Shown: positions 1 to 64,000 of the stretch, in pieces
Layout of the letters: every line of letters starts with the position of its first letter
Numbering within the stretch: position 1 is the first letter of the stretch
Assembly (NCBI GenBank): GCA_017545595.1
Contig: JAFWLO010000005.1
Location: 1 to 64,000, forward strand
DNA from: Candidatus Saccharimonadota bacterium
GTDB lineage: Bacteria > Patescibacteriota > Saccharimonadia > Saccharimonadales > Saccharimonadaceae
Length of the DNA stretch: 64,000 bases
Direction: 5' to 3'
Notes under the pieces: generated by a model
Told to the model about the DNA's origin: nothing
Database searches by the model: none
What the model saw: the letters and a program-made list of their open reading frames with translations, nothing else
Program-made: the position numbers and the translations under genes

Positions 1-20
1 GGATCAAACTCTCCATTAAA
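1..20 (-). rRNA. 16S rRNA gene, 5' tip only
   Basis: The reverse complement of the first bases reads AGAGTTTGATCC, the universal start of bacterial 16S rRNA. The gene therefore runs off the left edge and only its first bases are inside. The exact mature 5' end is estimated. A strong promoter lies about 160 bases upstream. Confidence 0.85.
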
Positions 21-178
21 GACTTTTCGAAAATCTACTCAGTCGAAAATTTGAAACTTGTTCAACAAAAATGAACTGACGATGATTTGTGTATAAAATA
101 CACATAAATTGCACAACTAAATTGTTAACTAACTCTAAAGGTCTTCCCACTAACTCCTTGTTCCCTTAGACTTCCTTT

Positions 179-207
179 ATCTTATCTCGAAAAACTAAAA
201 GTGTCAA
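179..207 (-). promoter_or_regulatory. rRNA operon promoter
   Basis: On the minus strand TTGACA (202-207) is followed after exactly 17 bases by TAAGAT (179-184). This is a near-perfect sigma-70-type promoter pointing at the 16S gene, with a predicted start near 172 and a leader of about 150 bases. Nothing else in 21-260 looks coding. Confidence 0.8.
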
Positions 208-260
208 GGGATTTTTTCGACTTTTTTCACAATTTTTCGCCTCAATTTTAAAATCAACAA

Positions 261-286
261 AAAGTCGAGCCTTAAAGCTCGACTTT
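261..286 (-). terminator. rho-independent terminator of gyrA
   Basis: AAGTCGAGC and GCTCGACTT form a stem around a six-base loop, followed on the minus strand by a T-run. It lies just after the gyrA stop codon and isolates gyrBA from the rRNA operon. Confidence 0.8.
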
Positions 287-297
287 TCTATTATTTT

Positions 298-2847
298 CTA
301 CTCTTTTTCCTCTTCCGGAAGAACAATTCCTATTGAAGCGACCGTATCCCCATCCCCCATTTTCATTATTCTCACTCCTTGTGTTGCTCTTCCGAGTGTC
401 GGGATTTCCTTCATCGCCACTCTAATCGCCTGCCCCTTACTCGACATCATAATAACTTCTTTCGCCTCAGGGTCGAGCGTATGCACAGCTACAATCGGCC
501 CAGTCTTCGCTGTAACTGCTGCAATTCTAATCCCAACCCCACCTCGCTTATGTGACGGGAAATTCGAAGCAAGTGTCGCCTTCCCGTATCCATTCGCAGA
601 AATCACCAAAATCTTCTGTTTCGGATCGGTTATCACATCCATTCCAACAATCTCATCTTTCGGTCTCAATCTTGCCCCTCTCACTCCTCTAGCAGCGCGT
701 CCCATCACTCTAACGTCTTTCTCATTAAACCTAATCGCCTGCCCAGCCGAAGTAGAAATCACAATATCATTCTCCCCAGTCGTCCCCTGAACCCATTTCA
801 GTTCATCCCCCTCGTCAAGTTTAATCGCGACAAGCCCGTTCGAACGAATATTTAAGAAATCTTTTATCGCGGTTTTCTTAATAGTTCCCTTCTTTGTCGC
901 CATAAACAGATAGCCAGTTTCCTCCAGGCCGCTCCCCTGTTTGATTATCGCAGTAATCTTTTCTTCCGGATGCATAGAAAGCAAATTCACTGCCGCTGTT
1001 CCTTTTGCGCTAAGCGACGCTTGCGGAACTTCATACGCCTTTAGCCTATAAATTCTTCCCTGACTACTGAAGAATAGTAGATTATCATGCGAATTCGCCG
1101 TTACGATTTGCGCAATAACGTCTTCTTCTTTCGTCGTCATTCCACGCTTCCCTTTTCCGCCCCTATTTTGCTTACGGAAATCATTCTGAGAAACTCTCTT
1201 CATATAATTTTCCGCAGTAAGCAAAATAACACTCTCTTCTTCCGGAATCAGCTCCTCTTCCGCAAATTTCCCAACCTCGTGATTTATGATTTTACTTCGA
1301 CGCTCATCTCCATACTTAGCTTTTAACGCAATAAGTTCCTCTTTAATCACCCCCAAAATCTTCTGCTCGTCCGCAAGAAGTTCCTCGAGTCTCTGGATTA
1401 GCGCATGTAGTTCTCTGAGTTCTTCCTCAATCTTATCTCTTTCGAGTCCTTGAAGACGCCTCAGTTGCATCTGCAAAATTGCATTCGCCTGAATTTCAGA
1501 AAGCCCAAACTTCTCCATGAGTTGTTTATCCGCATCGTCATAACTTGAACGAATAACTTTAATTACCTCATCAATGTTATCAAGAGCAATCTTCAAGCCC
1601 TCAAGAATATGGGCACGTTCCTTCGCTTTCCTAAGTTCATATTCGCTTCGCCTTCTTACAACGATCTGTCTATGCTTAATAAATTCGCCCAGAATCTCCT
1701 TAAGCCCCAAAATCCTCGGTTGAATTCCATCAACAAGCGCAAGCATATTATAATGGAAAGTAGTCTGCAATGGTGTCAACTTAAAAAGCTGATTCAAAAT
1801 TTTCTTCGGGAAAGCATCTTTTTTAAGTTCAACAACAACTCTAACCTTTCCTCGAGCAGATTCATCCCTAGCATCCGCAATGTGATCAAGTTTTTTACTC
1901 AAAACAAGTTCACGAACCTTGTCAATAAATCCTTCTTTACTCATCCCATATGGGACTTCCGTAATAACAATGTTATAACGTCCATTTTTACGTTCTTCAA
2001 TGCTCGTTACAGCTCTAATCGTCACCGACCCCTTCCCCGTCGCATAAGCCTGCCTCATCGAAGCTCCCCCATAAACTTCCGCTCCAGTCGGAAAATCTGG
2101 CCCTTTTACGTACTTCATCAGCTCTTCAAGGGTGATTTCGGGATTATCAATCTGCGCCACAGTCGCATCAACTAACTCTCCCAAATTATGTGGCGGGATA
2201 TTTGTCGCCATCCCAACTGCAATCCCCATTTGCCCATTAAGAAGAATATTAGGCAATGCCGCCGGCAAAACAACTGGTTCTTGCTCGGTTCCATCAAAGT
2301 TATCTCTAAAATCAACTGTCTCTTTCTCTATGTCCGTCAAAAGCTCCGCTCCGACCTTATCCATTCTCGCCTCAGTATACCTCGAAGCCGCCGCTTCATC
2401 TCCGTCCATCGAGCCAAAATTCCCTTGCCCCTCAATCAAGGTGTATCTCATCTTCCACGGCTGAGCTAAATTCACCATAGCCATATAAATCGACGAATCT
2501 CCGTGCGGATGATACTTACCCATCACTTCCCCGACGATTCTTGCGGATTTTACCGTTGCGTGTGGAGCTTTCCAGCCGTTTTTATTCATGGCATACAAAA
2601 TACGCCTATTAACTGGCTTTAAACCATCTCTAACATCAGGGAGAGCCCTATCCACAATTACCGACATCGAATACTTCAAAAAGTATTCTTCCATAGTTGA
2701 CTCAACGTTTCTGTTCTCTATCCCCTTCAAAATTTCTTCTGTAACCCCTCCAGAAGGCTCTGTAAGCGATTTTGCGTCGTTAGCCAACTCAGACACGTCT
2801 TTTGCTTTTTCGTCGCTCAAATCGCCTTTATTTGCGTTTCCTGGCAT
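298..2847 (-). CDS. gyrA: DNA gyrase subunit A
   Basis: GyrA cuts and rejoins DNA in the A2B2 gyrase that introduces negative supercoils. The 849-aa product has an N-terminal extension of about 45 residues, the breakage-reunion domain with the catalytic tyrosine in AASRYTEA (near residue 157), a coiled-coil tower and a C-terminal beta-pinwheel. The GyrA-box-like stretch [10 protein letters not shown] supports gyrase rather than topoisomerase IV. In the quinolone region the equivalent of E. coli Ser83 is Ser, but the Asp87 position appears to be Met. It follows gyrB by 17 bases with a strong GGAGAGGAGG ribosome site, so the two form one operon. Confidence 0.96.
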
Positions 2848-2864
2848 TTTTTATCCTCCTCTCC

Positions 2865-4859
2865 TTAGAAATCCAGATCATCGAGATTAACTTTGCTTGC
2901 GCCTGCCTGTATAAAATTTTTGCGCAAATCGACCTGATCACCCATCAACTTAGCAAAAACCGCATCTGCCTTCTCGGCATCTTCTATATGAACTTGAACT
3001 AAAACCCTGTTCTCTGGATCCATAGTTGTCTCCCAGAGTTGCTTCGCATCCATTTCACCCAACCCCTTAAACCTCTGTTGCGCAGTATATCCAGCCTGCT
3101 TGAACCTCTCTTGAGACTCATCAATTTTTGAGCCATTTTTACGTTTTTCTTCAATTTTCTCTCTTAATTTATCCTCAAGAGCCTTTTCGTCATATAAATA
3201 ATCAATCTTCCTTCCATTCCCCGTTCCCTTAATAAGCCCAAAAAGGGGTGGCTTCGCAAGATAAACGTGTCCCTGCTCAATTACTTCAGGCATATATCGG
3301 AAAAAGAACGTCATAAGAAGCGTCGCAATATGCAGTCCATCAACATCCGCATCCGTCATAAATACAATCTTGTCATACCTCAGTCCTTTAATATCAAACT
3401 GTTCCCCAATCCCCACTCCGAGCCCCTTAATCAGCGAGACAAGTTCTTGATTAGCTAACATCTTATCAAGTCTTGCCCTCTCAGTATTGAGCACTTTTCC
3501 TCTGAGTGGCAAAATTGCTTGAATCTTTGGATTTCTTCCCTCTTTCGCAGACCCAGCCGCCGAATTACCCTCGACGATAAAGAGCTCACATTCGTTTCTA
3601 TCTCTAGACGAGCAATCCGCCAATTTTGAAGGCAAATTCAACCCATCAAACGCCCCCTTACGAATAACATTATCCCTTGCTGCTCTCGCCGCCTTCCTAG
3701 CTCTCGCTGCAAGCGTAGCCTTATTAACAATTTTCTTCGCAATTGACGGATTTTCCTCAAGATAATACCCGAAATACTCCGTCATTACCCTGTCAACGTA
3801 TCCCCTTATCTCCGGATTTCCAAGTTTATTCTTAGTCTGCCCTTCGAATTGTGGATCGGGTAATTTCACCAAGATAACCGCCGTCAACCCTTCTTTAATA
3901 TCATCCCCAGTTAGGTTGTCTTCCTTCTCTTTAAGAAGTCCATTTTTTCTCGCATAATCATTTATCGTTCTATTTAATCCTGTCCTAAACCCAACAACAT
4001 GCATCCCGCCGTCTGGAGTCAAAACGTTATTCGCAAACGGCTTCATGATTTCAGAAAAAGTATCGTTATACTGAACAGCAATTTCCACCTCAGAATTTTC
4101 TACCTTTTTTTCAACATAGAAAATATCATCAGAAAGAACTTCCTTTCCGTTATTTAATCTCTTAACATAGCTCTTAATTCCCCCTTCAAAATAAAACGAT
4201 TCTCTAGCCCCGTCTCTCTCATCATTTACCTCAATAAGAATCCCCTTCGTAAGGTACGCCTGATGTCGCGCATAATTCGATACCCAACCATAATCAAACG
4301 TCGTCGTTTCCTTAAAAATCGTCGGATCAGGATAAAAAGTAATAGAAGTTCCGCTTTCTCTAGGACTTCCTTTCGTCACCTCGAATTCCTTTGAAGTCTT
4401 CCCGACCTCAAATTCAATATGATGTGTTTTTCCCTCTCTATAAACTTCCGCTATCATCTTCGTAGAAAGGGCGTTAACAACCGAAGAACCGACTCCGTGT
4501 AATCCAGAAGAAACTTTATAACCGCCATCTCCGAACTTCCCCCCAGCATGAAGAACCGTAAGAACAGTTTCTAGTGTCGATTTTTTCGTCTTAGGATGTA
4601 TATCGACGGGAATTCCACGTCCATTGTCGTCAACCCTAACCCCACCATCGTTAAGAATCGTTATAGTAATCTTATTCGCATAACCAGCAATTGCCTCATC
4701 AATCGAGTTATCGGCTATTTCCTTTATCAAATGATGCAAACCGTCATATCCAGTCGAGCCAATATACATCCCCGGTCTAATTCTAACCGGCTCAAGCCCC
4801 TCAAGAACCCTAATTTCAGACGAATCATACTGCTCTACCCCGCTTTTATCTACTGGCAT
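2865..4859 (-). CDS. gyrB: DNA gyrase subunit B
   Basis: GyrB is the ATPase half of gyrase. The 664-aa product shows the GHKL ATP site (DEAIAGYA, NGRGIPVD, GLHGVGSSVVNALS), the transducer, and the TOPRIM metal site (EGNSAAGSAK and DADVDGLHI). Its length is typical of the short family form without the enterobacterial insert. It is first in the gyrB-gyrA operon and has its own promoter. A GAGG site sits five bases before ATG. ParE is the only close alternative, and the adjacent gyrase-type GyrA makes GyrB the better call. Confidence 0.95.
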   Translation of the reverse strand: MPVDKSGVEQYDSSEIRVLEGLEPVRIRPGMYIGSTGYDGLHHLIKEIADNSIDEAIAGYANKITITILNDGGVRVDDNGRGIPVDIHPKTKKSTLETVLTVLHAGGKFGDGGYKVSSGLHGVGSSVVNALSTKMIAEVYREGKTHHIEFEVGKTSKEFEVTKGSPRESGTSITFYPDPTIFKETTTFDYGWVSNYARHQAYLTKGILIEVNDERDGARESFYFEGGIKSYVKRLNNGKEVLSDDIFYVEKKVENSEVEIAVQYNDTFSEIMKPFANNVLTPDGGMHVVGFRTGLNRTINDYARKNGLLKEKEDNLTGDDIKEGLTAVILVKLPDPQFEGQTKNKLGNPEIRGYVDRVMTEYFGYYLEENPSIAKKIVNKATLAARARKAARAARDNVIRKGAFDGLNLPSKLADCSSRDRNECELFIVEGNSAAGSAKEGRNPKIQAILPLRGKVLNTERARLDKMLANQELVSLIKGLGVGIGEQFDIKGLRYDKIVFMTDADVDGLHIATLLMTFFFRYMPEVIEQGHVYLAKPPLFGLIKGTGNGRKIDYLYDEKALEDKLREKIEEKRKNGSKIDESQERFKQAGYTAQQRFKGLGEMDAKQLWETTMDPENRVLVQVHIEDAEKADAVFAKLMGDQVDLRKNFIQAGASKVNLDDLDF

Positions 4860-4892
4860 AAATTACCTCAAACTTAAAAAAATACCTCCCCT

Positions 4893-4921
4893 ATTATACC
4901 TATCATTCTCTATTTTTTCAA
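4893..4921 (-). promoter_or_regulatory. gyrBA promoter
   Basis: TTGAAA (4916-4921), 17 bases, TATAAT (4893-4898) on the minus strand. The predicted start near 4886 gives a leader of about 26 bases that carries the gyrB ribosome site. Confidence 0.75.
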
Positions 4922-4923
4922 GC

Positions 4924-7587
4924 CTAAACGCTATCGTTTTTAGATATCTCAGCCCTTTTCCTCATCCAAGCTTCAAGAAAATTCTCCTCTCTCTCAACCG
5001 AATCGTGCTTCCTATAAACTTTCTCCGCTCTTCCCTGAGCATTCTCTTCTCGTATCTCTTCCCCAATCGTATCTCTATCCTCACTAGATTTTTCACGCAC
5101 GCTCATTTGCTTCGAATTACTCGCTGCAAGTCTCTTATCAATTTCCGCTTCAATTTCCTTCCTCGGTCGTCCATACTTCGCCGCAGAATACATTTTCAAA
5201 CTCGAAAGCACCTCAGGATTTTCCGTCCCAAGCTTCGGCCAAGTCATCGTAAACGGAGCGCTCGGCATCCCGAACATCATCACTGTCGCAATCGCATTAT
5301 GATTCGGAGTTTTATGTAAATCTTCTGCCGTAAACGTCGGTGCAAACACCTTTTCGATAAGTTCTGCATCCGTAATTCCTAATCTACCCGCAATAATAGT
5401 CCCAACGTTCCCTAACACCCCTTCCCTAATCTTATCCGTGAGCTGTGTCATAAACTGATTTGCAACAATAAGGTTCAATCTAAACTTCCTTGCCTCTGAT
5501 AGAATGCTTTCGAAACTCTCTGTAGAAAAATTCTGAAACTCATCTACAAACAGACAAAAATCTTCTCTCGATTCTTCAGGGATATCTACTCTGCTCATCG
5601 CCGCTGCTTGGAACTTCATTACAAATATCATCCCGAGCAACTTCGAATTTACCTCCCCCATCTTTCCCTTACTCAAATTCACCAACAGAATCTTCTTATT
5701 ATCCATAATCTCGCGAATATTAAATCCGCTTTTTGTCTGCCCGAGAATATTTTTCATCATCGTATTCGACAAGAATGGTCCCCACTTCGAAGCAAACCAT
5801 GTAATCACTTCTCCGGCATCATTACTCTTCTGACTTGCCGGAAATTCTTTCGTCCAATAATCGTACACGCTTCTATCCGTAACATACTGCAACTTATTTC
5901 TCACAAATTCCGGATCAATAAAACACCTAGGAATATCAATAAAGGTCGCTCCATTTGGGTCACTCATCAAAAGAAGTGCCGCGTTCCTAAACATATGCTG
6001 TCCTCTCGGCCCGAAAAACCCTTGATTTGTTGGGTCATAAAGTGACTGCAACATATTTACCCCCTCCTGAACAATAAAATCTTTCTGGTCCTCCGTCTGG
6101 AACTCAAACATATTCATTCCAATCGGATTTTCCAAATCCCCTGGATCAAAATAAATTACGTCGTCAATCCTCTCTTTCGGGACCATCGACAAAAGTTCCT
6201 CAACAACATCCCCGTGCGGATCGATAAATGCAAACCCCCGCCCTGCCAGCATATCCTGATATGCTATATTCCTCATAAAAACCGATTTACCCATACCCGT
6301 AGAACCAATTACGTAGGTATGTCTTCTCCTATCTTCGACAGAAAGCCTAATTTCCTTCTTCTCTCCTCTAAATTCATTTACACCAATCAGCACTCCGTCA
6401 TCCACGAGTCTCGCTGGCCCTTCAACTTGTCTGGTCATCTGCCTCATCACCTGACTCGTCGGAATTGCATTCTGCTCCGGCAAATGAAATATACTCGCAA
6501 GCTCAACGCTGTTCAAAATATTTGTTCGATTTTCAAGCGGGAACGTCCTAAAAATATAATCCCGAACAAGTTTTTTATAGTCTTTTGCCGCCTCATACTT
6601 GAAACCATTGTATGTCGTCGAATTAAACTGAGAGAAAGCCGTAATCACCCCTCCAACCATAGCTTCAGCCTTCGCTCTCCCCGCTTCACTACTCCCAACT
6701 ACTCTAATCAGCGTCTCAAAAGCCGCATATTTCGTCTTATTTTCTATCACCTGCATTTCCTCTTGCTGTATGTTCGTCAAAACAGTTATTTCCTGCGACG
6801 ATTCTTTTTCTTTGGCAGTAAGAGGTTGCCACAAAAGCGCAAAAATTTGTTCAATTCCCGTAAAAATATTACTCAAATCATTCGTTTTTGTATGCGTTTG
6901 TTTACCTTCTTTTATATTTTTTACCCATTCTTCGGACTTACTAATCCACTCATTGTCCTTCGGTCTAACCATCACTTGTATTCCAATCCCATCCCCATCT
7001 TTCGTAGCCGAAAGAGCATTCAAAATCGCCAAACTTGCATCCCTCTTGGTGTCTTCGTATGTCGCAATCGGAAAAACATATTCTTTCGTAAGGGTTAATT
7101 CCCCTCCCGCAACCCCATTTATCTTTGCAGTCTTAGAAAATATATTCTCACGCTCAGTTTCCTCAACTCTCGCCGCCGGATATGCCGACAGAATCGCTTG
7201 CTTTACAGTTTCTGTCAAAACCGCCGGCACAACGGCAAAATATTTTACCATCCCGTCTTTTGCAACAATCTCAAAAGAAATATGTTTCTGACCATATATT
7301 TTCGCATTTTTACCCTTAGTAAGCGTCGAAGCAACGATAGAATACATTACTTGAGCCTGGGAAATAGCCTCATTCACAACATCTCTTTCATCTCTCCCGC
7401 CAGCCTGAATGTCGTCTGTACTCGGAGGAAGATGAATTAACATCGCAATCATCTTAAGCCCTCTTTCCGAATCCTTTATTTCTCTCAGCTTCTTTACGTA
7501 TGAAGCTCTAAAAATAATTGCAAGACCAACAATAACAAGAATAACAACCCCCAGAATCGCATATTTCGAATCAGCGATTAGCTCCAT
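4924..7587 (-). CDS. VirD4/TraD-like membrane ATPase
   Basis: A hexameric-type ATPase of the conjugative DNA-pumping/VirB4-TraD group that is common in CPR genomes; its substrate is unknown. One membrane helix lies near the N-terminus. Walker A GSTGMGKSV is near residue 430 and Walker B CLFVDEFQNF near 680. The charged C-terminus (about 70 residues) looks disordered. The open frame could begin at TTG 7611, but ATG 7587 has AGGG nine bases upstream and is preferred, giving 887 aa. It overlaps the preceding 85-aa gene, so the two are translationally coupled. No relaxase or other conjugation gene is nearby. A role in DNA or protein transfer is inference. Confidence 0.75.
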   Translation of the reverse strand: MELIADSKYAILGVVILVIVGLAIIFRASYVKKLREIKDSERGLKMIAMLIHLPPSTDDIQAGGRDERDVVNEAISQAQVMYSIVASTLTKGKNAKIYGQKHISFEIVAKDGMVKYFAVVPAVLTETVKQAILSAYPAARVEETERENIFSKTAKINGVAGGELTLTKEYVFPIATYEDTKRDASLAILNALSATKDGDGIGIQVMVRPKDNEWISKSEEWVKNIKEGKQTHTKTNDLSNIFTGIEQIFALLWQPLTAKEKESSQEITVLTNIQQEEMQVIENKTKYAAFETLIRVVGSSEAGRAKAEAMVGGVITAFSQFNSTTYNGFKYEAAKDYKKLVRDYIFRTFPLENRTNILNSVELASIFHLPEQNAIPTSQVMRQMTRQVEGPARLVDDGVLIGVNEFRGEKKEIRLSVEDRRRHTYVIGSTGMGKSVFMRNIAYQDMLAGRGFAFIDPHGDVVEELLSMVPKERIDDVIYFDPGDLENPIGMNMFEFQTEDQKDFIVQEGVNMLQSLYDPTNQGFFGPRGQHMFRNAALLLMSDPNGATFIDIPRCFIDPEFVRNKLQYVTDRSVYDYWTKEFPASQKSNDAGEVITWFASKWGPFLSNTMMKNILGQTKSGFNIREIMDNKKILLVNLSKGKMGEVNSKLLGMIFVMKFQAAAMSRVDIPEESREDFCLFVDEFQNFSTESFESILSEARKFRLNLIVANQFMTQLTDKIREGVLGNVGTIIAGRLGITDAELIEKVFAPTFTAEDLHKTPNHNAIATVMMFGMPSAPFTMTWPKLGTENPEVLSSLKMYSAAKYGRPRKEIEAEIDKRLAASNSKQMSVREKSSEDRDTIGEEIREENAQGRAEKVYRKHDSVEREENFLEAWMRKRAEISKNDSV

Positions 7588-7828
7588 CAAACCCATCCCT
7601 AACGCGCCCAAACGCCGTCAAAATTAACGTATCGCTCATATCCTGAACCTTCACGTTCAGCATATATGGATCATCATCATACAACTTTTCAATCCTTCGA
7701 ATTTCTTTAAGCCCCTCCCCCCCCATTTCCTTCTTTATCGAAGTCTTATCCCTCCCTAACGCATCCTCAAAAGAATTAGAGAGCTCTCGTTCCTCTATTT
7801 CAGTCAAAACATGATAATCATTCTGCAT
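7571..7828 (-). CDS. small protein upstream of the ATPase
   Basis: An 85-aa acidic soluble protein rich in Glu and Asp, with no family I recognise. Its stop (TGA) lies inside the start region of the downstream ATPase, so the pair is co-translated and probably functionally linked, perhaps as an adaptor. The start codon is exactly six bases after a -10 box (TAAAAT preceded by TGA), so the mRNA appears to be leaderless. Confidence 0.7.
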   Translation of the reverse strand: MQNDYHVLTEIEERELSNSFEDALGRDKTSIKKEMGGEGLKEIRRIEKLYDDDPYMLNVKVQDMSDTLILTAFGRVRDGFDGANR

Positions 7829-7834
7829 ACGTTT

Positions 7835-7843
7835 ATTTTATCA
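7835..7843 (-). promoter_or_regulatory. extended -10 promoter, leaderless start
   Basis: TGA-TAAAAT then AAACGT then ATG. Transcription would begin on the A of the start codon at 7828. Confidence 0.6.
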
Positions 7844-7845
7844 CA

Positions 7846-8208
7846 CTAAAGTCTTTTATGTACAAAAAAACAACCGACAAGAACAAAGACAATCAAAAGC
7901 CCAATCGTTACAATATTGACAGAAGAGGAAGGGTTAGCTATTAAAAGCATTAACGGCGCAAAAGCCAAAACTAAAGCATACGCGCAGGTTTTATTCTCAG
8001 AATAACTTCTGACAGACTTTTTATCTTTTAGTATCCTTTGAAAAATTTTTATCACATAATACATCAACGTAAATAAAATGATAAAAATCATTGTAAAAAA
8101 TACTAAAACACCTATAACACCCACACCCGTCGGTGTCGTAAAATTAAGCATAGCAAGAATCCCAATACAACTAACTATACTGAACAAAAGCATAATTCTA
8201 CCACGCAT
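7846..8208 (-). CDS. four-helix membrane protein, unknown
   Basis: A 120-aa protein with four predicted membrane helices arranged as two pairs around a basic loop (ILKDKKSVRSYSENK). I do not recognise the family. It lies 17 bases ahead of the 85-aa gene on the same strand, so read-through into the ATPase operon is possible. Its ATG at 8208 is six bases after TATAAT preceded by TGA, another leaderless arrangement, and no ribosome site is present. Confidence 0.65.
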   Translation of the reverse strand: MRGRIMLLFSIVSCIGILAMLNFTTPTGVGVIGVLVFFTMIFIILFTLMYYVIKIFQRILKDKKSVRSYSENKTCAYALVLAFAPLMLLIANPSSSVNIVTIGLLIVFVLVGCFFVHKRL

Positions 8209-8214
8209 GGCTAA

Positions 8215-8223
8215 ATTATATCA
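8215..8223 (-). promoter_or_regulatory. extended -10 promoter, leaderless start
   Basis: TGA-TATAAT, then TTAGCC, then the ATG at 8208. The -10 element is perfect and its distance puts the start of transcription on the start codon. Confidence 0.7.
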
Positions 8224-8229
8224 TATTTA

Positions 8230-8530
8230 GCCATAAGAAGTATAGTTCCCCACAAGTAAAACTATGGGCGAAAAACGGGAGGTTATCCGGTAAAAATAAC
8301 ATTACTATAGACCGCAACCTTTATCCCGCTTCTCGTCGCTTGACCGCTCCACATAGTGGAGCATGTCACGATTCTTCCCTCTCACATTTCAGTTCTGTTT
8401 ATTTATAAGGTGCTAACCGAAATTCGGAAGAACGCGCTTCGTAAATTGACGAAGCTCTAGGTAATTCCTACTTTGTAATTTATGGCTAGAAATTACCTTT
8501 TCGCGCCATCAACTTATTTATACTTCATTT
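8230..8530. ncRNA. candidate structured RNA, strand unknown
   Basis: About 300 bases without a usable reading frame but full of inverted repeats: a GCTCCAC/GTGGAGC stem nested in CGTGAC/GTCAAGCGACG, GCTTCGT/ACGAAGC, CCGAA/TTCGG, and GGTAATT/AATTACC. None matches a riboswitch, SRP RNA or other family I know. Strand and function are open. Confidence 0.35.
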
Positions 8531-8626
8531 CTACCTTTTGTTTTATATGTTTATTTTTGTCTTTCGACTCTTTCATAATAGCATAAGAATCATAAAAATT
8601 CAAGAATTTGTTCAAATTTTTTACAG

Positions 8627-8690
8627 TATTTTTTACAACAATATGCATATTCTCCCCTATTATCTGAACAAAAAATAATGTTGTAAATTT
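8627..8690. repeat. TTGTAAA-type repeat cluster
   Basis: TTTTACAACA (8631-8640) and TGTTGTAAAT (8679-8688) form an inverted repeat. Related TGTAAAA boxes lie at 8612-8624 and near 8745, just before the promoter at 8769. A 19-base stretch (8627-8645) is identical to 10710-10728 inside comM on the other strand. This could be an operator array. Confidence 0.4.
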
Positions 8691-8768
8691 TACACACTCA
8701 GACTTTTAGCCGAATTTTTCCACATTTTCTTCTCAATAAAAATTGTAAAAAATTTATGCAAAAAAGTG

Positions 8769-8797
8769 TTGACATAAGCGTTTCGGTGCGATATTAT
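8769..8797 (+). promoter_or_regulatory. strong promoter for a short transcript
   Basis: TTGACA (8769-8774), 17 bases, TATTAT (8792-8797). The next plus-strand feature is a terminator about 80 bases later. Confidence 0.7.
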
Positions 8798-8803
8798 TAT
8801 ATT

Positions 8804-8912
8804 AGCTTTTGAATAAATAAATTACTCAAAAGCCAAAAACAAACATTTTAGCCAAAAATAACTCCACACTCTACACAAAGACCGGTTTTCCTCGCAGTTG
8901 CCGGTCTTTTTT
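8804..8912 (+). ncRNA. candidate small RNA of about 110 nt
   Basis: It lies between a consensus promoter and a rho-independent terminator and contains no plausible open frame. The first half can fold through GCTTTTGA/TCAAAAGC and the second is the terminator stem. Its identity is unknown. Confidence 0.5.
8877..8912 (+). terminator. terminator of the small RNA
   Basis: AAGACCGG and CCGGTCTT form the stem, followed by six T. Confidence 0.75.
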
Positions 8913-8995
8913 CTACTCTTCGGTTTTACTCCTTCTTCCCTGTTGTTATCGTAAATATCGCCATCGAGTATTCCTTCCTAGCTATCACACACAAC

Positions 8996-9020
8996 AAAAA
9001 AACACCCTCTCTAGGATGTT
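8996..9020 (-). terminator. tmRNA terminator
   Basis: On the minus strand AACATCCT pairs with AGGGTGTT and is followed by a T-run, 30 bases beyond the tmRNA CCA end. Confidence 0.75.
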
Positions 9021-9049
9021 CAATTATTTTACTCAATTTCAACTTATCA

Positions 9050-9408
9050 TGGTGGAGCTGCCGGATACTGCCTCCGGGTCCAAATCATCACTTGGATACC
9101 AATCTACGCAAGTAGTTCCTTGTTTTATCTCGGCAAAACCCCAAAAGCTACAAGTAACAAAACTCTTGAGCGCCATGACTAACTTTTCTAATTCCCTAGC
9201 GTCACCTAGAAAACCCTATTTCCGTTCTATGATAATCCAAACCCTACGGAAACTCAGATTCAGACCAGCCTATAATAATAAATTAGGCATAAGCAGGCAT
9301 GTAAGCAACACGCCTTGCAACAGTGTTTTTAGCACTTATTCAACACTTACGGTGTTTAATCGTTACGCATGATATCTGTAAATGACCTGTCTAAGCTTTG
9401 TCAGCCCC
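9050..9408 (-). ncRNA. ssrA: tmRNA
   Basis: Transfer-messenger RNA rescues stalled ribosomes and tags the unfinished protein. The 5' end GGGGCTGACAAAGC pairs with the 3' CAGCTCC of a tRNA-like half that ends in an encoded CCA. An internal reading frame ends in TAA and would encode approximately AKNTVARRVAYMPAYA, so the C-terminus is AYA rather than the usual LAA or similar. The resume codon is inferred from the frame. An open frame on the opposite strand here is an artefact. Confidence 0.9.
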
Positions 9409-9456
9409 AACTGAGATAATTTTAACACACCTTACCTTAAAAATCCAGTTTTAACC

Positions 9457-9485
9457 TTGAACTTTAATAGTTCTTGTCCTATTCT
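9457..9485 (+). promoter_or_regulatory. comM promoter, leaderless
   Basis: TTGAAC, 17 bases, TATTCT, then six bases to the ATG at 9492. The predicted transcription start coincides with the start codon. Confidence 0.65.
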
Positions 9486-9491
9486 ATAGAT

Positions 9492-10997
9492 ATGATAGCA
9501 AAAACAATCTCTGCTATTCCCTACGGTTTCGAAGGATCCATTATCGACGTAGAAGGCGACATGAATAAGGGTCTCCCCGCGTTCAATATCGTCGGAATGG
9601 CCAATAAAACCGTCACAGAAGCCCGAGAGCGTGTCAAAAGCGCCATAATAAACTCCGGCTTTTCATTTCCCGACAAAAAGGTCACAATAAACCTTGCTCC
9701 AGCCGACCTATTAAAAGATGGCTCACATCTTGATCTCCCTATCGCCCTTACTGTTCTCGCCCTCTCAAGACAAATCTCAAAATCCGATCTAGAAAACAGA
9801 TTATTTGTCGGAGAGCTCTCTCTCGATGGCGAACTTCGCCCCATCAAAGGCATCATTAACATCATCGAAGTTGCGAAAAAAGCCGGATATAAAGAGATAT
9901 ACCTCCCACTTAAAAACGCTTCTCAGGCCTCTCTAATTCCTGATATAACCGTCTATGGGATAAAAAACCTCACCGAACTTTTTCTTCATTTAAAAGGCCA
10001 AAAAATCCTTTCCCCAACGAAAAAGAGTGTTGTAAAAAATAACAAAACAGATAAAAACGGTCCCTTTCTCGACCATATCCGCGGTCAAAACTACGCGAAG
10101 CGAGCTCTCGCGATTGCTATTGCTGGCCACCATAATATCCTCATTTCTGGCCCTCCAGGCGCCGGAAAAACTCTTCTAGCAAAAGTTGCCGCCAACCTTC
10201 TACCTCCCCCGACCGCAGAAGAGCAGATCGCAATCACAAAAATCCATTCCTTAACCGATTCTTCCGAAGACATTATAACCTCCCGTCCCTTTAGAGCCCC
10301 ACACCACACTGCTTCCGCCGTCTCTATTATCGGCGGAGGCGCAAAAGCTCTCCCGGGAGAAATTTCTCTAGCTCACCTCGGCATCCTTTTTCTCGACGAA
10401 ATCCCCGAATTCAACCGCTCCGTCCTAGAAACCTTACGTCAACCTATGGAAGACAAAGTTATTTCCGTCTCGAGAGCCAACATGAAAACCGTCTATCCTG
10501 CCGACTTTATGTTAGTAGCAACAATGAACCCGTGCCCTTGCGGATATTTAGGAGACCCCACTCACGAATGCACCTGCTCCCAAACCCAAATCCAGGCCTA
10601 CACCAAGAAACTCTCAGGCCCTCTCTTTGACAGAATTGACCTCGTCATTTCCGTCCCTAAAGTCGACAATTCCGACCTCCTAAAATCCGCCCCTAAAGAT
10701 AACCAAGAACATATTGTTGTAAAAAATAACATAACAGAGGCACTCGCTCGTCAACGCGCTCGTTACAAAAAAGAAGGTTTCTACAATTCTTCCCTCTCCT
10801 CAAACCAAGTTTCTTCACTCCTCTCAATTACTGACAAAGCCAAAGAAATTCTTACTCTCGCGTCAGAAAAACTTAATCTCTCCGCCCGCTCTTACTTTAA
10901 AGTCTTAAAAGTTGCCCAAACTATCTCCGACCTCGAAGGTTCAGAAACAATCGACGCCCCACAGATTACCGAAGCCCTTTCTTATCGCAAACGATAA
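9492..10997 (+). CDS. comM: ComM / YifB-type AAA+ helicase
   Basis: ComM is a hexameric branch-migration helicase that helps incoming single-stranded DNA integrate during natural transformation. The 501-aa product has the N-terminal ChlI/Lon-like domain, the Mg-chelatase-type AAA+ core (Walker A SGPPGAGKTLLAK, Walker B GILFLDEIPEF) and the Cys-rich CPCGYLGDPTHECTCS element. The frame extends to TTG 9474, but ATG 9492 (MIAKTISAIPYG) matches the family start and the leaderless promoter. With the type IV pilus genes downstream it suggests competence, as known for oral Saccharibacteria. Confidence 0.92.
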   Translation: MIAKTISAIPYGFEGSIIDVEGDMNKGLPAFNIVGMANKTVTEARERVKSAIINSGFSFPDKKVTINLAPADLLKDGSHLDLPIALTVLALSRQISKSDLENRLFVGELSLDGELRPIKGIINIIEVAKKAGYKEIYLPLKNASQASLIPDITVYGIKNLTELFLHLKGQKILSPTKKSVVKNNKTDKNGPFLDHIRGQNYAKRALAIAIAGHHNILISGPPGAGKTLLAKVAANLLPPPTAEEQIAITKIHSLTDSSEDIITSRPFRAPHHTASAVSIIGGGAKALPGEISLAHLGILFLDEIPEFNRSVLETLRQPMEDKVISVSRANMKTVYPADFMLVATMNPCPCGYLGDPTHECTCSQTQIQAYTKKLSGPLFDRIDLVISVPKVDNSDLLKSAPKDNQEHIVVKNNITEALARQRARYKKEGFYNSSLSSNQVSSLLSITDKAKEILTLASEKLNLSARSYFKVLKVAQTISDLEGSETIDAPQITEALSYRKR

Positions 10998-11010
10998 CCC
11001 CAGTTCTTAC

Positions 11011-11039
11011 TTGCTTTTTATCTATTTTTCTGATACAAT
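11011..11039 (+). promoter_or_regulatory. infC operon promoter
   Basis: TTGCTT, 17 bases, TACAAT. The predicted start near 11046 leaves a leader of about 30 bases with AAAGGA at 11063-11068. Confidence 0.6.
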
Positions 11040-11076
11040 AACCCCAAGGTTAATTTAAAAAGAAAGGACAACCCCC

Positions 11077-11595
11077 ATTAGTAAAAATTCACGTACTAAA
11101 CTCAACGAAGACATTCGTTACCCTCAAGTTCGCGTAATCGGCACTAATGGAGAACAACTCGGCATCATGTCGAGTAGTGCTGCCCTTAAAATCGCTAAAG
11201 AGTCTAACGTCGACCTTGTTGAAATCGCGGCAAATGCTAACCCTCCAGTAGTTAAAATCATCGATTGGGACAAATATCAATACCAAAAGATGAAAGAGGA
11301 AGCTAAAAACCGCAAAAAGGCTCGCGAAAAACAATCCGAGCTTAAACAAATGAAAGTCGGCCTTAAAATCAGCGATAACGACCTTAATATCAAAGTCCGA
11401 AAAATCAAAGGTTTCCTCGAAGATGGCGACCGCGTAAAAATCATGGTTGTCTTCCGAGGTCGAGAAATGGCCCATAAAGAAATTGGACAAGCTCTCCTTG
11501 ATAAAATCATTAATCTTCTTGATAATGAAGTTATCGTCGAAGGAAAACCTCAATTCAACGGACGTAACTTATCAGTCGGAATTCGGAAGAAGTAA
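11077..11595 (+). CDS. infC: translation initiation factor IF-3, AUU start
   Basis: IF-3 binds the 30S subunit and checks start-codon pairing. The 172-aa product shows the N-domain (NEDIRYPQVRVIG), linker and C-domain. No ATG, GTG or TTG lies between the in-frame stop (11056) and the conserved N-terminus. The only sensible start is ATT at 11077, eight bases after AAAGGA. E. coli infC also starts at AUU and is autoregulated through it, so the same control is likely. The first ATG (11167) would delete 30 conserved residues. First gene of infC-rpmI-rplT-rpmB. Confidence 0.93.
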   Translation: MSKNSRTKLNEDIRYPQVRVIGTNGEQLGIMSSSAALKIAKESNVDLVEIAANANPPVVKIIDWDKYQYQKMKEEAKNRKKAREKQSELKQMKVGLKISDNDLNIKVRKIKGFLEDGDRVKIMVVFRGREMAHKEIGQALLDKIINLLDNEVIVEGKPQFNGRNLSVGIRKK

Positions 11596-11657
11596 TTTCC
11601 TACTTCCACGATTCCCTGTTTGTACATTTTTATACCAACTTAACCTAAAGGAAAATT

Positions 11658-11852
11658 ATGCCAAAATTAAAAACGCATAAAGGCACCGCAAAACGTGTCA
11701 AAATCAGCGGTTCCGGAAAAATCATCCGCGAACGAGCTTTCGGGAATCATATTCTCGCGAAAAAATCTAAAGCCCGCAAACGCAACATGAAAACAGCTGC
11801 CGCCATTAACGGCAAAATCAAGAAAAACGTTAAAACAGCTTTAGGAGTTTAG
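11658..11852 (+). CDS. rpmI: ribosomal protein bL35
   Basis: A 64-aa basic protein of the 50S subunit with the typical start [13 protein letters not shown] and the usual family length. It follows infC in the classic infC-rpmI-rplT order. A weak AAAGGA precedes ATG by four bases. It ends two bases before rplT, so the two are translated together. Confidence 0.95.
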
Positions 11853-11854
11853 TC

Positions 11855-12202
11855 ATGAGAGTCAAACGAGGCGTCCCAGCCCATAAAAAACACAAGAAAA
11901 TTCTTTCTACTGCCAAAGGCATGCAACATTATCGCACCCGCAGCTATCGCTTAGCAAAACAAGGCGTCATCAAATCCCTTCGTTATGCATACCGCGATCG
12001 TCGCAATAAAAAACGCGATTTTCGCGCTCTTTGGATTACCCGTATTAATAACGCTTCGAGAGAATCTGGTCTTTCCTATTCTCAACTCATCAACGGTCTC
12101 AAGCAAAAAGGCATCAAGCTCGATCGAAAAATCCTTGCCGACCTCGCCGTCAACCATCCTGAAGCATTCAAGAAAATCGTTAACGCTGTAAAGGAGAAAT
12201 AA
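11855..12202 (+). CDS. rplT: ribosomal protein bL20
   Basis: A 115-aa 50S assembly protein starting [15 protein letters not shown], of normal length and with the full basic N-terminal extension. In E. coli L20 represses its own operon; whether the same site exists here cannot be seen. It is followed after two bases by rpmB, which is an unusual neighbour for this operon. Confidence 0.95.
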
Positions 12203-12204
12203 TA

Positions 12205-12396
12205 ATGGCCATCTGCGAAATCACCGGCAAAGGAAAAATGTACGGACACAATGTTTCCTTCTCCCAGAGAAAAACTCGTAAAGTTTTCAAACCTAACGTT
12301 CACAAAAAAACCTTGGTCATCAACGGTCAAAAAATCAAATGCAACGTCTCCACGTCCGCAATCCGTACACTAAAGAAAAAAGGTTTGATCAAATAA
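12205..12396 (+). CDS. rpmB: ribosomal protein bL28
   Basis: A 63-aa 50S protein with the family signature CEITGKGKMYGHNVSFS and KTLKKKG-like tail, without the zinc-binding cysteine set. GGAGAAATAATA gives it a good ribosome site overlapping the rplT stop. Last gene of the operon, with a terminator 15 bases downstream. Confidence 0.93.
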   Translation: MAICEITGKGKMYGHNVSFSQRKTRKVFKPNVHKKTLVINGQKIKCNVSTSAIRTLKKKGLIK

Positions 12397-12410
12397 TTTA
12401 TTCACAAAAA

Positions 12411-12434
12411 GGACCCTCGAAAGGGTCTTTTTTG
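12411..12434. terminator. bidirectional terminator, rpmB and rnpB
   Basis: GACCCT/AGGGTC stem with T-runs on both strands. It ends the ribosomal operon on the plus strand and RNase P RNA on the minus strand. Confidence 0.8.
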
Positions 12435-12435
12435 T

Positions 12436-12763
12436 TAAGCCTTCAGTAAGCCGGATTCTGTACAACATATTTCTATGCCAGCAATCATCTATCTAGACAC
12501 TGAATTGCTCCAATGTTCAAGCGGTAAGCGTGCATCTTCGGATCAAAGTTTTCTAGCACTCCTTGCAGCAAGTAGGGTTTGCCTCTGACGCATGTCGCCA
12601 CACGTCACTGTGAGCTCTTACCTCACTCTTTTCACCCTTGCCAAACGGCGGTTTTGTCTCTGTGGTACTTTCCCTGCCCTCTCGGGCGGTCGCTGTTAAC
12701 GACTACTTTATCCTGTGCTGTCCGGACTTTCCTCTCTAAAAGAGCGATTGCTTTTCAAGCTTC
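12436..12763 (-). ncRNA. rnpB: RNase P RNA, bacterial class A
   Basis: The catalytic RNA that trims tRNA 5' leaders. Conserved blocks in order are GAGGAAAGTCCGGAC (P3/P4 side), AGGGTGAAAAG, GGTAAGAGCTCAC, GAGGCAAACCC and the 3' block ACAGAATCCGGCTTACTGA. The ends can pair as P1 (AAGCTT with AGGCTT). The length of about 328 nt is normal. The apparent open frames over it are artefacts. Confidence 0.95.
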
Positions 12764-12768
12764 ATTCA

Positions 12769-12797
12769 ATTATACTGCATCTTCGTCGAAATGTCTA
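12769..12797 (-). promoter_or_regulatory. rnpB promoter inside the upstream gene
   Basis: TAGACA (12792-12797), 17 bases, TATAAT (12769-12774). It lies within the last codons of the NUDIX/RNase H gene and starts transcription about where the mature RNA begins. Confidence 0.75.
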
Positions 12798-13636
12798 TCT
12801 ATCGCTAAATTCACTTCTCTGTCCGCATGATAATTCAACTCCCTCTTTACATGCTCAAACGAGACCGCATCAAAATTATTCGTACTTAATAATTCCTTTA
12901 TATCGCTATAAATCGGCAAAAGATCATTGTTCTTAACTTTATAAATCCCATTCATCTGATTTATCATCATTAAATTATCCCCAACAAATCTCACCGATCT
13001 CAACCCTAATTCAATTGCCTTCTCTATTCCTTTTTTAAGTGCATAATATTCCGCCACGCGACTCGTCGCAAACCCAATAAACTCTCCTCCTTTCTCCAGA
13101 ACCTCTCCTCGTTCTCCAAGAATATAATACCCAATTCCCGCCGGACCAGGATTCCCTCTACTCCCTCCATCAACATAAACAACCGCCCCATTCGCAACTT
13201 CTCTATAATTTCCATAGCTCGCCCCAATTACTTTTTCATTCTCGAGCCCAAGAATTATATTCGTCGCATCCTCAAATCTAACTTTAGAAAATTCATCGCC
13301 CCTAAAATATTTATATTCTGAATATCTATTTCCTAATTTAATCTTCCCCTTCTCAGAAAACTCGATTTCATATACAATCGCCAAATTCGCCATCTGACTT
13401 GAGCTCTCAAATGCCAAAAAACTCACAACGTCTTTCAATTTTATTTTTTCAATCTGTACGCCAAGCTCCTCAAACACCATTCTCGTCATTGCTTCTTCTG
13501 GTTGCTCTCCAAATTTTATCTTCCCAGTCGGAAGCTCCCAAAAAACCGGACCCATTTCTCGTCCGGTTCGCTTTTTCAACAAAAACACTCCCCCCTCTTT
13601 CTTAACAATACCCACTACTCGAATTCGTTGCTTCAT
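12770..13636 (-). CDS. NUDIX hydrolase / RNase H-like fusion
   Basis: 288 aa with two domains. Residues about 1-125 are a NUDIX fold with the box G-x5-E-x7-RMVFEELGV. The Glu after Arg in the consensus REUXEE is Met here, which may weaken pyrophosphatase activity. Residues about 145-285 are an RNase HI-like domain: DGGSRGNPGP, the AEYYAL Glu, VGDN Asp and HAD Asp are all present. RNase HI cuts RNA in RNA-DNA hybrids. A GGTGGGA site precedes ATG. The upstream 6S-like RNA is co-directional, and the rnpB promoter is embedded in its end. Confidence 0.85.
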   Translation of the reverse strand: MKQRIRVVGIVKKEGGVFLLKKRTGREMGPVFWELPTGKIKFGEQPEEAMTRMVFEELGVQIEKIKLKDVVSFLAFESSSQMANLAIVYEIEFSEKGKIKLGNRYSEYKYFRGDEFSKVRFEDATNIILGLENEKVIGASYGNYREVANGAVVYVDGGSRGNPGPAGIGYYILGERGEVLEKGGEFIGFATSRVAEYYALKKGIEKAIELGLRSVRFVGDNLMMINQMNGIYKVKNNDLLPIYSDIKELLSTNNFDAVSFEHVKRELNYHADREVNLAIDRHFDEDAV

Positions 13637-13659
13637 TTTCCCACCAATTAGTCTAAATA

Positions 13660-13793
13660 TACCCTCAGCGGCCCTGTTTTTCCCTGCTTATTTGCAAGGT
13701 GGGTAAAATCTTATGCGCGATTTCCACGGAAATCTGCCACGAAATCCCTTAAACATGAATATACAGGAAAAATCATGCTACCACTGAAGGTAC
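13660..13793 (-). ncRNA. 6S-like RNA candidate
   Basis: The 134-nt stretch folds as one rod: a 12-bp closing stem (TACCTTCAGTGG with CCGCTGAGGGTA), a second helix TTTTTCC/GGAAAAA, a large central bubble, and an apical hairpin GATTTC-CGTG-GAAATC. That is the architecture of 6S RNA, which inhibits RNA polymerase by mimicking an open promoter. An extended -10 promoter points at it from 13800. SRP RNA was considered, but the GGAAGGAAGCAG core is absent. Confidence 0.55.
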
Positions 13794-13799
13794 ACTTTC

Positions 13800-13808
13800 A
13801 TTATATCA
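13800..13808 (-). promoter_or_regulatory. extended -10 promoter of the 6S-like RNA
   Basis: TGA-TATAAT on the minus strand. The predicted start is 13793, the first base of the rod structure. No good -35 box is visible. Confidence 0.6.
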
Positions 13809-13810
13809 GT

Positions 13811-14446
13811 TTAAGCTCCAATAATCCAGTAAAAACCATTAAATACTCCATAAATAGCCCTGCTCATAAATTCAGAAAACAACCCTCCTCCAATCAGAAT
13901 CAGAGCATAGACAACTACCAGCCCAACTTTTTCCATACTATTCATAAACTCTCTAACTCCATCCGGCATAACAGCGTACAAAACTCTCGACCCATCTAAA
14001 GGTGGAATTGGAATTAGATTAAAAATCATAAATCCTAAATTCACCATCACGAGTTCAAGCAAAATATCATGCACTATCCCCGAATAATATAATGCCCCAG
14101 AAAAATGCCCAATTAAAAACGCAACAAACGCTATCAGAAGATTCGTCATCGGCCCCGCCAACGCGACGAGCGCCATTCCCCATTCTCTTCCTCTTACCTT
14201 AGAAAAATCCACCGGAACAGGTTTTGCTCCCCCAAACACAACCCCACCAGAAAAATATAACAACGTAGGGAGAATGATAGACATAAACGGATCTAAATGC
14301 TTTAGCGGATTAAGCGTTAACCTTCCATCATCTTTTGCCGTCGTATCTCCCAAATAGTAAGCCACTGCCCCATGTGCAAGCTCATGAAGCACCATAGAAA
14401 ACACGATAACCCCAATGACAATCAACCCACCCAAAATAAAATCCAT
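13811..14446 (-). CDS. site-2 protease family (M50) membrane protease
   Basis: A 211-aa polytopic membrane metalloprotease. The zinc site HELAH is in the first helix (near residues 20-25) and the third ligand lies in PIPPLDGSRVL near residue 150. It resembles the short, PDZ-less S2P form (YwhC/SpoIVFB-like). Substrate unknown; such proteases release membrane-bound regulators or clear signal peptides. AAGGAAG sets the ATG. It follows the 149-aa MBL-like gene after nine bases in one operon running from thrS. Confidence 0.88.
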   Translation of the reverse strand: MDFILGGLIVIGVIVFSMVLHELAHGAVAYYLGDTTAKDDGRLTLNPLKHLDPFMSIILPTLLYFSGGVVFGGAKPVPVDFSKVRGREWGMALVALAGPMTNLLIAFVAFLIGHFSGALYYSGIVHDILLELVMVNLGFMIFNLIPIPPLDGSRVLYAVMPDGVREFMNSMEKVGLVVVYALILIGGGLFSEFMSRAIYGVFNGFYWIIGA

Positions 14447-14455
14447 TTTTCTTCC

Positions 14456-14905
14456 TTAATTTAAAACAATTACTTCTTTATTATTAGAAAGCGAATCCAA
14501 ACTTTTTACCTTCAACTTCTTCTCCATTCTCGGGGTAAGCTTTAGCTCGCTAACCATCCCATCCACATTCCCCATAGAAACAACAACTTTCGGATCAATC
14601 TCTCGAATAGCTCTAACCGAAGAAGTACACAAAATATCAGAAACCCCCAAGTCATCTAGCCCATCTTCAATTCCCCCAATAATCCCCACATGAACACCTC
14701 CAATCTCAGCGTCATAAATAGTTCTCTTCTCAGGAAGCCCAATTCCCCTTATCGTCACATCCCCGACTTCAAATTCTCCAGGCCCCTCAATCTTTCCAAC
14801 CGCTAAATCTCCAGAAATACAAAAATTAGCAATATCAAAAGAAACTTTCGTCTTTTTTGTAATAATTGTAATAACATCAGGGCTTTTACTCTCAATATCG
14901 AACAT
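14456..14905 (-). CDS. MBL-fold-like protein lacking the metal site
   Basis: 149 aa from ATG 14905, which has AAGGAG upstream; the open frame extends to a TTG at 14944 inside the previous gene. The motif GPGEFEVGDVTIRGI resembles a small UlaG/MBL-like family seen in CPR, but no HxHxDH metal motif is present, so activity as a hydrolase is doubtful. It overlaps neither neighbour if ATG 14905 is used. Function unknown. Confidence 0.6.
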   Translation of the reverse strand: MFDIESKSPDVITIITKKTKVSFDIANFCISGDLAVGKIEGPGEFEVGDVTIRGIGLPEKRTIYDAEIGGVHVGIIGGIEDGLDDLGVSDILCTSSVRAIREIDPKVVVSMGNVDGMVSELKLTPRMEKKLKVKSLDSLSNNKEVIVLN

Positions 14906-14915
14906 ATTTTTTATC

Positions 14916-15521
14916 TCACTCCTTAATAATTTTATCTGGATCAACTAACTCGCTTACATTCATGTCTAAAATTTCTAACAAAAACTTATCTCGGACACTT
15001 TTCCTGTACAAAAAATCCTCAACAGAAAAAATGACATAATTTATAGGCTTCCCCATTTTCTTCTCAACAATTTCAGCCCAATGCGTCAACTTTTTCGTCG
15101 AATCATCTCCAACAATTAAAAGATCAACACCCTCCTGCCCAGGTTCTCTATTGGTGAGCATAAGAGCGGAAAGATATTTTCTTATCGGCTTTGTAAATTC
15201 ATCCCAAGTCCCCTGTCGGACATCTTTGTCCTTGCTTACATCAACTTTCTTAGAAAAAATTTCTACAAGCGCGTGCGCGTAAGGATGCTTCATATTTGCA
15301 GAATAATAAACTTTATTATCATAAGTTTCGTTCTTTATAACGCCAATACTCTCAAGATTCAAAAGTTCCCTTCTGACAGAATTAATTTGCTCTTCAATTA
15401 CTCTTGTAATCTCCCGAACATAAAAAGATTTATCAGAATTTCCAAAAAACAAATTTAAAAGCTTTGCTCTACTTTTAGAGCCGAACAATTTTTCTAATGG
15501 AGAACTATTTTCCTTGCTCAT
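14916..15521 (-). CDS. winged-helix regulator with nucleotidyltransferase-like domain
   Basis: 201 aa. Residues 1-75 form a winged helix (ARITxxIEEQINSVRRELLNLE type, with KVYYSAN as the wing), close to ArsR/MarR-like CPR regulators. Residues about 100-195 resemble a small nucleotidyltransferase-like fold (LLIVGDDS, then FSVEDFLYR). It overlaps the miaA end by 17 bases, so it is co-translated with it. DNA-binding regulation is likely; the target is unknown. Confidence 0.65.
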   Translation of the reverse strand: MSKENSSPLEKLFGSKSRAKLLNLFFGNSDKSFYVREITRVIEEQINSVRRELLNLESIGVIKNETYDNKVYYSANMKHPYAHALVEIFSKKVDVSKDKDVRQGTWDEFTKPIRKYLSALMLTNREPGQEGVDLLIVGDDSTKKLTHWAEIVEKKMGKPINYVIFSVEDFLYRKSVRDKFLLEILDMNVSELVDPDKIIKE

Positions 15522-16320
15522 TCTGTATACATTTTATCACATCCGCTTTAATATTATCAAGATTGTCCCATAGAATATTTTTATTCCGCTTAAACCACGT
15601 CATTTGTCTTTTAGAAAGCTGATAATCCAACTTCACATTTTCCCGAATCGCCTCACCTTCACTTATTTCCCCGCACAGAACTTTCCAAGCAATTCTATAT
15701 ATATTCCCAGTCATCGCTAAATTGCTCCAACCATACCTTTTAACAAGCCTCGAAGTTTCATCATAAAGTTCTTCACAAAACATTTTTTTAGATCGCTTTT
15801 CAAGCCTTTTTTTAAGTTCTTCTCGCTCCCATTTTATCCCAAAAATCTTATACTTTGAACAAATTTTTTGTCGATCAGGATACTTATTTAAATCACTATT
15901 AGACAAACTTCCAGTCTTCCCGTTCAAATTTTTTATACTCTCCCCTCGATTTTTCCCATACCCCTTAGCCTTCACTTCAAATTTATAATCATATACTAAC
16001 GCATCAATATACAACCCCGTTCCTCCTACGACTACTGGAATATGACCCCTCCGAACAATTTCTTTAATAATTATCTCAGTATAGTCTTTCCAATCTTTAA
16101 CCGTAAATCTCTCTCCAGGCTCCACTAAATCAAACCCAAAATGAGGAACTCCCCCCCGTTCCTCAATGCTAGGTTTTGCAGTCCCAACATCCATTCCTTT
16201 ATAAATCGTTCTCGAATCGGCAGAGATAACTTCACCCCCAATTTCTTTCGCTATTTCTACGGCCACCCCAGTTTTTCCAGATCCTGTCGGACCAACAATT
16301 ACGATGACTTTCTCATTCAT
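15505..16320 (-). CDS. miaA: tRNA dimethylallyltransferase
   Basis: MiaA adds a dimethylallyl group to N6 of A37 in tRNAs that read UNN codons. The 271-aa product shows the P-loop GPTGSGKT at residue 10, the DSRTIYKGMDVGTAKP substrate motif, and GGTGLYI. It is shorter than the usual ~310 aa. The gene starts 15 bases after thrS. No miaB is in the window. Confidence 0.92.
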   Translation of the reverse strand: MNEKVIVIVGPTGSGKTGVAVEIAKEIGGEVISADSRTIYKGMDVGTAKPSIEERGGVPHFGFDLVEPGERFTVKDWKDYTEIIIKEIVRRGHIPVVVGGTGLYIDALVYDYKFEVKAKGYGKNRGESIKNLNGKTGSLSNSDLNKYPDRQKICSKYKIFGIKWEREELKKRLEKRSKKMFCEELYDETSRLVKRYGWSNLAMTGNIYRIAWKVLCGEISEGEAIRENVKLDYQLSKRQMTWFKRNKNILWDNLDNIKADVIKCIQNEQGK

Positions 16321-16334
16321 TTTGTATAATTTTA

Positions 16335-18083
16335 TTACTCAAATCTCTCAAGATAATTCTTCAAATCTTTCAGTTTAATCTTTTCTTCTTTATCTCTAAG
16401 TCTTATCGAAACCTCTTTTGCTTCCGCATCTTTTTCCCCAATAATCAACACAACCGGAATTTTCATCGCCGTTGCTCTACGAATCTTTTTTCCTAACGAT
16501 TCATCTGATTCATCAACTTCAAATCTAAGCTCATTATGTTCAATCGGCTTCTCAAGGACGACCTCAGAAAGAACTTTTTTTACCTCGCTAAGATATCCCT
16601 CTACTTTGTCATTCACAGTCAAAACTCTAACTTGTTCCGGCGCACACCAAAGCGGAAACCATCCCGCCGTATGCTCAATAAACACTGACATAAATCTCTC
16701 TAGCGACCCAATCAGTGCACAGTGAATCATAATTGGAGTTTTCTTCGTTCCGTCTTCCGCTACATATTCCAACCCAAATCTCGCCGGCATAGCATAATCA
16801 AGTTGAACTGTCGCAAGTTGCCATTCTCTACCCAACGCATCAACCGCCATAAAGTCCATCTTCGGCCCATACATAGCAGCCTCCCCTTCCCCAATAAAAT
16901 AGTCCATCTTAAATTTCTCAGCCATCTTCTGTATCGCATTCTCTGCCTTCTCCCACATTTCTTCCGTCCCAATATACCCATCCCCATCATCCCTAAATGA
17001 CAATCTCAGCCTAAGTTTCATATCAACAATTTTGTATAAATCTTTTGCCGCCTCAATCAACTCTCCGAAGATATCCCCAATCTGTTCTTCAGTACAAAAC
17101 ACATGAGAATCATCTTGCGTAATCGCTCGTACTCTAGAAAGCCCTCCAAGCTCCCCTTTTCTCTCGTCCCTATATACCATAGTTGTCTCTAAATACTTAA
17201 TCGGAAGTTCTTTATAGCTCCTTGGTACGCTCGCAAAAATCTGCGAATGATGCGGACAGCTCACCGGTTTAATTGCAAGCTGATCTCCAGATTCCTGAGA
17301 GACAAACTGCAACATCTCAGGAAACTTCTCATAGTGTCCCGAAGTTTTATACAAATCAATGTTTGCAATATGCGGGATACAAACCTTCTTATATCCACAC
17401 CTCAGCCTATACCCTTGAGTAAACTCATTTAATTTATCCCTTAGAATTGTTCCCCTCGGAGTAAACAAAGGCAATCCTGAACCCACAAGTGGAGAATTAC
17501 AGAACAAATCAAGCTCTTTACCAAGTTTTCTATGATCTCTTTCCTTCGCTTCTTCCTGTTTCTTTAGATATTCCTCAAGTTCCTCCTTCGTTTCAAAAGC
17601 AACTCCATAAATTCTCGTCAGCATCTCTCGCTTCTCGTCTCCCCTCCAATACGCCCCTGCGACTCTCGTCAACTTAAACGCCCCAATCTCCGAAGTATTC
17701 TCGACATGTGGTCCTTTACAAAGGTCCACGAACAAATCTCCTAACTTATAAAAAGAAATCTCTTCCCCCTCAGGTAAATCTTTTATCAGTTCTGTTTTGT
17801 ATTTTTGCTCATGCTCTGCCGCCCATTCAAACGCTTGTTCACGAGTTTTAATTACTTTCTCAAGCGGAAGTTTCTTTTTTATAATCTCCCGCATCTTCTT
17901 TTCAATTCTCTTTAAATCTTTTTCATTAACTTTCGCCTCCCCAAAGTCAATATCATAATAAAATCCATCCTCAATCGCCGGCCCTACCCCAAAAGTTGTT
18001 GTCGGATAAAGCTCCGAAACAGCCGCAGCTAACACATGGCTCAACGTATGACGCATTTTTTCTAGTTTTTCAGTTTTGTTCAT
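16335..18083 (-). CDS. thrS: threonyl-tRNA synthetase, no TGS domain
   Basis: Charges tRNA-Thr. 582 aa against about 640 in E. coli: the N-terminal TGS domain is missing and the protein begins directly in the editing domain (HTLSHVLAAA, then DLCKGPHVENT). The class II core follows with zinc ligands in KPVSCPHHS, DDSHVFC and IHCALIGSLERF, then the anticodon-binding domain. AAAGGA lies before the ATG. A tRNA-Thr gene lies 5 kb away. First gene of the thrS-miaA-regulator operon. Confidence 0.94.
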   Translation of the reverse strand: MNKTEKLEKMRHTLSHVLAAAVSELYPTTTFGVGPAIEDGFYYDIDFGEAKVNEKDLKRIEKKMREIIKKKLPLEKVIKTREQAFEWAAEHEQKYKTELIKDLPEGEEISFYKLGDLFVDLCKGPHVENTSEIGAFKLTRVAGAYWRGDEKREMLTRIYGVAFETKEELEEYLKKQEEAKERDHRKLGKELDLFCNSPLVGSGLPLFTPRGTILRDKLNEFTQGYRLRCGYKKVCIPHIANIDLYKTSGHYEKFPEMLQFVSQESGDQLAIKPVSCPHHSQIFASVPRSYKELPIKYLETTMVYRDERKGELGGLSRVRAITQDDSHVFCTEEQIGDIFGELIEAAKDLYKIVDMKLRLRLSFRDDGDGYIGTEEMWEKAENAIQKMAEKFKMDYFIGEGEAAMYGPKMDFMAVDALGREWQLATVQLDYAMPARFGLEYVAEDGTKKTPIMIHCALIGSLERFMSVFIEHTAGWFPLWCAPEQVRVLTVNDKVEGYLSEVKKVLSEVVLEKPIEHNELRFEVDESDESLGKKIRRATAMKIPVVLIIGEKDAEAKEVSIRLRDKEEKIKLKDLKNYLERFE

Positions 18084-18132
18084 GCTTTATCCTTTCTTTA
18101 CTCATTCATTTTATCATATTCTGTTATATTTG

Positions 18133-18141
18133 TGTTATAAT
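18133..18141 (+). promoter_or_regulatory. extended -10 promoter of tRNA-Val
   Basis: TGT-TATAAT, about ten bases before the tRNA. The same element, TGTTATAAT, precedes tRNA-Gly and the DUF5684-like gene. Confidence 0.6.
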
Positions 18142-18150
18142 AACAGAGTC

Positions 18151-18227
18151 GGGTCGCTAGCTCAGCTGGCTAGAGCGTCTCGTTTACACCGAGAAGGTCG
18201 GGGGTTCGAGCCCCTCGCGACCCACCA
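18151..18227 (+). tRNA. tRNA-Val (TAC)
   Basis: Full cloverleaf: GGGTCGC acceptor pairing with GCGACCC, anticodon loop TTTACAC, T-arm GGGGGTTCGAGCCCC. The CCA end is encoded. Reads GUA/GUG. Confidence 0.97.
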
Positions 18228-18277
18228 ACTATAAAAAATATGTCGTCAAGTCTAATCTCAAACGACATATTATTTTT

Positions 18278-18727
18278 TTATTCAACTTTCAAAATCTTCC
18301 CAGTGTTTCCATTAGGTAGCGTATATTCATCCCCCGCTTTCTTCCCAAACATCGCCTTCCCAATCGGACTTTCATTAGAAATCTTTCCTTCAAGCGGATT
18401 CGCCTCGACTGGTCCAACAACAGAATAAGTATACTCTTTCCCTGCTATCTGAACCGTAACAACCGCACCCATAACAACTTTATCATGTTTCCTGTTAGAA
18501 ATAATTTTTGCTGACTTCAAGATCTCTTCAATTTCGCCAATCCGCCCTTCATTCAATTTCTGTTCGCTTCTCGCCGCAGAATAATCTTCGTTTTCCGAAA
18601 GATCCCCGAACGCTCTCGCAGTCGCAATCTTCTCTTTAATAACCTCTCGTTCCTTTATTCTCTCATCAAGTTCTTTTTCTAATTCGGCTCGTCCTTCTTC
18701 GGTAATATCAATAACTTTCTTTTTCAT
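18278..18727 (-). CDS. greA: transcription elongation factor GreA
   Basis: GreA enters the RNA polymerase channel and stimulates cleavage of backtracked RNA. The 149-aa product has the N-terminal coiled coil with the tip GDLSENEDYSAARSEQ that carries the catalytic acidic pair (D and E in LSENEDY), and the C-terminal FKBP-like domain ending PIGKAMFGKKAGDEY. Length and motifs are typical. AAGGAG precedes the ATG. It stands alone between tRNA-Val and proS. Confidence 0.95.
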   Translation of the reverse strand: MKKKVIDITEEGRAELEKELDERIKEREVIKEKIATARAFGDLSENEDYSAARSEQKLNEGRIGEIEEILKSAKIISNRKHDKVVMGAVVTVQIAGKEYTYSVVGPVEANPLEGKISNESPIGKAMFGKKAGDEYTLPNGNTGKILKVE

Positions 18728-18782
18728 CTGAAAAACTCCTTAATCTAAGGATAAACTTAAACAATATTATTTCCTAAAAATA

Positions 18783-20018
18783 TTACAAAGAAGCAACAAA
18801 TTTGTCAATAGAAATAGTTTCAATTTTTCCGCTTCTTCTATTCGTCACCTCAACATTTCCCTGCTCAAGCAGCCTATCAGAAATCAAAACTCTATACGGA
18901 ATCCCCAAAAGCTCCGAATCCTTCATCTTCTCTCCAAATCTCACATCTCTATCATCAAGCAAAATCTCGTCTTTTTCTCGATTCCTCTCATAAATCTCAC
19001 TTGCCTTCGCCAGTCCTCTTTCTCCAACTGCAACAAAATGATACTTATACGGCGCAACCTCTTCCGGAAATACAAGACCATTCTCGTCAGCATACTTTTC
19101 AACTACCACTCCGAGAACCCTAGAAACTCCAATTCCATAACATCCCATAAATACCGTCTCTTGCTTCCCTTCCTTGTCCTGGAACTTAAGCCCTAACGGC
19201 TCACTATATTTATATTTAAGTGTAAATATATTTCCAACCTCTGCCCCGTTCGTTTTTTCGAGTTCATTCTCGTCGATTCCGAATTCTTCAAGCACCTCCG
19301 GCTCCAAAACCTCCTTGTTAAGCACAATACTTTTATCTTTATTGAAATAAATCTCGTCCTCTCCTACAGGCAAAACTGTCTGAAACTCATGCGAATACTT
19401 AGAAAAAATCCCTCCACTCGCAAACGTCTCGAAAGTATCTTCTCCAATCCCTAATCTGTCATAGATCCTTCCATAAGCTTCCTCAACCGCTCTATATATT
19501 TTCTTATGTTCCTCCTCATCCGTCGTAAACGAATACATATCTTTCATCAGAAACTCTCGCGTTCTTAAAATCCCTGACTTTGCCCTCAATTCATTCCTGA
19601 ACTTCGTTTGAATCTGATAGACCAAAACTGGCAAATCCCTATAACTTTTTATATATTCTTTCAAAAGATTCGTCACCGGTTCTTCATGTGTCGGCCCAAG
19701 CCCAAGTTCTCCCCCGCTCGAAAGCTCCGTCTTAAACCAAATATCCATTTCATTTGCAGTCCATCTCCCACTAAGTTCCCATGGTTTTGGATTCTGCAAA
19801 ACCGTCAACTGAAGCTCCTCCGCTCCAATTCTATTAAGTTCTTCTCGAACAACTTTTTTAATATTCTCAATCACCCTAAGGCCTAATGGCAAATAAGAAT
19901 AAACTCCTGCCATCTCCTTGTGAATATATCCCGCCCTAATCAAAAGCTGTGCATTTTTCGCAGTTTCATCTTTTGGCGCCTCTCTAAGCGTCTTTACAAA
20001 AGTTTTCGATAATCTCAT
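18783..20018 (-). CDS. proS: prolyl-tRNA synthetase, short form without editing insert
   Basis: Charges tRNA-Pro. 411 aa against about 570 for the E. coli type: class II motifs are intact (TILEELQLTVLQ-like motif 1, LGPTHEEPVTNL motif 2, GCYGIGVSRVLG motif 3), but the INS editing domain between motifs 2 and 3 is absent. Misacylated Ala-tRNA-Pro must then be tolerated or cleared by another protein. The ATG is six bases after TGA-TATAAT with no ribosome site, so the mRNA looks leaderless. Confidence 0.94.
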   Translation of the reverse strand: MRLSKTFVKTLREAPKDETAKNAQLLIRAGYIHKEMAGVYSYLPLGLRVIENIKKVVREELNRIGAEELQLTVLQNPKPWELSGRWTANEMDIWFKTELSSGGELGLGPTHEEPVTNLLKEYIKSYRDLPVLVYQIQTKFRNELRAKSGILRTREFLMKDMYSFTTDEEEHKKIYRAVEEAYGRIYDRLGIGEDTFETFASGGIFSKYSHEFQTVLPVGEDEIYFNKDKSIVLNKEVLEPEVLEEFGIDENELEKTNGAEVGNIFTLKYKYSEPLGLKFQDKEGKQETVFMGCYGIGVSRVLGVVVEKYADENGLVFPEEVAPYKYHFVAVGERGLAKASEIYERNREKDEILLDDRDVRFGEKMKDSELLGIPYRVLISDRLLEQGNVEVTNRRSGKIETISIDKFVASL

Positions 20019-20024
20019 ACCTAT

Positions 20025-20033
20025 ATTATATCA
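20025..20033 (-). promoter_or_regulatory. proS leaderless promoter
   Basis: TGA-TATAAT, then ATAGGT, then ATG. The start of transcription falls on the start codon. Confidence 0.7.
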
Positions 20034-20047
20034 TATATCACAGTTCA

Positions 20048-21685
20048 CTACTTCTTCACTACCTTATTTGTTACATCAAACTTTTCCATATAATGCCCCA
20101 ACATAAGTTTTGTTTGTGCGACATACGCCGATCCGCTTGAATAGAATAGCGCTACAAACGGAGAAAAAATCCATTGTGTTACCATCCCTACACTTCTCCT
20201 TTTTCCATATTTTTTCGGCCTCTTAGGAAGCATCAACAAACTCACAATAACCGTCGTCACCGCTCCGACAATCGCTATCGTCTGCACTACACTAACCACC
20301 ATCGGAAGGTTGAATGCAACCATCTTCCTTGTGGACATATTCATGAGCATCGGCACCCATCCCCCAAACGCAACAATCGGCGCAAGCATCGACCTCGTTA
20401 TATGGCTATCAAGAAGTCTAACAAACTTAAAAAATGTCTTCAAAAACGGAACCTCTCTATTTTTATTGAACAATAAATTTCCAACATACGCTATATCGCT
20501 CGCCCCATACGCCCACCTTCTAAGCTGTATAAACTGCGCCTTCAATGTTTTAGGAATAGTCTCGTCAATCACTGCGTCTTGATAGATCGGCACCCTTATC
20601 GGCACAGTATCATACTCTCCCTTAAAAAAGAAATAACTTCTCCAAAATTGATGCCCATCCTCGACAATCGTCCTCTTGCTCCAATACCCCATATCCTCAA
20701 TCGCTGCAAGCGGTTGAGAATGACTTGCAAAATTCCAAAGAAGATGCGGTCTCATCGTCTGGATTATATTAAAAAAAGAATTTGTCGTCGCAATCACCCT
20801 CATTGGCGCCGCCGCATCCCAAATATTATTCATAAACAAGCAAACTGGCTGATAGCTTCTTCTCTGCCGAACAAATTGATTCCTCACACAAAATTCATAA
20901 GAAACAGCATCAAAATATTTTTTATGCACTTGATTATCACTATCAATCGAAGTTATCATAACTTTTTCTCTGTTAATTTTTTTCCGAACAACATATTTGC
21001 TCAGTTCTTCCGCCGCACAACAAAGATTCGGTCCTTTCCCAGCAATTTCTCCTTTTATTCCATCAGGATGTTTCACGACAATAAAATCTTTGAACACTCC
21101 AGAAAACATCTTCTTTAGATACTTAACATTCTTCTCAATTTCTTCTCCGCCCCGCTCTTCGTATCCGAGTACAAAAATTATTCGCTCATTTGGAAAATCA
21201 GAGTCTCTCACAGCTTCTATACTCGGTTGCATCGTCTCAATCCCCTCATTATAAGCCACCATAATCACAGCATGATATATTTCGCTCGGTTTCAAATATC
21301 TCAACCTAGCATCCGGATCAGTAACAATCGCCTTTAAATTCCTTTTATGTTCCTCAAATCCATACTCCTGCAATTGCTTCTTTCTCACGCCCTCATACGC
21401 CTCATGCGCATTTTCCAAATCGTCGCATCTCTTCTTCCAATCAACTTTCTCCGCTTCTTTCACTGCCTTGTATCCCCCATAAGTCCTATATGCTACTCCA
21501 ACAGCCTTCACTAATGTCGTCGAAACAATTAGCAAAAGATATATAGCTCCAACAATAGGATTTACATACGACAAAACAAAAAGCAAAATAACTCCACCAT
21601 AAGAAATAGCCCCAGGTAAAATCTCTAAAAATCTATACTTCAGCGTTCGCTTTCCTGACGGTATTTCTAGACTCGGCCTTCGCAT
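20048..21685 (-). CDS. membrane glycosyltransferase, family 2
   Basis: 545 aa with membrane helices at both ends (about 25-70 and 430-500) and a GT2 catalytic domain between them. TSIDSDNQ near residue 247 carries the metal-binding acidic residues and QLRRW near 388 is the QxxRW signature of processive enzymes such as cellulose or hyaluronan synthases. It probably polymerises or exports a cell-surface polysaccharide. It directly abuts the small membrane gene upstream (stop and start adjacent), so they form an operon and may form a complex. Confidence 0.8.
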   Translation of the reverse strand: MRRPSLEIPSGKRTLKYRFLEILPGAISYGGVILLFVLSYVNPIVGAIYLLLIVSTTLVKAVGVAYRTYGGYKAVKEAEKVDWKKRCDDLENAHEAYEGVRKKQLQEYGFEEHKRNLKAIVTDPDARLRYLKPSEIYHAVIMVAYNEGIETMQPSIEAVRDSDFPNERIIFVLGYEERGGEEIEKNVKYLKKMFSGVFKDFIVVKHPDGIKGEIAGKGPNLCCAAEELSKYVVRKKINREKVMITSIDSDNQVHKKYFDAVSYEFCVRNQFVRQRRSYQPVCLFMNNIWDAAAPMRVIATTNSFFNIIQTMRPHLLWNFASHSQPLAAIEDMGYWSKRTIVEDGHQFWRSYFFFKGEYDTVPIRVPIYQDAVIDETIPKTLKAQFIQLRRWAYGASDIAYVGNLLFNKNREVPFLKTFFKFVRLLDSHITRSMLAPIVAFGGWVPMLMNMSTRKMVAFNLPMVVSVVQTIAIVGAVTTVIVSLLMLPKRPKKYGKRRSVGMVTQWIFSPFVALFYSSGSAYVAQTKLMLGHYMEKFDVTNKVVKK

Positions 21686-22090
21686 CTATATCTTTCCTAA
21701 AAGTCTAAGCAGAAAAATAAACGCAATCATAGCCACCATTATAGAAATAATCACAAAAATCTGCGCAAACCCCTTCCCTTTCCTGTTGTAAACTTGAACA
21801 GCAAAAAAATTATGAAATACCGCAAGAATCATTCCAAACACCGCAAAAAACAAAATATCCGCCCATCCTCCAGTTCTATATCCTCCCGAATTCCACAAAG
21901 AAAGAAACTCTCCTCCAGAAAACTCTCCAATATCAGAATACCCTATATACATCGAAGAATTGACAACTTTCAAGTTCAAAAAAGAGTGAATTGAAAGCGC
22001 CATCCCAAAAAGAAACAAAACAATCATCAAAACAAGAAAATCTTTATCGTTTCTAAAAATCTTCTTAAAACCGTTTCCGATTTCTTTCAT
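21686..22090 (-). CDS. small membrane protein upstream of the glycosyltransferase
   Basis: 134 aa with three predicted helices (about 20-40, 78-98, 110-130). I do not recognise the family. It is translationally coupled to the glycosyltransferase. TATAAT lies eight bases before the ATG and GAAGGAG lies between them, so the leader is at most about two bases long. It may be an accessory subunit of polysaccharide synthesis. Confidence 0.6.
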   Translation of the reverse strand: MKEIGNGFKKIFRNDKDFLVLMIVLFLFGMALSIHSFLNLKVVNSSMYIGYSDIGEFSGGEFLSLWNSGGYRTGGWADILFFAVFGMILAVFHNFFAVQVYNRKGKGFAQIFVIISIMVAMIAFIFLLRLLGKI

Positions 22091-22124
22091 ACTCCTTCAT
22101 TATACCATAAACTATAATAATAAA

Positions 22125-22146
22125 ACAAAAAAGTCCCCGAGGGACA
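22125..22146 (-). terminator. terminator of tRNA-Asp
   Basis: Minus-strand GTCCC-TCGG-GGAC stem followed by TTTTTTG. Confidence 0.75.
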
Positions 22147-22156
22147 AAAGTAAAAA

Positions 22157-22233
22157 TGGCGGATCCGACGAGACTCGAACTCGCGACCTCTGCCGTGACA
22201 GGGCAGCGCTCTAACCAACTGAGCTACGAATCC
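22157..22233 (-). tRNA. tRNA-Asp (GTC)
   Basis: GGATTCG acceptor pairs with CGGATCC, anticodon loop CTGTCAC, T-arm CGAGTTCGAGTCTCG, encoded CCA. Its own terminator follows directly. Confidence 0.96.
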
Positions 22234-22307
22234 ACCTAGACAAAATTATAACCTATCTCTCTCTTTTTATCAAGAACAAATTTGCCATTAAATTACATAC
22301 CATTTTA

Positions 22308-22316
22308 TGTTATAAT
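22308..22316 (+). promoter_or_regulatory. extended -10 promoter of the DUF5684-like gene
   Basis: TGT-TATAAT. The leader of about 20 bases carries AAGGA before the ATG at 22344. Confidence 0.55.
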
Positions 22317-22343
22317 TAAGAAAACTAAATAAGGAACAAATCC

Positions 22344-22829
22344 ATGGACAACCTTATACTAACTCAAAACGAAGCGACCGCCGTTGCCGCTGGCGGGATT
22401 CTTGGAGGAATAGCCGGTTTCGCGCTTGGCTACATTCTTCTTTTCTACATCCTTCTCGTAATCGCCAACTGGAAAATATTCACGAAAGCCGGAGAAGCCG
22501 GATGGAAATCCCTCATCCCTATCTATAATGTTTATATACTCTGCAAAATCATCAAAATAAACTTCTGGATTTATATGCTTCTCATTCCAGTCGTCCTCGG
22601 AATCATCACATCCATCGCCGGAACAAAAGAACCCCTCGTTACAATTGCTTCCCTTCTAACCGGCTGTTACTCCCTCTTTCTTGACATCTGGACAGCCATC
22701 CGCCTCGGAAAGTCCTTCCACAAAGGAACCGGCTTCATTGTTGGCTTAGTTCTTCTCCCAGGCATCTTCCATCTTATTCTCGGTTTCGGCTCATCCAAAT
22801 ACGACAAAAAGGCTCTTGCTGAGGCTTAG
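22344..22829 (+). CDS. DUF5684-like membrane protein
   Basis: 161 aa with four predicted helices. The motif KAGEAGWKSLIPIYNVY and the later LGKSFHKGTGFIVGLVLLP are the family marks. Such proteins often sit beside signal peptidase I in other genomes; none is adjacent here. Function unknown. It has its own promoter and terminator. Confidence 0.75.
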   Translation: MDNLILTQNEATAVAAGGILGGIAGFALGYILLFYILLVIANWKIFTKAGEAGWKSLIPIYNVYILCKIIKINFWIYMLLIPVVLGIITSIAGTKEPLVTIASLLTGCYSLFLDIWTAIRLGKSFHKGTGFIVGLVLLPGIFHLILGFGSSKYDKKALAEA

Positions 22830-22840
22830 TCAAAACTTTA

Positions 22841-22869
22841 AAATCCCCCTTTCAAACGGGGGATTTTTT
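22841..22869 (+). terminator. terminator after the DUF5684-like gene
   Basis: AAATCCCCC pairs with GGGGGATTT, followed by a T-run. The tRNA-Gly promoter begins at its very end. Confidence 0.8.
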
Positions 22870-22877
22870 GTTATAAT
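22869..22877 (+). promoter_or_regulatory. extended -10 promoter of tRNA-Gly/tRNA-Thr
   Basis: TGT-TATAAT. Its TG is the end of the preceding terminator T-run. Confidence 0.6.
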
Positions 22878-22897
22878 AATAGAGACATAAATGCTGA

Positions 22898-22972
22898 GCG
22901 GGTATCGTATAACGGCTATTATGTATCCTTCCCAAGGATGAGACGAGGGTCCGACTCCCTCTACCCGCACCA
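22898..22972 (+). tRNA. tRNA-Gly (CCC)
   Basis: GCGGGTA acceptor pairs with TACCCGC, anticodon loop TTCCCAA, encoded CCA. The T-loop reads GTCCGAC instead of GTTCGAN, a mild deviation. Confidence 0.93.
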
Positions 22973-23001
22973 TTATTTATGTCTTTAATCTTTCATATTA
23001 C

Positions 23002-23077
23002 GCCGATGTAGCTCAGCTGGCAGAGCAGCTCATTCGTAACGAGCAGGTCACAGGTTCGATCCCTGCCATCGGCTCCA
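23002..23077 (+). tRNA. tRNA-Thr (CGT)
   Basis: GCCGATG acceptor pairs with CATCGGC, anticodon loop TTCGTAA, T-arm CAGGTTCGATCCCTG, encoded CCA. It is 29 bases after tRNA-Gly and probably co-transcribed. The innermost anticodon-stem pair is A-C. Confidence 0.94.
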
Positions 23078-23173
23078 TAAATCTCTCGGAGTTTTATATA
23101 TCTACTTTCCATAACTGACACACTTCGAAACTACCCCCTACTTTCCACACAATCACTCCGCCCCCGCGGTTTT

Positions 23174-24202
23174 TTACTCTTCGGTCTCAACCAACTTTAT
23201 ATATTCTTTAACTCTCCCATTATCTCTAACTTCTTCAAGCCTTTTATCAAACTCCGTAAACTTCACAAACAAAGATTCATAATTCACCCTATCTTCAGTT
23301 TTTTCAATCAGCTTTACAAAATAATACCCATCTCCATTACTCGATAGAAACTTCTCGCTAATCTGCCCAGGGTTCAATTTCATCGCCACTCCCGCTCTTC
23401 CCCCATCGACATTCTTGCTATCAACCAACCCTCCTGTCGTTTCGAACTGTACTCTCTCTCCAAGCTCTTCCCTAGTCTTCGCAAAATCCCCTCCGTTTTG
23501 TCCTAACTTCACTCTCACTTCTTCCGCGACTTTCTTCGCATCTATATCTATTTCTTCCTCAACTTTTACTTTCATTAGCGCAAGATAAAGCATTCTCTCA
23601 TATTCAGTCTTATTTAGCCCAAAATTCGTGCTGAGTACCTTCAAAAAACTTTCTTCACTTCTTTCTGTTCCTCCGACTTTTCTATGTTCATCAAACGATT
23701 GTGCAACTTCCTCCTTAGAAACCTCAATCCCATTTTCTTCTCCAAGCTTCAACGCATAAGTCAAATCTTCCGCCTGTGTCAACGCTGTCCTCTTATACCT
23801 ATTTATCATCGCTTTTTCATCTTCAGAATTATTCTCCACTCCTGATTGCTGCCTAAGCGTCGTCAAACTACTCCTTGCCGTCATTAAATAGTCAAAAAAC
23901 CTTACTTTCTTTCCGTCAATCTCAGCAACAGGAATTCTCGTTACATAAGATATTCTATACATAATATCTCTCATGTCTTGGAATTTATATAACGCCGCCC
24001 AGCCCGCAACGACCAGCCCAACGACCAACAAAACCGCAATAATAATCGTATTGACGACTAATTTATGCTTCGCATACTGAAGGGGATACTTAAACTTCCT
24101 TCCTCTTGCGAGGATTTCCTCGCGCCGTTCCTCGACTCTCTCTCTTTCACTTTTTCTAGAACTATTATTTTCTGCTTGCTTCTTTGGAAGTTTCAGTTTC
24201 AT
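23174..24202 (-). CDS. membrane-anchored SurA/PrsA-like foldase
   Basis: 342 aa: a basic cytoplasmic segment (1-48), one membrane helix (about 50-70), then an extracytoplasmic domain that starts like SurA/PpiC N-domains and ends in a parvulin-like stretch (TTGGLVDSKNVDGG, then LNPGQISEKF). It probably helps exported proteins fold, such as the pilins. The parvulin part is divergent, so isomerase activity is uncertain. The ATG is six bases after a -10 box that is one arm of a palindrome shared with tRNA-Arg; there is no ribosome site. Confidence 0.75.
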   Translation of the reverse strand: MKLKLPKKQAENNSSRKSERERVEERREEILARGRKFKYPLQYAKHKLVVNTIIIAVLLVVGLVVAGWAALYKFQDMRDIMYRISYVTRIPVAEIDGKKVRFFDYLMTARSSLTTLRQQSGVENNSEDEKAMINRYKRTALTQAEDLTYALKLGEENGIEVSKEEVAQSFDEHRKVGGTERSEESFLKVLSTNFGLNKTEYERMLYLALMKVKVEEEIDIDAKKVAEEVRVKLGQNGGDFAKTREELGERVQFETTGGLVDSKNVDGGRAGVAMKLNPGQISEKFLSSNGDGYYFVKLIEKTEDRVNYESLFVKFTEFDKRLEEVRDNGRVKEYIKLVETEE

Positions 24203-24207
24203 AACCT

Positions 24208-24235
24208 TATTATATCACAATATTGTGATATAATA
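24208..24235. promoter_or_regulatory. 28-bp palindromic bidirectional promoter
   Basis: A perfect palindrome whose two arms each contain TGA-TATAAT pointing outward. The minus arm (-10 at 24209-24214) puts transcription exactly on the foldase ATG. The plus arm (-10 at 24229-24234) starts about 11 bases before tRNA-Arg. Confidence 0.8.
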
Positions 24236-24251
24236 TATATACCGTTTCTAT

Positions 24252-24328
24252 GGCTTGGTAGCTCAATTGGATAGAGCAGCTCCGTCCTAAGGAGAAGGTT
24301 GTGGGTTCGACTCCCGCCCAGGCTACCA
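24252..24328 (+). tRNA. tRNA-Arg (CCT)
   Basis: GGCTTGG pairs with CCAGGCT (first pair G-U), anticodon loop GTCCTAA, T-arm GTGGGTTCGACTCCCGC, encoded CCA. Reads AGG. Confidence 0.94.
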
Positions 24329-24418
24329 TTTTTTGTCTAAATCTCAAGCCACCACTTTTATTCGCCTTTCTCCGCCTTTTCTATCTAAAAGATTTTATAT
24401 TCCTCACACCACCATCAC

Positions 24419-24444
24419 AAAAAAGAGCCCGAAGGCTCCTTTTT
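24419..24444 (-). terminator. ndk terminator
   Basis: Minus-strand GAGCC-TTCG-GGCTC stem followed by six T, directly after the ndk stop. Confidence 0.8.
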
Positions 24445-24448
24445 TAAC

Positions 24449-24964
24449 TTATCTCGTATATTTTTCGTTCAAATCCGAATAATCATACAGTTCATCATCA
24501 TTAAACCAAAGTTTTATTTCTTTCTTCGCTTCATCAACGCTTCCCGACGCATGGACAAGGTTCGGAACGCCAATCCCCTTCGCATCCGAATAACCAAAAC
24601 TCATATGAGAAAAATCTCCACGAATTGTCCCCATCTCCGCAGATTTCGGTTCAGTCGGTCCAACAATTTTTCTCACGAGCGGAACCGCCTCAACCCCCTC
24701 AAGTACCATCGCAATAACCGGCCCAGTCATCATGTACGCCACATTATACCTAAACGCTTGTTCCCCCCTCCTCGTAATCATCTGACCAATATCTTCATAG
24801 TGCGCACGATATTGATCTTCATCCGGCATCACCATCTTCATTCCAACAATTTTCAGCCCGACTCTTTCAAATCTTTGTAAAATCTCCCCAACAATTCCTC
24901 GCTGAACCGCGTCAGGCTTGCAAACAACTAAACTTCGTTGAATCAAATCTTTTTCTTTTCCCAT
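24449..24964 (-). CDS. ndk: nucleoside diphosphate kinase
   Basis: Balances nucleoside triphosphates by a phospho-histidine intermediate; the histidine is in PNLVHASGS. 171 aa, longer than the usual ~140. The extra length lies in an insert around PDEDQYRAHYEDIG and in the acidic tail. AAAGGAG sits before the ATG and TATAAT about 20 bases upstream. A short-genome organism that imports nucleotides would need it. Single-gene unit. Confidence 0.93.
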   Translation of the reverse strand: MGKEKDLIQRSLVVCKPDAVQRGIVGEILQRFERVGLKIVGMKMVMPDEDQYRAHYEDIGQMITRRGEQAFRYNVAYMMTGPVIAMVLEGVEAVPLVRKIVGPTEPKSAEMGTIRGDFSHMSFGYSDAKGIGVPNLVHASGSVDEAKKEIKLWFNDDELYDYSDLNEKYTR

Positions 24965-25063
24965 TATTATCTCCTTTTCTCAAATTATACCATATCTAAA
25001 TTTTTCCGCCACCCAGTCCCACCTGAACCTACTTTTTCCTTTCTCATGATAATATCTTCAAAA

Positions 25064-25092
25064 TAGACATAACCTCATTAAAGTTGTATAAT
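25064..25092 (+). promoter_or_regulatory. promoter of the Xer recombinase, almost leaderless
   Basis: TAGACA, 17 bases, TATAAT, then seven bases to the ATG at 25100. The -35 TAGACA is the same as in the rnpB promoter. Confidence 0.65.
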
Positions 25093-25099
25093 AATACTT

Positions 25100-26038
25100 A
25101 TGGATATTAACGAACTGATCGATGATTTTCTCGAACATCTCGAAGTTGAACGTGGTCGTTCGAAACGCACTATCGAAAACTATCGTCTCTATCTTTATCG
25201 TTTTTACGAAATCTGCACTGAAATTCTCGGAAAAGAAAATATCCTCCCCTCAGAAATCACTCCCGAACTTCTCCGAAAATATCGCCTCAAACTTAATCGT
25301 TACGAAAACGCCATCCGCCATGAAGGTCTAAAGGCCATCACTCAAGCATACCACCTCATTGCCCTTCGCGGCTTCCTCAAATACCTCGCCCGTCGCGGGA
25401 TAAAATCCCTCGACCCTTCACTCGTCGATCTTCCCCGCGCCGTCAAAAAACAAGTTACCTTTCTCCACTTTGACGAAGTCGAAGATCTTCTTTCTGCCAT
25501 CCCGACCGACACCGAATCTGGCCTCCGCGATCGCGCAATCGTCGAACTCCTCTTCTCCGGAGGCCTTCGTGTTTCTGAACTTATCAACCTAAACCGCGAT
25601 TCTATCAACCTCGATCGTCGCGAATTTCTCGTCCGCGGAAAGGGCCAAAAAGACCGTCCAATCTTTATCTCTGAAGCTGCCGCCGACCGCGTCCGTGAAT
25701 ATCTTGCCGTCAGGAGCGACTCTCTCCCCGCTCTTTTTCTCAACAACTCCAGAAATCTTAACGCCGTTGATAACTCCGGAAATTTCCGACGCCTCACTCC
25801 TCGCTCTGTCCAGCGCATCATAGAAAAATACGCCCTCGCCGCCGGCATTACAAAACACGTTACTCCCCACACTCTTCGCCATTCTTTTGCAACTGACCTC
25901 CTTATGAACGGCGCCGATCTCCGCTCCGTTCAAGCTCTTCTCGGTCACGCCAACATTTCTACAACCCAAATCTACACTCACATTACCGACCCTCATCTCC
26001 GAGAAATACACGAAAAATTCCACTCAGAAACAGCCTAG
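25100..26038 (+). CDS. xerC: Xer-type tyrosine recombinase
   Basis: 312 aa, full family length. The N-terminal SAM-like DNA-binding domain covers about 1-105. Catalytic residues are seen in SGGLRVSELINL (Arg), GKGQKDRP (Lys), HTLRHSFATDLL (His and Arg), LGHANISTTQIYTH (His and Tyr). Such enzymes resolve chromosome dimers at dif. XerC and XerD cannot be told apart; many CPR genomes have one. Being the only tyrosine recombinase in the window, it is also the only visible candidate to act on the hairpin-separated cassettes, which is speculation. Confidence 0.92.
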   Translation: MDINELIDDFLEHLEVERGRSKRTIENYRLYLYRFYEICTEILGKENILPSEITPELLRKYRLKLNRYENAIRHEGLKAITQAYHLIALRGFLKYLARRGIKSLDPSLVDLPRAVKKQVTFLHFDEVEDLLSAIPTDTESGLRDRAIVELLFSGGLRVSELINLNRDSINLDRREFLVRGKGQKDRPIFISEAAADRVREYLAVRSDSLPALFLNNSRNLNAVDNSGNFRRLTPRSVQRIIEKYALAAGITKHVTPHTLRHSFATDLLMNGADLRSVQALLGHANISTTQIYTHITDPHLREIHEKFHSETA

Positions 26039-26055
26039 CTCTACTTTCTATCACA

Positions 26056-26074
26056 ATATATATATATATATATA
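26056..26074. repeat. TA dinucleotide run
   Basis: About ten AT repeats between the convergent ends of the recombinase and prepilin peptidase genes. It could slip in length; no gene is affected. Confidence 0.7.
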
Positions 26075-26905
26075 TTATCTCAAGCTTAAAATAACCTCAG
26101 AAAAACTCAATACAACTACAAATGCTCCAACTAAAAATGGCCCAAATGCTATCTTTTTCTTTTTCATCGGAATCATCACTAACGCCCCTACAAAATTCGC
26201 TAAAAAGAGCGTCCAAACCGCAAGCCACCAATCTCCGAGCGCAAACGCAATTCCGAGTCCAAGCATCCAATCTCCTCCCCCAACCAGCTTTTCCTTTGAG
26301 AAAAAATACAGCAAATAATATACTCCCGCTAAAATCCCCACCGCACCCAAAAGATTTATGACAATATTTCCCACTTCCTTAGTAAAACCCGAACTTACCA
26401 CAATTTCAAACAATCTTATCCCCCATATTGCTCCGCCTAAAACAATCAAAGAAATAAGTAGTCCAGTCGGAAGCTCTCTCCACCTCGCATCATAAATCGC
26501 TAAAATGAGCGCAATTGTAAAAAACGCCACCAAAAACACAAACATTACTATTCCTATAACCGAATAGCTCCCACTTCTTCCCAAAATCCATCCTTCAGAA
26601 ACAACTTTCCACCCCAAAAGCCCAAACATTACAGCCCCTACTAGCTCGCTCAAAATCTCCGCCACCCCAATCTTAGCTCCACACTTTCTACACTTTCCTC
26701 TCTGCATCACCCAACTCACAATGGGAATATTCTCAAACCACTTCAACTGCTTTCCACAACTCAGACACACACTTCTCTTCCCCAGTTCTCTCTTTTCTTT
26801 TTCCCTGTATCGTATTCTCCAAGCTTGACAACAGGAAAACGAGCCAAGTACGGCCCCCAAGAGCATACTCACTACGACAAACATAATTTTACTCATCTCT
26901 ACCAT
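26075..26905 (-). CDS. pilD: type IV prepilin peptidase
   Basis: Membrane aspartic protease that cleaves and methylates prepilins. 276 aa with about eight helices. The N-terminal cytoplasmic domain has both CxxC pairs (CLSCG and CRKCG), followed by the aspartates in DARWRELP and GGGDWMLG. The methylase domain appears complete. The start is either 26905 (GGAGAAG six bases before) or ATG 26896. It lies upstream of nothing else on its strand but next to the pilus ATPase cluster. Confidence 0.93.
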   Translation of the reverse strand: MVEMSKIMFVVVSMLLGAVLGSFSCCQAWRIRYREKEKRELGKRSVCLSCGKQLKWFENIPIVSWVMQRGKCRKCGAKIGVAEILSELVGAVMFGLLGWKVVSEGWILGRSGSYSVIGIVMFVFLVAFFTIALILAIYDARWRELPTGLLISLIVLGGAIWGIRLFEIVVSSGFTKEVGNIVINLLGAVGILAGVYYLLYFFSKEKLVGGGDWMLGLGIAFALGDWWLAVWTLFLANFVGALVMIPMKKKKIAFGPFLVGAFVVVLSFSEVILSLR

Positions 26906-26961
26906 CTTATCTTCTCCATCCCAAAACTTTGCTACTTCGCTTCTATTCTATCATGTTTAGG

Positions 26962-28164
26962 CTAGATCGAGCTAACAAGCGAATATATCGGAAGAAGAGT
27001 CCCCGCAATCACTACCCCAATAAGTCCCGCCATAACCACCATCAAAACTGGCTCAATCATCGTGGAAATATTCGCAATTTTCTCATCAAGCTCGTTCTCA
27101 TAGACTTCTGCTGCCTTCCCTAACATCTCATCAATTTTACCCGACTGTTCCCCAATAGAAATCATCTGCGGAACGAGGGGCAAAATATAATCAAGATCGG
27201 AAATACTTTCAGAAAGTGGCTTCCCGGCCTTCACTTTCTCCGACGCCGCCATAAACTGTTCTTCCATATAAAAATTACTCGTCGCCCTAGCAGATATTTT
27301 TAACGCATCGAGCATAGATACACCCGTCCCCAGCAACATCTCCATCGTTCTCGCAAACCTCGTCATATAAAGCCTTTGGAACAACGTATTAAACATCGGC
27401 ACATTTAACTTAATAAGCGCAAAAGTCCTCTTCCCTGCGTCTGTTTTTCTATACGCATTTATTCCATAAACAATCGCCCCAATCACCAATACAAGAATCC
27501 ACCACTGATTTACAAAAAAGTCAGAAACATTCACTAAGAAGTTCGTAATCCCCGGCAAAGGCTTGTTCATGTCTTCATAAAGCTTTCTAACTTCTGGAAC
27601 AACCTCAATAAGCATAAATCCTAGAACAACAAGAATAACCACAAAAATAATCGCCGGATAAACCATCGCGCCTCTAATCTTAGAAATCATCGACGCATCT
27701 TTTTCATCCTGCGCTGCAAGCCTCGCAAGTGCCACATCAAGCGTACCGGAAACTTCGCCAGCCGCAACCAGAGAAAGATAAACATCACCAAACACATCCG
27801 GATGCATCGCAAGTGAATCAGAAAGCGACTTGCCCGCTTCGACATTTGCTCTAACATCATCAACAACCGCCTGCATAGGCTTAGAGTTAGATTGTTCCGC
27901 TGCTGTTTTAAGTGACCTTGCCATCGGAAGTCCCGCCCCAATCAAAGTCGCAAACTGCCTCGTAAACAAAATTCTATCTTTCGACGTTACTTTACTCGAA
28001 AGTTTCGACAAAATTCCTTCCCCACCCTCCTCAATAATACTATCAGGAATATATCCTTGTTCAACAAGAAGTTTCCCTGCAGCTCGCTCATTCTCCGCTT
28101 GGATACTTCCAGAAATGACTTTCTTTGAGCCTTTTTCTATTGCCTTATATTTAAACCTCTTCAT
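26962..28164 (-). CDS. pilC: type IV pilus platform protein
   Basis: Inner-membrane platform on which the extension and retraction ATPases act. 400 aa with two repeated GspF domains (about 70-195 and 275-395) and three membrane helices. The motif FTRQFATLIGAGLPM is typical. It starts one base after the pilT stop, so translation is coupled. Last of the pilB-pilT-pilC order on this strand. Confidence 0.94.
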   Translation of the reverse strand: MKRFKYKAIEKGSKKVISGSIQAENERAAGKLLVEQGYIPDSIIEEGGEGILSKLSSKVTSKDRILFTRQFATLIGAGLPMARSLKTAAEQSNSKPMQAVVDDVRANVEAGKSLSDSLAMHPDVFGDVYLSLVAAGEVSGTLDVALARLAAQDEKDASMISKIRGAMVYPAIIFVVILVVLGFMLIEVVPEVRKLYEDMNKPLPGITNFLVNVSDFFVNQWWILVLVIGAIVYGINAYRKTDAGKRTFALIKLNVPMFNTLFQRLYMTRFARTMEMLLGTGVSMLDALKISARATSNFYMEEQFMAASEKVKAGKPLSESISDLDYILPLVPQMISIGEQSGKIDEMLGKAAEVYENELDEKIANISTMIEPVLMVVMAGLIGVVIAGTLLPIYSLVSSI

Positions 28165-28165
28165 C

Positions 28166-29236
28166 CTACCCTCTCGCTAGCCTATCAAAATCATCCGGAT
28201 TCACAGCATAATCTCTCGCATCATTATAAGTAATAACCCCGCCTCTAACCATCTTCGCAAGTGTCGCATCCATTGTCTGCATCCCTGCGCTCGCCCCCGT
28301 CTGAATCATAGAATCAATCTGATGCGTCTTCCCATCACGAATAAGTGACCTAATCGCCGAATTCGCTATCATTATTTCTGCCGCCGCAACTCTCCCCCCT
28401 CCAATCGCCGGAACAAGTCTCTGTGCACAAATTGCCATAAGAATATTAGAAAGCTGCGAACGAACTTGCGGTTGTTGATGTGAAGGAAAAACGTCAATCA
28501 TTCTGTCAATTGATTGCGCCGCCGAATTTGTATGCAACGTCGCAAGAACAAGATGTCCCGTCTCGGCAATCGTAATCGCAGAAGAAATCGTCTCAAGATC
28601 TCTCATCTCGCCAAGAAGGACGACATCCGGATCTTCCCTAAGTGCCGAACGGAGCGCCGCGGAAAAAGAAAACGTATCGTAATGAACTTCTCTCTGAACA
28701 ACAACCGACTTTTCCGACTTGTGTGTAAACTCAATCGGATCCTCAATCGTAAGAATATGAAGCGCTTTTTCTCGATTAATCTTATCAATAATCGCCGCAA
28801 GCGTCGTCGATTTTCCCGAACCAGTCGGCCCCGTAATAAGAACCAATCCTCTCGGATAATCAGCAAAAGATTCAACAACGGAAGGAAGCCCTAGCTCTGG
28901 CACAGTTAAAATTTTCGTCGGAATCAACCTAAACGCGCAAGCTAAATTTCCTCTTTCGTGAAACGCATTCGCCCTAAACCTTCCAAGCTCTCCAAACGCA
29001 AATGAATAATCAAATTCCTTATCTCTAAGAAGAATTTTTTGTTGCCCTTCATCAAGCGTAGAAAAAATCATCTCCTCAACATCTTTTTCCGACAAAACCG
29101 GAGCACCAGCAACTTTTATCAATTCCCCATCAAGCCTTAAAATCGGAGGCAACCCAACTTGAATATGTAAATCCGAAGCATTCCTCTTTATACATTCCTC
29201 AAGCAAAGTTTCTATTCTAATCCCACGATTTTCCAT
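28166..29236 (-). CDS. pilT: pilus retraction ATPase
   Basis: Hexameric ATPase that disassembles pili and powers twitching and DNA uptake. 356 aa: Walker A ITGPTGSGKSTT, the Asp box, Walker B region VLLGEMRDLET and His box TGHLVLATLHT are intact. The ATG is six bases after TGG-TAAAAT with no ribosome site, so pilT has its own leaderless promoter although pilB lies just upstream. Confidence 0.94.
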   Translation of the reverse strand: MENRGIRIETLLEECIKRNASDLHIQVGLPPILRLDGELIKVAGAPVLSEKDVEEMIFSTLDEGQQKILLRDKEFDYSFAFGELGRFRANAFHERGNLACAFRLIPTKILTVPELGLPSVVESFADYPRGLVLITGPTGSGKSTTLAAIIDKINREKALHILTIEDPIEFTHKSEKSVVVQREVHYDTFSFSAALRSALREDPDVVLLGEMRDLETISSAITIAETGHLVLATLHTNSAAQSIDRMIDVFPSHQQPQVRSQLSNILMAICAQRLVPAIGGGRVAAAEIMIANSAIRSLIRDGKTHQIDSMIQTGASAGMQTMDATLAKMVRGGVITYNDARDYAVNPDDFDRLARG

Positions 29237-29242
29237 AATCCA

Positions 29243-29251
29243 ATTTTACCA
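29243..29251 (-). promoter_or_regulatory. pilT leaderless promoter
   Basis: TGG-TAAAAT, TGGATT, ATG. It separates pilT-pilC control from pilB. Confidence 0.6.
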
Positions 29252-29277
29252 CAAGCCTTATAAATTCGTAAAGTTTT

Positions 29278-31050
29278 TTATGCCAAATCAGACGCCACTC
29301 TATTAACCTCTTTTATCGTCGTAATCCCAGAAAGCGCCTTTAACATCCCGTCCTGCCTCATCGTCACCGTTCCCTTCGCCTTCGCAACTTTCATAATATC
29401 CCCCGCAGTCGCACACGCAACAATCAACTTCTGAATATCCTCATCCACTTCGATCGCTTCATAAAGCCCCGCCCTTCCCGAATATCCTCCAGGATTCTCT
29501 CGCGTCTCAATCCCCTTCGCAAGCATATAACCCTTCGGATTCACGACTGGAAGCCCCGGATACCCCAAATCTTCCGACAAACTCGGCACTTCATTGGAAT
29601 TCTTCGGCAACAAATCTCCAAGCACATCATTTATTTCTCTCGTCTCCATCTCTGTCGAAGGCAAAACTTCCCTTTTCTCTGAGACCCGTCGAACAAGCCT
29701 CTGTCCAATAACTGTGTTCAGCGTCGACGCAATCAAAAACGGCTCAATACCCATATCAAGAAGCCTCGGCAAAATCCCTGCCGCTGAATTCGTGTGGAGT
29801 GTAGAAAACACCAAATGCCCCGTAAGCGCTGCCTGAACCGCCAAATTTGCCGTTTCCGAGTCACGAATCTCCCCAACCATCACCACATCCGGGTCCTGAC
29901 GCAAAATCGATCTGAGCCCCGACGCAAACGTAAGCCCAGCATCCACATTCACCTGAATCTGATTCACGCCGTCCATTTTATATTCGACCGGATCTTCAAG
30001 TGTAACGATATTTATAGCTTCGCTTTTAATCTTTTTAATCAACGCATAAAGAGTCGTAGATTTACCCGAACCAGTCGGCCCAGAAGTTAAAATCATCCCG
30101 TTTGGTTCTTCAATCCCTTTAAGAACCGCTTTGAGTGCCCTTCCTGTCATCCCCATCGACTCAACATCCATCGAAGTTCCCGTCTTATCGAGCAAACGAA
30201 TAACAACCTGCTCCCCCCAAACAACTGGCGAAATTGCAATACGAAGATCAATTTCTTTATCATCAACCACAACCGTGAATTGTCCATCCTGCGGGACACG
30301 ATGCTCATCTATTTTAAGATTAGACAAAATCTTAATCCTAGAAACAAGCGCTGGCTCAATCGCCTTCGGCAATTCCATCACCTGCCTTAAAACTCCATCA
30401 ATCCTACATCTAATCACGAGTGAATTCTCTAAAGGCTCAATATGAATATCCGAAGCCTTCGATTTTGCCGCATAGTCAAGAATCGTCGTAAGCGCCTTAG
30501 AAATTGGAGAATCCTGCGTAATTGTTTTTACATTTGCGCTTCTCTGTTGTTTCTGCGCTTGCTCTTGCTCCGAAGTTTTCGCTGCCTTCGCAACACTAGA
30601 AAAATCACTTCGATATTGGTCAAGAATCGCGCGAATCCCTTCCTCGCTAGCCATAACCGTTCTAATCGGTTTTTTGACAAGTGTCGCAAGATAATCCGTC
30701 GCCTGAATATTTGTCACGTCAAGCATCGCAACGGTTAATCTTCCATCTGTCGTTACACAAACCGGAACAGCCATGCTTCTTTCCGCCACATCTTGCGGAA
30801 TATTAAGCAACATTTCCTGCTCCATTTTCACATTTTTAAGATTCACAAACGGGACATTCATCACCGCTGCCGTTGCATGAGATATCGTTTCGCTCGTTGT
30901 CAACTTCCCCGCTATCATTGCGGACAGAATAGGCTGTTTAGTCGTCTGAACCGTCTTTTTTAAGTTCTCAACCGCCACTCCATCAACAAGACCCTCATCA
31001 ACGAGGGTTGTAACAACTCTTGCCTGCATTTCTCTTGTTAATAAAGCCAT
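29278..31050 (-). CDS. pilB: pilus extension ATPase
   Basis: Hexameric ATPase that drives pilus assembly. 590 aa: two N-terminal MshEN-like segments (about 1-150), then the GspE/PulE core with Walker A TSGPTGSGKSTT, Walker B VVMVGEIRDSET and LTGHLVFSTLHT. The tetracysteine zinc loop of many PilB proteins is absent. First of the pilB-pilT-pilC series. Confidence 0.94.
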   Translation of the reverse strand: MALLTREMQARVVTTLVDEGLVDGVAVENLKKTVQTTKQPILSAMIAGKLTTSETISHATAAVMNVPFVNLKNVKMEQEMLLNIPQDVAERSMAVPVCVTTDGRLTVAMLDVTNIQATDYLATLVKKPIRTVMASEEGIRAILDQYRSDFSSVAKAAKTSEQEQAQKQQRSANVKTITQDSPISKALTTILDYAAKSKASDIHIEPLENSLVIRCRIDGVLRQVMELPKAIEPALVSRIKILSNLKIDEHRVPQDGQFTVVVDDKEIDLRIAISPVVWGEQVVIRLLDKTGTSMDVESMGMTGRALKAVLKGIEEPNGMILTSGPTGSGKSTTLYALIKKIKSEAINIVTLEDPVEYKMDGVNQIQVNVDAGLTFASGLRSILRQDPDVVMVGEIRDSETANLAVQAALTGHLVFSTLHTNSAAGILPRLLDMGIEPFLIASTLNTVIGQRLVRRVSEKREVLPSTEMETREINDVLGDLLPKNSNEVPSLSEDLGYPGLPVVNPKGYMLAKGIETRENPGGYSGRAGLYEAIEVDEDIQKLIVACATAGDIMKVAKAKGTVTMRQDGMLKALSGITTIKEVNRVASDLA

Positions 31051-31130
31051 AATTTTCTACTGTACTTTATGTTTTAGATAATTTCTATTATTCTCTTCTT
31101 TCTAAATTATTTATCTGCTACTTATTTTAG

Positions 31131-31544
31131 TTATCTCTGCGCATTCGTTGTACTCGTCCCTGTACCACTCGTCACCGCCCCTCCACTTGTCGATGAGCTA
31201 CTACTATTCAAGTTCTCAATCACTTCATCTTCGCTGGTATCATCTTCGCCTTCAGCCGACTCCGGCGTCGCTTGTCCACAATTTATTAACTCCGCCTGAT
31301 CAATAAACCCATCTTGATTCTCGTCAACGCACGACCCAACATAAACCTCAACTGTCGGATTAATCGCTCCAGAGTTAAACACCTCACTGTCCGGCTCAAC
31401 CAAATCCGCCCCAATTGTTTCGATATATTCAAAACTCACAGTCTTATCCAGCGGATCACCAAGTATTTGATTCCCAAGAAAATACGCCAAGATAGTCCCA
31501 GCAATCGCAAGTGTTATTACACTAACATAATCTGATAATTTCAC
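31131..31544 (-). CDS. membrane protein with EF-hand loop in the pilP position
   Basis: 137 aa: one N-terminal helix (8-28), an extracytoplasmic part, and a Ser/Thr/Gly-rich tail. DENQDGFIDQAEL (near residues 74-86) fits the canonical calcium-binding EF-hand/dockerin loop. It lies after pilM, pilN-like and pilO-like genes, where pilP is found in other bacteria, but it is not a lipoprotein and shows no PilP similarity I can see. Its ATG touches the stop of the pilO-like gene. Calcium control of PilY1-type pilus systems makes the loop interesting. Confidence 0.65.
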   Translation of the reverse strand: MKLSDYVSVITLAIAGTILAYFLGNQILGDPLDKTVSFEYIETIGADLVEPDSEVFNSGAINPTVEVYVGSCVDENQDGFIDQAELINCGQATPESAEGEDDTSEDEVIENLNSSSSSTSGGAVTSGTGTSTTNAQR

Positions 31545-32437
31545 TAGTTACTCCCTCCTGTTGATAAAGACCTCGTCACTCTTCCGTCTCCTCTCACCGT
31601 AACAATTCCCTCGCTAATCTCAACTGGCTCAGTATAATAGGCCTTTGCTTTCGCGCTCAAATTCAACCTTCCTCCCGACCATTCCAAGCTCAATCCCTCA
31701 ACATCAATATCTCTAATACTCTTCTCCAAATTCCTCAACACTCTAATTGCCGTTTCCGAAGAAGTCTGCATCGAAATAGAAATACTCGTCGCACCCAACC
31801 CCCCAAACGCGCTTTCCGCATCTCCTCCAGGCGTAATATTATCCGGCTCCCATCCAGAAACCTTAAATATCTTATCTATACTTGCCATAAGTGCAAGCTC
31901 ATTCTTCGCCGCCGGAAGCGCATCCGGAATCGCCCTAAGCGCCGAACACATCGTATATATCTGATAATATTTTAACCTATCCTCCTCAGAAGTCGAATTT
32001 TCGTATCTTCGCATAAGCCTCTCATAACTTAACTTCTCTCCGGTCGACGAATCAACACAAACCGAAAGTCCATTTCTCGCAACCGACTCCAAATTCTCAT
32101 TTTGTGCCATATTAATAAGTACATTCGCCCTTAAACTTCCGGAAACGTCATCAACCGACACCTCGTCCGGCACACACCTCTCAAGTTCCTTCGCAGAATA
32201 AGTCTTTCCTCTTGGCTTTGTACATATTCCTATGTTCTTAATGGTATCATTATACCCATCAATTGCTTTATCCTTTTCGCTAATAATCGCCGCGTCAAAC
32301 CTAATATACTTCAAAAAGTAAACAGCAATAACTAAACAAATACCAAGAACAAACGACGCAACAGCAACCGCCCCAAGCATCGTCTGCTGCGCCTTCCCAA
32401 TTTTTAACTTCTTTAGCATATCATTTCCGTTTTTCAT
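31544..32437 (-). CDS. pilO: PilO-like alignment protein
   Basis: 297 aa: short basic cytoplasmic tail, one helix (about 17-40), a coiled region and an extracytoplasmic alpha-beta domain. Similarity to PilO rests on topology and on position behind pilM and the pilN-like gene, not on a strong motif. It would link the cytoplasmic PilM ring to the pilus machine. ATG could be 32437 or a few codons further on. Translation is coupled to the EF-hand gene downstream. Confidence 0.6.
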   Translation of the reverse strand: MKNGNDMLKKLKIGKAQQTMLGAVAVASFVLGICLVIAVYFLKYIRFDAAIISEKDKAIDGYNDTIKNIGICTKPRGKTYSAKELERCVPDEVSVDDVSGSLRANVLINMAQNENLESVARNGLSVCVDSSTGEKLSYERLMRRYENSTSEEDRLKYYQIYTMCSALRAIPDALPAAKNELALMASIDKIFKVSGWEPDNITPGGDAESAFGGLGATSISISMQTSSETAIRVLRNLEKSIRDIDVEGLSLEWSGGRLNLSAKAKAYYTEPVEISEGIVTVRGDGRVTRSLSTGGSN

Positions 32438-32449
32438 ACTTCTCTCCTT

Positions 32450-33673
32450 TTATCTCCCCGAAGAACAAGCTGCATCCGATGGGTCGCAATCTTCTGCACG
32501 CTCTCCAAATATACTTTCGACCTGCAACAACGAATCCGTAACATTTACCCTCCCCGAAGGCGCAATAGCAATCATATGTTTATTATTAAAATTAAATATC
32601 TCCGGATCGAAATAAATCCTTCCCGCAAACCTCAGCACCAAATCTCCCCCCTCTTGCCTACCGTTACTACTCTCCGTAACTTCAAAACCCTCTTCTGTCA
32701 CATCGCAACTGTTATTAGTCACCCATTTCACAACATCTCTATTATTACTCTCAGCCTGCACTCCAGAATACTCAATACATTCACTCACAAAATGCGGAAT
32801 TCCTGTTATCGTCCCATCCAAATCCATCTTCGCTTGCTTATACCACTCATCAAACTTCGGAGTTCGATAAATCTTAACGGTCTCACTACTTTGATTTTGA
32901 CCTTCGCTTTGCTGTTCACCTTCACCCTGCTCCTCGCTACCTTCATCCTGCTGTTCATCACTTGTACCTTCTTCGGCCTCATTTACAGCCTCTTCAACCT
33001 CTTCCTCACTAACACTTTCCTCGCTCTCCCCTCCACTCGGATCACATCCCTTCACCCCCTTTGTCCAAATCGCATAAATAAGTTGCTCTCCATTCTTCCC
33101 CGATTCAGCATAAGGCACCCCCAAAGAATCCGTCTCGCTTATGCACATCGTCGGAATTTCCTCCCCGTTCGAATCCACATATCTCCCATAATCATATTTT
33201 GTAAGTCCAATCTGTTTCACGAAAGATTCAAGCACGCGATAATCAATTCCGTCCGTCCCCGCTCCAGCGTTCGCCTGCCCTTCAATCCCCATTCTCGCCT
33301 CCGCCAAATCAAGCGTCGCCGAAGAAATCGTCACTGTATCCGCTCCAGTCGGAACAATCGACGCTAAAATAGTAAAAATTCTCGAAGAGAGCAACTTATC
33401 CGAAGAAAGCTCACTCACTCCAGAAAGCTGTCTTTTTATTGTCAAAAGCTCGTCAAGACTACTATATTCCCCAATCTTTTTCTCCATTAGCTCAAGACGA
33501 TTATTCTGTGATGCAATCGTAATTTCCTGCCCCGCTCGAATCGCCCCAAGAAAAATCACAATCCCAATAGAAATCGCAGAAACAACAAAACACCCAAACA
33601 AAACAAAGTTCCTTTTTCTCTGCGCTTTAATAGTCTCAGCTTTTACATCCGGAACAAGGTTAATCTCAAACAT
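32450..33673 (-). CDS. pilN: PilN-like alignment protein with acidic insert
   Basis: 407 aa. It begins MFEINLVPDV, close to the PilN signature (INLLP) that binds PilM, then one helix (25-47) and a coiled coil. It is about twice the length of normal PilN because of a long C-terminal part that includes a Glu/Gln/Ser-rich stretch (about residues 215-270). Its start overlaps the pilM stop, so the two are made together. Confidence 0.7.
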   Translation of the reverse strand: MFEINLVPDVKAETIKAQRKRNFVLFGCFVVSAISIGIVIFLGAIRAGQEITIASQNNRLELMEKKIGEYSSLDELLTIKRQLSGVSELSSDKLLSSRIFTILASIVPTGADTVTISSATLDLAEARMGIEGQANAGAGTDGIDYRVLESFVKQIGLTKYDYGRYVDSNGEEIPTMCISETDSLGVPYAESGKNGEQLIYAIWTKGVKGCDPSGGESEESVSEEEVEEAVNEAEEGTSDEQQDEGSEEQGEGEQQSEGQNQSSETVKIYRTPKFDEWYKQAKMDLDGTITGIPHFVSECIEYSGVQAESNNRDVVKWVTNNSCDVTEEGFEVTESSNGRQEGGDLVLRFAGRIYFDPEIFNFNNKHMIAIAPSGRVNVTDSLLQVESIFGERAEDCDPSDAACSSGR

Positions 33674-34719
33674 TATTCATTACTCCTCTCCGCAAGCCCA
33701 ATTGCAACCGCAAATTCATTCGCCACGCTAACAAGTTGATTTTGTTGCTCCGGAGAAACCCTAACCATCTGCCAAGGATTCCCTTGCATCGTCGGAACTT
33801 CAGTCTTCGCCTCAATATACTCCGCAATAAACGGAATAATTTCCGCAAAACCCGACAAGACAATCCCGCCAACCTTGACATTCGAATACTTCCCCTGGAA
33901 GAAAAGCGTAGATTTAGAAAGCTCACCCGCAAACGACTCAAGCGTCGCATCAAGCGCCCTAAAAACTTGCCCCTCAACCTTATCCTGCGCAAGCCCAAAC
34001 TTCAAAATAAACTGTCTCGCCTGGTCTTCCCTAACAGAAAGCGACGTAGAAACAGCTTTCACAAGCGACGTGAATCCTCCAGGAATCGAGCGCACAAGCC
34101 TCGGTGCTCCCCCATAAACAACCACCAAATCTGTTGCTCTCTCTCCAAGATCAACAATCATTCTCGCATCAACCGCCCCTACCGGGGTCAACGCTCTCGC
34201 CATCGCAAGCGGCTCCGGTTCCATCGCAATCACATTAAACCCCATCGATTCATACAAAGACAAAGTCCTCTCCGCATACTGGTTCGAAGTCGAAGAAATC
34301 AAAACTTCCATCTTGTTCGGGTCGTTCGGACTCACCCCAAGCAATCTATAATCTGCCTTCGCTTCATCAATCGCCATCGGAATATACTGCTCAAGAGAGT
34401 ATTTAATTGTCTTCTCTAACTCTTTCGGATCCTGCGCATCAACTTCAACAATCGCCGTGAAAGTATTCCCCGCCGGAAGCCCAATCGCAACATTCTTCGT
34501 CTTAATCTGCGCTTTCGAAACAGCATCTTTCACAATATCCTGGAATTTTTTCCTCCCAAGCTCCGAAGAATCTTGTATCGTCTTCTCATCAACAGAAACA
34601 TACGCATATCTCTGAAGGCTCCAACCTTTCTGCGAATCCCCAGAAAGCTGCACAATCCTCACCGAGGTCGTTCCTACATCCATAGCGAAGAAATCGCCCA
34701 CTCCTTTAAGCAGTTTCAT
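33673..34719 (-). CDS. pilM: PilM, actin-like pilus protein
   Basis: Cytoplasmic actin-fold ATPase that binds the N-terminus of PilN. 348 aa from ATG 34719; the frame extends 12 codons upstream, but 34719 is seven bases after TATAAT and begins MKLLKGVGDFFAMDVGTTSVRIVQL, the family start. Phosphate motifs: GTTSVRIVQ and VDLGERATDLV. First gene of the pilM-N-O operon. Confidence 0.9.
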   Translation of the reverse strand: MKLLKGVGDFFAMDVGTTSVRIVQLSGDSQKGWSLQRYAYVSVDEKTIQDSSELGRKKFQDIVKDAVSKAQIKTKNVAIGLPAGNTFTAIVEVDAQDPKELEKTIKYSLEQYIPMAIDEAKADYRLLGVSPNDPNKMEVLISSTSNQYAERTLSLYESMGFNVIAMEPEPLAMARALTPVGAVDARMIVDLGERATDLVVVYGGAPRLVRSIPGGFTSLVKAVSTSLSVREDQARQFILKFGLAQDKVEGQVFRALDATLESFAGELSKSTLFFQGKYSNVKVGGIVLSGFAEIIPFIAEYIEAKTEVPTMQGNPWQMVRVSPEQQNQLVSVANEFAVAIGLAERSNE

Positions 34720-34726
34720 ACGTCTA

Positions 34727-34732
34727 ATTATA
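34727..34732 (-). promoter_or_regulatory. -10 box of the pilMNO operon, almost leaderless
   Basis: TATAAT, seven bases, ATG 34719. Confidence 0.6.
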
Positions 34733-34835
34733 AACGCAAGCTTTTCAATTTGCAAGACTTAAAACCCAAATCGCCCGCCAAATCCCCTCCCTTAAACCCT
34801 AAATCAACCACCAAAAAAATCCCCCGACCATTTCC

Positions 34836-35528
34836 CTACCCCTCATTTCTCAAACAATAAAACCTCTCCAAATTTCCCGTCTTTCCTCTGAGCGTATTAT
34901 CCCTCTTCCCCTTAACAACAAACCCATTTTCCCTTAGCCATCGCTCGAACCTCTTTATAATTTCCCTCCTCACTTTTTCATTCTTCACCACCCCATTGTT
35001 TAGCTCATACTCCTCCGCTTCAAACTGAGGTTTGAGCATAACAAGATAGTCCGTATCTCTACGCGCTAGCCTCATTTTAGCATAAGCGAGAACTTTTGTC
35101 AAGCTTAAAAACGACACGTCAGCCAGAATAACGTCAAAACTCTCGTCCGTGCTAAACTCAAATATATCCGTCTTTTCATGTAGCTCCACTCTTTCATCAA
35201 ACCTAAGTGGCGCCTTCATCTGTCTCGTCCCTTTTTCGACTGCAACGACTTTCTTCGCTCCTCTTTCAAGCGCATATTCCGTAAATCCCCCCGTACTCGA
35301 CCCTATATCAAGCACCGTCTTCCCCTTAAAATCAAAAGAGAAAGCTCGCGCCGCCCCCGCAAGCTTTTCCTCCGCTCTAGAAACAGGCACAAACCCCCGT
35401 CTCAGGCCCCTACGGGCTGTGTTGGCTCTGTTCGGCAAAACTCTAGAAACAGGCACAAACCCCCGTCTCAGGCTCCCGAAACGCCCCTTCCGCGTATCGC
35501 CTCCTAGATTGTGCCTACTTCTCGGCAT
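34836..35528 (-). CDS. tlyA: TlyA-like RNA methyltransferase with altered N-terminus
   Basis: TlyA 2'-O-methylates rRNA and often works as a haemolysin-like protein. The FtsJ-type domain (about 60-230) is present: LDIGSSTGGFTEYAL, VVAVEKGT, ADVSFLSL, VMLKPQFE. The usual N-terminal S4 RNA-binding domain is missing. In its place is a low-quality stretch in which RRGFVPVSR occurs twice, caused by a 33-bp direct repeat. The domain start still resembles the normal YVSRGGxKL junction. It may be a functional short version or a gene in decay. It abuts efp. Confidence 0.75.
   Translation of the reverse strand: MPRSRHNLGGDTRKGRFGSLRRGFVPVSRVLPNRANTARRGLRRGFVPVSRAEEKLAGAARAFSFDFKGKTVLDIGSSTGGFTEYALERGAKKVVAVEKGTRQMKAPLRFDERVELHEKTDIFEFSTDESFDVILADVSFLSLTKVLAYAKMRLARRDTDYLVMLKPQFEAEEYELNNGVVKNEKVRREIIKRFERWLRENGFVVKGKRDNTLRGKTGNLERFYCLRNEG
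35376..35474. repeat. 33-bp direct repeat inside the tlyA-like gene
   Basis: The same 33 bases occur at 35376-35408 and 35442-35474, period 66, a multiple of three, so the frame is kept. Confidence 0.85.
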
Positions 35529-36089
35529 CTATTTTTTTCGCTCCCTATACGCATAAGTTTCCGTATCTATAGAAACGACATCCCCCTCTTTGATAAACGC
35601 CGGAACTTTCACAACGACCCCTGTCTCAAGCGTCGCATCCTTCATGACCGAAGTTGACGTGTCTCCCTTGACAGCAGTCTCCGTATATGTTACTTTAAGC
35701 CAAATATTCTTCGGAAGCGTAAGATTGATTGGAGTTCCGTTATAAAACTGAATCTCCATCTCATCCCCATCTTTCATAAAATCTTTCATGTCCCCAACCA
35801 TATCTGCGAGCAATTCGTATTGCTCGAAGCTTTCCGGGTCCATAAAATAGAATTTCTCATCATCCTTATAGAGATACTGAACCTTCCGCGTCGTCACCTC
35901 CGCCGGTTCAATTTTCTCCTGCCCTTTAAAGGTCTTCGGAAGAAGCGCCCCCGTAATCAAATTTTTAACCTTCACGTTAACAATCGACCCGCCTCTTCCC
36001 ATAACCTTCTGAGAATATTCAACAACCTTATACGGCTGCCCGTCGAGCGTAATCAAAACATTTTTTTTCAAATCCGTCGGACCGTACAT
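35529..36089 (-). CDS. efp: elongation factor P
   Basis: EF-P binds between P and E sites and rescues ribosomes stalled at polyproline. 186 aa, three beta domains. The functional loop reads VMGRGGS with Arg at position 32. Lysine (modified by EpmA) and arginine (rhamnosylated by EarP) are both known there in other bacteria; no modifying enzyme is visible here. AGGAGAAAC precedes ATG. It follows rpsR in one operon. Confidence 0.95.
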   Translation of the reverse strand: MYGPTDLKKNVLITLDGQPYKVVEYSQKVMGRGGSIVNVKVKNLITGALLPKTFKGQEKIEPAEVTTRKVQYLYKDDEKFYFMDPESFEQYELLADMVGDMKDFMKDGDEMEIQFYNGTPINLTLPKNIWLKVTYTETAVKGDTSTSVMKDATLETGVVVKVPAFIKEGDVVSIDTETYAYRERKK

Positions 36090-36099
36090 AGTTTCTCCT

Positions 36100-36297
36100 C
36101 TAGTTATTAGATATAAATGGCAGCAACGCTAGATGTCTCGCTCTTTTCACTGCCACCGCGAGTTGCCTCTGTTGCTTCGCGGACAATCCAGTCCTCGCGC
36201 CAGATTCAATTCTTCCATACGAATCTAAGAATTTTTGCAAGGTCTTGACGTCGCGATAATCAAAATACAAGTTCGCATCAACTTTGACTCTTCTCAT
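36100..36297 (-). CDS. rpsR: ribosomal protein bS18
   Basis: 65-aa 30S protein with the family core [19 protein letters not shown] and the basic [21 protein letters not shown]. It forms a pair with S6 on 16S rRNA, and the two are encoded around ssb in the classic rpsF-ssb-rpsR order. Confidence 0.95.
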
Positions 36298-36319
36298 ATT
36301 TTTCCTTTTTTAACTTTAA

Positions 36320-36799
36320 TTAAAACGGAATCTCCGACAAATCAATCGGTTCATCCCCCATATCATCTCCCGATTCCTGAGGAGCGTCGCCACCCTTACT
36401 TCCAGAATCATCTCCCGAGAATCCTCCCCCGTCATAACTCGAGCGATTCCCCCCATTTCTGTCATTCGCAGCCGACGTAAAGTTAAAATCTTCCACAACA
36501 ATCTCAACCCGAGATCTCTTCTGTCCGCTGTTTTTATCTTCCCAAGTCCTCTGATCAAGTCGCCCAGAAACAAGCACCCCTGCTCCTTTCTTTGCATATT
36601 GCCCAATCATCTCCCCTAGCTTTCCCCAAGCTGAACAGTCGATGAAAGAAACAGATTCTTGCTGAGTTCCGCTAGAATCTCTAAACACCCTATTGACCGC
36701 AACCGAGAAAGAACAAACCGTCGCCCCGTTAGGAGTCGTTCGAACTTCTGGATCTCTTGTTAAGTTTCCTGTGATAATAGCTTTACTAAAGCCACGCAT
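36320..36799 (-). CDS. ssb: single-stranded DNA-binding protein
   Basis: 159 aa: OB-fold in the first 110 residues (start RGFSKAIITGNLTRDPEVR), a Gly/Ser/Asp-rich linker and the acidic tip IDLSEIPF, which recruits replication and repair partners. Besides replication it would protect incoming DNA if this cell is competent. It sits between rpsF and rpsR. Confidence 0.95.
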   Translation of the reverse strand: MRGFSKAIITGNLTRDPEVRTTPNGATVCSFSVAVNRVFRDSSGTQQESVSFIDCSAWGKLGEMIGQYAKKGAGVLVSGRLDQRTWEDKNSGQKRSRVEIVVEDFNFTSAANDRNGGNRSSYDGGGFSGDDSGSKGGDAPQESGDDMGDEPIDLSEIPF

Positions 36800-36802
36800 T
36801 TT

Positions 36803-37174
36803 TTATTCCTCCTCTTGTGTTTCCGATTTTTCAGCAGCCGCTGCTCTGTTTGCTCGATATTCGCGCTTCTTTTCTTCCATCTTAATTCTGCGCTCATCTG
36901 TAACAACCAGAAGATAGCGGAGCACTTCGTCGGTGATGTTCATCACGCTGGAAATTTTCGCAGGCGCAGTCGCCGGAAGCTCAACTTCCATATAATAATA
37001 AACAGCATATTCTTGACCTTTGATGGCATAAGCGAGTCTCTTCTTTCCCTCGTTTACTTCTTTCGTAACCTTGCCATCGTTTGTGCTGATAAGTTTTTTA
37101 ACTTTCTCAACAACTTCGTCGAGATTCATCTCATAATCCGGATGAACCAAGAATGTGAGTTCGTAATTTTTCAT
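36803..37174 (-). CDS. rpsF: ribosomal protein bS6
   Basis: 123-aa 30S protein: MKNYELTFLVHPDY start, KRLAYAIKGQEYAVYYYMEVE core and a charged tail. First gene of rpsF-ssb-rpsR-efp-tlyA. AAAGGAG precedes ATG. The leader contains a hairpin that fits the S6:S18 autoregulatory motif. Confidence 0.95.
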   Translation of the reverse strand: MKNYELTFLVHPDYEMNLDEVVEKVKKLISTNDGKVTKEVNEGKKRLAYAIKGQEYAVYYYMEVELPATAPAKISSVMNITDEVLRYLLVVTDERRIKMEEKKREYRANRAAAAEKSETQEEE

Positions 37175-37198
37175 ACGCTCCTTTCTCCATTGGTTAAC

Positions 37199-37222
37199 GG
37201 GAACGCGGCTAATCCCGTTCCC
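37199..37222 (-). promoter_or_regulatory. possible S6:S18 leader hairpin
   Basis: On the minus strand GGGAACG pairs with CGTTCCC around a loop containing GCCG, about 25 bases before the rpsF start. Known rpsF leaders bind the S6-S18 pair through a hairpin with a CCG element. The assignment rests on position and this element only. Confidence 0.45.
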
Positions 37223-37240
37223 TGAGTTGATATCCCCTAA

Positions 37241-37249
37241 ATTTTATCA
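37241..37249 (-). promoter_or_regulatory. rpsF operon promoter using the ftsK stop
   Basis: TGA-TAAAAT, where TGA is the ftsK stop codon. It gives rpsF a leader of about 60 bases. Confidence 0.55.
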
Positions 37250-39619
37250 CGTATTCGCCAGTTCGTCAAACTCCTCCAGGGATTTAATCAACATATCTCT
37301 CGGCCTATTCCCGTTCTGTGGCCCAATCACTCCAATCTCCTCAAACCAAATCGCTAGTCCGCTCACAAACCCATGCCCCTTCCCGAGATAAGTCTGGAGC
37401 ATCGCCGTAGAAAACTTCCCCTTACTGAGGCTAATTTCGACTGCCTTCCTCACCACCGGATCATTCGGGTCATATTTCCTCCCAAGATCCCCAATGCTTC
37501 CTCCGTCGCTCGGTCCCATTCCTTTAATCTGCACTGGCTGTGCCACAACTTCCGGATTATACTCCGGCGCTCTCTGCGCTCTCAAATAATCCGTCAAATT
37601 CTTCACGTCCCCATTTCCCTTACTATCTTCATACGCCCACGCCCCCTGAATCCTCCTCGGCTTCCCCATCATCTGTGTCGTAAGCATCAGCATATCCCCC
37701 TTCCCAAGCAACTTTTCTGCCCCTCCCTGATCAAGCATAATCCTCGAGTCAATTTGACTCCCGACCGCAAAAGCAATCCTCCCCGGAACATTCGCCTTAA
37801 TCAACCCCGTAATAACCTTAACTTCCGGCCTCTGCGTCGCAAGCACAAGATGTATCCCGCTTGCCCTTCCTTTCTGCGCAATCCTCACGATGAGCATTTC
37901 GAGGTCTTTTCCCGCCATCATCATAAGATCCGCCATCTCGTCAATCACTACAACAATATACGGCATCTTCCCTGCCGGTTCTACTTCCTCTCCGTCTTTC
38001 TTTTCCGTTACTTCGCTCGCGACCTTCTCATTGTAATCAACAATATTTTTCACCCTCTTCTCAGCCATAAGCGTATATCTCTTCTCCATCTCATTCACCG
38101 CCCATTTCATCGCCGAAAGCGCCTTTTCCGTATTAGAAATAATCGGCGTCAAAAGATGCGGAATTCCGTCATAAAGCGCCATCTCGACCTGCTTCGGATC
38201 CACAATAATCAACTTCAAATCACTCGGACTGTTTCTATAAAGTAGCGAACTAATCAGCGTATTCGTCATAACCGACTTCCCCGAACCAGTCGTCCCAGCG
38301 ATAAGAAGATGTGGCATCTTCGCAAGGTCCGCAACGACCGCCTTCCCTGATATATCCTTCCCGACCGCAAATGTCAAAGGCTCTTTCGCCTTCTTCCATT
38401 CTTGACTCTCAATAATCCCTCTCATCATCACGCTCGCCGACTTCACATTCGGAATTTCCACCCCAACACTCCTCGTCCCAGGGATCGGTGCCTCAATCCT
38501 AATCTTATCGACCGCCAGATTCAGCGCCAACTCCTTATCTCTCGCAAGAATTTTCGACAAATTAACTCCCGAAGGCGGTCTCATGGTATATTGCGTAACT
38601 CTCGGCCCAATGTTCGCCCCCTCCATCTCAACATCAATCCCAAACTCTCCGAGTGTACTCTTAATAATAACGGCATTCTGCTGAATATTTCCCGCATCCG
38701 CCGGACTCTGTTTTTTCTCGAACAATTCAATTCCAGGAAACTTCCAATCGTCGTCTCGGGTACTAACCAGCGCCCCCTTGCTCTCTATTTTAATCTCAGT
38801 CCCCTTTGGCATTTCCGCCTTAACTTCAGATATTTTCCCGCTTACTGCCGTCCCGTCTTTAATCGCTCCTCTCCTGAACAGCCCCAACTTCTTCTTCGGT
38901 TCTTCCTTCGATTTAACCCCCTCGTCCTCAATCGCGACCCCCTTGTTCACCTTAAATATCGACTTCTTCCCCTCCGTCTCTTCTTCTTTATCTTCATCAA
39001 CCTCGCTAGCTCGCTCTTTCTTCCCAAGAGCATTCCTCATCCCGCTCACCATCGCAACCGGCGTCATCTGCAAAATAAACATCACACACACAAAAATTAA
39101 GACTATATAAACAAATATCGCCCCCTTCGCTCCAAACATCGGCAAAAATATCTCGTTCACCCACTCCCCAATCGCCCCTCCATGCGCCCCCTGCTGGCCA
39201 TAAGTGGACACTCCGCTCATCCCCGACACAAACAAAATCAAAAACACAGAAATCGCCCATAAAAACGGCGATAATCTGTTCCCCTCGCTCCTAAATATCT
39301 TAATCGCAAGATAAACAAACAAAAACGGCACAACATACATCGCATTCCCGATAAGCGAGAACAAAATCTTATAAATCTCAGTCTTTTCCCCAGAAAAATT
39401 AGAAACAAGTGTAACGACCGTAACGACCCCGAGCCCTAAAAGAAGCACAGCAAAAATCTGCTGAGAAAAACCTCCAGGAAGTTCTTGCTTCTGAGTTTTT
39501 CTGCTTGTCGTCCTGCGCCTAGTCGTCGAGCTCTTTCCTCTGCTCGAACTTCTGCTCGAGCTTCTCCCTCCCGAACTTCTGCTCCCACTTCTAGAACTAG
39601 ATTTCTTCTTCGTCACCAT
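37247..39619 (-). CDS. ftsK: DNA translocase FtsK
   Basis: Hexameric motor that pumps DNA through the division septum and activates Xer at dif. 790 aa from ATG 39619: Ser/Arg-rich N-terminus, four membrane helices (about 50-200), a linker, the RecA-like motor (Walker A IAGTTGSGKSV, Walker B IVVVIDEMADLM) and the gamma winged helix at the end (DPVVRKAVEISLSKGKFS). The frame extends to 39637, but 39619 is seven bases after TATAAT. The Xer gene at 25.1 kb is the likely partner. Confidence 0.94.
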   Translation of the reverse strand: MVTKKKSSSRSGSRSSGGRSSSRSSSRGKSSTTRRRTTSRKTQKQELPGGFSQQIFAVLLLGLGVVTVVTLVSNFSGEKTEIYKILFSLIGNAMYVVPFLFVYLAIKIFRSEGNRLSPFLWAISVFLILFVSGMSGVSTYGQQGAHGGAIGEWVNEIFLPMFGAKGAIFVYIVLIFVCVMFILQMTPVAMVSGMRNALGKKERASEVDEDKEEETEGKKSIFKVNKGVAIEDEGVKSKEEPKKKLGLFRRGAIKDGTAVSGKISEVKAEMPKGTEIKIESKGALVSTRDDDWKFPGIELFEKKQSPADAGNIQQNAVIIKSTLGEFGIDVEMEGANIGPRVTQYTMRPPSGVNLSKILARDKELALNLAVDKIRIEAPIPGTRSVGVEIPNVKSASVMMRGIIESQEWKKAKEPLTFAVGKDISGKAVVADLAKMPHLLIAGTTGSGKSVMTNTLISSLLYRNSPSDLKLIIVDPKQVEMALYDGIPHLLTPIISNTEKALSAMKWAVNEMEKRYTLMAEKRVKNIVDYNEKVASEVTEKKDGEEVEPAGKMPYIVVVIDEMADLMMMAGKDLEMLIVRIAQKGRASGIHLVLATQRPEVKVITGLIKANVPGRIAFAVGSQIDSRIMLDQGGAEKLLGKGDMLMLTTQMMGKPRRIQGAWAYEDSKGNGDVKNLTDYLRAQRAPEYNPEVVAQPVQIKGMGPSDGGSIGDLGRKYDPNDPVVRKAVEISLSKGKFSTAMLQTYLGKGHGFVSGLAIWFEEIGVIGPQNGNRPRDMLIKSLEEFDELANT

Positions 39620-39694
39620 AAAAATTATTATAACCATAAAAATAAAAATTGCAAGCTTTTAGGGGTATTTTTCCGCCCTTCCCTGTAGAAAAAG

Positions 39695-39722
39695 AAAAAG
39701 GCCGCAATATTGCGGCCAAAAA
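39695..39722 (-). terminator. terminator of the 57-aa gene
   Basis: A perfect 18-bp palindrome (GGCCGCAAT and ATTGCGGCC) with a minus-strand T-run. Confidence 0.8.
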
Positions 39723-39805
39723 ATGCAAGGCTCTCGATGTTTGGATTTTTGATTGTAGATGATTCTATTTACTAGTTTCGACTAACCGGTCTATCCACCG
39801 ATATT

Positions 39806-39979
39806 TCACATCAAAAGATGGTTGTTAGTAATTACATATTTTGCTTCTACGCTCCTCCTTGCCTCTTCCGAGGTAAATGTCTCGCTGTTATAGCCTTCAT
39901 CTTTGACTTTTCTAACCCCCTCTACGACCAAGACTAAACCCCAGATTATAAAGATACCAAGAGAAACCAATCCGAACAT
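39806..39979 (-). CDS. 57-aa single-helix membrane protein
   Basis: Below the usual length cut-off but well supported: GGAGGGAAT seven bases before ATG, an extended -10 promoter at 40028-40036, and a strong terminator at 39695. The protein starts MFGLVSLGIFIIWGLVLV (one membrane helix) and continues with a charged soluble tail rich in Glu and Arg. No family recognised. It lies between ftsK and the prepilin-like gene as a complete single-gene unit. Confidence 0.7.
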   Translation of the reverse strand: MFGLVSLGIFIIWGLVLVVEGVRKVKDEGYNSETFTSEEARRSVEAKYVITNNHLLM

Positions 39980-40027
39980 ATATTCCCTCCCATGTCCAAA
40001 TGTTAAACAACGACAGCCTATCTTCTC

Positions 40028-40036
40028 ATTATATCA
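40028..40036 (-). promoter_or_regulatory. extended -10 promoter of the 57-aa gene
   Basis: TGA-TATAAT on the minus strand, start near 40021, leader about 42 bases with a ribosome site. Confidence 0.6.
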
Positions 40037-40140
40037 CACTTTTGCTTTTTTGTAAAGCTTTTTCTTATTTTTCCCAATTCTACCTCCGTAAAATCAAGTA
40101 TGAGATTTGCTCCTTTACCCCACCATTTCTCTGTTCTGCC

Positions 40141-42045
40141 CTAGCTATCATAATTTGTCACAACTTGACACTGCGTCACCTCTCCCGTCTGTCCCTGCTG
40201 TTCGTGCGTTTCCTCTTCCACAATTATTTCAGGTTTCTCTTCTAATGATGCAGAAGAATCTACTTGCTTCGCATATATAACCGGCGCAGTTCCTACCAAG
40301 TCCTCATGCATCAAGGAAATCCAAACGGCAGGATGATTATCTCCATTATAAGTTACCTTCTTTTTCATACAAAAACCATCGCCAGATGTGCTATCTGTGT
40401 CTACACAAACCTCAATTCTGCTATTGCTCGCCCCTTCTCTAACATACCTCCAATTAAGCCTCACGCTCGAATCGTTAAAATCAAATGTTTCGTACGTTTC
40501 ACTCGCATGCTCAGTGTCCAGCCAATCATAACTCCCCTCATTACCACAATAAAACCCTGTACTATCAATATACTGATACGAAGAAGTACTATAGCTACAG
40601 TTCCTAAAAGCGCTTCCAGAAACATCCGTCCTACCTTTCGCCTCAAGAATGGTCTGTAAATTATACTGATATTCATTCTCTAGCCAAAAATGCCCCCCAT
40701 GATGTGCACTGCTATCAATATTACCCCAAAATACACCATTAAAATAATCATTTACTGTGTGCCCTCCGCTCGTATCGTATTGCGTCCGGCGTTTCAACCC
40801 CTGTGTAATATTATTAATGCCAGACCAAAATTCAGGCGTAACTCCAATCCTCGCAAGCTCACCTCCTCGATGATTCATCAGAAGAAACATATCACAACTG
40901 CTATCATTTTTAGTATATACCCCTTGATTATTTTCAATCCCCGAAAAGGTCGCATATCCAAAACAAACTCCGATATAACCATGTCCGTCAGTTCCCTGAA
41001 TACCCGACGCATCCAAAGTAGTCGAGAAATTAGCTGACTGTTCTCTATTGAACGCTTTCATTATTCCACCGCGCATTCCGTTTGCACCGTATCTCCCGCT
41101 AATCGTCAGATCTTGCCCATTCTCACTAACCTGAACGTCATCATCCGTATGTCCATACGTATCATCAAACGTGCTAAACCCTAAATACGTCTTCTTCGTC
41201 ACCGTTTGAGCATGATACTCCCCCGACTCCGTCGAAGCTACCTTCTCCACCCCAGGATTATAAAGCCTAACCGTCGTAGAAATCGTCGAAGAATTCTTTC
41301 CACTCGGCGAATCCCAGCATGTCCTGATATAAAAATCATAATAATCTGGCGTAAATTCATCTCCGCACTTCACCCCGCTTCCCGACGTAACCGGCGTGAC
41401 CCAAATCCCCTGTGCTGCTGTCAAATCTGTCTCCTGCCTCACTCCACCTTCCGTCGCGTCCGACAGATTTTCACTTTCCTCATTCAGCGAATATAGTAGC
41501 CTCGGGAACGTCGGCGTCGCCTCTAACCTCGCTGCGCTCTCTATCACTTCCGAACCACTTAAGCTCTTCACCAGTATCTCATCAGTCGAGCTGTTCGCAT
41601 CCATATTCTCAAGACTCGCTAACGCCTTCGGATTTATCACAAACGAATTCCCCTTATAAATAGCCCCTTTCCCGTCTTCGCGTTCGTATAATTCTCCACA
41701 AGACCCTATATTTTCATTCACATATTCACTTGTAAATGCCCCGCTCGCCTCACTCGGCTTGAGCGCAAGCTCCTTTATTTTATCCCAAATCTTCCCATAA
41801 ATGGTCTCATTCCCTGCCCCCTGCTCGCTACTCGCGTCATGCAAAAATCTCAGTGCTTCTGCCTGTGTATCAATTTCGCTTCGCGCCATCGTCACCTCAA
41901 GCGCCTCCTGCGCAGAATACATCCCCCTGTTCATAATAGAAATCGCTCCGATAGAAACCGCCCCAAACACCGCAACCGCCATAAGCACCTCAATCAGCGA
42001 ATCCCCTCTAAGATATTTTTTAATTGCCTCGCCACAATTCTTCAT
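40141..42045 (-). CDS. large prepilin-like surface protein
   Basis: 634 aa. The N-terminus has a short basic leader ending in Gly, then DSLIEVLMAVAVFGAVSIGAI, a class III/IV-type prepilin signal that PilD would cut. The rest is extracytoplasmic, with six or more Cys and a middle region (about 270-560) rich in Gly, Tyr and Trp that could be a lectin or adhesin fold. The tail is Glu/Gln-rich. It is a minor pilin or pilus-tip adhesin candidate for host attachment. The ATG is six bases after TAAAAT. It stands back to back with the silent cassettes. Confidence 0.75.
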   Translation of the reverse strand: MKNCGEAIKKYLRGDSLIEVLMAVAVFGAVSIGAISIMNRGMYSAQEALEVTMARSEIDTQAEALRFLHDASSEQGAGNETIYGKIWDKIKELALKPSEASGAFTSEYVNENIGSCGELYEREDGKGAIYKGNSFVINPKALASLENMDANSSTDEILVKSLSGSEVIESAARLEATPTFPRLLYSLNEESENLSDATEGGVRQETDLTAAQGIWVTPVTSGSGVKCGDEFTPDYYDFYIRTCWDSPSGKNSSTISTTVRLYNPGVEKVASTESGEYHAQTVTKKTYLGFSTFDDTYGHTDDDVQVSENGQDLTISGRYGANGMRGGIMKAFNREQSANFSTTLDASGIQGTDGHGYIGVCFGYATFSGIENNQGVYTKNDSSCDMFLLMNHRGGELARIGVTPEFWSGINNITQGLKRRTQYDTSGGHTVNDYFNGVFWGNIDSSAHHGGHFWLENEYQYNLQTILEAKGRTDVSGSAFRNCSYSTSSYQYIDSTGFYCGNEGSYDWLDTEHASETYETFDFNDSSVRLNWRYVREGASNSRIEVCVDTDSTSGDGFCMKKKVTYNGDNHPAVWISLMHEDLVGTAPVIYAKQVDSSASLEEKPEIIVEEETHEQQGQTGEVTQCQVVTNYDS

Positions 42046-42051
42046 ACTAAA

Positions 42052-42057
42052 ATTTTA
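42052..42057 (-). promoter_or_regulatory. -10 box, leaderless start of the prepilin-like gene
   Basis: TAAAAT, TTTAGT, ATG 42045. It lies about 30 bases from the first cassette. Confidence 0.55.
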
Positions 42058-42085
42058 CGCCAATCATAACCTTCTTGTCAACCTC

Positions 42086-42309
42086 ACCAGAGCCGATTCC
42101 GGTATTCTATCCGAACCGTTTGCGTTTCCTCATAGTGGCGACTATCTCTGGCATACTACTGGCCTTAACCATAGAAGTACAGACAGCCGCTACTGGTCTT
42201 CGCATACTTTCTCTACCGCAAGCTCTCATCTCCAGGTCTTCTATTCTACATTCTTTGACCCTCAGGGCGGGAACATCAAGGGTAGCGGCTTTACAGTTCG
42301 TCGTGTCGC
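42086..42309 (+). pseudogene. silent lectin-like cassette A
   Basis: No start codon, promoter or N-terminus. Reading from TRADSGILSEPFAFP to FTVRRVA it encodes the C-terminal part of a FISUMP/C-type-lectin-like domain (YWSS core). Compared with the other cassettes the framework is conserved and about 16 codons vary, nearly all as NNC/NNT. Confidence 0.75.
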
Positions 42310-42316
42310 GTTTTTT

Positions 42317-42539
42317 CACCAGAGCCGACTCCGGTATTCTATCCGAACCGTTTGCGTTTCCTCGTAGTGGCGTCTATAACTGGGACTCTACTCTCCTTAG
42401 CAATAGAAGTACGCACGGCCGCTACTGGTCTTCGCACACTTACTTTACTACATACTCTCACTTCCAGTGCTTCTACCCTACGTTCTTCCGTCCTGAGGGT
42501 GGGGACAGCAAGGGCGGCGGCTTTTCAATCCGTTGTATT
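42317..42539 (+). pseudogene. silent lectin-like cassette B
   Basis: Directly follows cassette A with the same opening TRADSGILSEPFAFPRSG and ends FSIRCI. Variable codons differ from A in the same columns. Confidence 0.75.
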
Positions 42540-42575
42540 CCTCTACGAAGGATAACTACTAAGAGACACAGAAAA

Positions 42576-42860
42576 CTACCAAGTAGCACAACGAACTGCA
42601 AATCCATAACCTTTATTACCACCGTTTTCTGGATAAAAATCCGTAAATGAAAAACTTTGATGATTTGCCCCTCTCCGACTAATCGAACAAGAGGACCAAT
42701 AAGCCCCGTATAAGCTCCTACCGTATAAAACCGCAGAGTTCCAATAATATAAACCAGCATCCAGAAATCCTAGCGACTCGGATAGGACTCCTGAGTTTGC
42801 ATTGTCCTTGCTTCCTACATTCATAGAAAGCGTTGAAATGAAGAGTTTGGAGAATATTTT
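42576..42860 (-). pseudogene. inverted, diverged cassette C
   Basis: Opposite orientation. It reads FSKLFISTLSMNVGS, then SGVLSESLGF, YYWNS, GAYWSSC and GYGFAVRCATW followed by TAG. It shares the fold but not the conserved DNA flanks and lacks the NNC pattern, so it is an older paralogue. Its 5' end stops at the same border sequence (CTTCAAGG then GCGACGCAG) that ends cassette F. Confidence 0.65.
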
Positions 42861-42879
42861 TTCTTCAAGGCGCGACGCA

Positions 42880-42981
42880 GTAGCTCTTGCTCGGGAATGT
42901 CCGGAGCTTGCTAGCGAGGATGAAGGTGCCGAAGCCCCGTGAAGACGGGCGCGAAGGACACCGGTTCCCGAGAAGAGCTAC
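42880..42981 (+). repeat. 102-nt hairpin module H1 between cassettes
   Basis: GTAGCTCTT and CTCGGGAA pair with TTCCCGAG and AAGAGCTAC. Inside are TGTCC/GGACA and CCCGT/ACGGG. It is followed by ACAAGTGCAAGCCCTGAAGA, a tail also found at 43850 and 44697. The 5' half, with its upstream flank, recurs at 44374-44417. Confidence 0.7.
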
Positions 42982-43011
42982 AAGTGCAAGCCCTGAAGAA
43001 AAAATACCATC

Positions 43012-43240
43012 ACCAGAGCCGATTCCGGTATTCTCTCCGAACCGTTTGCGTTTCCTCGTAGTGGCTACTATATCTGGGGTTTTACTGGCCTTGGCAATAG
43101 GAGTTCGTACGGCAACTACTGGTCTTCGCATACTTACTCTACCTCGCTCTCTTACTACCAGCGCTTCTACTCTACGTACTTCGTTCCTCAGGGTGGGAAC
43201 GGCAAGGGCAACGGCTTCGCAGTTCGTTGTGTTTCGTATT
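43012..43240 (+). pseudogene. silent lectin-like cassette D
   Basis: Same framework: TRADSGILSEPFAFPRSG, YWSSHTYST, then NGFAVRCVS. An in-frame TGA precedes it in the shared tail CCCTGAAG, so it is not fused to anything upstream. It ends in a run of codons before the relB promoter. Confidence 0.75.
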
Positions 43241-43278
43241 TAATATTAACAAAATATTAACATTGTACTAACAATATA

Positions 43279-43307
43279 TTGACAAAATAAATAAAATTTG
43301 CTATACT
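43279..43307 (+). promoter_or_regulatory. relB-like promoter with operator repeat
   Basis: TTGACA, 17 bases, TATACT. Just upstream ATTGT-ACTA-ACAAT and a TTAACAAAATATTAAC stretch are likely binding sites for the encoded ribbon-helix-helix protein. Confidence 0.65.
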
Positions 43308-43328
43308 CTTTTCAAGAAAAGGAAAAAT

Positions 43329-43553
43329 ATGCTAACAACAAATGACACAGCAATCACAATCCGAACAAATAAAGAGATAAAAGAGCGCGCTCAACTTCTA
43401 TTTAACGACCTCGGTCTCGACCTCTCGACCGCTATTAATCTCTTTTTACGACAGTCCGTTCGCGAAGATCGTATTCCGTTTCTTATTTCCCGCGACGAGC
43501 CGAACGAGTCAACATATAAGGCTCTAGAAGATTCTCTTGATGAAAAAATCTAG
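43329..43553 (+). CDS. RelB/DinJ-type antitoxin without toxin
   Basis: 74 aa with a ribbon-helix-helix N-terminus (AITIRTNKEIKERAQLLFNDLGLD LS, broken here for length) and the DinJ-like LSTAINLFLRQSV helix. Such antitoxins repress their operon and neutralise a RelE/YafQ RNase. The sequence downstream (43554-43860) encodes no toxin, so this is an orphan. It may stabilise the cassette island, defend against an incoming toxin, or be a remnant. AAAAGGA precedes the ATG. Confidence 0.85.
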   Translation: MLTTNDTAITIRTNKEIKERAQLLFNDLGLDLSTAINLFLRQSVREDRIPFLISRDEPNESTYKALEDSLDEKI

Positions 43554-43653
43554 AAGGCCCGTTTGATTCTTGGTCAGATACGCTGGAATCCCTTAATGCT
43601 TAAAATTAAATATCTAAAGTCCTTCGGATTTGTTTAAAAAATAAATTATTTTA

Positions 43654-43800
43654 TCGACTTCTCTCATGTTTTCTGAGAAACCCTTTTCGAACCCCGATTA
43701 ATTATTACAACTTTCACCTTCGAGAACGAGTAAGCGTAGAGCCCTTTAGGGCGATTAGCTGATCGAGTTCGAGAAATGGCTGAACGTTGTAATAATTATA
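43654..43800 (+). repeat. dispersed repeat element, copy 1, with structured core
   Basis: Opens CGACTTCTCTCATGTTTTCT. TAATTATTACAAC (43699-43711) pairs with GTTGTAATAATTA (43786-43798). Inside lies the core GAGTAAGCGTAGAGCCC/GGGCGATTAGCTGATC (43728-43767), closed by GAAC/GTTC. Copies: 44421 (plus) and 62258-62346 (minus). The tail AAGCCCTGAAGAAA follows before cassette E. Confidence 0.7.
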
Positions 43801-43871
43801 GGGCGAGAAGAAAAACGTTCCGAAGAAAATATGAAAGAAGTCGTAATAAGTACAAGCCCTGAAGAAACATT

Positions 43872-44093
43872 ACCAGAGCCGATTCCGGTATTCTCTCCGA
43901 ACCGTTTGCGTTTCCTCATAGCGGTTATCATCGCTGGGCTTCCGCCAATAACGTTTATAGAGGAGCTTATGCTTCTTATGCCGTTTCGCATGTTTATTCT
44001 ACTACGACGGGCAGACGTATTGATTTTAGTGGCACTCTCTTTAACCCTCAACTTGGAAGCAACATGGGCTTTGGCTATGCGATTCGTTATGTC
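43872..44093 (+). pseudogene. silent lectin-like cassette E, diverged
   Basis: Opens with the same TRADSGILSEPFAFPHSG but diverges after it (RWASANNVYRGAYASY) and ends GFGYAIRYVEE. It shares the 5' anchor sequence base for base with D, F and G, yet the rest is a different subtype, as if anchors had been exchanged. Confidence 0.7.
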
Positions 44094-44137
44094 GAAGAGG
44101 TTGGAGAAGTCTTTAACAGTCGCTTCGGCAATTTCCC

Positions 44138-44357
44138 AGAGCCGACTCCGGTATTCTCTCCGAACCGTTTGCGTTTCCTCGTAGTGGCTACTATTACTGG
44201 CTCTCTACTGACCTTTACGATAGGAGTTCGTACGGCCTCTACTGGTCTTCGCATACTTACTCTACCGCGTACTCTCACGTCCAGTACTTCCTCTCTACGC
44301 GCTTCGGTCCTCAGGGTGGGTACTACAAGGGCTACGGGTTCGCAGTCCGTTGTGTCG
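44138..44357 (+). pseudogene. silent lectin-like cassette F
   Basis: RADSGILSEPFAFPRSGYYY, YWSSHTYST and GYGFAVRCV. It is in a different frame from E, so the two are not fused. Followed by the border CTTCAAGG/GCGACGCAG and the 5' half of module H1. Confidence 0.75.
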
Positions 44358-44420
44358 AAGAGGGTGGAGAAGCTTTTCTTCAAGGTGCGACGCAGTAGCT
44401 CTTGCTCGGGAATGTCCTCA

Positions 44421-44634
44421 CGACTTCTCTCATGTTTTCTGAGGAACCCTTTTCAAACCTCGATTAATTATTGCAACTTTCACCTTCGAGAACGAGTAAA
44501 TAATAAGTTTTCTCGATTCTTCTCCTGAGTGTCATAAAGAAAAAACACGTATTTTTGGAGAAGTTCACGGACGACCGCGAGTAAGCGTAGAGCCCGAAGG
44601 GCGATTAGCTGATCGAGCGGAAGTCCGCCTGAAC
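44421..44634 (+). repeat. dispersed repeat element, copy 2
   Basis: Contains the common part (44421-44500), the 35-base stretch shared with valS (44507-44541), then the structured core at 44579-44618. The stem around the core is GTTCA/TGAAC, GGAC/GTCC and CCGC/GCGG. Copy 1 has different bases in the pairs next to the core (GAAC/GTTC), so the pairing is kept while the sequence changed. 44635-44793 has the shared tail again and nothing coding. Confidence 0.7.
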
Positions 44635-44793
44635 GACGAGAAAAATTCGCCTGTTTTTCTCCGATATGAGAGAGATGGATTGGAAAACCTCTTACGCTAC
44701 AAGTGTAAGCCCTGAAGAAAAATACTAACACCGACACGAAGAAGAAGAGAGAAAACTAATAGCTAAAAACTCTAAAGAAAATATAGAGTCCCC

Positions 44794-46968
44794 CTACTCC
44801 ACCCCTCTCATCGACAACGACAGCCTCCTCTTATCATCAATCGCAACAAGTTTCACCCTAACTTTTTGCCCAACCTTAAGCACATCAGAAACTTCTTTAA
44901 TTCTCTTATCAGATATCTGAGAAACGTGCAGCATTCCGTCAATCCCCGGCAAAATATTCACAAACGCCCCAAAATCCTTAATCGTCACGACCGTTCCGTC
45001 ATAAACCTTCCCGACTTCCGGCTCCTCAACAAGCGACTTAATCCACTCAAACGCCTTCTTTATCGCCTCATTATCATTTCCAGAAACCGTCACAAGCCCA
45101 TCTTCCTGAATATCCACCATCGCCCCAGTTTCTGAAGTGATTTTATTTATCGTTTCCCCGCCCTTCCCAATAATCGCCCCGATTTTATCCGGATTAACCA
45201 TCATTTTTTCAATTCTCGGTGCATATTTAGAAATCTCTTTCCTCGGCTCCGGAAGAACCGACAAGAGATGCTCCAAAATAAACATCCTTCCTTCATGCGA
45301 TTGTTTAATCGCTTTCTCGAGAATCTCAACCGGAAGTCCATGCACTTTCATATCCATCTGAAGCGCCGTCACCCCTTCCGTCGTCCCTGTCACCTTAAAA
45401 TCCATATCTCCCGCAAAGTCTTCCGCATCCATCAAATCCGTCAAAACATATGCCTTGTCAACATCTTCCTGCGTAATTTCCTGCCCCTTCGGAACATCAA
45501 CCATCAGCCCCATCGCGACCCCCGACACCGGTCGTTTTAGGGGCACTCCCGCATCCATCAGCGCAAGGCAAGACGAACAAGTCGCCGCCATACTCGTTGA
45601 CCCGTTCTGGGACATAATTTCCGTCACCGAACGAATTGCATACGGAAACTCCTCTTCCGTCGGAAGAACCGGTTTGAGTGCTCTCTCCGCAAGGTATCCA
45701 TGCCCAATCTCCCTCCTTCCAGGGCTTCCAATCCTCCCCACTTCTCCGACAGTATAACTCGGCGCGTTATAGTGATGAATATATCTCCTCACCCCGTCCG
45801 TCACCTCCATAGTGTCCACAACTTGTGCGAATGACAGTGGCGCCAGCGTCACAATATTCATCGCCTGCGTCACCCCTCTTGTAAACAGCGAAGACCCGTG
45901 CGTCCTCGGCAAAATCCCAACCTGGCTCGACAACGGTCGGACCTCCGTTGTTTTTCTTCCGTCCGGCCTTACCCCCTCTTCAACAATCGACCTCCTAACC
46001 TCTTTATGAACCGCGAGTTCGAATGCTTGATTATATTTATCCCTCAAATTCTCATCATACCATTCAACCTTCTCGTTATCCGTCTCTCCCTCCCCGAGCT
46101 CAAGCGCAAATTGGTCGTGCATCTGATACTTCATCTCGTCAAGCACTCTCGCCCTCTCAAGAACATTCCCCCTAACTCTCTCCCCAAATTTCCCCTCTGT
46201 CCATTTATCAACTTTTTCCTGAATCTCCGGATCCGGCAACACGAGTTCATATTCCTGCTCAACAGGTTTAACGATTTCTCTAAGCTCTCTCTGGAGGTCA
46301 AGCACCGGCTGAACGTTCTCAACCGCCCAATGCATCGCCTCGATAATAACTTCTTCCGGAACTTCCTTCGCCCCCGCCTCGACCATCATCACTCTCCCGT
46401 CTTTACAAGCCACAACAAGATCCAAAGAAGATTTTTCTCTCTCTTCCGCACTCAAAAACGCCTTAAATTCCCCGTTAAGTCGCCCAATTCTCACCCCCGC
46501 GACCGGCCCATCAAACGGCACTCCTGCGTTCATCAGCGCCGAGCTCGCCGCAATCATCGCAACCATGTCCGGTCTGAACGCCGGATCCATCGAAAGCACC
46601 GTCGTCACGACTTGAACTTCTTGCCTATACCCCTTCGGAAAAAGTGGTCGAATCGGTCTATCAATCAACCTCCCGACTAAAACCGCATCGTCGCTCGGTT
46701 TCCCCTCTCTCTTTATAAACTTCGATCCAGATATCTTCCCCGCCGCATAGAATTTCTCTTCATAATCTATCGAAAGCGGAAAGAAATCCTGAACAACCGG
46801 TTTCGTCCCGACAACCACCGACCCTAAAACAACCGTATCTCCATATTTAACCAGCACGCTCGACGTCGTCCTAAACCCTACTCTATTCACCTCTAGCGAC
46901 AGTTCCCTCCCAAGCCAATTCGTCTTGACCTCTGTCGTTTTTTTGCCACTCGGATTAATAATATCCAT
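44794..46968 (-). CDS. pnp: polyribonucleotide nucleotidyltransferase
   Basis: PNPase degrades RNA from the 3' end with phosphate. 724 aa: two RNase PH domains (about 1-230 and 310-540; GSTSMAATCSSCLALMDAGVPL marks the second), the helical linker, a KH domain (MVNPDKIGAIIGKGGETI, near 590) and an S1 domain (GKVYDGTVVTIKDFGAFVNI, near 655). Usual neighbour rpsO lies 3 kb away, separated here by an opposite-strand gene. AAGGAATT precedes the ATG. Confidence 0.95.
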   Translation of the reverse strand: MDIINPSGKKTTEVKTNWLGRELSLEVNRVGFRTTSSVLVKYGDTVVLGSVVVGTKPVVQDFFPLSIDYEEKFYAAGKISGSKFIKREGKPSDDAVLVGRLIDRPIRPLFPKGYRQEVQVVTTVLSMDPAFRPDMVAMIAASSALMNAGVPFDGPVAGVRIGRLNGEFKAFLSAEEREKSSLDLVVACKDGRVMMVEAGAKEVPEEVIIEAMHWAVENVQPVLDLQRELREIVKPVEQEYELVLPDPEIQEKVDKWTEGKFGERVRGNVLERARVLDEMKYQMHDQFALELGEGETDNEKVEWYDENLRDKYNQAFELAVHKEVRRSIVEEGVRPDGRKTTEVRPLSSQVGILPRTHGSSLFTRGVTQAMNIVTLAPLSFAQVVDTMEVTDGVRRYIHHYNAPSYTVGEVGRIGSPGRREIGHGYLAERALKPVLPTEEEFPYAIRSVTEIMSQNGSTSMAATCSSCLALMDAGVPLKRPVSGVAMGLMVDVPKGQEITQEDVDKAYVLTDLMDAEDFAGDMDFKVTGTTEGVTALQMDMKVHGLPVEILEKAIKQSHEGRMFILEHLLSVLPEPRKEISKYAPRIEKMMVNPDKIGAIIGKGGETINKITSETGAMVDIQEDGLVTVSGNDNEAIKKAFEWIKSLVEEPEVGKVYDGTVVTIKDFGAFVNILPGIDGMLHVSQISDKRIKEVSDVLKVGQKVRVKLVAIDDKRRLSLSMRGVE

Positions 46969-47119
46969 AATTCCTTATGAATTCCTTTCTTGAGAAAACT
47001 CCAGAAATCGCCCCCGTTCCCCTCTTTCGACCGCGGTTTCTGCCGTCTTCTCAATCTTAATTTTCTTATTTCTACCCCTATTATACCATATCTAAACCCC
47101 CTCAAAACCCTAATTTTTA

Positions 47120-47148
47120 TTGACAAATTTTACAATCTGTGATATAAT
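47120..47148 (+). promoter_or_regulatory. very strong promoter of the 240-aa gene
   Basis: TTGACA, 17 bases, TATAAT, with TGTGA extending the -10. The leader has a GGCGTG/CACGCC hairpin and AAGGAGGG before the ATG. Confidence 0.8.
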
Positions 47149-47207
47149 AGAACATGCAGGCGTGATTTTGTCCACGCCCAGCTCATTTCTAAGGAGGGCA
47201 TAAAAAT

Positions 47208-47930
47208 ATGCCAAAAAATAAGGGATTTTCCGCAACTACTAACCTTTCCAGTATTTCGGATTCGTCCGAAAGCTCAGATACGCCCGCTAATTCTATCGCA
47301 ATCACAAATCCGGAATTCTTAAAGAAATTCCCACCTTTAGCGCCGGAAATCTCCCGGGTGACCTTCTCGCCGAATAGGCTTTACGTTACTTGGGACTATT
47401 TTCCCGAAGAAGGCGACGGAATCGACCCCTTGGTCGAACTCTTCCGCCCTGTTCGCGACCGCTATGCGGACGAAAAAGACCTCTATGTAGTCATCCTTCC
47501 GACTGGAAAAGACATCACTCTTCCGAACGGACTGACGGAAAGGACTTATATTTTCACTTGCTGCCCAAAGGAACGCAAAAACGTTCCCGGGACCGACCTG
47601 CGTAACGAATTCGATCGCATCTTCCCCGACCTGATCGAAGCCTACCGTGAAGTCTTAGAAAAGTGGATTGTCTCCACGATTGGAATGAAAAAATTCCTCG
47701 AAGACAAGAATAAGTCTTCAATCCGAAATTTCCTGATTTCCATCGACTATCCCGTCCCGACAGAAGAAGTTGCAGAAAAGAAGCCTAAAAAGACTTCGGC
47801 TGAGAAACGTGCTGACAGAAAGGCTTACGCCGAGGCTCACCCCGAAAAGTATCCCAAATACAACAGGGGTCGCTACAACAACTATGCCATGCTCGGGTCT
47901 CCCCGTCCTTCGACGGGTCCCGTCTTCTAA
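47208..47930 (+). CDS. unknown highly expressed soluble protein
   Basis: 240 aa, no family recognised. Residues 1-40 are Ser/Thr/Asn-rich and look disordered, 45-180 form a mixed alpha-beta domain with two Cys (FTCCPKER), and 185-240 are Lys/Arg/Tyr/Asn-rich (KYPKYNRGRYNNYA), typical of nucleic-acid or membrane-surface binding. Consensus promoter, perfect ribosome site and strong terminator suggest high expression. It stands between pnp and rpsO on the opposite strand, possibly an insertion into a conserved pair. Confidence 0.7.
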   Translation: MPKNKGFSATTNLSSISDSSESSDTPANSIAITNPEFLKKFPPLAPEISRVTFSPNRLYVTWDYFPEEGDGIDPLVELFRPVRDRYADEKDLYVVILPTGKDITLPNGLTERTYIFTCCPKERKNVPGTDLRNEFDRIFPDLIEAYREVLEKWIVSTIGMKKFLEDKNKSSIRNFLISIDYPVPTEEVAEKKPKKTSAEKRADRKAYAEAHPEKYPKYNRGRYNNYAMLGSPRPSTGPVF

Positions 47931-47953
47931 TCATTTTGTTACCCTCCTTGTTA

Positions 47954-47978
47954 GCCACCGGTTCGCCGGTGGCTTTTT
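47954..47978 (+). terminator. terminator of the 240-aa gene
   Basis: GCCACCGG-TTCG-CCGGTGGC and a T-run. The 3' half plus following bases are partly repeated at 48029-48060, a small local duplication. Confidence 0.85.
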
Positions 47979-48054
47979 CTCTCCATCAAAAATCCACTTG
48001 ATTGTTTCTTTATTCTCGACAGTTCAATCGCCGGTGGCTTTTAATCCTCATCAA

Positions 48055-48078
48055 AAATCCCCTCTCTTAAGGGGATTT
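48055..48078. terminator. bidirectional terminator, rpsO side
   Basis: AAATCCCC/GGGGATTT stem with T-runs on both strands, placed to end rpsO on the minus strand. Confidence 0.65.
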
Positions 48079-48147
48079 CTCTTTTTTCTGCGCAATTTCC
48101 TTCCGAAACAGCCCGGAAAAAAGTTTTATTTAAGAGAGCTATTATCC

Positions 48148-48414
48148 CTATTTCCTAAGCCCGAGCTTAGAAACAGTCGCTTTATACTTCTCAAAATCAG
48201 TCTTCTCAAGGAATTTGAGCAAACGTTTGCGTCGCCCAACCATCTGCATAAGACCTCTTCGAGCCATATAATCATGCTTGTTCTGTTTGACGTGCTCGGT
48301 CACTTCTTTAATTCTCTCAGTCAAAATCGAGACCTGAACTTCAGGAGAACCGACATCTTTCTCAGAACGAGCAAGCTTTTTAATAGCCTCCGCCTTCTTA
48401 TCTTTACTAATCAT
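48148..48414 (-). CDS. rpsO: ribosomal protein uS15
   Basis: 88-aa 30S protein, four helices, with the motif VQVSILTERIKEVTEHVKQN and the GLMQMVGRRKRLLKFL end. It follows truB as in many bacteria. The ATG is seven bases after TGG-TAGAAT and lacks a clear ribosome site, so it may also be read from a leaderless transcript. Confidence 0.95.
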   Translation of the reverse strand: MISKDKKAEAIKKLARSEKDVGSPEVQVSILTERIKEVTEHVKQNKHDYMARRGLMQMVGRRKRLLKFLEKTDFEKYKATVSKLGLRK

Positions 48415-48455
48415 GCCCCAAATTCTACCACATCTCTCCTAAATAATCAAGAAAT

Positions 48456-49148
48456 CTACTCAAAAATCCCAAAATCCTCTAGCTTTTTAGCATCCTGAAC
48501 AAAAAATTTATCAATTTTCGTTCTTCTGAGTTCCGTCAAATACCCCCCTGTCCCGAGTCTCTTCCCAATATCCTCTCCAAGTGTCCGAATATAAGTTCCC
48601 GAAGAAACTTTTGTTCTAATTTTAAGCATCGGCCATTCATAGTTAAGAATTTCGATTTCGTACACAAAAATTGTTCGCTCGGGCATTTCTACTTGTACGT
48701 CTTTTCTCGCGAGCTCATATGCTTTCCGTCCGTTTATTTTCACCGCAGAAAAAGCCGGTGTAATCTGTTTCGACTCCCCTAAAAATCCTTGAACAACTTT
48801 TTTAACCTCACTCAGTGGAACTGGCTCGCCCGTATAAGTTTTTTGCACAATTCCTTCCGGGTCGCCCGTCGTCGAAACCTCCCCGAGCTTAATTTCTGCC
48901 ACATATTCTTTATCAAGTTTAAGATATTCTGAACACTTTTTTGTCGCCTTCCCGACTAAAACAATCAAAAGCCCTGTCGCGAACGGGTCTAGCGTCCCCG
49001 TATGTCCGACTTTAAGTCTTTTCGGAGGGGTCTTCCCTTCTTTTTTATATTCTTCTCTAATTTTCTCCGTAAACACCCTCCTAAGCCTCGCCACGACCCC
49101 AAACGACGTCATTCCCTTCGGTTTATCAATCAAAATAATCTCATCCAT
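48456..49148 (-). CDS. truB: tRNA pseudouridine55 synthase
   Basis: Makes the universal pseudouridine of the tRNA T-loop. 230 aa: IDKPKGMTS start, the catalytic Asp in GHTGTLDPFATGLL, and PAFSAVKINGRKAYELAR. The frame begins two codons earlier (49154), but ATG 49148 is six bases after TAAAAT and matches the family start. The order DHH-like gene, truB, rpsO mirrors the nrnA-truB-rpsO order of other bacteria. Confidence 0.94.
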   Translation of the reverse strand: MDEIILIDKPKGMTSFGVVARLRRVFTEKIREEYKKEGKTPPKRLKVGHTGTLDPFATGLLIVLVGKATKKCSEYLKLDKEYVAEIKLGEVSTTGDPEGIVQKTYTGEPVPLSEVKKVVQGFLGESKQITPAFSAVKINGRKAYELARKDVQVEMPERTIFVYEIEILNYEWPMLKIRTKVSSGTYIRTLGEDIGKRLGTGGYLTELRRTKIDKFFVQDAKKLEDFGIFE

Positions 49149-49154
49149 ACCCAC

Positions 49155-49160
49155 ATTTTA
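49155..49160 (-). promoter_or_regulatory. truB -10 box, leaderless
   Basis: TAAAAT, GTGGGT, ATG 49148. Confidence 0.6.
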
Positions 49161-49294
49161 CACCTTTCCCATAAAATCCCCAAAATTGAACAATTTTATT
49201 CCAAACCCTAAGCTCACAAGAACAAACTCGTCCCCCGTCCCAAACACCCTCAAACACAAAAAATCCCCCCCTACCCCCCCATTGAACAAATTTT

Positions 49295-51790
49295 TTACAT
49301 TCCAGGAATCTTGAAAGCTCCCGGATTTGGCGCTCCTGAATCTCCTGTCGTCCCGGGGACTTCCGGCAACACCGGCGCCATTCCACCTTGCGCTCCTCCG
49401 ACCCCCACAGAAGTCTCCGCTCCTCCAGCTCCTACGGAAGCCCCAGCCCCAAATCCAGCCCCTCCCTGAACTCCAGCTTCAGGAACTCCCCTGACTGGTG
49501 GCAAACTTCCAAAATCCGGCATTGGCGCGATCGGCGGAGGCACAATTTCCTGTCCAGGCATAGGCAACCCCGCTCCCATGTCTCCAACTCCTTCAGAAAC
49601 TCCGCCAGCTATCCCAGCTATCCCAGCTCCGCCGGCAGTTTCACCCCCATTAACCCCCGCAGAAACACCAGAAACGTCAGGAACTCCAGATCCCCCAGCA
49701 ACTTCGCTCCTCTCTGGAACTCCCCCAACAAGCCCAAATCCTCCCATTCCCGCGTTCCCGTTCGGCGTCCCGAGCGTCTGATCCTCAGAAACTCCTCCCC
49801 CAGGTCCAAACGACTGTTGTTCCATCGGCGACTGATAATCTAACATTCCCCCTGTCGGCGTTATTTTCGGAAGCTCGCCCCCATTCGCCCCCTCGAGAAG
49901 CGTCCCCGCCATTTCTCCGTTATTCGCCCCCGAAGCCCCAATAACCCCTCCGGAAACCCCCGCTCCCGGATTATTCGTCCCAAACCCCATTCCACCCCCA
50001 AATCCAGCATTATTATTCATTCCAGTTCCGAACCCAGCGCCTCCATTCATCCCCCCGTTCAAATCGTTCCCAACTCCCCCGTTCATTCCGACCCCAGAAA
50101 CGCCCCCCTCCCCAGGCAACGGCTCCGCAAGCGCCTCATCAATCATTTTCCCATAATCCGTCCCGACAGTTCCGATTCCAATCCCCTGACCAGCCCCGCC
50201 AGAAACATCATTCCCTCCTCCCCCAAAATTCCCAGCTCCGCCAAAATCACCGTCAGAACCGGCTCCGCCAGCCCCTCCAGCTCCCCCAAAAGAACCGACC
50301 CCTCCAGCTCCAGATGCCCCTCCCTGCAAATTATTCAAAATCTGATTCGCAATATCCCCTCCGCTATATCCTCCGTCCGGAACCGAAGAAGTCTGCACTC
50401 CCGCAACAGTCATCCCACCAGCTCCGCCCTGTACACCCCCATTAACTCCAGCTCCAGTCCCCTCCGAACCGCCTCCGTTCAAACTAGCCCCCGCCATAGT
50501 TCCAATCCCCGCCATCTCCGCAGCTTGCGCCTGGAATCCGACCGGCGCGGGCGGATTAACCGGTTTCGGCTCCTCTGGAACGCTCTGATCCACCTTAAAC
50601 TCCCCCTCAAATTCCCCGCTCCCCTTCTCTTCCGACAAATTCCCCGAAGAAACTTCCTTATCCTGCTTTGACTTCCCTTTCTTCGAATCGTCCTTCCCCT
50701 CTTCTTTCGAACTCTCGTCAGAAATCTTCTTCTCAGAAAAATCTTTCCTCTCAGAAAAACTCAAATCTTGAGAAATGTTCTTTATAATGTCCCTCTGATC
50801 AGCCCCCGCCTCCATCAACTTCCCCGCCATCTTCATTGTCTCCGGCGTCGTATCCCCGTTCGAGAATTTATCCGTCGCAGAAACCAGTCCCGCAAGAAGC
50901 GCTGTCGCAATCCTCGAATCAACATTTTCATCAATCTTATAAATCAGCCTCGCGACCATCTCAGAAATCGAACTTGCACTCGAATCAACCCATTCAACGT
51001 CCCCAAACTTCCCCGCCGCTCCGTTCGTAATGTTCACCGAAGTCGCATCATGCATAATCCGCCCATATTCTTTGAGCGCTCCGTCCAGCTCCGTCGCCGC
51101 CGGCACGTTCATAGAAATCACAAGATCAACATTATAATCCCCTCGGGAAAACTCCAAATCCCCCTCGTCAAGCGTCGTCTTATAAGGCGTAATAAACACC
51201 TTAACATAATCCCCATCAACTTTATAGCGCAGATGGTCCGCCTTATCTTTATTAAGCGCAATAATAAAGTCCTGCAAACTGTTCGTATTCACCTCGAACG
51301 TGTCTTCCGGCTTCAAAAATTCCAAAACATTCGGTGTTTTCCCCGAATAAATCGCCGTCGCATGCTTTCCATCCCCGTCGAGCGCAATTGTAAGCGCAAT
51401 CGCCGCCGCCATCTCATCAACCGACGGGTCGTTCGACAGCGCAACAAGCACATTCTCCCCCTCATCAATCTTCTCAAGAACCTTCGGCAATAAATCCTCT
51501 CCCCCGTTCCCCCCAGGTCTCGACTGTCTTCTCTGGCCCTCGTTGGAACCACCAGAAACACCCTCGTTGGAACCGCCAGAAACACCCCCATTAGAACCGC
51601 CAACACCACCCCCAGAAACACCCTCGCTAGAACCCCCAGCTCCCCCAGGAACCCCAGAAACACCTCCTCCATCACTCGGCTTCGCCGGCACATTCGGCGC
51701 TTGTGTCGCCGCCGGATTAGATGGTAATGGTGGAATAGAACTTTGATTTTGCATATTTTTGTCGAGGGTTAAATTGCCAATTTTCTCCAT
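49295..51790 (-). CDS. DHH-like domain fused to a long glycine-rich region
   Basis: 831 aa, start uncertain (ATG 51790 or the in-frame ATG 51754). Residues about 110-330 look like a DHH/NrnA-type phosphoesterase fold (VLVALSNDPSVDEMAAAIAL, then VDLVISMNVP and MHDATS), but the DHH catalytic triad is not visible. Residues 330-420 are charged. The last 400 are almost entirely Gly, Ala, Asn and Val in GGAGG/GGVSG-type repeats. Position before truB-rpsO is where nrnA sits elsewhere. It may be an inactive nanoRNase relative turned into a scaffold or surface protein; no signal peptide is visible. Confidence 0.65.
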   Translation of the reverse strand: MEKIGNLTLDKNMQNQSSIPPLPSNPAATQAPNVPAKPSDGGGVSGVPGGAGGSSEGVSGGGVGGSNGGVSGGSNEGVSGGSNEGQRRQSRPGGNGGEDLLPKVLEKIDEGENVLVALSNDPSVDEMAAAIALTIALDGDGKHATAIYSGKTPNVLEFLKPEDTFEVNTNSLQDFIIALNKDKADHLRYKVDGDYVKVFITPYKTTLDEGDLEFSRGDYNVDLVISMNVPAATELDGALKEYGRIMHDATSVNITNGAAGKFGDVEWVDSSASSISEMVARLIYKIDENVDSRIATALLAGLVSATDKFSNGDTTPETMKMAGKLMEAGADQRDIIKNISQDLSFSERKDFSEKKISDESSKEEGKDDSKKGKSKQDKEVSSGNLSEEKGSGEFEGEFKVDQSVPEEPKPVNPPAPVGFQAQAAEMAGIGTMAGASLNGGGSEGTGAGVNGGVQGGAGGMTVAGVQTSSVPDGGYSGGDIANQILNNLQGGASGAGGVGSFGGAGGAGGAGSDGDFGGAGNFGGGGNDVSGGAGQGIGIGTVGTDYGKMIDEALAEPLPGEGGVSGVGMNGGVGNDLNGGMNGGAGFGTGMNNNAGFGGGMGFGTNNPGAGVSGGVIGASGANNGEMAGTLLEGANGGELPKITPTGGMLDYQSPMEQQSFGPGGGVSEDQTLGTPNGNAGMGGFGLVGGVPERSEVAGGSGVPDVSGVSAGVNGGETAGGAGIAGIAGGVSEGVGDMGAGLPMPGQEIVPPPIAPMPDFGSLPPVRGVPEAGVQGGAGFGAGASVGAGGAETSVGVGGAQGGMAPVLPEVPGTTGDSGAPNPGAFKIPGM

Positions 51791-51846
51791 TTTATCATAA
51801 TCATTTTATTTTTACAATAATTCCCCGCCCCAAAACTTTATAAACT

Positions 51847-51875
51847 TTGACAAACTTTATAAAGTTTTATACAAT
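51847..51875 (+). promoter_or_regulatory. fic promoter with palindromic operator
   Basis: TTGACA, 17 bases, TACAAT, then ATCCTT and ATG: leaderless. The spacer holds the perfect palindrome AAACTTTATAAAGTTT, and a further half-site AAACTTTATAAA lies just upstream (51834). Confidence 0.8.
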
Positions 51876-51881
51876 ATCCTT

Positions 51882-52877
51882 ATGGAAAACCCAAACAAAC
51901 CCGAATCGAACACTCCGAACAAACAGCCGAAAAAACTCCCTTCCGAACCGAACGCTCCGAGCGTCCAACTCCAAAAAATCCTCTCCGCGACCGGTTGGTC
52001 GCAAGAATTTCTCGCCGGAAAGCTCGGCGTCTCTTTTGTTACGCTTAACAACTGGATCAACGAAAAAGTCCTCCCCCGAGAAAAGGCGAAAGCCTCTATC
52101 GACCTCCTCTCCGCAGAAATCCTCGGGGCAGATTCCGTCTCCCCCGCCGAACTCTCCTCCCTTAAATCCCTCGCCGAAAAGTCCAAATCCTCCGTCAAAA
52201 AGATCGTCTCAAACAAACCTCTCCTTAAAAAACTCACAACTTCCCTAACTTACCACACAAACGGAACCGAAGGCTCGACCATGTCCGAACAAGACGTCTC
52301 CGCTGTCGTTTTCGATAACAAAATCCTTAAAAACCGCACCGCGACCGAACAACGCGAAGCGATAAACCACCAAACCGCCCTCTATTTTCTCCTCGACGAG
52401 CTCTCCGAACAAGGAGGAAACTTCGCCTTCTCCTCTTCTCTCGTCCAAGCGACCCACCTCCGCCTCATGTCCGGAATCCTTTCCGACGCCGGCGTCTTCC
52501 GTTCTCACAACGTCCGCATCCGTGGCGCTTTCGTCCCTCTCGCGAACTTCCTTAAAGTCCCTGCCCTTGTCGATTCTTGGTGCGCTTCCGCAAACGAAGA
52601 AACCTCCGATAAACTCCATACCCTCGCCCGTCTCCACGCCGATTTCGAAAAAATTCACCCCTTCTCCGACGGAAACGGTCGAACCGGTCGCCTTCTCCTC
52701 TTTATCATGGCCCTCCGCTTTGGACTCACCCCTCCTATCATCCGCAAGGAACGTAAAATCGCTTATTATAAATATCTCGAGCTCGCCCAAACTCGCGACC
52801 TGACCGACCCGTTAGAAAAATTCCTCGCCGAAGAAATCCTCGCAACCGCCTCCCTAATTGACTCTCTAATTTCTTAG
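51882..52877 (+). CDS. Fic-domain protein with N-terminal DNA-binding domain
   Basis: Fic enzymes transfer AMP or related groups to proteins. 331 aa. Residues about 30-85 form an XRE-like helix-turn-helix (WSQEFLAGKLGVSFVTLNNW). The Fic core follows with HPFSDGNGRTGR near residue 260, complete for catalysis. An inhibitory helix motif (S/T)xxxE(G/N) was not clearly found. The palindromes in its promoter and behind its stop fit self-repression by the N-terminal domain. Role could be a toxin, regulator or effector. Confidence 0.85.
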   Translation: MENPNKPESNTPNKQPKKLPSEPNAPSVQLQKILSATGWSQEFLAGKLGVSFVTLNNWINEKVLPREKAKASIDLLSAEILGADSVSPAELSSLKSLAEKSKSSVKKIVSNKPLLKKLTTSLTYHTNGTEGSTMSEQDVSAVVFDNKILKNRTATEQREAINHQTALYFLLDELSEQGGNFAFSSSLVQATHLRLMSGILSDAGVFRSHNVRIRGAFVPLANFLKVPALVDSWCASANEETSDKLHTLARLHADFEKIHPFSDGNGRTGRLLLFIMALRFGLTPPIIRKERKIAYYKYLELAQTRDLTDPLEKFLAEEILATASLIDSLIS

Positions 52878-52891
52878 TCCTCAATTTCTAC

Positions 52892-52993
52892 CCCCAAACT
52901 TTATAAACTTTCACCCCTCAATTTCCACCACCATCCCCCCCTTCACCCCAATAAAACTTTATAACCTTCAACAAACTTTATAAAGTTTTATCT
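52892..52993 (+). repeat. fic-type operator repeats downstream of fic
   Basis: AAACTTTATAAA at 52893 and 52962, and a second copy of the AAACTTTATAAAGTTT palindrome at about 52975. With the upstream copies they flank fic with direct repeats of at least 21 identical bases. Confidence 0.7.
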
Positions 52994-53035
52994 CTATTCT
53001 ACTCTATTCTACTCTATTCTATTCTCCTTTTCCTC

Positions 53036-53433
53036 TCCTCTTCTACGCCGCCACCGCCGGCTCCACCATAACAAACTGGAGTAATGAGGATGCCGTAGAC
53101 TCCATCTGCCCTCTCGGTTGGCAATTACCTAGAAACTCCGGCACCAACAGTTTCTCCACACTCTTCGACTCAACGCTATCTATGAATGTAGGCAGTGGTT
53201 TTACCAGAGCCGATTCCGGTATTCTCTCCGAACCGTTTGCGTTTCCTCGTAGTGGCTACTATAACTGGAACTCTACTGGCCTTAACAGTAGGAGTTCGAG
53301 CGGCTACTACTGGTCTTCGCCTACTTACTCTACCGCGCGCTCTCGCAACCAGGCCTTCTACTCTACGGTCTTCAATCCTCAGGATGGGGGCCACAAGGGC
53401 TACGGGTTCGCAGTCCGTTGTGTCGCTCGGTAG
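53036..53433 (+). pseudogene. longest silent lectin-like cassette G, 5' truncated
   Basis: Open from about 53036 to TAG 53431 with no start codon or ribosome site. It reads NWSNEDAVDSICPLGWQLPR, then MNVGSGFTRADSGILSEP, GYYWSSPTYSTARS and GYGFAVRCVAR. This shows the full FISUMP-like domain of which A, B, D and F are the last third. Its end runs into the 68-bp direct repeat. Confidence 0.8.
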
Positions 53434-53483
53434 GCAGCTCTTCCCCTTCGCGCCTTCTTCTGTCCCCCTCCCCCAGATTTTCT
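53416..53483. repeat. 68-bp direct repeat, copy 1
   Basis: Identical to 54006-54073. This copy covers the last codons of cassette G, its stop and a C-rich tail; CCTTC and CTGTCC in it can pair with GGACAGGAAGG just downstream. Confidence 0.9.
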
Positions 53484-53773
53484 AGGAACGGGTCAGGGTG
53501 GACAGGAAGGGGGCTGGAACGGAAAAGATTTCTGGAACGAGGAGTTGGATGATGAACGATTCGCTGGTGGAAAGTTAAAGTCGAAGATGACTGAGTAGCG
53601 GAAATAATCAAAATCAGAAAAAAATACAAAAACAAAAAAATGAAAATTCCAAGCAAATACAAATATCTTGATCGGAAATCGTAGCTCTAAATCTAATACT
53701 AATTCTAGAAATTGATTTGCAGTTTTGACGATAGGGTACGGTTACGATAAAATGCAGTACGACAAGTTGCAGT

Positions 53774-53796
53774 AAACAGCCGAAAGGCTGTTTTTG
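53774..53796 (+). terminator. rho-independent terminator
   Basis: AACAGCC-GAAA-GGCTGTT and a T-run. No gene that it would end is evident; it may shield the RNA gene behind it. Confidence 0.7.
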
Positions 53797-53812
53797 CATG
53801 ATAAAGTATTTA

Positions 53813-53821
53813 TGGTATAAT
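53813..53821 (+). promoter_or_regulatory. extended -10 promoter of a candidate RNA gene
   Basis: TGG-TATAAT, start near 53828. Confidence 0.6.
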
Positions 53822-54005
53822 GAATGTGTAGTCTTGAACTGGAATATCTAGTTTGGCTGTTATGGCTCGACTGGCTAGTTCTAAAATGTTCAGGATCAAA
53901 GAAAATCAGAGGCACACTCTACTGATAGTTAGAGTTCAAACCCTGGGTTCGGGCTATGGTTCGGATCTTTTGTAAGTTGTCTCTTTTAGCGCTTGAGTTT
54001 CTAGT

Positions 54006-54073
54006 CGTTGTGTCGCTCGGTAGGCAGCTCTTCCCCTTCGCGCCTTCTTCTGTCCCCCTCCCCCAGATTTTCT
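54006..54073. repeat. 68-bp direct repeat, copy 2
   Basis: Copy of 53416-53483. It is C-rich on the plus strand, unlike the G-rich sequence on both sides, so this copy probably arrived second. Confidence 0.9.
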
Positions 54074-54081
54074 TTTACGTT

Positions 54082-54107
54082 TCGCACAAGAAATTGTGCG
54101 ATTTTTT
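54082..54107 (+). terminator. terminator of the candidate RNA
   Basis: TCGCACAA-GAAA-TTGTGCGA followed by six T. Confidence 0.8.
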
Positions 54108-54175
54108 GATTGGTAGAAGTGAGTAGTTTTAGATATTAAGGACGAGATGTTGGTGTTTGTTTCGGTTTGTTCTAA

Positions 54176-55495
54176 CTATTGTAGTTCTAAGACAACTAAG
54201 TTTTCTATGTGGGGAGTTTTGGGAAAGAAGTTGAAGGGGGTGATTGATGTGATTTTGTAAGGGCGAGTTGAGATAGATGTTGAGGTATGGGGTTTGGAGG
54301 GGGATAGGGTAGATAATAGAGAAGATGAGCCTGAGGTGGAATTTTTTGAGGAATCTGAAGAATCTAGTGTCGAGACTAGAAATGATAGGTCGCGGGCTTG
54401 AGTCGATGGGTTGCACGAGAGATAGATGATGGATTTTGGACGAACTTCTAGAAGTTTTTCTATGAGGCGTTTGTCGCAACCTGCGCGAGGCGGGTCGAGA
54501 ATGACTGTTTGGTCGGGGGAGATATAGGAGAGGGCTTCTTCGGATTTTGCGTGGACGGGGCGGGCGTTTGTTCTTTTCTCGCAATTTTTCTCAAGTTCTT
54601 TGAACGCGTCGTTGTTTGTTTCTACAAGTGTTAGATTGTTAGATTCTTCGGCGACGGAAAGGCCGATGGTTCCGACGCCAGAATAAAGGTCGAGAATGTT
54701 CGAGGTTTTGATATGGGATTTGATTTGTTTTAGGGCTAGTTCATAGACGGAGAGGTTGATTTGGAAGAAGCCGTTCGGGGAGTATGAGTATGATCTTTTT
54801 AGGAGAGTATCTGTGAGCGGGGTGAAGGAAGGGTGGGGATGGTTATTTTCTAGGAGTCCTCCGGAGACAATTCCCTGCTTGTTCGAACGAAGGAGAAGAG
54901 ACTGGTATTTGTATGCTGGCTCGTGGGATTCATTTAGGCGAGAGATAATTTCTTTCGCACGAGCGAGGATTTCTGGGCGTTCGATTGACGAAGATTCTAT
55001 TGGGACTTTTTTATGGGAACCGCGAGCGTGGAAGGCAAGGGAGATAGACTCAGATTCCTTGTCCCAGTAGAGGGCGTATTCCATTTTGTTGCGATAGTTC
55101 CATTCGGCGCCGTCTGTGACGACGTTTTTAACCTCTGTTTCTAGGGGGATTTTTTGTTCGCGGAGGGATTCTTCGACGAGGAGGCGTTTTTGTTCGAGTT
55201 CGGAAGAAAATTTAAGAATCTGCCAGGGGGAAGTCGAGAGAAAACAGGGGTCTTTAGGGGAGACACGGAGCGGAGAGGGAGAATCTATGACTTCCGCGAC
55301 GCCTTCGAGGTAGGAAGATTTGGCCTTTGTGATGAGAACACGTGAAATAATTTCTCCTGGAAGGGCGTTCCAGAGAAAAATCTTCTTGTTGTTTTCGGAA
55401 AGAGAGGGGTCGGAAATTTTGCCGAGGGCGAAGCCACCGGGGACGAACTTTTCTACGATGATGGAAGTAGTTAGGGATTTAGGCGTTTTGGACAT
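54176..55495 (-). CDS. RNA m5U methyltransferase, TrmA/RlmD family
   Basis: Methylates a uridine C5 in tRNA or 23S rRNA. 439 aa: N-terminal TRAM-like domain (1-60), central RNA-recognition part, and the Rossmann domain with NGFFQINLSVYE, LDLYSGVGTIGLS, DPPRAGCDK and the nucleophile in YLSCNPSTQARD. The iron-sulphur cysteine cluster of RlmD is not present. A Ser-rich loop (residues ~375-405) interrupts the end before HIENLVVLEL. The target site cannot be told. It lies just right of the strand-composition switch, on what would be the lagging strand. Confidence 0.88.
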   Translation of the reverse strand: MSKTPKSLTTSIIVEKFVPGGFALGKISDPSLSENNKKIFLWNALPGEIISRVLITKAKSSYLEGVAEVIDSPSPLRVSPKDPCFLSTSPWQILKFSSELEQKRLLVEESLREQKIPLETEVKNVVTDGAEWNYRNKMEYALYWDKESESISLAFHARGSHKKVPIESSSIERPEILARAKEIISRLNESHEPAYKYQSLLLRSNKQGIVSGGLLENNHPHPSFTPLTDTLLKRSYSYSPNGFFQINLSVYELALKQIKSHIKTSNILDLYSGVGTIGLSVAEESNNLTLVETNNDAFKELEKNCEKRTNARPVHAKSEEALSYISPDQTVILDPPRAGCDKRLIEKLLEVRPKSIIYLSCNPSTQARDLSFLVSTLDSSDSSKNSTSGSSSLLSTLSPSKPHTSTSISTRPYKITSITPFNFFPKTPHIENLVVLELQ

Positions 55496-55568
55496 GAGAC
55501 TAGATTTTTTGACGGGCAGGAGCGTCGCTTTTGTTTGATATTTTTATACATTATTTTTTATTATAGCA

Positions 55569-55678
55569 TAAAAATTTATGTAGAGGGAGAGGAGAGTGTT
55601 CGGTTTTTGAGTTGTGGTGGGGTGTTTTAGGCTAAAAATTTATGTAGAGGGAGAGGAGAGTGTTCGGTTTTTGAGTTG
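55569..55678. repeat. tandem duplication, about 46 bp, period 64
   Basis: Two identical G-rich units (TTTATGTAGAGGGAGAGGAG and following) between the methyltransferase and tRNA-Gln. Only two units and no regular spacer, so not CRISPR. Apart from this and the tRNA promoter 55496-55794 shows nothing else. Confidence 0.85.
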
Positions 55679-55755
55679 GATTGGAGTGCTTTTAGACTTA
55701 GGCTGTGGTTTTGTTTTTAGTTTTGAGCTCTGGGTGGTCTTGGCTGGGACGGAGG

Positions 55756-55784
55756 TTGACGAGAGGAGGAAAAGGGGTTAAAAT
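55756..55784 (+). promoter_or_regulatory. tRNA-Gln promoter
   Basis: TTGACG, 17 bases, TAAAAT, eleven bases before the tRNA. Confidence 0.65.
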
Positions 55785-55794
55785 AATGGAAGAT

Positions 55795-55869
55795 TGGACC
55801 GTCGCCAAGCGGTAAGGCACTGGGTTTTGGTCCCAGCATTCGCAGGTTCGAATCCTGCCGGTCCAGCCA
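55795..55869 (+). tRNA. tRNA-Gln (TTG)
   Basis: TGGACCG pairs with CGGTCCA, anticodon loop TTTTGGT, T-arm CAGGTTCGAATCCTG, encoded CCA. A terminator follows at 55919. Confidence 0.95.
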
Positions 55870-55918
55870 GAACCGACTACATCTGTAGGTTTGGTTCAGT
55901 CAAAATCGACTACAAAAA

Positions 55919-55943
55919 AGAACCTAGGAGGGTTCATTTTTTT
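55919..55943 (+). terminator. terminator of tRNA-Gln
   Basis: GAACC/GGTTC stem followed by ATTTTTTT. Confidence 0.65.
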
Positions 55944-56017
55944 ATGTATTGTTGGGCTAAAGCCCAACAAAGGATTTTCCTTTCCTGCGTATCTAATAGA
56001 TGTTCTTTCTGCTCATA

Positions 56018-57208
56018 TCATTCCTCTAATAGCCAATCGGCAATATCAACAATACGGATACCTTCATATTGCATCTCGTGTTGTCTTGTACCAGCGATGA
56101 GGAGCTTCTGATATCCGCCAGGTATATTAACAAGCGGCGCAACCTCTCTTTCCATCGTCTCTCGCTCCGTTATCAGATATGAAACCTGGATATACAACTT
56201 TTCTCCGTCTTTGATTGCGACAAAATCTATTTCGCCATTTCGCATCGCCCCGACGTAAACTTCGTAGCCACGTCGCATCAATTCAATCGCCACGATATTT
56301 TCATAAGTATCGCCAAAATTAGGAGTTTTTGTCCCAAGTTTGGCATATCTAAAAGTGTGGTCTGAAAGGTAGTATTTATCTGTCGTAGCAAGATATCGCT
56401 TACCTTTGATATCGTATCGACGCACCTTATAGAAAGCGTATGCTTCACAGAGATATTTCATATATGCACCGATGGTTTTGTCGGTCGCTTCAAGATGGTT
56501 AGACTTGAGAACATTAGTAATGTTGCGAGCGGAGGTTGGTTTCGAGATATTATCCATCAAAAAATCAGAAACACCATCCATCACGGCTGGGTTTTTCACT
56601 CCGTGCTTATCTTCGATATCTCGCACAATCATCGTATCATAGACTTCTTTGATGTAATTATATTTCTTTTTAGGAGTATCGTATTCATACGAGCCTGCAA
56701 TGCCTCCCTCCTCTACATATTTCTCTAGGGCTTCATATTTGTCCTTGTAGCCAAAATACTCGACAAATTCGGCAAAAGAGAACGGATAAACCTCGATGGT
56801 ATAGGTTCGCCCAACGAAGAGCGTGGCAAGGTCGCTTCCTGCAAGAAAGGCGTTAGACCCAGTGATATAGATATCGTACTTGTGGGAGGCGTGGAGACTA
56901 TTTAGGGCTAGTTCAAAGCCTTCACACATCTGTACCTCGTCTATTAGGAGAAAATTCTTTACTCCGTCAACAAAATGCTCTTCAACATAATCATTCAGGG
57001 CGTGATACTCTCGTAACTTCTCGTATTTTAGAGAAGAAAGGTCGAAACTGATAATGTTGGCATCATCAATGTTCTTCTTGACGTATTTCTTGAGGTTATC
57101 AAGCAGAATGGACTTACCGCTTCGCCTTACACCAGTGATAACCTTAATATCTTCTGTGCCCATCACGCCGATAATCTCGTCTAGGTATTTTCGTTTAATT
57201 CTTGCCAT
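56018..57208 (-). CDS. DUF4143-type AAA ATPase
   Basis: 396 aa: an AAA_14 P-loop domain (TGVRRSGKSILL near residue 28, NFLLIDEVQMCEG near 90) and a C-terminal DUF4143 domain with a PD-(D/E)xK nuclease-like stretch (GEIDFVAIKDGEKLYIQVSY). The family is widespread and scattered by transfer between bacteria, archaea and hosts' microbiota; its function is not established, possibly defence. AAAGGA precedes the ATG. Amino-acid and codon choice is more even than in its neighbours, which suggests acquisition. Short hairpin TTGTTGGGC/GCCCAACAA lies just beyond its stop. Confidence 0.85.
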   Translation of the reverse strand: MARIKRKYLDEIIGVMGTEDIKVITGVRRSGKSILLDNLKKYVKKNIDDANIISFDLSSLKYEKLREYHALNDYVEEHFVDGVKNFLLIDEVQMCEGFELALNSLHASHKYDIYITGSNAFLAGSDLATLFVGRTYTIEVYPFSFAEFVEYFGYKDKYEALEKYVEEGGIAGSYEYDTPKKKYNYIKEVYDTMIVRDIEDKHGVKNPAVMDGVSDFLMDNISKPTSARNITNVLKSNHLEATDKTIGAYMKYLCEAYAFYKVRRYDIKGKRYLATTDKYYLSDHTFRYAKLGTKTPNFGDTYENIVAIELMRRGYEVYVGAMRNGEIDFVAIKDGEKLYIQVSYLITERETMEREVAPLVNIPGGYQKLLIAGTRQHEMQYEGIRIVDIADWLLEE

Positions 57209-57285
57209 AGTTTATCCTTTTCTCAAGTATAGCATCTATTACGCAAAATTGCAATTTTTGCAAAAATGCGTAATGCAATGTTGGG

Positions 57286-57693
57286 CTAGTCGAGGAGTTT
57301 GGCGGAGAGGGACTGGGAGGAAAGTTTTTTGTCAAAAGTTAGGAGGGGCTCCTTTTTTAAGGACTCGGAGAGGAAAGCGGAATAGCAATCTACGAAGGAG
57401 AGAGAGGGGTGGTCGATGTAAAAATCGAGGAGTTCTAAGAGGAAGGGAGACTGAAAGGAGAGGTTTTTAAGTTTAAACAGGACAGAGAGGAGAGCACGGA
57501 CTTCGGGGCGAGAAAAAGCTAGGACATTAGAGAGAACATGGACGAGTTCGACGAAAATAACGTCGGAGACGAAAAAGAGGCAGTCTTCGCGCGAGAGGAG
57601 GGCGACGACCTTTTCTGTCTGGGCTGGAACGTCGCCTAAGAGGAAGCGAAGGAGGAGATTTGTGTCTAGGGAGGATTCGGAATTATAAACCAT
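57286..57693 (-). CDS. PIN-domain toxin (VapC-like)
   Basis: A single-domain RNase of toxin-antitoxin systems. 135 aa with the four acidic positions in LDTNLLLR, IFVELVHVL, FVDCYSA and LTFDKKL. Its start overlaps the antitoxin end by 11 bases, the usual order with antitoxin first. VapC toxins cut tRNA or rRNA; the target here is unknown. Confidence 0.88.
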   Translation of the reverse strand: MVYNSESSLDTNLLLRFLLGDVPAQTEKVVALLSREDCLFFVSDVIFVELVHVLSNVLAFSRPEVRALLSVLFKLKNLSFQSPFLLELLDFYIDHPSLSFVDCYSAFLSESLKKEPLLTFDKKLSSQSLSAKLLD

Positions 57694-57991
57694 AACGACC
57701 TCCGTAGAAGCTCTTCCCTTCGGGGGAGGCGGACCAGTTTTCGCGGAGTTCTTGGGCGGACTTCCCGGCGTTTTTCTCGAGGCGGAGTTTGGTTTTCTCG
57801 CTAGCGTTCTCGCGAATTTCTTCTAGTTCGGCGACAAGCTCTTCGACGGATTGGGCGCGTTTAAGGACAAGAGAGTCGCCTTTAAGAGAGAGGACGACAC
57901 TTTGGCCCGGGAGGAGATTGAGGGCAGAACGGACAGCCTTCGGCAGGAAGACCTGGCCGGTTTTTGTCAAAGTCGAAGAGTAAATAGGCAT
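57683..57991 (-). CDS. AbrB/MazE-type antitoxin
   Basis: 102 aa: a SpoVT/AbrB swapped-hairpin DNA-binding domain (KTGQVFLPKAVRSALNL LPG, broken for length) in the first 50 residues and a helical tail that would wrap the PIN toxin. It would repress its own promoter with the toxin. AAAGGAAA lies 13 bases before ATG, rather far. Confidence 0.87.
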   Translation of the reverse strand: MPIYSSTLTKTGQVFLPKAVRSALNLLPGQSVVLSLKGDSLVLKRAQSVEELVAELEEIRENASEKTKLRLEKNAGKSAQELRENWSASPEGKSFYGGRYGL

Positions 57992-58130
57992 TTTATAAAA
58001 ATTTCCTTTCTTATAGAGAGTATAGCAAATTTTGTTAAAAATGTCAAGAGCGTAATAAAAATTGAAGAAAAATAATAAAAAACTGGGATTTTGTTATTTT
58101 TGGGTGTTTGGGAGGGTTTTGAGGGGGTTG

Positions 58131-58215
58131 GAAAGGTTAGAAGGGTTTGGTTTTGAGGGGATGGAGGGTTGAATTCGAGGGGATGGAGGGTTTGGCTTCG
58201 AGGGGATGGGGGTTT
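58131..58215 (+). repeat. G-rich tandem repeat
   Basis: Three units of CGAGGGGATGGAGGGTT type. Together with nearby GGG runs they could fold as a G-quadruplex. 57992-58255 shows nothing else. Confidence 0.75.
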
Positions 58216-58255
58216 AGAGAATTTTATTGGGTTCTGATGAGGTTGGGGACTTAAG

Positions 58256-58284
58256 TTGCTTTCTGGGCGGAAATGTGGTATAAT
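58256..58284 (+). promoter_or_regulatory. promoter of the FISUMP-like gene
   Basis: TTGCTT, 17 bases, TATAAT with TGG extension. The leader of about 50 bases has an AGCC/GGCT hairpin and AAGGGGGTG before ATG 58341. Confidence 0.75.
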
Positions 58285-58340
58285 TGTTGTATCCTAAGAT
58301 AGCCGCAGGCTGTTTAGAGAAAATAAGGGGGTGTTCTTTA

Positions 58341-59021
58341 ATGTTTATGATTAAGTATTTCGAGGAGTTGGATGAGATGTGGAGCAGAGGAATAACAGAG
58401 GACGACGAGAAGAATTTTGGATTTTTGGTTGCGCCGGAGGATTATGTGGATACGACGAACGGGGTTGCGCTGATTGATTGGTATCAGGCGGTTCTGCTCG
58501 AGAAGGAGGGGATGGTTCCGCAGAAGTGGAGGTTGCCGAAGGTTGCAGAGTGGCAGAAGATTTTGGAGTATTATAGCGAGAAAGGCCCGGAAGAATTGAG
58601 AAATGGAAAAAGTAACTTTGGCTCCCTGCTGATGATGAAAGAGATGAGGCTGAATCCGTCTTCGGTTGTTACGCCGAGAAATTGGCGACTGAAGTTTTCT
58701 GAAGAGAAGAGTAAAGGAGTCAGTTTTGGGTATCGGCGCGAAGAAAGAAGTGCGGAGACTGGGAAAGATGGAGGCTCTAAAAGCTTTAAGAATGTAGAAG
58801 AAAGTAGAAACGCCGGAAGATTTGAGGGGCTTCAGAAAGCTGAAAAAGTCGAGAAGACCGAGAAAGATGAGCGCCTGAAGGAGCTTTTTGCGTATTGGAC
58901 GGCTGACACGATTGGGGCGGGGCACGCGTTTGCGCTGGAGATGTCGGGAGATGGCGATTTGAAGTTTCTTGTTGAAAACAGATGGAGTAGATGTCGAGTT
59001 CGACTCATTCGGGATATTTAA
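58341..59021 (+). CDS. cytoplasmic FISUMP/C-type-lectin-like protein
   Basis: 226 aa. WRLPKVAEWQKIL and the C-terminal part (FAYWTADTIGAGHAFALEM, then RCRVRLIRD) follow the same pattern as the silent cassettes (GWQLPR, YWSS, GFAVRCV), so it has the same fold. There is no signal peptide or prepilin signal, so it would remain inside the cell unless exported otherwise. A Lys/Glu-rich segment (150-185) splits the domain. The frame starts at 58284, but ATG 58341 has the ribosome site. Own promoter and terminator. Function unknown. Confidence 0.6.
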   Translation: MFMIKYFEELDEMWSRGITEDDEKNFGFLVAPEDYVDTTNGVALIDWYQAVLLEKEGMVPQKWRLPKVAEWQKILEYYSEKGPEELRNGKSNFGSLLMMKEMRLNPSSVVTPRNWRLKFSEEKSKGVSFGYRREERSAETGKDGGSKSFKNVEESRNAGRFEGLQKAEKVEKTEKDERLKELFAYWTADTIGAGHAFALEMSGDGDLKFLVENRWSRCRVRLIRDI

Positions 59022-59028
59022 AACGCTT

Positions 59029-59052
59029 AAAAGCCCCTTTCGGGGCTTTTTT
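59029..59052 (+). terminator. terminator of the FISUMP-like gene
   Basis: AAAAGCCCC and GGGGCTTTT with a T-run. Confidence 0.85.
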
Positions 59053-59200
59053 CTTGGGGGTAATGAGAAATATATGGGGTTTCGAGGATTTGGCTACTAC
59101 GGACGCTCGGGGCGAGAGTTTAAGTTTTGTTCAGGAGAAGAGGCGAATTTTGAGCAGGGAGAACGAAATGTTGTTCGGAGGAAGAGAAAAATTTGTTCAG

Positions 59201-61891
59201 TTAGATGACTGTGAGCTCTTGTTTGAGACGAGAAATGAGGGCGGTTTTTTCTTCGATTCCCTTTCGGGTTTCTTCGACAAGGTGGGCGGGGGCTTTGTCG
59301 ACGTAGTTCGGGTTGCGCATTCGGGCTTCGAGAGCGTCTAGTTCGCGACCGACGGAAAGGATGCGATCTTCGAGGGTTTCTCGATAAGAATCGGAAATTT
59401 CCGAAGATACGTCGAGATAGATTTCTCGGCCAGAGAGGGCGAGACGGATGCCACGGGGAGAGCCTTCGCAGGAAGAAACGGAGGGGCAACGAGTTAAGAA
59501 TTTAACGAGGTTGGCGTTGTCGGAGATGAGGCTGTCGTCGCCGTAGAGAATGGGCGGGACGGATTTTAGGGCGTGTTTTTGGGTTTTTAGGGCAGAGAGA
59601 ACGCGACGGACTTCTCCGACGGCGGACATGAGACGTTCGAATTCTTCGGCGGAGATTGGGTCGAACTCGAGAGGAGCGGGCCAAGGTTGGGAGATTAACA
59701 TTCCGGAGGTCCAGGAAAGAGTTTGCCAGATGGTTTCTGTGACAAAAGGCATGAATGGATGGGCGATTATAAGGAGGGATTCGAGAGTTTTCTGGAGGAG
59801 GGGGAGGTTTTTGAAGAGTTTTTCGCTTTCGAGGAACCAGTCGGCGTATTTGTCCCAAATCGTGGAGTAGATTTCTTCGACGGCTTCGGCGAAGCGGTAA
59901 GAAGACATACATTTCTCGACCTTTTTTCTCAAGGCGTCTATTTCTCGGCAGATCCAGTCTTCGGACATGTTAGAAGTTGAGAGAACGTCATTTTTATTTT
60001 CTGCTTCGTCGACCCAAGTTTGGATGAGGCGGGAGACGTTCCAGAGTTTGTTACAGAGGTTGCGGCCGGAGATGACGGATTCTTCGGAGAAGGCTTGGGA
60101 CATTCCGGCGGAGCGGCCGCGAAGAATGCCGAGGCGGAAGGCATCGGAGCCGTATTTGTCGACGAGCTCCATGGGGTTTATGACGTTCCCTTTCGACTTC
60201 GACATCTTCTTCCCCTTGCTGTCGAGGACGAGGCCATGGAGATAAACGTCTTTGAAGGGGACTTCGCCTGTTATGTAGAGACCCATCATTATCATGCGGG
60301 CAACCCAGGCAAAGAGGATGTCGGCGCCGGTTTCCATGACGTTTAAGGGGTAGAACGGGGAGCCGGATTCTTCGGTCCAATCCGTGCAGACGATGGGCCA
60401 GTGGGAGGAGGAGAACCAAGTGTCGAAGGTGTCTTCGTCGCGAGCATAGAGAACGCCACCGATTTCTATTTCTTTAAGGTTTGTTCGGGTGTCGAAGATC
60501 CATTCGGGGGCGGAATCGAAGTTTTCTTTCCCTGTCGCGCTAGAGGCTGTGCCGATTTTTTTGAACATCGGGATAGGAATTCCCCAGGGGATTTGGCGGG
60601 AGATGTTCCAATCTTTTAGACCTTCGAGATAGTTGATGAGAACCTTCTGTTTGGACGCGGGGTGGAAGGAGATTTCGTTCTTTTTGAGGTGAGAAATGGC
60701 GGTTTTAGCGAGTTTTTCGGTGTCGATGAACCATTGTTCCTTTAGGGTCGGTTCGATGACGGTTCCGCATTTGTAGCAGTGAGCGACAGAGTGGGTGATT
60801 TTATGAGAATCGAGAAGAATTCCCTGTTCTTTGAGGTCTTTAAGGACGAGGGCGCGACATTCTTCGGTTGTGAGGTCGGAATAGCGGTCGCCACAGACGG
60901 GGAGCATATGACCGTTGTCGGAGATGACGCGGAGGTTTTCTAGGTTGTGGCGTTTCCCTACTTCGAAATCGTCAAAATCGTGGGCTGGGGTGATTTTTAC
61001 GGCGCCTGAGCCGTATTCGGGGTCGGCGTGTTCGTCGGGGATGATAGGGATGGTGCGGGAGGTTAAGGGGAGTTTTACTCGTTTTCCGACGAGGGATTTG
61101 TAACGGGGGTCGGAAGGGTTGACAGCAACGGCTTGGTCGCCGAAGAGGGTTTCGGGGCGGGTGGTGGAGACGACAATGTATTCTTTATGACACTCAGGAG
61201 AAGAATCGAGAAAACCGTCTGAATCTTCATTGACTAATTCGTACTTCAAATCCCAGAGGAAGCCGGGTTCGTCGATATGTTCGACTTCGATGTCGGCGAA
61301 GGCGGTTTCGTGCTTTGGGCAGTAGTTGACGAGCTTTTCACCTCTGTAAATGTAGCCGTCGTTCCACATTTTTTCGAAAGTTTTATACACGCGAGAGACG
61401 ACGTTTTCGTCGAGCGTGAAGGTGAGGTCGTTCCAGGCGCAAGAGGCGCCGAGAGCGCGGACTTGGAGCTCCATGTTCCCTCTCTGTTCTTGGACGAAGT
61501 CCCAGACGCGGGCATAGAGCTCGTCGCGGGAATATTCGAAGCGAGAATGGCCGACGGCTTCGAGGGCGCGCTCGTAAACGACCCAGGTTTCGAAACCGGC
61601 GTGGTCGGCACCTGGGACATACCAGGTTGACTTTCCGAGAAGACGATAAAATCTAGTTAGAGAATCTTCTAGGGCAATTGTCAAGCCATGACCGATGTGG
61701 AGATTTCCGTTCGCGTTCGGGGGAGGCATGACAATAGAGTAAAATGGGCGGTTTTTAAGGGAGGATTCTTTGGAAAATGTCGCGGGATTAACAGAGGTCA
61801 GAGGCTTAGGGTTGAAGGCGGGAGAGGATTCCCAGCCTTGGTAGATTTCTGATTCGAAGGATTTTGGCTCGTAAGAAGAAGTGAATTTCAT
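59201..61891 (-). CDS. valS: valyl-tRNA synthetase
   Basis: Charges tRNA-Val. 896 aa: HIGH motif in PPPNANGNLHIGH, editing domain, KMSKS in GKKMSKSKGNV, anticodon domain and the C-terminal coiled coil (about 830-896). The ATG is six bases after TATAAT, leaderless. Odd point: residues about 226-237 (GFLDSSPECHKE) are encoded by a 35-base stretch (61181-61215) that also occurs twice in the non-coding repeats at 44.5 and 62.2 kb. In other ValRS proteins this place, just before YIVVxTTRPET, is a short variable loop. Confidence 0.95.
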   Translation of the reverse strand: MKFTSSYEPKSFESEIYQGWESSPAFNPKPLTSVNPATFSKESSLKNRPFYSIVMPPPNANGNLHIGHGLTIALEDSLTRFYRLLGKSTWYVPGADHAGFETWVVYERALEAVGHSRFEYSRDELYARVWDFVQEQRGNMELQVRALGASCAWNDLTFTLDENVVSRVYKTFEKMWNDGYIYRGEKLVNYCPKHETAFADIEVEHIDEPGFLWDLKYELVNEDSDGFLDSSPECHKEYIVVSTTRPETLFGDQAVAVNPSDPRYKSLVGKRVKLPLTSRTIPIIPDEHADPEYGSGAVKITPAHDFDDFEVGKRHNLENLRVISDNGHMLPVCGDRYSDLTTEECRALVLKDLKEQGILLDSHKITHSVAHCYKCGTVIEPTLKEQWFIDTEKLAKTAISHLKKNEISFHPASKQKVLINYLEGLKDWNISRQIPWGIPIPMFKKIGTASSATGKENFDSAPEWIFDTRTNLKEIEIGGVLYARDEDTFDTWFSSSHWPIVCTDWTEESGSPFYPLNVMETGADILFAWVARMIMMGLYITGEVPFKDVYLHGLVLDSKGKKMSKSKGNVINPMELVDKYGSDAFRLGILRGRSAGMSQAFSEESVISGRNLCNKLWNVSRLIQTWVDEAENKNDVLSTSNMSEDWICREIDALRKKVEKCMSSYRFAEAVEEIYSTIWDKYADWFLESEKLFKNLPLLQKTLESLLIIAHPFMPFVTETIWQTLSWTSGMLISQPWPAPLEFDPISAEEFERLMSAVGEVRRVLSALKTQKHALKSVPPILYGDDSLISDNANLVKFLTRCPSVSSCEGSPRGIRLALSGREIYLDVSSEISDSYRETLEDRILSVGRELDALEARMRNPNYVDKAPAHLVEETRKGIEEKTALISRLKQELTVI

Positions 61892-61897
61892 AAGGAT

Positions 61898-61903
61898 ATT
61901 ATA
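61898..61903 (-). promoter_or_regulatory. valS -10 box, leaderless
   Basis: TATAAT, ATCCTT, ATG. The same nine bases ATCCTTATG follow the -10 box of fic. Confidence 0.7.
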
Positions 61904-61927
61904 GCATAGAAGAAGGAAATGTTCTAT

Positions 61928-62056
61928 GGCTCGCTTGCGGTCGTTTCAGTTTTTTATTCTTCTATCGATTTCTTCCATATTTTCTTCGGAACGTTTTGAT
62001 GTGCTTATTTGTTTTCTAATTCTCTCTTTTATAGGAGGCTCGCTTGCGGTCGTTTC
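61928..62056. repeat. 20-bp direct repeat pair
   Basis: GGCTCGCTTGCGGTCGTTTC at 61928-61947 and 62037-62056. The second copy borders a GC-rich hairpin. Confidence 0.8.
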
Positions 62057-62170
62057 CATTTTGCGCGACCGGAGTTCCGCCAGCCCGCCGTCGCGGGTGT
62101 CGGCCTCCTTATCCTCGGTCGTAACCTGCGGACGTCGCTCAAAGCTGGAAACTCCCCGCTCGCCAACATT
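62057..62170. ncRNA. GC-rich hairpin module, possible structured RNA
   Basis: GGAGTT and CCAGC pair with GCTGG and AACTCC, with GCGA/TCGC outside and further stems inside, about 110 nt. It stands out from the AT-rich surroundings. Size and shape recall module H1 at 42.9 kb; sequence does not. Confidence 0.4.
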
Positions 62171-62200
62171 ATTACAATAATTTTCCAAAGTTTGTCCGTG

Positions 62201-62391
62201 AACTTCTCCAAAAATACGTGTTTTTTCTTTATGACACTCAGGAGAAGAATCGAGAAAACTTATTATTTACTCGTTCTCGAAGGTGAAAGTTGTAATAATT
62301 AATCGGGGTTTGAAAAGGGTTCCTTAGAAAACATGAGAGAAGTCGATAAAACCTTTTCCAAAAATACGTGTTTTTTCTTTATGACACTTAT
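62201..62391 (-). repeat. dispersed repeat element, copy 3
   Basis: Minus-strand copy of the element at 43654 and 44421, including the 35 bases shared with valS (62225-62259). The end sequence AAAAATACGTGTTTTTTCTT occurs at both borders (about 62210 and 62360), so the unit is flanked by direct repeats. 62400-62840 shows nothing I can name. Confidence 0.75.
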
Positions 62392-62848
62392 GATAAGAAT
62401 TGAGAAAGCACAATAATTCCCTGGTTTTTCACACGGATTTTTTTGACATAAATACAATTCCCTTTTATTTTATTTGACAAAAGAGATTTCCGACGGAGGA
62501 AGTCATTTTCCGCCTGTGTAATTTCCAGAGATGTCGCTATTTTTGTTTTTGTCTGCCCCAAAAGTTCGGACTTAAGGATTTTCGCAGTTTCTAGCGCTGT
62601 GACCTTTTGGATAGTTTTATTATATAGGGTTGGGGTTGCTAAGTCAAGTGGTTGCTAATAAAAGGGGAGAGGAAAAATCGATTTGGTCGGTTTTTGTGGA
62701 AAAGCTAGGAAACGGTTTAGACTCGGAATGAGGAAGATGGAAGGAGGAGTTAGGAAGAATGAACTCGGGTTTAGGGAATTATTGATAAGTAGCGAGGAAT
62801 CGGGAAACGCGAACTAGAATGGAATCGAGGATTAAATGGAGAAAAATT

Positions 62849-63027
62849 GAGGTCGAAAAAAGTGGATATACCCCTTGGGCGCTCGCTTCGCTCGCGCCCA
62901 CGTTCCGCATATATCTTAGGTTCCAGTAGTAAATTCTTAGAAGAGGGAAGAAAGGGGAGGAAAGATTTGATTTTTCGAGGTCTAAAAAAGTGGATATACC
63001 CCGAGGCGCTCGCTTCGCTCGCGCCTA
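62849..63027 (+). repeat. two copies of a GTGGATATACCCC hairpin repeat
   Basis: Copies at 62849-62900 and 62977-63027: AAAAAAGTGGATATACCCC followed by a GC-rich hairpin (GGCGC and GCGCC arms around TCGCTTCGCTC). The second copy lies 33 bases before the ATG of the 77-aa gene. Confidence 0.8.
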
Positions 63028-63044
63028 TGTACATTAAGGCTTTG

Positions 63045-63053
63045 TGGTATTAT
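63045..63053 (+). promoter_or_regulatory. extended -10 promoter, leaderless
   Basis: TGG-TATTAT, ATTTGT, ATG 63060. Confidence 0.6.
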
Positions 63054-63059
63054 ATTTGT

Positions 63060-63293
63060 ATGGCTTTTATTAGGAAGTTTGAAACTGGATCGGGAAAGAC
63101 TGGCGTTCAAGTTTGTTATAAGAGGTATGGGAAAGTCGTTAAGACTGTTCATATCGGAAGCGCCGAGACAGAGCAGGGAATTGAGAAACTAGTTAAGAAA
63201 GCGCAAGAAGTCATAGACAAGGGGAAGAGACCGCTTTTTGACTTGAGTGCGTTTGATATGAAGAAATCCTTGGGGGATGAAACAGATGATTAA
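63060..63293 (+). CDS. small protein resembling a transposase N-terminus
   Basis: 77 aa from ATG 63060. FIRKFETGSGKTGVQVCYKR and VVKTVHIGSAETEQGIEKL look like the N-terminal domain of IS1634-type transposases, from memory of the family, but no catalytic domain follows. The next gene overlaps its end. It is either a transposase remnant or a domesticated DNA-binding partner of the DUF3800 protein. The overlapping coupling argues for a real two-gene unit. Confidence 0.6.
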   Translation: MAFIRKFETGSGKTGVQVCYKRYGKVVKTVHIGSAETEQGIEKLVKKAQEVIDKGKRPLFDLSAFDMKKSLGDETDD

Positions 63294-63999
63294 GGTTTAT
63301 GTTGATGAATCGGGAAATATGGGGAAGAGTGGGAAGTATTTTGTTATTGCGGGGTTGGTTTTTAGAGATGATAAGGCGGAAACGAAAGTCAGAAGGCTTA
63401 TTAAAAAAGAACAGATGCTTGACGCGACAGGGAAACAACTTGCGAAAAAGAAGGAAGAGATTAAGTTTTCGAGAATGAAGTTTTCTCAGCGTCAGAGGAT
63501 AGTGAATAAGATTGCGAAAGTCGAGGGGGCGGACGTGTTTTATTTTGTTGCGTATAAACCGATGGTGACGTTGCTTCTTGAGGGAAAGGCGAAAAATTTG
63601 GTTTATAATTATTTTTCTAAACTGCTGATGGCGAAGATTTTTAGGAGGTATGTGGATGATTTTGAGATTATTTTTGACCAGAGGTCAACAGCGGTTAAGT
63701 CGATGAATTCTCTGACAGATTATATTGAGATTTCTGCGTATGAGGAGTTTCCGAGGCTGGGAGGGAAGAGAATTGTTGTTTCCCAGGCGGATTCGAGGAC
63801 GAATTTGCTACTCCAGGGGGCGGATGTGGTTGCGGGGGCGGCCGCGCAGGCTTATACGCTCAATAACCTTCATTTTCTCGAGATTTTAGGGGGGAAGATT
63901 ATGAGCGTGGTCGAATATCCAAAGAGGGGGTTCCAGGGGTCGCTGAAATTGATGATAGGGAAGAGGAAGCTGATTGATAAGCTGAGAGGGTATAGTTAG
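63286..63999 (+). CDS. DUF3800 protein, RNase H-like fold
   Basis: 237 aa from ATG 63286 (GGGGG site nine bases before; ATG 63277 is also possible). VYVDESGNMG at the start, FDQRST in the middle and QADSRTNLLLQGADVVAGA near the end carry the conserved acidic residues of DUF3800, a presumed metal-dependent nuclease of unknown role seen in mobile elements and defence islands. It overlaps the 77-aa gene and is complete, ending one base before the window edge. Confidence 0.85.
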   Translation: MIKVYVDESGNMGKSGKYFVIAGLVFRDDKAETKVRRLIKKEQMLDATGKQLAKKKEEIKFSRMKFSQRQRIVNKIAKVEGADVFYFVAYKPMVTLLLEGKAKNLVYNYFSKLLMAKIFRRYVDDFEIIFDQRSTAVKSMNSLTDYIEISAYEEFPRLGGKRIVVSQADSRTNLLLQGADVVAGAAAQAYTLNNLHFLEILGGKIMSVVEYPKRGFQGSLKLMIGKRKLIDKLRGYS

Positions 64000-64000
64000 G

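Follow-up and report, generated by a model that had tools for sequence, protein, structure and literature searches.

Identity of the repeated piece in valS

The gene for valyl-tRNA synthetase (ValRS) at this locus contains 35 bases that also occur outside genes, and the question is whether a repeat has entered the gene or the gene has lent a piece to the repeat. The stretch of DNA analysed here (the window, 64,000 nucleotides) comprises bases 1-64000 of contig C2 in a draft genome of 745 kb and 15 contigs, which belongs to a very small gut bacterium of the Saccharibacteria. The valS gene was located at 59201-61891 on the minus strand and was found to be intact, encoding 896 aa. Its identity is given by the open reading frame, by homology to the T. 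thermophilus ValRS (1gax) and by the Pfam domains tRNA-synt_1 (E 6e-105), Anticodon_1 and Val_tRNA-synt_C.

The repeated piece lies at 61181-61215 (plus-strand orientation) and is read on the minus strand as (G)FLDSSPECHKE, residues 226-237. It codes for FLDSSPECHKE together with two bases of the Gly codon before it, and YIVVSTTRPET follows directly, which is where the original prediction had placed the encoded residues. The prediction had also claimed identity at three places, and we confirmed that all 35 of 35 bases match non-coding DNA at 62225-62259 on the plus strand and at 44507-44541 on the minus strand. In a search of the whole 745-kb genome this identity has E = 8e-12, and chance was rejected as its source because, judged by 100 shuffles of the window, random sequence should yield no match with three or fewer mismatches. 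Misjoins classically occur at identical repeats, and this is a 15-contig draft, so the three stretches could be an assembly artefact of the metagenome-assembled genome. Such an artefact is scarcely credible here, as a misjoin would bring in the flank of the repeat on one side, whereas on both sides of the piece the ValRS coding sequence was observed to run on without a change of frame. In the whole-genome search valS was the only ordinary gene with a copy of the 35 bases and no series of unrelated host genes was found; the other weak matches are short.

The repeat module

The repeat had been described as 35 bases long, which holds for the part in common with valS but not for the repeat itself, since 152 bases, at 98% identity, are common to the two non-coding copies at 44.4 k and 62.2 k. 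Across the genome, the 35 bases were found to belong to a module of about 71 bases, CGGTCGTCCGTGAACTTCTCCAAAAATACGTGTTTTTTCTTTATGACACTCAGGAGAAGAATCGAGAAAAC, which occurs alone or in composites at 44.4 k, 62.2 k, 62.35 k, 67.4 k and 67.9 k of C2 and at 26.8 k of C7. More diverged relatives are located at C10:118, C10:431, C7:17201 and C2:67546. Within the window, the module copy at 62194-62272 on the plus strand is identical to the valS piece over the 35 bases, and a second, diverged non-coding copy (91%) lies at 62353-62407 on the same strand. The copy at 44494-44572 on the minus strand is likewise identical over the 35 bases and adjoins a cassette array, and the downstream half of the composite repeat, lacking the 35 bases, was recognised by sequence match at 43649-43733 on the minus strand. 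A search for copies beyond the window, as the prediction had proposed, revealed two near-identical ones at C2:67452 and C7:26829 (97%, 34 of 35 bases).

Homology was observed to stop at GAGAAAAC in the copies at C7:26829 and C2:67957, and the valS copy stops at the same base; this end is therefore a boundary of the module. The left end of the valS piece falls inside the module, so the piece is not a whole-element insertion. The module is species-specific, as only weak and short matches were found, in 12 other genomes among 174 of the genus. A plasmid collection gave no match. No strong hairpin was found in the module, with 115-base windows around the copies folding at -20 to -25 kcal/mol.

Many non-coding copies of these modules were noticed within or beside arrays of a cassette of about 230 bases (RADSGILSEPFAFPRSG...KGxGFAVRC), of which there are about 36 fragmentary copies, often without an intact ORF. 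The cassettes are found in the window at 42082-44357 and 53199-53425, and elsewhere at C2 66.8-68.4 k, C7 17-27 k, C3:1-714, C5:397-942, C11:1-1115 and C15:4.3-7.1 k. The cassette ORFs tested against Pfam and NCBIfam gave no match.

Direction of the transfer

We compared 69 ValRS editing-domain loops from the genus and other relatives, with some genomes represented twice. The peptide FLDSSPECHKE was observed in the window's own loop alone and is lacking in 67 other ValRS loops. The loops of the nearest relatives are YELTEKSSPSYIVV in G008, YEIAPENTDSKNSSTPDFIVV in G131 and YPLADDPDQFIVV in G002, and none of them carries the peptide; the absence of these 12 residues from other ValRS proteins is what an insertion predicts. 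Against the G002 loop, the window reads as YELVNEDSD, GFLDSSPECHKE and YIVV, a surplus of some 33-36 bases, which the 35-base piece explains. The nearest ValRS available is at most about 81% identical, which brackets the event loosely. The named relatives recovered through ValRS are Candidatus Saccharibacteria MAGs, several of which come from the ruminant gut. A short loop had been taken as the norm of the family; this does not hold in this genus, where the loop ranges from no extra residues to about 60.

The identity of the 35 bases is the same in both places and by itself gives no direction, so valS might have been the donor, with an intergenic repeat taking up a valS piece and then spreading. 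This opposite direction, which had been left open, is very unlikely because the piece is missing from the ValRS of the relatives and because the non-coding copies are common to one another over far more than 35 bases, including diverged copies that are older than the valS copy. Entry of the repeat into the gene is instead supported by relatives that lack the peptide, by the fitting length, and by non-coding copies that are longer and in part older.

Our preferred explanation, to which we assign a probability of about 0.85, is that valS received an in-frame insertion of a lineage-specific non-coding module, in truncated form, at a turn of the CP1 editing domain. The support consists of the identity, the absence in relatives, the near-exact length, the kept frame, the predicted flexible turn and the end at the module boundary. 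Much of this also bears out the original view that a repeat piece entered the gene without breaking it. The most economical donor would be the identical copy at 62225-62259, which lies 1,044 bases away from the valS copy, in the same orientation and just upstream of valS. The piece may have been copied in by template switching during replication or by a similar short-patch event. Alternatively, the whole module may have entered and half of it later been lost.

Position of the insert in the protein

In the AlphaFold model of ValRS the mean pLDDT is 88, while residues 225-235 are below 50. They link two strands of the CP1 editing domain (203-219 and 238-243), and the model predicts a flexible turn for the inserted residues. 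The T. thermophilus structure 1gax has a short connection at the same place. The insertion would have survived because the turn tolerates additions, and the inserted peptide probably has no function of its own.

Hairpin inserts in ValRS of related species

Three ValRS sites were found to carry much longer inserts in other species, namely an N-terminal loop, the editing-domain loop and the junction before the anticodon-binding domain. These hairpin inserts are about 80-110 bases long and occur in many species of the genus. Most of the long inserts form strong hairpins, with folding energies of about -60 to -110 kcal/mol for the stretches that contain them. Hairpin elements fill the editing-domain loop of G005, G035, G083, G117, G119 and G141. 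In G034 the same insert of about 45 residues is present at two ValRS sites. The ValRS of G136 (1003 aa) has two mutually similar inserts of about 55 residues, one in the editing loop and one at the junction, which belong to a family other than the main one. Since the CP1 turn, the N-terminal loop and the anticodon-domain junction have repeatedly taken up hairpin repeats in other species, valS is, as far as sequence comparison can tell, a recurrent landing place in this genus for repeat DNA that is then presumably translated.

This raises the alternative that the 35 bases are a decayed member of the palindromic superfamily of the genus, inserted whole and later cut down. The 35-base piece and the palindromic family both end in TCGAGAAA, which is only suggestive, and palindromic elements occupy this ValRS loop elsewhere in the genus. 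Furthermore, a short editing-loop stretch in G167 resembles the end of another species' element and may be a remnant, and the whole 71-base module is open, without a stop, in the valS frame. We consider this origin unlikely. The profile of the palindromic family did not find the module or the valS piece in the 428 kb of this genome that were examined, matching only window positions 42888-42975 and C5:269-353, and the module lacks a strong hairpin. The match at 42888-42975 falls in the cassette array.

The palindromic element family across the genus

An ungapped hairpin search proved unsuitable as a census, as it missed elements whose arms have small bulges, and a profile search was used instead. 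One element family was matched in at least 76 of 99 genomes of the genus in a search with a single element, and a second tally (query positions 27-109) gave at least 49 of 60 genomes. These per-genome searches are lower bounds, with part of the candidates scored in some genomes, and the genomes compared are drafts. In a 149-genome sample of the order, matches were confined to this genus, with none in other genera.

Most of the best-scoring copies lie within long open frames. For example, the profile finds 19 copies in G035 (374 kb), 18 of them within open frames no shorter than 276 codons; one of the 18, before xseA, is probably ahead of the true start codon, leaving 17 that are probably inside genes, for the most part housekeeping ones. 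Two inserts each were observed in IleRS, ArgRS, ValRS, QueA and a probable methyltransferase. Single inserts were found in PolA, TsaD, TatD, an RsuA-type pseudouridine synthase, Obg, a GatA-type amidase and a class-V aminotransferase, which is read as a cysteine desulfurase. Pfam confirmed 9 of the 10 host frames scanned, and the methyltransferase had no match at the threshold used. About 92% of the sequence lies in open frames of at least 120 codons, so the location of the elements is not enriched in genes. The notable feature is the preserved reading frame and the lack of stops in the inserts, from which we infer that they are translated. Different host genes use four or more reading frames of one and the same element DNA, on both strands; what is conserved is therefore not a peptide.

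In G035 the stem usually runs past the conserved core of about 83 bases into site-specific sequence, with 3 to 28 outer pairs, and flanks were observed to pair with each other more strongly than mismatched flank pairs do (p = 8e-4). QueA, compared across about 30 genomes of the genus, has two sites that lack an element in some species and are hairpin-filled in others, which makes them a ready data set for gain and loss. An empty QueA site is 13 residues long, and several of the filled ones exceed this by roughly the core length. These lengths suggest that the outer arms consist of host codons which became complementary, and not of extra sequence, and they argue against an inverted target duplication as the origin of the arms. 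Arm pairing differed weakly between occupied and empty QueA sites (p = 0.012). Unlike the QueA sites, the ValRS site J looked by count as if one arm were extra. It is possible that pre-existing hairpins serve as insertion targets, or that the arms are matched later by template switching, as has been proposed for nematomorph mitochondria (PMC6649704).

Comparison with known systems

The original prediction compared the valS piece with the Rickettsia palindromic elements (RPEs). As summarised in PMC10969869, which refers to Ogata et al. (2000, 2002), RPEs are about 150 bp long, form ten families and lie in frame in genes with a conserved peptide. The same paper regards it as conceivable that other prokaryotes have experienced a similar mechanism. 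The comparison stands as an analogy, which is striking in the case of other species of the genus but holds less well for the valS piece itself. By the features given in that summary, the two are alike in that repeat DNA lies in frame in a protein-coding gene which is unbroken; the valS piece is, in addition, absent in relatives. They differ in that the valS piece has 35 bases, is truncated and not palindromic, and is present in one gene. By analogy, then, the piece works like an RPE insertion, but its lack of a palindrome, its single host gene and its failure to match the palindromic-element profile of the genus leave membership of the RPE kind unsupported.

The elements of the related species come closer to what the same summary gives for RPEs, being palindromic and present in many copies, in frame in unrelated housekeeping genes that are not broken. 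On these sequence features they would count as protein-coding palindromic elements, since they are palindromic, repeated in the genome and in frame in unrelated genes. They differ from the RPEs so summarised in having a shorter core (about 83 bases, compared with about 150 bp), in their use of several frames instead of one conserved peptide, and in stems that extend into site-specific flanks. The RPE hosts belong to a different phylum, and the likeness concerns the kind of element.

The coding palindromes of nematomorph mitochondria (PMC6649704) also form long hairpins in coding sequence with arms that match per site, and template switching has been discussed as the mechanism of their maintenance. 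Those palindromes are mitochondrial, perfect repeats of host sequence, whereas the elements of the genus have a conserved core common to many sites. MITEs and REP elements (PMC10969869; PMC3733652) are similarly short, non-autonomous, palindromic and dispersed, but no direct target-site duplication was established for the elements of the genus. REP elements are, in addition, mainly extragenic, and RAYT-type Y1 transposases, which we considered as the mobiliser, were set aside because they occur in just 2 of 60 genomes of the genus. The byps of Magnusiomyces mitochondria, as mentioned in PMC6649704, are hairpins within genes as well; they are not translated, whereas the inserts examined here keep the frame without stops, as expected of translated sequence.

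Neither for Saccharibacteria nor for Patescibacteria did the literature searched, which was thin on subscription papers and preprints, yield a description of elements like these. We tentatively propose, at somewhat less than even odds, that the genus has one or more families of mobile palindromic DNA of about 80-110 bases which have repeatedly entered surface loops of essential proteins in frame. These would use several frames and both strands, have stems running into site-specific flanks and no recognised transposase, and the 35 bases in valS would be a product of the same kind of process. If this is true, a Rickettsia-like system of protein-coding repeats, with a different insertion mechanism, would exist in a distant bacterial phylum. 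With more than 100 genomes of the genus available, and with the same enzyme loops empty in some species and filled in others, one could trace on a tree how translated repeat DNA is gained, lost and tolerated, and the filled and empty loops would serve as natural insertion maps of essential proteins. The window itself offers one small event of this sort, with its likely donor visible 1 kb away.

Other features of the window

A Fic-domain-like protein is encoded at 51882-52877, matching the NCBIfam Fic model with E 2e-10, which is below the cut-off of the model. The region at 62847-63030, which precedes a DUF3800 gene on its upstream side, has two occurrences, about 128 bases apart, of a 26-base unit, GAGGTCGAAAAAAGTGGATATACCCC, and likewise of a short inverted repeat, GGCGCTCGCTTCGCTCGCGCC.
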